Positions 1 through 14,235 of a stretch of 14,235 nucleotides of DNA are shown piece by piece. The stretch lies in the NCBI GenBank assembly GCA_900314165.1, contig OMUE01000079.1, forward strand, positions 1 to 14,235. The letters run 5' to 3'. The notes beneath the pieces are model-generated. The model had not been told where the DNA came from and did not search any database. It saw only the letters and a program-made list of their open reading frames with translations. Both the position numbers and the translations under genes were made by a program. Source of the stretch: an uncultured Acidaminococcus sp. (GTDB lineage Bacteria > Bacillota_C > Negativicutes > Acidaminococcales > Acidaminococcaceae). Every line of letters starts with the position of its first letter. Positions within the stretch are counted from its first letter, which is position 1.

Positions 1-26
1 ATTGTGTTAGAATGGATGTGATCCAT
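1..26 (-). CDS. 5' end of a divergent gene, product unknown (partial)
   Basis: Only the first eight full codons lie in the window (MDHIHSNT), read leftwards from an ATG at 26-24. The start is supported by an AAAGGAG ribosome binding site at 41-35 on the minus strand, 8 bases ahead of the ATG. It is also supported by the position: it would be transcribed away from pepD, with a long AT-rich region between the two. Eight residues are too few to assign a family. The start codon lies inside an inverted repeat (see the entry at 21-89). It could be a chance ORF start, but a correctly spaced strong ribosome binding site makes a real gene likely. Confidence 0.5.
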
Positions 27-89
27 AGTGATTGCTCCTTTGTTGATGATTTCTCCAAAACCATTTTAACATGAAGCTTCACTATGGAT
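21..89 (-). promoter_or_regulatory. 11-bp inverted repeat, leader hairpin covering the start codon of the divergent gene
   Basis: ATCCATAGTGA at 21-31 is the exact reverse complement of TCACTATGGAT at 79-89. In a minus-strand transcript the two would form an 11-bp stem enclosing about 47 bases. The downstream arm contains the ATG at 26-24, and the AAAGGAG site (41-35) sits in the loop. The paired state would therefore hide the start codon. The complementarity is seen directly; the regulatory role is inferred. No clear minus-strand promoter was found. The best candidate upstream is TTAACT, 17 bases, TAAAAT, which is weak. Confidence 0.45.
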
Positions 90-177
90 TTTTATTTTTT
101 GATTAACTGTTCAAGTTCATTTTACAACTGACCAAAAATAAAGTTAAGTAAAATATATGAAAAAACTGAAAATAGAC

Positions 178-206
178 TTGCACATTGTATACATGGGTGT
201 TATAAT
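178..206 (+). promoter_or_regulatory. sigma-70-type promoter, short upstream transcript
   Basis: TTGCAC (178-183), a 17-base spacer and a perfect TATAAT (201-206). The start of transcription is expected near 211-213. The only thing immediately downstream is an intrinsic terminator at 238-264, so the main product should be an RNA of about 50 nt unless the terminator is read through towards pepD. Confidence 0.6.
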
Positions 207-237
207 GTACATGAAAGTTAAAGTTGCCCCTCATTTG

Positions 238-274
238 GCCCTTGAATTCAAGGGCTTTTTTTTTGCCCTTTTTT
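238..274 (+). terminator. intrinsic terminator upstream of pepD, with an overlapping second hairpin
   Basis: GCCCTTGAATTCAAGGGC (238-255) is a perfect 18-base palindrome followed by nine T residues (256-264), a typical rho-independent terminator for plus-strand transcription. The right half, AGGGC (251-255), can alternatively pair with GCCCT (265-269) across the T run, followed by a second run of T (269-274). The two foldings exclude each other. There is no T run on the other side, so it acts on the plus strand only. Confidence 0.7.
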
Positions 275-303
275 CTGTTTTGAAAAAAATCCCCGTTGGT
301 TTA

Positions 304-332
304 TTGGAAAATTTTTCAATGTAGCATACAAT
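304..332 (+). promoter_or_regulatory. promoter of pepD
   Basis: TTGGAA (304-309), a 17-base spacer and TACAAT (327-332), lying 45 bases before the pepD start codon and after the terminator at 238-274. The -35 box begins a near-perfect dyad, TTGGAAAA/TTTTTCAA at 304-319 with one mismatch, which could be an operator. pepD has a good AAAGGAG ribosome binding site at 362-368, 8 bases ahead of its ATG. Confidence 0.6.
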
Positions 333-376
333 AGAGAAAATATATGTTTTATTGCTAAATCAAAGGAGAATATAAA

Positions 377-1816
377 ATGGGTGTATTAGATCAGGTAGAA
401 CCAAAGAAGGTCTTTCATTTTTTTGAAGAAATCTGTCAGATTCCCCACGGGTCCAGGAATACGAAGAAGATCAGCGATTATCTGGCTGGTTTTGCGGCCC
501 GGCGGAACCTGGAATGTCACCAGGACGATACGAATAATATCGTTATTTTTAAAGCAGCGTCTGAAGGGTATGAAAACAGCGCTCCTGTCATTCTCCAGGG
601 CCACATGGACATGGTCTGTGAGAAGGCTCCGGACTGCCAGAAAGATATGGAAAAAGAGGGCCTGGACCTGGTGCTGGACGGGGATACAGCCTATGCGAAA
701 GGGACGACTCTTGGCGCAGACGACGGCATCGCCGTAGCCATGGGCCTGGCTCTGCTGGACGATGAGACCATTCCCCATCCTCCCCTGGAAGTGGTTTTCA
801 CTGTAGATGAAGAAATCGATATGCTGGGGGCCAATACCCTGGATGTGAGTCTCCTGAAGGGCCGCCGGCTTATTAATCTGGATTCGGAAGAAGAAGGCAT
901 CTTTACGGTGGGCTGTGCCGGAGGAGCTACGACCCAGTGCAATCTGCCGGTCACAAGGGAAAAAACTGCCGGCAAGGCATATACCGTGAAGCTGTCCGGC
1001 CTTGTAGGCGGCCATTCAGGGGCGGAAATCCATAAAGGCCATGGGAACGCCAATGGCCTCCTTGCCAGGGTGCTGCTGCATCTGGCCGGCACTCTGGATT
1101 ATGAGCTGGTTTCCTTTACCGGCGGCCGCAAGGATAATGCCATTCCTGTAGAGGCAGAAGCAGTCCTGGTAACGGACGATGGGGATGGCCTGAGTCAGGC
1201 CTGCAAAGAGTTTGCGGAAGTGCTCCACAACGAACTGAGAGTCCGGGAGCCCGGGCTCATGCTTACGGTTTCCCCTGCAGCAGCCGGGGAACTGCCCATG
1301 ACGAAGGAGTCCCGGGACCGGGTACTCTGCCTGCTGACAAACCTGCCCAATGGAGTCCAGGTTATGAGCGCGGATATTCCCGGATTAGTCCAGACCTCCC
1401 TGAATCTTGGGGTAGTCAGAACGGAAAAGAACCAGTTAACCGCACGCTCCCTGCTGCGCAGCAGCCTGGACAGTGAAAAATACATGCTGGTAGAAAAAAT
1501 TACCAGCCTGGCAGCTCGGCTCCAGGGCTGTGTGGAAATCTCCAACGAGTATCCCGGCTGGGAATATGCCCCTGTTTCTCCCCTGCGGGACCTGTTTGTC
1601 CAGGTGTACCGGGAACAATATGGTAAGGATCCCAAAGTAGAGACCATTCATGCAGGGCTGGAATGTGGCTTGTTTGCTGCGAAACTGCCGGGTCTGGACA
1701 GCGTGTCCCTGGGGCCCACCCTGACGGACATCCATACGTACCGGGAACGGCTGCACATTGCGTCCATCCAACGGACCTGGAAGCTGGTGCTGGAAGTCTT
1801 GAGACGGATGAAGTAA
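377..1816 (+). CDS. pepD: aminoacyl-histidine dipeptidase (Xaa-His dipeptidase, M20C)
   Basis: Cytosolic metallopeptidase of the M20C family that cleaves Xaa-His dipeptides such as carnosine and other dipeptides from peptide uptake. The 479 residues match the usual family length. Visible metal-site features are H76-x-D78 in GHMDMV, the bridging D115 in GADDG, the catalytic glutamate pair E145-E146 in VDEEID, D169 in INLDSEE, and a C-terminal histidine at 453 in TDIHTYRE. GGHSG at 211-215 lies in the inserted lid/dimerisation domain. The start at 377 is fixed by AAAGGAG at 362-368 and the promoter at 304-332. It is probably transcribed on its own or reads into the carrier genes, since no terminator is visible in the 69-base gap that follows. 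Family assignment is firm; substrate range is family knowledge. Confidence 0.93.
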   Translation: MGVLDQVEPKKVFHFFEEICQIPHGSRNTKKISDYLAGFAARRNLECHQDDTNNIVIFKAASEGYENSAPVILQGHMDMVCEKAPDCQKDMEKEGLDLVLDGDTAYAKGTTLGADDGIAVAMGLALLDDETIPHPPLEVVFTVDEEIDMLGANTLDVSLLKGRRLINLDSEEEGIFTVGCAGGATTQCNLPVTREKTAGKAYTVKLSGLVGGHSGAEIHKGHGNANGLLARVLLHLAGTLDYELVSFTGGRKDNAIPVEAEAVLVTDDGDGLSQACKEFAEVLHNELRVREPGLMLTVSPAAAGELPMTKESRDRVLCLLTNLPNGVQVMSADIPGLVQTSLNLGVVRTEKNQLTARSLLRSSLDSEKYMLVEKITSLAARLQGCVEISNEYPGWEYAPVSPLRDLFVQVYREQYGKDPKVETIHAGLECGLFAAKLPGLDSVSLGPTLTDIHTYRERLHIASIQRTWKLVLEVLRRMK

Positions 1817-1823
1817 AAAGCAT

Positions 1824-1852
1824 TTGTCCTTGCCTGCCATTACAGGTATAAT
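1824..1852 (+). promoter_or_regulatory. promoter of the carrier / MoxR / VWA / GT39 operon
   Basis: TTGTCC (1824-1829), a 17-base spacer and a perfect TATAAT (1847-1852), directly after the pepD stop. A strong AAGGAGG ribosome binding site (1872-1878) follows, 7 bases ahead of the ATG at 1886. Confidence 0.6.
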
Positions 1853-1885
1853 AGAAAAATAATATTTACCTAAGGAGGCTGCTTC

Positions 1886-2833
1886 ATGCCTATAGAAAAA
1901 CTGATACAAGTATTTGTAGATGCACTGCTGCCCCTGGTGGCAGGGTACCTTTTAAAATGCAGTGGCAAAATGAGTCCTGCCGGCTGCCGCAGCCTGATGC
2001 TGGTCAATGTGTATTTCATCCTGTCCTTCATGAATCTGCTGAGCTTCTGGATGCTGCCCTTAGATTCGGCTCTGCTCATCATTCCAGTGTTCAGCATCCT
2101 GGCTGCTTTGATTTCCGGCAGCCTGGGCTATTTCACGTTCGGCCGCCAGTTCGGCAATATCCTGGACAGGGGCTCATACTCCATTTCTGCTATGCTGTCC
2201 AATATCGGCACCATGGGCGGCCTGGCAGGTTATGTACTGTTTGGGGAGGTAGGCTATGCCTATACCCAGCTGTATGCCATGAGCCAGAATATCATGATGG
2301 TCATGTTCGTGTTCCCGCTGGCCCAATATTTCCACGACCAGTATATCCAGGAGGCTGGTGGTCTCAAGTGGCACTTCAGCCTCCGGGAAGCTCTGTTTAC
2401 GAAAAAACAGCTGAGCCTGCTGGGAGCTCTGGTGGGCCTTGGACTCCACTTTGCCAACGTGCCCAGACCGGACTGGCTCATGAATTCCTTTGGTATGATG
2501 GTCCACGTGCGGCCCTGGATCGTTATGGTTCCCGTAGGGTACCAGATGGATTTCGGCAATGCCAGACTGTACTATAAGAAGGTCCTGAGCCTGATTCCGC
2601 TGCGGTATCTGCTGGTGCCGGCTGTAGTGTACAGCCTGGCCCGTCTGTTCTTTTCCGAACCGGTGGTCCTGGGTTCCATCCTGGTGTCCGCAGCGGCTCC
2701 CGTGGCTATCAACGCGGTCATTACGAACACGCTGTACAAATTGAATGTGGACCTGACCGTGGCAGCATTCATTATCAGTACGGTGTCCTATATTGCCTTG
2801 TTTATTCCGATTATGTATATTCTGTTCCATTAA
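1886..2833 (+). CDS. AEC-family membrane carrier, copy 1
   Basis: A 315-residue polytopic membrane protein with about ten hydrophobic segments. Its layout is that of the auxin-efflux-carrier (AEC) family, which in bacteria includes malate and other organic-acid permeases. Characteristic stretches are the N-terminal PLVAGYLL, a mid-protein glycine-rich segment (LSNIGTMGGLAGY, around residues 107-119) and a C-terminal AAAPVAINAVI followed by a last helix. About half of the residues match the next gene by eye, so the two arose by tandem duplication. The start is set by AAGGAGG at 1872-1878. Substrate cannot be told from sequence; organic-acid or amino-acid transport is only a family expectation. 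It lies in the inner membrane as the first gene of the operon. Confidence 0.75.
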   Translation: MPIEKLIQVFVDALLPLVAGYLLKCSGKMSPAGCRSLMLVNVYFILSFMNLLSFWMLPLDSALLIIPVFSILAALISGSLGYFTFGRQFGNILDRGSYSISAMLSNIGTMGGLAGYVLFGEVGYAYTQLYAMSQNIMMVMFVFPLAQYFHDQYIQEAGGLKWHFSLREALFTKKQLSLLGALVGLGLHFANVPRPDWLMNSFGMMVHVRPWIVMVPVGYQMDFGNARLYYKKVLSLIPLRYLLVPAVVYSLARLFFSEPVVLGSILVSAAAPVAINAVITNTLYKLNVDLTVAAFIISTVSYIALFIPIMYILFH

Positions 2834-2862
2834 TCCTGGAGCAGGTCTGAAGGGGGTGTGCC

Positions 2863-3810
2863 ATGCCTGTAGAACGGATCCTGACCATTGTCGTGGACGT
2901 ATTATGCCCATTGGTGGTGGGGTATTATATGAAACGCAGCGGCAAAGTCCCGGAAAGCGTGTGCAACTGGCTCATGCTGTTTAACGTGTGGGGCCTGATC
3001 ACCATCATGAATCTGTTCAGCTTCTGGCTGCTGCCCCTGGATTCGAACCTGCTGGTCATCCCCATCCTCAGCATCGTGTTTACGAGCCTGGGTGGCATCC
3101 TGGGCTATGCCGTCTTCGGCCGGAAGTTCACGAACCTGCTGGACAAAGGGGCCTATGTGATCGGCTGCGGCCTGGCCAATATTGGAACGCTGGCCGGTTT
3201 GGCGGGCTACATCGTCTACGGGGAAATGAGCTTTGCCTACATCCAGTTGTATGCGGCGCCTCAGAACATGATGTTCGTGCTGGTCTTCCTGCCTCTGGGG
3301 CAATATTTCCGGGATCTGTATGATTATGGCCGGACGGATAAGGAATATCATATCGATTGGCGGAAGACCTTGTTTACGTCCAAACAGATCGGGGTATTGG
3401 GGACTATTGCCGGCCTGTTGCTCCACGCCTTCAACGTGCCCCGGCCCGATGCCGTGAACCTGCTGTTTCCTGTACTGGTCCATGGGGGAGCCTGGCTGGC
3501 TCTGCTGCCCGTAGGCTTTCAGATCGATTTTGGGCAGGCCAGGCTGTACTATAAGAAAGTGGCCAATATGCTGGTCCTGAAATTCATCGTCATGCCCGTG
3601 CTGGTTTACGGCATAGCCCGGTGCTTGTTTGACGACCCGGAAATCCTGGGAACTTTCGTGCTCATTGCTGCGGCGCCGGCTGCCATCAATGGTGTTATAG
3701 CTACGTCCCTTTGCCGTTTGAACGTGGACCTGAGCGTGGCATCGTTCATCCTGACCACGTTGGCCTATTTATTGATTTTCATGCCGTTATTCTATTTCAT
3801 CGTACTCTAA
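2863..3810 (+). CDS. AEC-family membrane carrier, copy 2
   Basis: Exactly the same length (315 residues) as the preceding gene and collinear with it throughout. Shared blocks include SFW(L/M)LPLDS near residue 55, SNIGT/ANIGT-x-x-GLAGY near 110, ARLYYKKV near 230 and AAAP-x-AIN in the C-terminal half. Multiple transmembrane segments of AEC type. A GA-rich ribosome binding site (AAGGGGG, 2850-2856) precedes the ATG by 6 bases; the gap to copy 1 is 29 bases. Two diverged equal-length copies side by side suggest either different substrates or a two-subunit carrier. Both ideas are inference, since most AEC carriers act from single genes. Confidence 0.75.
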   Translation: MPVERILTIVVDVLCPLVVGYYMKRSGKVPESVCNWLMLFNVWGLITIMNLFSFWLLPLDSNLLVIPILSIVFTSLGGILGYAVFGRKFTNLLDKGAYVIGCGLANIGTLAGLAGYIVYGEMSFAYIQLYAAPQNMMFVLVFLPLGQYFRDLYDYGRTDKEYHIDWRKTLFTSKQIGVLGTIAGLLLHAFNVPRPDAVNLLFPVLVHGGAWLALLPVGFQIDFGQARLYYKKVANMLVLKFIVMPVLVYGIARCLFDDPEILGTFVLIAAAPAAINGVIATSLCRLNVDLSVASFILTTLAYLLIFMPLFYFIVL

Positions 3811-3837
3811 ACAAATGTATCCTGCGAGGAGGAACTT

Positions 3838-4638
3838 ATGGAAAAATTTACGGGAAGCGCTGACTATATCGCTTCGGAAGAACTGCTGCAAAGTGTGAAT
3901 ATCGCCGCTGCCCTGGGCAAGCCCCTGCTGGTGAAGGGAGAACCGGGTACGGGCAAGACTGTGCTGGCCGAAGCGGTAGCTAAGAGCCTGGGCATGCCCC
4001 TTTACATCTGGAGCATCAAATCCACTACGAAGGCCCAGGACGGCTTGTACGTGTACGATACGGTGCAGCGCCTGTATGACAGTCAGTTCGGCACGGCCGG
4101 CGTGGACGATATTGGCCATTACATCCGGCTGGGCAAGTTGGGTGAAGCCTTCAAAAGCGAAAAACGGGTGGTGCTGCTCATCGACGAAATTGACAAGGCA
4201 GATTTGGAGTTCCCTAACGATCTGTTGTGGGAGCTGGACAAGATGGAGTTCTATATCCCGGAAACCGGGGAGACCGTCAAGGCCAAAGAACGGCCCATCG
4301 TTATCATTACGTCCAATGCGGAAAAAGAACTGCCCGATGCCTTCCTGCGCCGCTGCATCTTCCACTATATTGCGTTCCCGGAACCGGAAACCATGAAGCG
4401 CATCGTCCAGGCCCGCCATCCCGGGCTGGAAGACGCCTTGGTGGATTCTGCCCTGGAGGCCTTCTACAAACTCCGCAAGCTGCCGGCCATTGCCAAGAAA
4501 CCGGGCACGGCGGAACTGCTGGACTGGCTCCAGGCTCTGGTGATCGGAGGCGTGGCGCCGGAACGGCTGACGGGACCCTTACCCTTTATCGGCGTGCTGC
4601 TGAAGAAGACGGAAGACCTGCAGCGGGCAGGGTACTGA
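3838..4638 (+). CDS. MoxR-type AAA+ ATPase
   Basis: A 266-residue cytosolic AAA+ ATPase. Walker A is GEPGTGKT at residues 34-41, Walker B is LLIDEID at 113-119, sensor 1 is TSN at 158-160, and the arginine finger sits in AFLRRC at 168-173. This compact form without an N-terminal extension is the MoxR branch. Its members act as chaperone-like ATPases together with VWA proteins, assembling metal cofactors or protein complexes. The partner VWA gene follows directly with one base between stop and start. The ribosome binding site GAGGAGG (3826-3832) is 5 bases from the ATG. What the pair remodels is not visible; no carbon monoxide dehydrogenase or methanol dehydrogenase genes are in the window. 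Confidence 0.88.
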   Translation: MEKFTGSADYIASEELLQSVNIAAALGKPLLVKGEPGTGKTVLAEAVAKSLGMPLYIWSIKSTTKAQDGLYVYDTVQRLYDSQFGTAGVDDIGHYIRLGKLGEAFKSEKRVVLLIDEIDKADLEFPNDLLWELDKMEFYIPETGETVKAKERPIVIITSNAEKELPDAFLRRCIFHYIAFPEPETMKRIVQARHPGLEDALVDSALEAFYKLRKLPAIAKKPGTAELLDWLQALVIGGVAPERLTGPLPFIGVLLKKTEDLQRAGY

Positions 4639-4639
4639 C

Positions 4640-5833
4640 ATGTTTACGGACTTTTTCTACCTGCTGCGCAGCTATGGCATGAAGACCAGCCTCATAGAAT
4701 GGAGCAGCCTGCTGGATGCCCTGGAGCTGAACCTGCACCAGTGCAGCCTGCTGCAGTTCTACCATCTGGCCCGGGCCGTGCTGGTGAAGCGGGAAGCAGA
4801 ATACGACCGGTTCGATCAGGCGTTCCAGGCCTATTTCAAGAATCTCACGGATTCCTCCCTACTGCCGCCGGAATTCTACAAATGGCTGGAAAAAGCCATA
4901 GACCCGACGCCTTATAACAAGGAGCAGGTGGATGCCGTGTGGGGCAAGCTGACCCTCCAGGAAATCCGGGAAATGATGGAAGACCGGCTGAAAAATCAGA
5001 AGGAAGCCCATCACGGCGGCCAGAAATGGATCGGTACCGGGGGCCAGACGGCCTTCGGCCACTCCGGCTATGCCCCCCAGGGCATCCGGGTGCTGGGAGA
5101 AAGCCAGCGCCACAGTGCCCTGCAGGTAGCGGGGGAGCGGAAATACAGGGACTTCCGGGACGATGTGGTCTTGGACATCCGCCAGTTCCAAATGGCCCTG
5201 CGGAAATTGCGCCGCTTGTCGGACCGGATTGACGCCCCGAAAACGGAGCTGGACGTGGACGGTACCATTGCGGCTACCAGCAAACGGGCAGGCCTTTTGG
5301 ACATCGTCATGAAGCGGCCCCGGCGCAACACTACGAAGGTATTGCTGCTCATGGATAGCGGCGGTTCCATGTGGCCATACATGGACCTGAGCCGGAAACT
5401 GTTCCAGGCCGTGAATCAGGACGCCAAGTTTAAAGATCTGAAGATCTATTTCTTTCACAATATCTTTTACGAATACGTGTTCCCGGATCCCAGCTGTGAC
5501 TGGAAAAAACGGGTAGCTACCCAATGGCTGTTCCGGAACCTGAAGAGCGAGTACAAGGTCATCATTATGGGGGATGCCCGCATGGCCCAGTATGAACTGC
5601 TGGAAGAAGGCGGCAGCGTGGATTGGGCCCATCCTAACAAGGAACCGGGCCTGTACTGGCTGCAGAGCCTGCTGGCCAGGTATCCGGCTGCCGTGTGGCT
5701 GAATCCCGTTCCCCAGGCCTATTGGACGTACTACTACACGACGCGCCTCATTATGGAACAGGGCGTGCCCATGTTCCCCATGTCCGTAAAAGGGCTGGAA
5801 AAGGCCATAGACAACCTGCGCCATATGGGCTGA
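4640..5833 (+). CDS. VWA domain protein, CoxE-like
   Basis: A 397-residue soluble protein with a helical N-terminal half (about 1-170) and a C-terminal VWA domain of the CoxE type (about 230-397). The metal-ion-dependent adhesion site reads D239-S-G-G-S243. The CoxE-like set commonly has Gly at the third position where classical integrin-type VWA domains have Ser (DxSxS). A second element, GDA at 311-313 followed by RMAQYEL, matches the family's later metal-site loop. The start is one base after the stop of the MoxR gene, with only weak purine-rich sequence before it, so translation is probably coupled. The two proteins are expected to work as a MoxR-VWA pair. The client is unknown; neighbouring membrane genes are candidates only by position. 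Confidence 0.85.
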   Translation: MFTDFFYLLRSYGMKTSLIEWSSLLDALELNLHQCSLLQFYHLARAVLVKREAEYDRFDQAFQAYFKNLTDSSLLPPEFYKWLEKAIDPTPYNKEQVDAVWGKLTLQEIREMMEDRLKNQKEAHHGGQKWIGTGGQTAFGHSGYAPQGIRVLGESQRHSALQVAGERKYRDFRDDVVLDIRQFQMALRKLRRLSDRIDAPKTELDVDGTIAATSKRAGLLDIVMKRPRRNTTKVLLLMDSGGSMWPYMDLSRKLFQAVNQDAKFKDLKIYFFHNIFYEYVFPDPSCDWKKRVATQWLFRNLKSEYKVIIMGDARMAQYELLEEGGSVDWAHPNKEPGLYWLQSLLARYPAAVWLNPVPQAYWTYYYTTRLIMEQGVPMFPMSVKGLEKAIDNLRHMG

Positions 5834-5867
5834 ATGGGAGCAATCCTGATACACTGGAGGTTTTTGC

Positions 5868-7505
5868 ATGAAGAAAAAATATTGGCTGTGCTTTTGGGCA
5901 GCCGCTGTATTCCTGCTGTTTTTCCTGAACGGTTCCCTGCCGTTGACGGACAGTGTGGAAGGCAACTATTCCCTGACCGCCAAGGAAATGGTCCTCAGTG
6001 GAGATTATCTGTCTCCCCAGATCTACGGGCGGTACTGGTTTGACAAGCCCGTGTTCTCCTACTGGATGATTGCCCTGGGCTTCAAAATCTTCGGCTTTAC
6101 GGAATTCGGGGCCCGGTTCTTTCCGTCCCTGTTCGGCCTGGGGGGCCTGGCCATGACGGTATGGGCCGGCAAAAAGCTGTACTCGGAAGAAGTGGGCTTT
6201 ATGAGCGGCCTGCTGCTCCTCATGACCCTGGAATTCTATACGATTTCCAAATCCGTACTGACAGATGGCATGCTGTTCCTGTTTATGAGCGGCACCCTGG
6301 TGTTCTTTTACCTGGGCTATAGCAGCAAGGAAAAGGATTATTATTACGGAACCTATGCCTTGGCGGCTCTGGCCACGTTGACCAAGGGTCCCATCGGCTT
6401 CCTGCTGCCGGGCCTCATCATTGTGTTGTTCCTGGTGTGGCGCAAGGACGCGGCCTGCCTGAAACGGGCCAAATTGCCCAGCGGTATCCTGCTGTTCCTG
6501 GTATTGGCTCTGCCCTGGTATGTCATGATGGCTAAAACCCATCCGGATTTCCTGGGCAGCTTCATCGGTACCCACAATTTCCTGCGGGCTACGGTGTCCG
6601 AACATCCACGGGACAATGTAATCTGGTATTATACGGCTGTGAACATCCTGAACTCCTATGCCTGGGTGGGCTTTGTGCCGGGCATGCTGCAGAACCTGCT
6701 GCGGAAACAGGGCAAATGGGCCATGCCTTCTGCCAAAGAAGGCTTCCTGCTGATCTGGGCAGGCACCATCTTCCTGTTCTTCCAATGCATGGCCACAAAG
6801 TACATCACGTATACGTATCCCATGCTGCTGCCCCTGTGCCTGCTGACAGGTTCCTACATCTGGAAGAAGGGCCGCAGCCTGCAGCTGAAATGGATGCTGC
6901 TGGGCAATGTGCTGTTCTATGGCGCCCTGGCCGTGGCAGCCTATAAACTGCCGAAGCTGGCACCTGGGGTCCTGCCTAAGGATAATAACATCTTCTATTT
7001 CTATCTCATTGCCACGCTATGCATGGCGGTGCTGGGCTTCCACAAATATAAGGGCAAGAGCAACCAGGAAATCTGGACCACCGTGGTCATGCTGACCATT
7101 GCGTTCCATGCCTGCAGCCTGGAGCTGTTGGCCAAACCCCTGATGTACGACGTAAGCGGCAAGACGTCTGCGGCATTTATCATGCGGAATATCCCGGAGA
7201 ATGTGCCCATCTACATCCGGGGCGGCGGTTATCCTACGTCCGGCGTATTCTATACGGGCCGCCAGATGACCATGCTGGTGCCCGATGACCAGGAAGCAGA
7301 GTTTGCCCCCCGGGATGACAGCTGGTCTGCGAAAAATATCATGCCCTGGACCACGTACAGCAAGGTCCAGAACATAGAGCAGGCTGCCGTACTGGTGGAT
7401 ACGAAGACGAAGAAAATCAAGACGAAGCTGGAAGAGGACTGGCCCGGCCTTTGGAAGAAAGTCAAACTGCCGGGACAGTGGACCGTCATGATCAAGGAGC
7501 GGTAA
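5868..7505 (+). CDS. ArnT-like glycosyltransferase, GT39/GT83 family, membrane-bound
   Basis: A 545-residue inner-membrane protein with a first hydrophobic helix at about residues 5-21 and at least ten more segments, ending in a soluble C-terminal domain (about 430-545). The first periplasmic loop holds the family's acidic pair, D28 and E31 (LTDSVEGNY), then SGDYLSP and FDKPVFSYW (58-66). This is the layout of lipid-phosphate-dependent sugar transferases such as ArnT, which adds aminoarabinose to lipid A. KGPIGFLLPG in the middle is also typical. An ArnT-like enzyme would fit a diderm envelope, but the sugar and acceptor cannot be read from sequence, and no other arn genes are near. The ribosome binding site TGGAGG (5855-5860) sets the start; a 34-base gap follows the VWA gene. 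Confidence 0.8.
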   Translation: MKKKYWLCFWAAAVFLLFFLNGSLPLTDSVEGNYSLTAKEMVLSGDYLSPQIYGRYWFDKPVFSYWMIALGFKIFGFTEFGARFFPSLFGLGGLAMTVWAGKKLYSEEVGFMSGLLLLMTLEFYTISKSVLTDGMLFLFMSGTLVFFYLGYSSKEKDYYYGTYALAALATLTKGPIGFLLPGLIIVLFLVWRKDAACLKRAKLPSGILLFLVLALPWYVMMAKTHPDFLGSFIGTHNFLRATVSEHPRDNVIWYYTAVNILNSYAWVGFVPGMLQNLLRKQGKWAMPSAKEGFLLIWAGTIFLFFQCMATKYITYTYPMLLPLCLLTGSYIWKKGRSLQLKWMLLGNVLFYGALAVAAYKLPKLAPGVLPKDNNIFYFYLIATLCMAVLGFHKYKGKSNQEIWTTVVMLTIAFHACSLELLAKPLMYDVSGKTSAAFIMRNIPENVPIYIRGGGYPTSGVFYTGRQMTMLVPDDQEAEFAPRDDSWSAKNIMPWTTYSKVQNIEQAAVLVDTKTKKIKTKLEEDWPGLWKKVKLPGQWTVMIKER

Positions 7506-7507
7506 CT

Positions 7508-7999
7508 ATGGACGAAGCTGTACTGAAAAAGTATCTGGATGGCCAGGAATACATCCGGCTCCAGGTAAAGCAGGCAGAGCTGGCAGCGCCCCAGGGCACG
7601 GACCGGTATTTTGCCCTGCTGGCTTACATAGGCATGCATCCGGAATATGCCCGGAAATTCTGCGGGAGACTCTTGTTGACGTTCCACGAAGACTGCGGCA
7701 AATTCCTGTGGGAGAATGAGAAGGCCCGGGATTTTGTCCGGCACCTGGCGGACGCTTTTCCGTTCTTGCTGTACCTGGCGGAAAAAGAAGGGGAGACCCT
7801 GAAGCTTCTGGCCATCCTGGCCTGTGCGGATACGACCTTGGAAGGGGACAACCTGTCCATGGACAAGAAGCGCTTTGAAGCCTTTATCAAGCAGCAGCTG
7901 AAGGGCTTGCTGCTCATGTGTGAAAAGACGGGCCTGAGCCCGGAAAATGCCCAGAGCCTCCTAGAAGGCATCTACGAGTATTTCGGGCTGGCTGCCTGA
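7508..7999 (+). CDS. small helical protein of unknown function
   Basis: 163 residues, no recognised family. The ATG at 7508 is preferred over an upstream in-frame ATG at 7451. AAGGAGC (7495-7501) sits 6 bases ahead of it, and it begins 2 bases after the stop of the glycosyltransferase gene, the usual operon spacing. The protein is charged and leucine-rich (LLAYIGMHPEY, LLYLAEKEGETLKLLAIL), probably all-helical and cytosolic, with no signal peptide or membrane segment. Its coupling to the upstream gene suggests a function with it, but this is inference. No terminator lies directly after it; the first is the strong hairpin at 8133-8171. Confidence 0.7.
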   Translation: MDEAVLKKYLDGQEYIRLQVKQAELAAPQGTDRYFALLAYIGMHPEYARKFCGRLLLTFHEDCGKFLWENEKARDFVRHLADAFPFLLYLAEKEGETLKLLAILACADTTLEGDNLSMDKKRFEAFIKQQLKGLLLMCEKTGLSPENAQSLLEGIYEYFGLAA

Positions 8000-8032
8000 A
8001 TTTAATTTCACAATTACTTCAAGAATTCGCCC

Positions 8033-8060
8033 TTGGTTTGTCATACAAAGCAGGTATACT
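8033..8060 (+). promoter_or_regulatory. promoter of the structured RNA at 8067
   Basis: TTGGTT (8033-8038), a 16-base spacer and TATACT (8055-8060). The expected start of transcription, near 8067, is exactly where a stable hairpin begins (8068). No open reading frame with a ribosome binding site follows before the terminator. Confidence 0.6.
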
Positions 8061-8066
8061 TTAAAG

Positions 8067-8171
8067 CGTAGTAAGGATTACCCCTCCTTGCTACATCTTC
8101 CCCATCAAATCATCATAAACAACTTCCTTTCAGGAAAAAGCCCTCTGCTTCCCCAGCAGAGGGCTTTTTCC
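8067..8171 (+). ncRNA. candidate small regulatory RNA of about 105 nt
   Basis: Between a promoter (8033-8060) and a strong intrinsic terminator (8133-8171) lies a non-coding stretch with a clear architecture. Its 5' hairpin is 8068-8077 paired with 8085-8094: ten pairs, one of them U-G, with loop UUACCCC. An A/C/U-rich single-stranded linker (8095-8132) follows, and the 3' terminator hairpin closes it. CCCC occurs three times, each in a predicted unpaired place: the first loop (8081-8084), the linker (UUCCCCA, 8098-8104) and the terminator loop (UUCCCCA beginning at 8149, last A paired). Unpaired UCCC-type motifs are known from Gram-positive small RNAs such as staphylococcal RsaE, where they pair with Shine-Dalgarno sequences. 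Alternatively it could be the 3' untranslated end of the upstream operon. Confidence 0.6.
8133..8171 (+). terminator. strong intrinsic terminator
   Basis: Perfect 17-bp stem: 8133-8149 paired with 8155-8171, loop TCCCC. The outer part of the stem is A5/T5, so the T tract lies within the descending arm (TTTTT, 8165-8169). It would end both the candidate small RNA and read-through from the operon ending at 7999. Confidence 0.9.
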
Positions 8172-8175
8172 CGTG

Positions 8176-8204
8176 TTGACAGGCTTTGCACGACTCTATA
8201 CAAT
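8176..8204 (+). promoter_or_regulatory. near-consensus promoter of the phosphoesterase gene
   Basis: Perfect TTGACA (8176-8181), a 17-base spacer and TACAAT (8199-8204), starting 4 bases after the preceding terminator stem. Transcription should start near 8211, giving a leader of about 114 bases before the ATG at 8325. The first part of this leader is a GA-rich heptamer tract. Confidence 0.8.
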
Positions 8205-8208
8205 GGAA

Positions 8209-8250
8209 GTGAAAAGTGAAAGCGAAGAGCGAAGAGTAAAGAGTGAAGAG
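8209..8250 (+). repeat. six tandem degenerate heptamers, GA-rich, at the start of the phosphoesterase leader
   Basis: The tract reads as six units of seven bases: GTGAAAA, GTGAAAG, CGAAGAG, CGAAGAG, TAAAGAG, TGAAGAG. It begins at the predicted transcription start of the promoter at 8176-8204, so it would be the unstructured 5' end of the mRNA. It is followed by a small hairpin, GTCAGC-AAA-GCTGAC (8271-8285), and then the AAGGAG ribosome binding site (8311-8316). Another period-7 tract lies at 10663-10690. Confidence 0.7.
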
Positions 8251-8324
8251 GCCGCTGCGCGGAGCAAGGTGTCAGCAAAGCTGACGAATTAACAAAATAT
8301 TCTGTACAGGAAGGAGCTGCAATC

Positions 8325-9068
8325 ATGGCATTATATGCGTTAGGGGATCTCCATCTTTCCTTTCAGGTTCCTGATAAATCCATGGATTCCCTGGGTCCTG
8401 TGTGGGTAAACCATGTACAGAAGATCGAGAAGAACTGCCGGGAACTGGTGGGGCCGGAGGATACTCTCGTACTGACGGGGGACCATTCCTGGGGCCGGAA
8501 GCTGAGCCTGTGTGTGAAGGATCTGGCTTTTATTGAAAACCTGCCGGGCCGGAAGATCCTGCTGCGGGGCAATCATGATATGTTCTGGGAACCTCAGAAG
8601 ACGGATCGGCTGAACAAGCTGTATCAGGGCCGGCTGGAATTCCTCCAGAATAATTTCTATACGTATAAGGACTACGCTCTCGTAGGTACGAAGGGCTTTA
8701 CGTTTGAAGGCCCCTTCTATGTGGACCGCCTGGGACGGATCATGGGCTGGGACCAGGAAAAGGCGGAGCATTCCGTGAAACTGGTCCAGCGGGAGGCCAA
8801 GCGCCTGGAGGAATCCTTCCAGGCCGCCCGGAAGGCCGGCTATCGGAAGTTCATCATGTTCCTGCACTATCCGCCTACGAATATCCTGGAAATGGATAGC
8901 GTCTTTACCAGGATGGCCGAGCAGTACGGAGCCGAGCACGTGGTCTACTCCCATTGCCACGGGGAACATACGTTCCACGACAGCCATCGGGGCCTGTACC
9001 ATGGCATAGAGTACCATCTGGTGTCCGGGGATTACCTGGATTTCCGGCCGGAGAAGATTTTGGAGTAG
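8325..9068 (+). CDS. metallophosphoesterase (calcineurin-like), COG1768 type
   Basis: A 247-residue cytosolic phosphoesterase of the calcineurin-like superfamily. Metal-binding motifs in order: GDLH at 7-10, GDHSWG at 52-57, GNHD at 82-85, a histidine in LHYPP at 180-184, and H210-C-H212 near the C-terminus. In the last motif the usual GHxH is SHCH, Ser replacing Gly. This set matches the small 'predicted phosphohydrolase' group COG1768. Its physiological substrate is not known to me. The start is set by AAGGAG (8311-8316), 8 bases upstream, and by the strong promoter at 8176-8204. It appears monocistronic, ending before the bidirectional hairpin at 9296-9351. Confidence 0.85.
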   Translation: MALYALGDLHLSFQVPDKSMDSLGPVWVNHVQKIEKNCRELVGPEDTLVLTGDHSWGRKLSLCVKDLAFIENLPGRKILLRGNHDMFWEPQKTDRLNKLYQGRLEFLQNNFYTYKDYALVGTKGFTFEGPFYVDRLGRIMGWDQEKAEHSVKLVQREAKRLEESFQAARKAGYRKFIMFLHYPPTNILEMDSVFTRMAEQYGAEHVVYSHCHGEHTFHDSHRGLYHGIEYHLVSGDYLDFRPEKILE

Positions 9069-9079
9069 GACTTGGGGCA

Positions 9080-9271
9080 GATGATAGATGATAGAACCTG
9101 TTGTCGGGGGTTAGGGATTAGTAGACGAAAGACAGCCGACGGACGACAGAGGAACTACTGCCGCGTGGAATCAGTCTGGCAGCGCCCAGTCCGCCTTCGC
9201 TTCAGCGGGGGCGGGGGACTGTTCCTGGCCGGGAATTCAAGAGTCGGAACGGTGGTGGGGGTGTGCGTCCC
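9080..9271 (+). repeat. composite intergenic repeat, copy 1 (192 bp, internally shortened)
   Basis: Shares ordered blocks with copy 2 (10531-10825). GATGATAGATGA is at 9080-9091 and 10531-10542. AGAACCTGTT is at 9093-9102 and 10551-10560. TTCGCTTCAGCGGGGGC is at 9196-9212 and 10697-10713. GGGCGGGGGAC is at 9209-9219 and 10760-10770. An identical 21-base block starting GGTGGTGGGGGTGTG is at 9251-9271 and 10805-10825. Copy 1 lacks about 47 bases found in copy 2 between the third and fourth blocks, where copy 2 has one of its hairpins. The rest of this gene-free stretch (9069-9295) shows no convincing ORF. Confidence 0.7.
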
Positions 9272-9295
9272 GCGGACTCTAGCCCACTAGCCCCT

Positions 9296-9351
9296 AAACT
9301 AAAAATAACGTCATGCAGATTTTGCATTCTGCATGACGTTATTTTTAGTTT
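9296..9351. terminator. 24-bp bidirectional terminator hairpin
   Basis: 9296-9319 is perfectly complementary to 9328-9351, with loop TTTTGCAT. The stem contains A5/T5 tracts near both outer ends, so it can work as a terminator in both directions. It would stop the phosphoesterase transcript on the plus strand and the Rpn/yvrJ transcript on the minus strand. The yvrJ remnant's stop codon (9347-9345) lies inside the stem. Confidence 0.85.
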
Positions 9352-9479
9352 CTTGTGTTTACCGCCACTCGCAGATGCTCAATACTCTGAGTCAGCTTCT
9401 CCAGCTTCTCCTCCATGCGTACCAACAGGTACCAGGAGATCACCATAGGGAAGCCTGGATTGGGCTTTATTTTCCTTGC
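9345..9479 (-). pseudogene. yvrJ-like small membrane protein gene, 5' end missing
   Basis: Read leftwards from 9479 this frame gives GFPMVISWYLLVRMEEKLEKL followed by TQSIEHLRVAVNTRN and a stop at 9347-9345 (residue string split here). GFP, then a hydrophobic stretch, YLL-x-R-x-E-x-KLE and a short helix is the pattern of YvrJ-family proteins (PF12841), which are about 45-50 residues. The normal N-terminal 10 or so residues before GFP are absent. The frame is closed by TAA at 9482-9480, and no ATG, GTG or TTG precedes GFP. The first ATG (9446-9444) lies after GFP and lacks a ribosome binding site; from it the product would be 33 residues. The conserved part begins 11 bases after the Rpn stop, so the Rpn unit may have replaced the yvrJ 5' end. 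Confidence 0.55.
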
Positions 9480-10354
9480 TTACTTCCTTTAATGACTTCT
9501 TGGACCTCGTCTATCGTGAGATCTGTTCCAACCGCTATAGTTTGGAGAGGTACACCCAGAGAGAAGAGCCTTTGGACTGTTTTATGTTTTTCATTTGCCT
9601 CTCCTTCTTCAATCCCATCCAGTCTGGCCGTCAAAAGATGAGATTGTTCGTCCTTTATGGCTTTCTCTTTAGCCTCGTATTCCCGCCATAATTGCAGATC
9701 GCTGACAAATTTGTCTTCACTTTCTGCCACATCCTTTAAAATAGAATCCATTTCTGTCAGCTCCTTTCGATCGCGGTCAGATGTTTTCTTTGATAGATAG
9801 GCAATCCACCGATCTGACCGCTTCAGCTTCTTGATATCAGAGTAGTGGATTTTCTCCAGTTCAATAAAATGCATTTCAAAATGATCAACCAATCTGTCTT
9901 GCGGATGGACATCATTTGTAATGTGATACAGATGATGGAATTCGGCTTCATATTGTTCGAAGAAATCAAAGTCCATCAGGATAATGCTGATTACTTTATT
10001 CAGCTTATCATAGCTTTCTTTTTTCTGCAACTGACCGTCATAAACCCGGGACCAGTAGTAAAGGGCACGTTCAGCCATGTAGCGGTCTTTGCAAACTTGG
10101 ACTTCAATGTTGACCTTAGTGCCGGTGTCGGTAGTAGCCAAAATATCCAGAATAGCGGCTTTGCCATCAGCCATCTGAGAAAGTTTTTCTTTGTCTGCAA
10201 AGGTCAGGTCTGTGAACATAGCTTTACCGGATAAATCCAGTGTGGTGTTTAGGAAGTTAAGAGTGTAGTCCTTGCGTTCTTCACTGCCGAGGAGATACTT
10301 GAAAAAGATGTCGTTGATGCGGTTGAGATGGATTGGATGTTGAGTGTTAGTCAT
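9467..10354 (-). CDS. Rpn family recombination-promoting nuclease / PD-(D/E)XK putative transposase
   Basis: A 295-residue protein of the Rpn (PDDEXK_2, formerly transposase_31) family. E. coli relatives are DNA endonucleases that raise RecA-independent recombination. Visible core: NDIFFKYLLG at 14-23, the catalytic D70 in ILDILA, E84-x-Q86 in NIEVQV, then RALYYWSRVY at 96-105. The C-terminal third is charged and carries a short repeat-like helix region, ending TIDEVQEVIKG. The start at 10354 has AAAGGAAG 9 bases upstream on the minus strand. It is more AT-rich than its neighbours and the only complete gene on the minus strand, which together suggest acquisition. It is flanked by two copies of the composite repeat. 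No terminal inverted repeats were found. It looks intact. Confidence 0.85.
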   Translation of the reverse strand: MTNTQHPIHLNRINDIFFKYLLGSEERKDYTLNFLNTTLDLSGKAMFTDLTFADKEKLSQMADGKAAILDILATTDTGTKVNIEVQVCKDRYMAERALYYWSRVYDGQLQKKESYDKLNKVISIILMDFDFFEQYEAEFHHLYHITNDVHPQDRLVDHFEMHFIELEKIHYSDIKKLKRSDRWIAYLSKKTSDRDRKELTEMDSILKDVAESEDKFVSDLQLWREYEAKEKAIKDEQSHLLTARLDGIEEGEANEKHKTVQRLFSLGVPLQTIAVGTDLTIDEVQEVIKGSKQGK

Positions 10355-10451
10355 GAGTTCGTCTTCCTTTGCTATATTTTATTCTACCATCCTATGGATG
10401 GGCTATGTCCATCATACAAGAACAGGTGAAAAAAGGAAATGGGGCCTGTGG

Positions 10452-10481
10452 GAATCGACCTTTTTGCGTAGAGAATCGACC
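10452..10481. repeat. GAATCGACC direct repeat with 21-bp period
   Basis: GAATCGACC occurs at 10452-10460 and again at 10473-10481, 21 bases apart start to start, about two turns of the helix. It lies about 100 bases upstream of the Rpn start codon, in a stretch without a gene, and could be a paired protein-binding site. The spacing is seen; the function is inferred. Confidence 0.4.
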
Positions 10482-10530
10482 AATTGTCTGATTTTTACAG
10501 GCAATTTGATGATGCGGCAGGCTTAGTAAA

Positions 10531-10825
10531 GATGATAGATGACAGATGTCAGAACCTGTTTTCCGGGTTTAGAAGTTTGCTTTCGTTAGATCAGTTTTGT
10601 TTTGTACTATCCATTTCTAACATCCAACAAACGACAAGCAACTTCTAACCTTTGACATGGAGTTCTGACTTCTGACATCTGACTTCTTAGTCCATATTCG
10701 CTTCAGCGGGGGCAAGTCACATTAGGGCTCTCAGCATCCCCTTTGTCCGCCCTTTTCAAGGGCGGGGGACCGGCGAAGCCGGTGGTGGGTTCTTTCCTGA
10801 GGATGGTGGTGGGGGTGTGCGTCCC
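10531..10825 (+). repeat. composite intergenic repeat, copy 2 (295 bp, with paired hairpins)
   Basis: Fuller version of the unit at 9080-9271, in the same orientation. It has two adjacent hairpins of REP-like form: 10747-10754 with 10758-10765 (8 bp, loop TTC), and ACCGGC-GAA-GCCGGT at 10769-10783. It ends with the same 21-base block as copy 1 (10805-10825), 13 bases before the -35 box of hsdR. It fills most of the gene-free stretch 10355-10907. The remainder of that stretch, 10355-10530, holds only the direct repeat at 10452-10481 and the short inverted repeat CCATCC-TAT-GGATGG near 10388. Confidence 0.7.
10543..10690. repeat. long imperfect inverted repeat with period-7 tract
   Basis: CAGATGTCAGAA (10543-10554) is the exact reverse complement of 10670-10681. 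TTAGAAGTT (10569-10577) is the exact reverse complement of 10640-10648, with further partial pairing between, so a cruciform or RNA hairpin of roughly 140 bases is possible. The right arm ends in four heptamers: TTCTGAC, TTCTGAC, ATCTGAC, TTCTTAG (10663-10690). Only the left arm's start has a counterpart in copy 1 of the composite repeat. Confidence 0.6.
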
Positions 10826-10838
10826 AATAAATTTTCCG

Positions 10839-10868
10839 TTGAAAAAATCCCGGCTATAAGGGTATAGT
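10839..10868 (+). promoter_or_regulatory. promoter of hsdR with overlapping dyad
   Basis: TTGAAA (10839-10844), an 18-base spacer and TATAGT (10863-10868), 40 bases ahead of the hsdR ATG. TATAAG (10855-10860) and CTTATA (10872-10877) form inverted arms around the -10 box, and AGTATACT (10866-10873) is a perfect palindrome. Together they are a possible operator for a regulator of the restriction operon. Confidence 0.5.
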
Positions 10869-10907
10869 ATACTTATACGACGAATCCTTTGTTTTGGGAG
10901 GATAGGT

Positions 10908-13900
10908 ATGAGTTCCAACTTTACTTTTTTACAGACAAAATTCGCGCCATTAGCTCATTTAGGAGAAATGGCCGAGCAATATTGCTATAGCGATCCTAAT
11001 TCCTGCCTCATGAAGATCGGCATGATGGGTGAAACGATTGTGAAAGCAATCTTCCATTATGACCGGATTGCTCTTCCACTGGAAGATAACGCTGTCAACC
11101 GTATCAATAAACTGCAGGAAGAAGACTATATTTCTAACGATATCGCCGATGTCCTTCATGTGATCCGCAAGGCACGGAACAAAGCTGTACACGATAATCT
11201 GGATTCCCAGCCTGTCTGTGCGCAGCTGCTGCCCATGATCTGGAGCGTCTGCCAGTGGTTTATGGAGGTCTATGGGGATTATAACTACCAGCCTTCCGGA
11301 CGCTTCGAGATGCCCCATGAGCGCCCTAAAGCGGAACTGAAGAAGGAATCCCGGGCTCAAAAAGTCCGGGACCAGGCCATCGCCGATACAGCCATTGAAA
11401 ACTTTGGCACCGTCGTCACGGCTACAGAACAGGAACGGAAGCAGCAGGCAAAGAAGGCCTCCCATAACCGCAATATTACGGAAGAAGAGACCCGCATGAT
11501 TATCGATGAGCAGCTGAACCGGGTAGGCTGGCTGGCAGATACCGTCAATCTGCGCTATGCCAGAGGCGCATGCCCAAAGAAAGGAGTCAATCAGGCTATT
11601 GCGGAATGGCCTGTCCAGAATGGGTATGCCGACTATGCCTTGTTTGCAGGACTGCAGCTGGTGGGCATCATAGAAGCCAAGCGGTGGGATACGGACGTGG
11701 TATCCATTATCGACCAACAGGCCACGGATTATCCAAAACTGATTCGTGAAGAGGATGTAAACTACGTAACAGGTCAATGGGGCGAGTATAAGGTTCCTTT
11801 TACTTTTGCCACCAATGGCCGCCGCTACATCAAACAGTACGAAGAAAAATCCGGCATCTGGTTCCGGGATCTGCGGGACCCTGCCAATGTTCCGAAAGCC
11901 CTTCCCGGCTGGTTCAGCCCCGAAGGCCTGCTGGACAAGCTGAAGGAACAGCCGGACCAGGCCCGGCAGAAGCTGGATAAGCTGCCCTACGATGAATTGC
12001 GGGATCCCAACGGACTGAACCTGCGGGACTATCAGATAGAAGCCATTGCAGCAGCGGAAAACGCTATAGAACAGGGGAAAAAATCTGTGCTGCTGGCCAT
12101 GGCTACCGGTACGGGCAAAACCCGGACCGTTCTGGGAATGATTTATCGCTTCCTGAAGACGAACCGCTTCCACCGGATCCTGTTCCTGGTGGACCGGAAT
12201 GTGCTGGGCTCCCAGGCTCTCACTACCTTCCAGGAAGTCCGGCTGGAGCAGATGCTGCCCCTGACTTCTATTTATAACGTACAAGGCCTGGACAAAGACG
12301 AATCTCTGGCCAAAGAGACACGGGTGCAGATTGCTACGGTCCAGAGCATGGTCCGGCGGATCCTCTATCATGAAGGGGAGGCAGGCTACGCCATTTCCGA
12401 CTTCGACCTGGTCATCATCGATGAGGCCCACAGAGGGTATATCCTGGACAAAGACATGACCCAGGAGCAGAGCCTGTACCGGGATGAAATGGATTACATC
12501 AGCAAATATCGCAGCGTCATGGAGTATTTCGATGCCGTGAAGATTGCCCTGACGGCAACACCCGCCCTCCATACCACTCAGATCTTCGGCTCTCCTGTCT
12601 ATACCTATTCCTATCGGGATGCGGTCATCGATGGCTATCTGGTGGACCATAATGTGCCCATCTCCCTGAAGACGAAACTGAATACGGCAGGCATCCATTA
12701 TAAGAAGGGGCAGGAAGTGGATCTCTTCGATCCCAATGAATATGAAGGCGTCAGCAGCTATGAAGTGCCCGATGACCTGAATTTCGATGTGGACCGGTTT
12801 AACCGGGAAATCATCCCGGAAGGCTTTAATAAGGCTGTGCTGCGGGAAATCTCCAACCGCATCGACCCTACGGACCGGGAAGCGGGCAAGACCCTGATCT
12901 ATGCGGTGAATGACCGGCATGCGGACATGATCGTGCGCATCTTGAAAGAATATTATGGCGAGCAGGGCATTCCCAGCGAAGCCGTCATGAAGATTACCGG
13001 ATCCATCGAAAATGGCAACCAGAAGAAGATCCAGGACGTGATCCGCCGGTTTAAAAACGAGCAGTATCCCAGCATCGTGGTGACCGTAGACCTTCTGACC
13101 ACAGGCATCGACGTACCGTCCATCACGAATCTGGTATTCCTGCGCCGGGTGAAGTCCAGGATCCTGTTCGAACAGATGCTGGGCCGGGCCACCAGGCTCT
13201 GTCCGGACATCCACAAAGACAAATTCGACATCTACGATGCCGTAGGGACCTATGCGTCCTTTGAGCCGGTGAATACCATGAAACCCGTAGTGGTCCAGCC
13301 CAAGAATACGTTCCATACCATGATCGAGGGCCTGAAAGACGGTTCCCAGACCCGGGAAGCCATTCAGGAAAAAATCGACCAGGTTGTGGCCAAGCTGCAG
13401 CGGAAACAGAAGAATGTGCAGCCGGACGACGAAGAAACCTTTGCCGTGGAGACCCATACAGTAAATATCCGGGACTTCATCAGGCAGATCCGGAAGGGTT
13501 CTCCGGAAGAAGCCAAGGCGAAGCTCATTGCTTCGGAACCGGCACTGACGGAACTGGAAAAAGCCAAACCGCCCCGGGCCCAGATTATTCTGGATCACCA
13601 GGACGACGTGGTGACAGAGGTATCCCCTACCTATGGCGCTGATGAAACGCCCCAGGATTATCTGGCAGAATTCACGAAATGGATCAATACCAACAAGAAT
13701 GACATCGCGGCCCTGAATCTGGTACTCACCAGCCCAAAGGACCTGACCTATAAGGAATTGAAGCAGCTGCGGAAACTGCTGGGCCAGCATGATTTCACGG
13801 AGACTCAGTTGAACACGGCCCTGAAGGGCGTGACGAAGAAGGACGTGGCTGCGGATATCATCAGCCTGATCCGCCGGGCTGCCATGGGGTCGCCCCTCAT

Positions 13901-14189
13901 CAGCCGGCAGGAGCGGATGCAGCGGGCCATTACGAAGATTAAGCGTGACCTACAGGAAACCGGGGGACTGACCAAGGCTCAGGAAAACTTTCTGACGAAA
14001 GTGGGCAATTACTTCGTGAAGGACGAGAACTATACCATCCATAAAGAGATGTTCACGGATGACCTTCGCTTCCAACGGGAAGGCGGCTTCAAACGGTATG
14101 ACAAACTGTTCAACAATCAGCTGGAAGCCGTGCTGGGCAAGCTGAATGACTATCTCTACGACGACACTGAAGGAGGAACTAGTGCATGA
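10908..14189 (+). CDS. hsdR: type I restriction enzyme, R subunit (HsdR) with DUF4145-like N-terminus
   Basis: A 1093-residue motor/nuclease subunit of a type I restriction-modification complex. It pulls unmodified DNA and cuts it. Domains in order: a DUF4145-like helical domain (about 14-125, with RKARNKAVHD at 87-96), then a linker. Next is a RecB-like nuclease with D242, E256-x-K258 and Q271-x-x-x-Y275. The superfamily 2 helicase follows: Walker A ATGTGKT at 399-405, DEAH at 505-508, TAT at 549-551, then TGIDVP and QMLGRATRL as motifs V and VI. A C-terminal EcoEI-type domain probably contacts HsdM. The ribosome binding site GGGAGGA precedes the ATG. All motifs are present and it looks functional. 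It overlaps hsdM by ATGA. Confidence 0.95.
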   Translation: MSSNFTFLQTKFAPLAHLGEMAEQYCYSDPNSCLMKIGMMGETIVKAIFHYDRIALPLEDNAVNRINKLQEEDYISNDIADVLHVIRKARNKAVHDNLDSQPVCAQLLPMIWSVCQWFMEVYGDYNYQPSGRFEMPHERPKAELKKESRAQKVRDQAIADTAIENFGTVVTATEQERKQQAKKASHNRNITEEETRMIIDEQLNRVGWLADTVNLRYARGACPKKGVNQAIAEWPVQNGYADYALFAGLQLVGIIEAKRWDTDVVSIIDQQATDYPKLIREEDVNYVTGQWGEYKVPFTFATNGRRYIKQYEEKSGIWFRDLRDPANVPKALPGWFSPEGLLDKLKEQPDQARQKLDKLPYDELRDPNGLNLRDYQIEAIAAAENAIEQGKKSVLLAMATGTGKTRTVLGMIYRFLKTNRFHRILFLVDRNVLGSQALTTFQEVRLEQMLPLTSIYNVQGLDKDESLAKETRVQIATVQSMVRRILYHEGEAGYAISDFDLVIIDEAHRGYILDKDMTQEQSLYRDEMDYISKYRSVMEYFDAVKIALTATPALHTTQIFGSPVYTYSYRDAVIDGYLVDHNVPISLKTKLNTAGIHYKKGQEVDLFDPNEYEGVSSYEVPDDLNFDVDRFNREIIPEGFNKAVLREISNRIDPTDREAGKTLIYAVNDRHADMIVRILKEYYGEQGIPSEAVMKITGSIENGNQKKIQDVIRRFKNEQYPSIVVTVDLLTTGIDVPSITNLVFLRRVKSRILFEQMLGRATRLCPDIHKDKFDIYDAVGTYASFEPVNTMKPVVVQPKNTFHTMIEGLKDGSQTREAIQEKIDQVVAKLQRKQKNVQPDDEETFAVETHTVNIRDFIRQIRKGSPEEAKAKLIASEPALTELEKAKPPRAQIILDHQDDVVTEVSPTYGADETPQDYLAEFTKWINTNKNDIAALNLVLTSPKDLTYKELKQLRKLLGQHDFTETQLNTALKGVTKKDVAADIISLIRRAAMGSPLISRQERMQRAITKIKRDLQETGGLTKAQENFLTKVGNYFVKDENYTIHKEMFTDDLRFQREGGFKRYDKLFNNQLEAVLGKLNDYLYDDTEGGTSA

Positions 14190-14235
14190 CCACACAGGAA
14201 ATCGTTGCCAAGCTGTGGAATCTCTGCAACGTACT
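14186..14235 (+). CDS. hsdM: type I DNA methyltransferase subunit M (HsdM), 5' end only
   Basis: The ATG at 14186-14188 overlaps the hsdR stop (ATGA), with AGGAGG just inside the end of hsdR (14171-14176). The first 16 complete codons read MTTQEIVAKLWNLCNV, the typical N-terminus of EcoEI-type HsdM proteins. The gene continues past the window edge. It would form the adenine methylase core with HsdS; the order R-M and the overlap indicate an operon with translational coupling. Confidence 0.85.
   Translation, partial: MTTQEIVAKLWNLCNV

Follow-up and report, generated by a model that had tools for sequence, protein, structure and literature searches.

A small RNA gene of about 105 nt in an uncultured Acidaminococcus sp. 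appears to be the founding example of a conserved RNA family that we found listed nowhere. The gene lies in the window—the whole 14,235-nucleotide stretch of DNA that was analysed—and its sequence, predicted structure and covariation, its copy number in relatives, its promoter box and the presence of hfq in its hosts were established directly. From these we infer that it is transcribed, and that its product is probably a trans-acting RNA, activated by an OmpR-type response regulator and pairing at ribosome-binding sites, with the mRNA of an AGCS-type Na+:alanine symporter as best candidate target. The proposed mechanism has four steps: (i) an OmpR-type response regulator probably binds a TTTGyC-N5-TTTGyC direct repeat, which would replace a -35 element, and activates the gene, (ii) two hairpins would hold the RNA such that its C/U-rich linker is exposed, (iii) the linker, probably together with Hfq, would pair with ribosome-binding sites and start codons and thereby block translation, and (iv) the AGCS mRNA would be repressed.

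The cassette is laid out in Table 1. The original prediction, made from the letters of the window, described a promoter, a hairpin, an unpaired linker, a terminator and a repeated TTCCCCA, and every one of its coordinates is correct. The predicted fold of the cassette RNA has a minimum free energy of -43.8 kcal/mol, compared with -14.8 +/- 2.7 kcal/mol in shuffles (z = -10.6; as low in 0 of 200). CCCC occurs in loop 1, in the linker and in the terminator loop. A simple consensus scan of the window listed neither the promoter nor the terminator of the cassette, because TTGGTT matches three of the six positions of TTGACA and the U run is paired within the stem. The terminator is also nearly palindromic and could therefore stop transcription on both strands; the covariance model (see below) matches the minus strand there too.

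Table 1. Positions of the cassette parts and flanking genes in the window.
Feature	Position	Strand	Description	Basis
Small RNA gene	8067–8172	+	~105 nt	fold z -10.6; covariance models R1 and R2; genome searches
Direct-repeat, activator-like box	8026–8043	+	TTCGCC 8026–8031 and TTTGTC(A) 8037–8043; 11-bp period	aligned promoters; pattern search
-35-like hexamer	8033–8038	+	TTGGTT; 16-nt spacer, then TATACT	read in window sequence
-10 element	8055–8060	+	TATACT; exactly 11 nt 3' of box	aligned promoters
Stem-loop 1	8068–8094	+	10 bp; arms 8068–8077/8085–8094; loop UUACCCC	covariation of helix 1
Single-stranded linker	8095–8132	+	core CUUCCCCAUCAAAUCAUCAUAAACAACUUCCUUU near-invariant; proposed pairing region	conservation; start affinity of 3' part
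Intrinsic terminator	8133–8171	+	17 bp; arms 8133–8149/8155–8171; loop UCCCC	covariation of helix 2
TTCCCCA, two exact copies	8098–8104 and 8149–8155	+		window sequence
Upstream neighbour	7508–7999	+	163-aa protein; no Pfam match	near RNA in 12/22 regions, window included
Phosphoesterase gene	8325–9068		downstream of RNA	

The modelled RNA structure exceeds chance, and its helices covary in relatives. The structure tested was the window's own fold. In an unfitted MAFFT alignment of 15 copies, 98.2% of cells are paired and 18 of the 26 pairs show double-sided change, neither of which was equalled in 500 shuffles; the covariation score of 0.562 (0.257 in shuffles) was likewise matched by 0/500. 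Sliding the structure along the same alignment lowers the paired fraction to 47–61%, a comparison biased in favour of the unslid structure because that was derived from the fold of the window itself. A model-fitted alignment of 35 copies—biased towards its model—shows double-sided change in 24/26 pairs. By helix, the counts are 6/10 pairs (15 unfitted copies) and 8/10 (35 fitted copies) for helix 1, and 12/16 and 16/16, respectively, for helix 2, the terminator. Unguided RNAalifold prediction on 34 copies recovered stem 1, with double-sided change in six of eight predicted pairs, and did not recover the terminator, whose arms are misaligned there. Folded singly, all eight of eight divergent copies form the 5' hairpin and the terminator; in two of them, the L091 and L092 paralogues, a further small hairpin forms.

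Conservation of the unpaired segments is uneven. The linker carries UCCC in 35/35 copies and CAUCAUAAACARC in 29/35, and CCCC is found in the terminator loop of 33/35. Loop 1 has CCCC in only 24/35; of the 11 copies that lack it, ten form part of a second clade, in which the loop is shortened. Hence, although the three CCCC sites of the original prediction are all present in the window, only those of the linker and the terminator loop are near-universal. Compensatory changes in stem 1 alongside a conserved CCCC had been named as support for the gene, and loss of the hairpins and CCCC motifs in relatives as counting against it. The outcome is largely favourable to the gene: six of the ten stem 1 pairs do change on both sides, and both hairpins and two of the three CCCC sites are kept, but the CCCC of loop 1 is variable.

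The distribution of the family was determined by several searches. A 151-bp DNA query matched both genomes to which the two nearest loci belong and, among the 59 genomes of the Acidaminococcus family, 30. Two covariance models were used: R1, consisting of 15 copies, and the broader R2, consisting of 35. R1 matched 33/63 genomes of the order (E <= 0.01), and R2 matched 42/380 genomes of the class (E <= 1e-3, under the stricter filter settings applied to large sets). By our own count, R2 gives E < 1e-10 in 31 of these 380, all 31 of which are among the 59 family genomes. The other 11 give weak matches (E 4e-5 to 8e-4) to C/U-rich, terminator-ended elements in which no promoter box could be seen by eye, and were left out of the family. 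Genome searches covered this one class, plus phage records, in which no match to the small RNA was found. Within the class searched, the RNA family thus appears confined to the family of Acidaminococcus, gut bacteria. The original prediction did not recognise the RNA as a member of any family, and nor does Rfam 15: no family reaches its gathering score anywhere in the window, and the nine matches obtained in the cassette region at E <= 5 all fall under their cut-offs.

Outside the window's own genome, there are 42 strong copies in 31 genomes: a single copy in 25, and two to four in six (G001, G004, G007, G008, G021 and G031). Copies adjoin in tandem in G004, G007 and G008, as do two of the four in G021, which makes four of these six genomes. 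These multiple copies, and the varying neighbourhoods described below, could be expected of a repeat that moves or amplifies, like a MITE or REP element, and is maintained by transposition and not by function. We regard such an origin as barely credible, given that 25/31 genomes hold a single strong copy, the helices covary, and the promoter and linker are conserved.

Some elements related to the RNA in sequence have diverged from it. In the L193 copy (G017), the promoter and stem 1 are kept while much of the linker and one terminator arm are gone; it looks like a decayed gene. Two further loci are RNA-like: L194 (G033) has a promoter box, CATAAAAAACAATCCTTTC and a terminator, while L211 (G013), a weak R1 match, has CATCATCC, CTTTTCCTTTCG and a terminator. 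The weak model matches in other Negativicutes (L321, L322, L325, L327 and L316) resemble another RNA, consisting of CTCTTCCTTTCCATAACACAACATCACATCC followed by a terminator with a CCCC loop; L316 is a looser variant. The 70 nt upstream of the CTCTTCCTTTCCATAACACAACATCACATCC-type elements are nearly identical in four genomes.

The position of the RNA in the window, between the 163-aa gene and the phosphoesterase gene, leaves room for a reading in which the cassette is merely the terminator or 3' end of the upstream transcript, or the leader of the downstream gene; the 163-aa gene is, moreover, a common neighbour (Table 1). This we judge very improbable. Firstly, the RNA has its own conserved promoter box and -10 element. 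Secondly, promoter and terminator accompany it into differing neighbourhoods: other copies adjoin branched-chain amino acid transport genes, lgt and others, and some are in tandem. Thirdly, the phosphoesterase gene (whose best relative, in Acidaminococcus provencensis, is 79% identical, which marks the window as part of an Acidaminococcus-like genome) adjoins the RNA only in the window, and is 6 kb away in L001. A small RNA with a promoter and terminator of its own, as originally predicted, is supported by conservation: the box, the -10 and both helices are kept in relatives.

Two other features of the neighbourhood were recorded. Among the 22 regions examined, of which the window is one, 13 have a PMT_2-type glycosyltransferase gene close to the RNA; a response regulator and a histidine kinase are directly beside this gene in G032, and a histidine kinase is beside it in G043. 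In the window, a strong sigma-70-like promoter (TTGACA-17-TACAAT, 8176–8204, 11/12) starts five bases past the terminator and is followed by a purine-rich repetitive leader (~8205–8250); this promoter probably serves the phosphoesterase gene.

Aligned promoters (40 copies) give the family consensus TTTGCCCTTnnTTTGTCA-N11-TATACT, in which the spacing is constant in most copies and the box is a TTTGyC-N5-TTTGyC direct repeat. The originally predicted TTGGTT-16-TATACT is indeed present in the window, but the conserved element is the TTTGTCA half of the box and not a -35 TTGGTT. A search for the box pattern (up to three mismatches) returned 46 sites in 37/59 genomes, compared with three for a reversed-pattern control. 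By our own reading, 30 of these are at strong copies, one is at L193, one is at L194 and 14 are elsewhere. A position weight matrix for the box separates most promoters from background: 32 of 37 distinct promoters score 25.6–47.7 and five score 18.5 or less, while sites away from the RNA reach at most 18.0 in the DNA scanned (the window, 20 flank regions, two loci of 20 kb each and 400 kb of one genome). Ten of the 14 sites elsewhere lie a short distance ahead of genes, most of which seem by eye to begin with a signal peptide. The genes behind non-RNA boxes encode a secreted-looking family of 285–302 aa (seven sites, L195–L201, in genomes without a strong RNA copy), a DUF3221 protein, a SIMPL protein and a GDSL protein; one member of the 285–302-aa family was scanned against Pfam and gave no match. 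A direct repeat with such a layout ahead of a -10 element is typical of OmpR-type response regulators. The box layout and the genes at neighbouring sites suggest that an OmpR-type response regulator of envelope genes may bind the box.

The spacing of the box is also like that of the Pho box, and phosphate regulation was considered and rejected: among 18 pstS loci, the RNA-type half-site plus -10 was found in none, and TTwACA-N5-TTwACA in three. Against a clean rejection, TGTCAT is seen by eye in the pstS region of G043, and a lone TTGCCCTTTG in that of G004, in a listing of which several rows carry wrong ORFs.

The affinity of the RNA for gene starts was assessed with 330 starts from 20 stretches of 20 kb of one genome, with a gene finder trained on the window's genes; the stretch with the AGCS gene was added to this sample on purpose. 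The linker pairs with start windows at a mean of -13.7 kcal/mol, compared with -11.3 kcal/mol at +150, a start-specific excess matched by 1 of 60 shuffled linkers. This affinity is carried by the 3' part of the linker, AACUUCCUUUCA (0/60 shuffles as good). Over the same 330 starts, no start-specific affinity was found for loop 1 (19/60 shuffles as good), the 5' linker (56/60), the terminator loop (21/60) or the A/C-rich middle of the linker, AAAUCAUCAUAAACA (28/60). The idea of CCCC as a general anti-Shine-Dalgarno (SD) motif is thus not supported, the CCCC segments being no better than shuffles. Trans-acting regulation at ribosome-binding sites, which had been proposed on the strength of these segments, is probable all the same, with the affinity for starts lying in AACUUCCUUUCA instead. 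An hfq gene is present in 15/15 relatives checked.

A different use of the linker can be envisaged, in which the RNA binds not mRNAs but a protein, be it one like CsrA, some other RNA-binding protein or Hfq, for which it would serve as a sponge, with the near-invariant 30-nt linker as the protein site. For a seed, the linker would be unusually long and constant, and its middle alone lacks the start-specific affinity. We nevertheless consider protein binding unlikely as the main mode of action: the 3' linker is start-specific, the candidate target site co-occurs with the RNA, and CsrA sponges require repeated GGA in their loops, which the loops here do not have.

Under the preferred reading, pairing at ribosome-binding sites, targets should carry the complement of the linker. 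A search of 12 genomes for this complement, GGAAGTTGTTTATGATGA (up to three mismatches), returned 89 sites, compared with 42 for a reversed control; we count 18 of the 89 as copies of the RNA gene itself. Fourteen of the loci were inspected, several of which are inside genes. In G003, a one-mismatch site covers the SD and start of the AGCS Na+:alanine symporter gene, while the G007 orthologue has a GGAAGTTGTTTATGATGA-type site upstream of its SD. In one genome, G005, the start of a DUF819 transporter gene carries the complement site AAGGAAGGAAGTTGTTTATG; this putative target is a lead only.

The AGCS gene ranks only seventh of the 330 starts by duplex energy, and is the only one of these sampled genes (1/330) with GGGGAAG within 22 nt before its start. 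The idea that CCCC binds SD sequences gains support from this one candidate target, whose GGGGAAG fits CUUCCCC of the RNA. GGGGAAG precedes the AGCS start (i) in seven of nine Acidaminococcus-type genomes (missing in G001 and G007), which are not independent events because the species compared are related, (ii) in one of eight rows listed for other RNA-bearing genomes, groups (i) and (ii) together being the 17 listed of 18 loci, and (iii) in none of seven orthologues that a motif filter selected out of 14 genomes lacking a strong copy; two of these seven come from genomes with diverged RNA-like elements (G033 and G013). The pattern would fit co-evolution of the RNA and the AGCS site, with the caveat that the species are related; this mRNA is the best candidate target.

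The RNA resembles two known systems. The LhrC family of Listeria monocytogenes (LhrC1-5, Rli22 and Rli33-1) consists of RNAs of 105–121 nt with a stem-loop A, a single-stranded stretch and a terminator, and with UCCC in loop A, in the stretch and in the LhrC1-5 terminator loop (PMC4132741, PMC8079631). LhrC RNAs are multicopy, with four clustered, are under two-component control and target SDs, and LhrC1-5 bind Hfq (PMC4132741, PMC8079631). Our RNA shares with these the size, the two stem-loops with a single-stranded stretch between them, and UCCC in linker and terminator loop, whereas loop 1 in the window has ACCCC in place of UCCC and its CCCC is variable in the family. As to copy number, six genomes have two to four strong copies, as in the multicopy LhrC, and 25 have one. 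LhrC is induced by LisRK under envelope stress; here, the promoter box has the layout expected of an OmpR-type regulator. Where LhrC targets SDs by UCCC, the AGCS GGGGAAG would be the counterpart here; against this, the CCCC segments have no affinity for starts in general. Also unlike LhrC are the near-invariant 30-nt linker and the direct-repeat box just before the -10 (neither of which, nor the extra copies, was foreseen by the original prediction), and the host, which belongs to another Bacillota lineage. No LhrC match was obtained for the window region, either at the Rfam gathering score or among the nine matches at E <= 5; Rfam holds an LhrC model.

The second system is that of the CiaR-dependent csRNAs of streptococci. 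These are several similar RNAs of 87–151 nt, whose resemblance is highest where they are complementary to the ribosome-binding site and AUG, and whose promoters carry a TTTAAG-N5-TTTAAG repeat (PMC8186281). The 6-N5-6 direct-repeat promoter and the complementarity to ribosome-binding site and AUG are common to both, while the half-site is TTTGyC here and TTTAAG in the CiaR box. No csRNA was among the Rfam matches to the window, which is informative only if Rfam holds a csRNA model. RsaE and FsrA are named as further UCCC RNAs of Bacillota (PMC4132741). For RsaE/RoxS, FsrA and similar RNAs, a C-rich motif is shown or proposed to block the SD, and their linker differs from that of the cassette. 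An FsrA match to the window is fragmentary, within the terminator, at 12.6 bits against a cut-off of 80. By analogy, the cassette RNA would work like LhrC and the csRNAs; homology to either was not found, and it would form a new family of its own.

From Negativicutes, structured RNA candidates of another sort have been described (ldh2, ilvD and other motifs), and for the ilvD motif the authors allow for an sRNA role (PMC8632094). Acidaminococcus goes unmentioned in the main text of that report, and in that of one on oral ncRNAs (PMC7160235). More widely, in the open-licence titles and passages surveyed, no base-pairing small RNA is described for Acidaminococcus, for Phascolarctobacterium or for Negativicutes more broadly. 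With its covariance model, its promoter box and a candidate target that has a name, the family is a clearly delimited case for study. The family also suggests that diderm Firmicutes have evolved the LhrC/csRNA design anew: two-component control, a C/U-rich RNA and a block at the ribosome site.

A wider scenario is speculative and, taken whole, rather doubtful. The RNA would be a lineage-specific regulator of diderm Firmicutes, in which a glycosyltransferase-linked two-component system activates one to four RNA copies, whose entire linker complements SD, spacer and AUG, coupling envelope stress to Na+-driven alanine/glycine uptake; the weak elements of other Negativicutes would then be diverged relatives. 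Finally, further along the window (9467–10354 and 10908–14189), a PDDEXK_2 transposase-like gene on the minus strand adjoins a restriction-type helicase subunit (ResIII, EcoEI_R_C).
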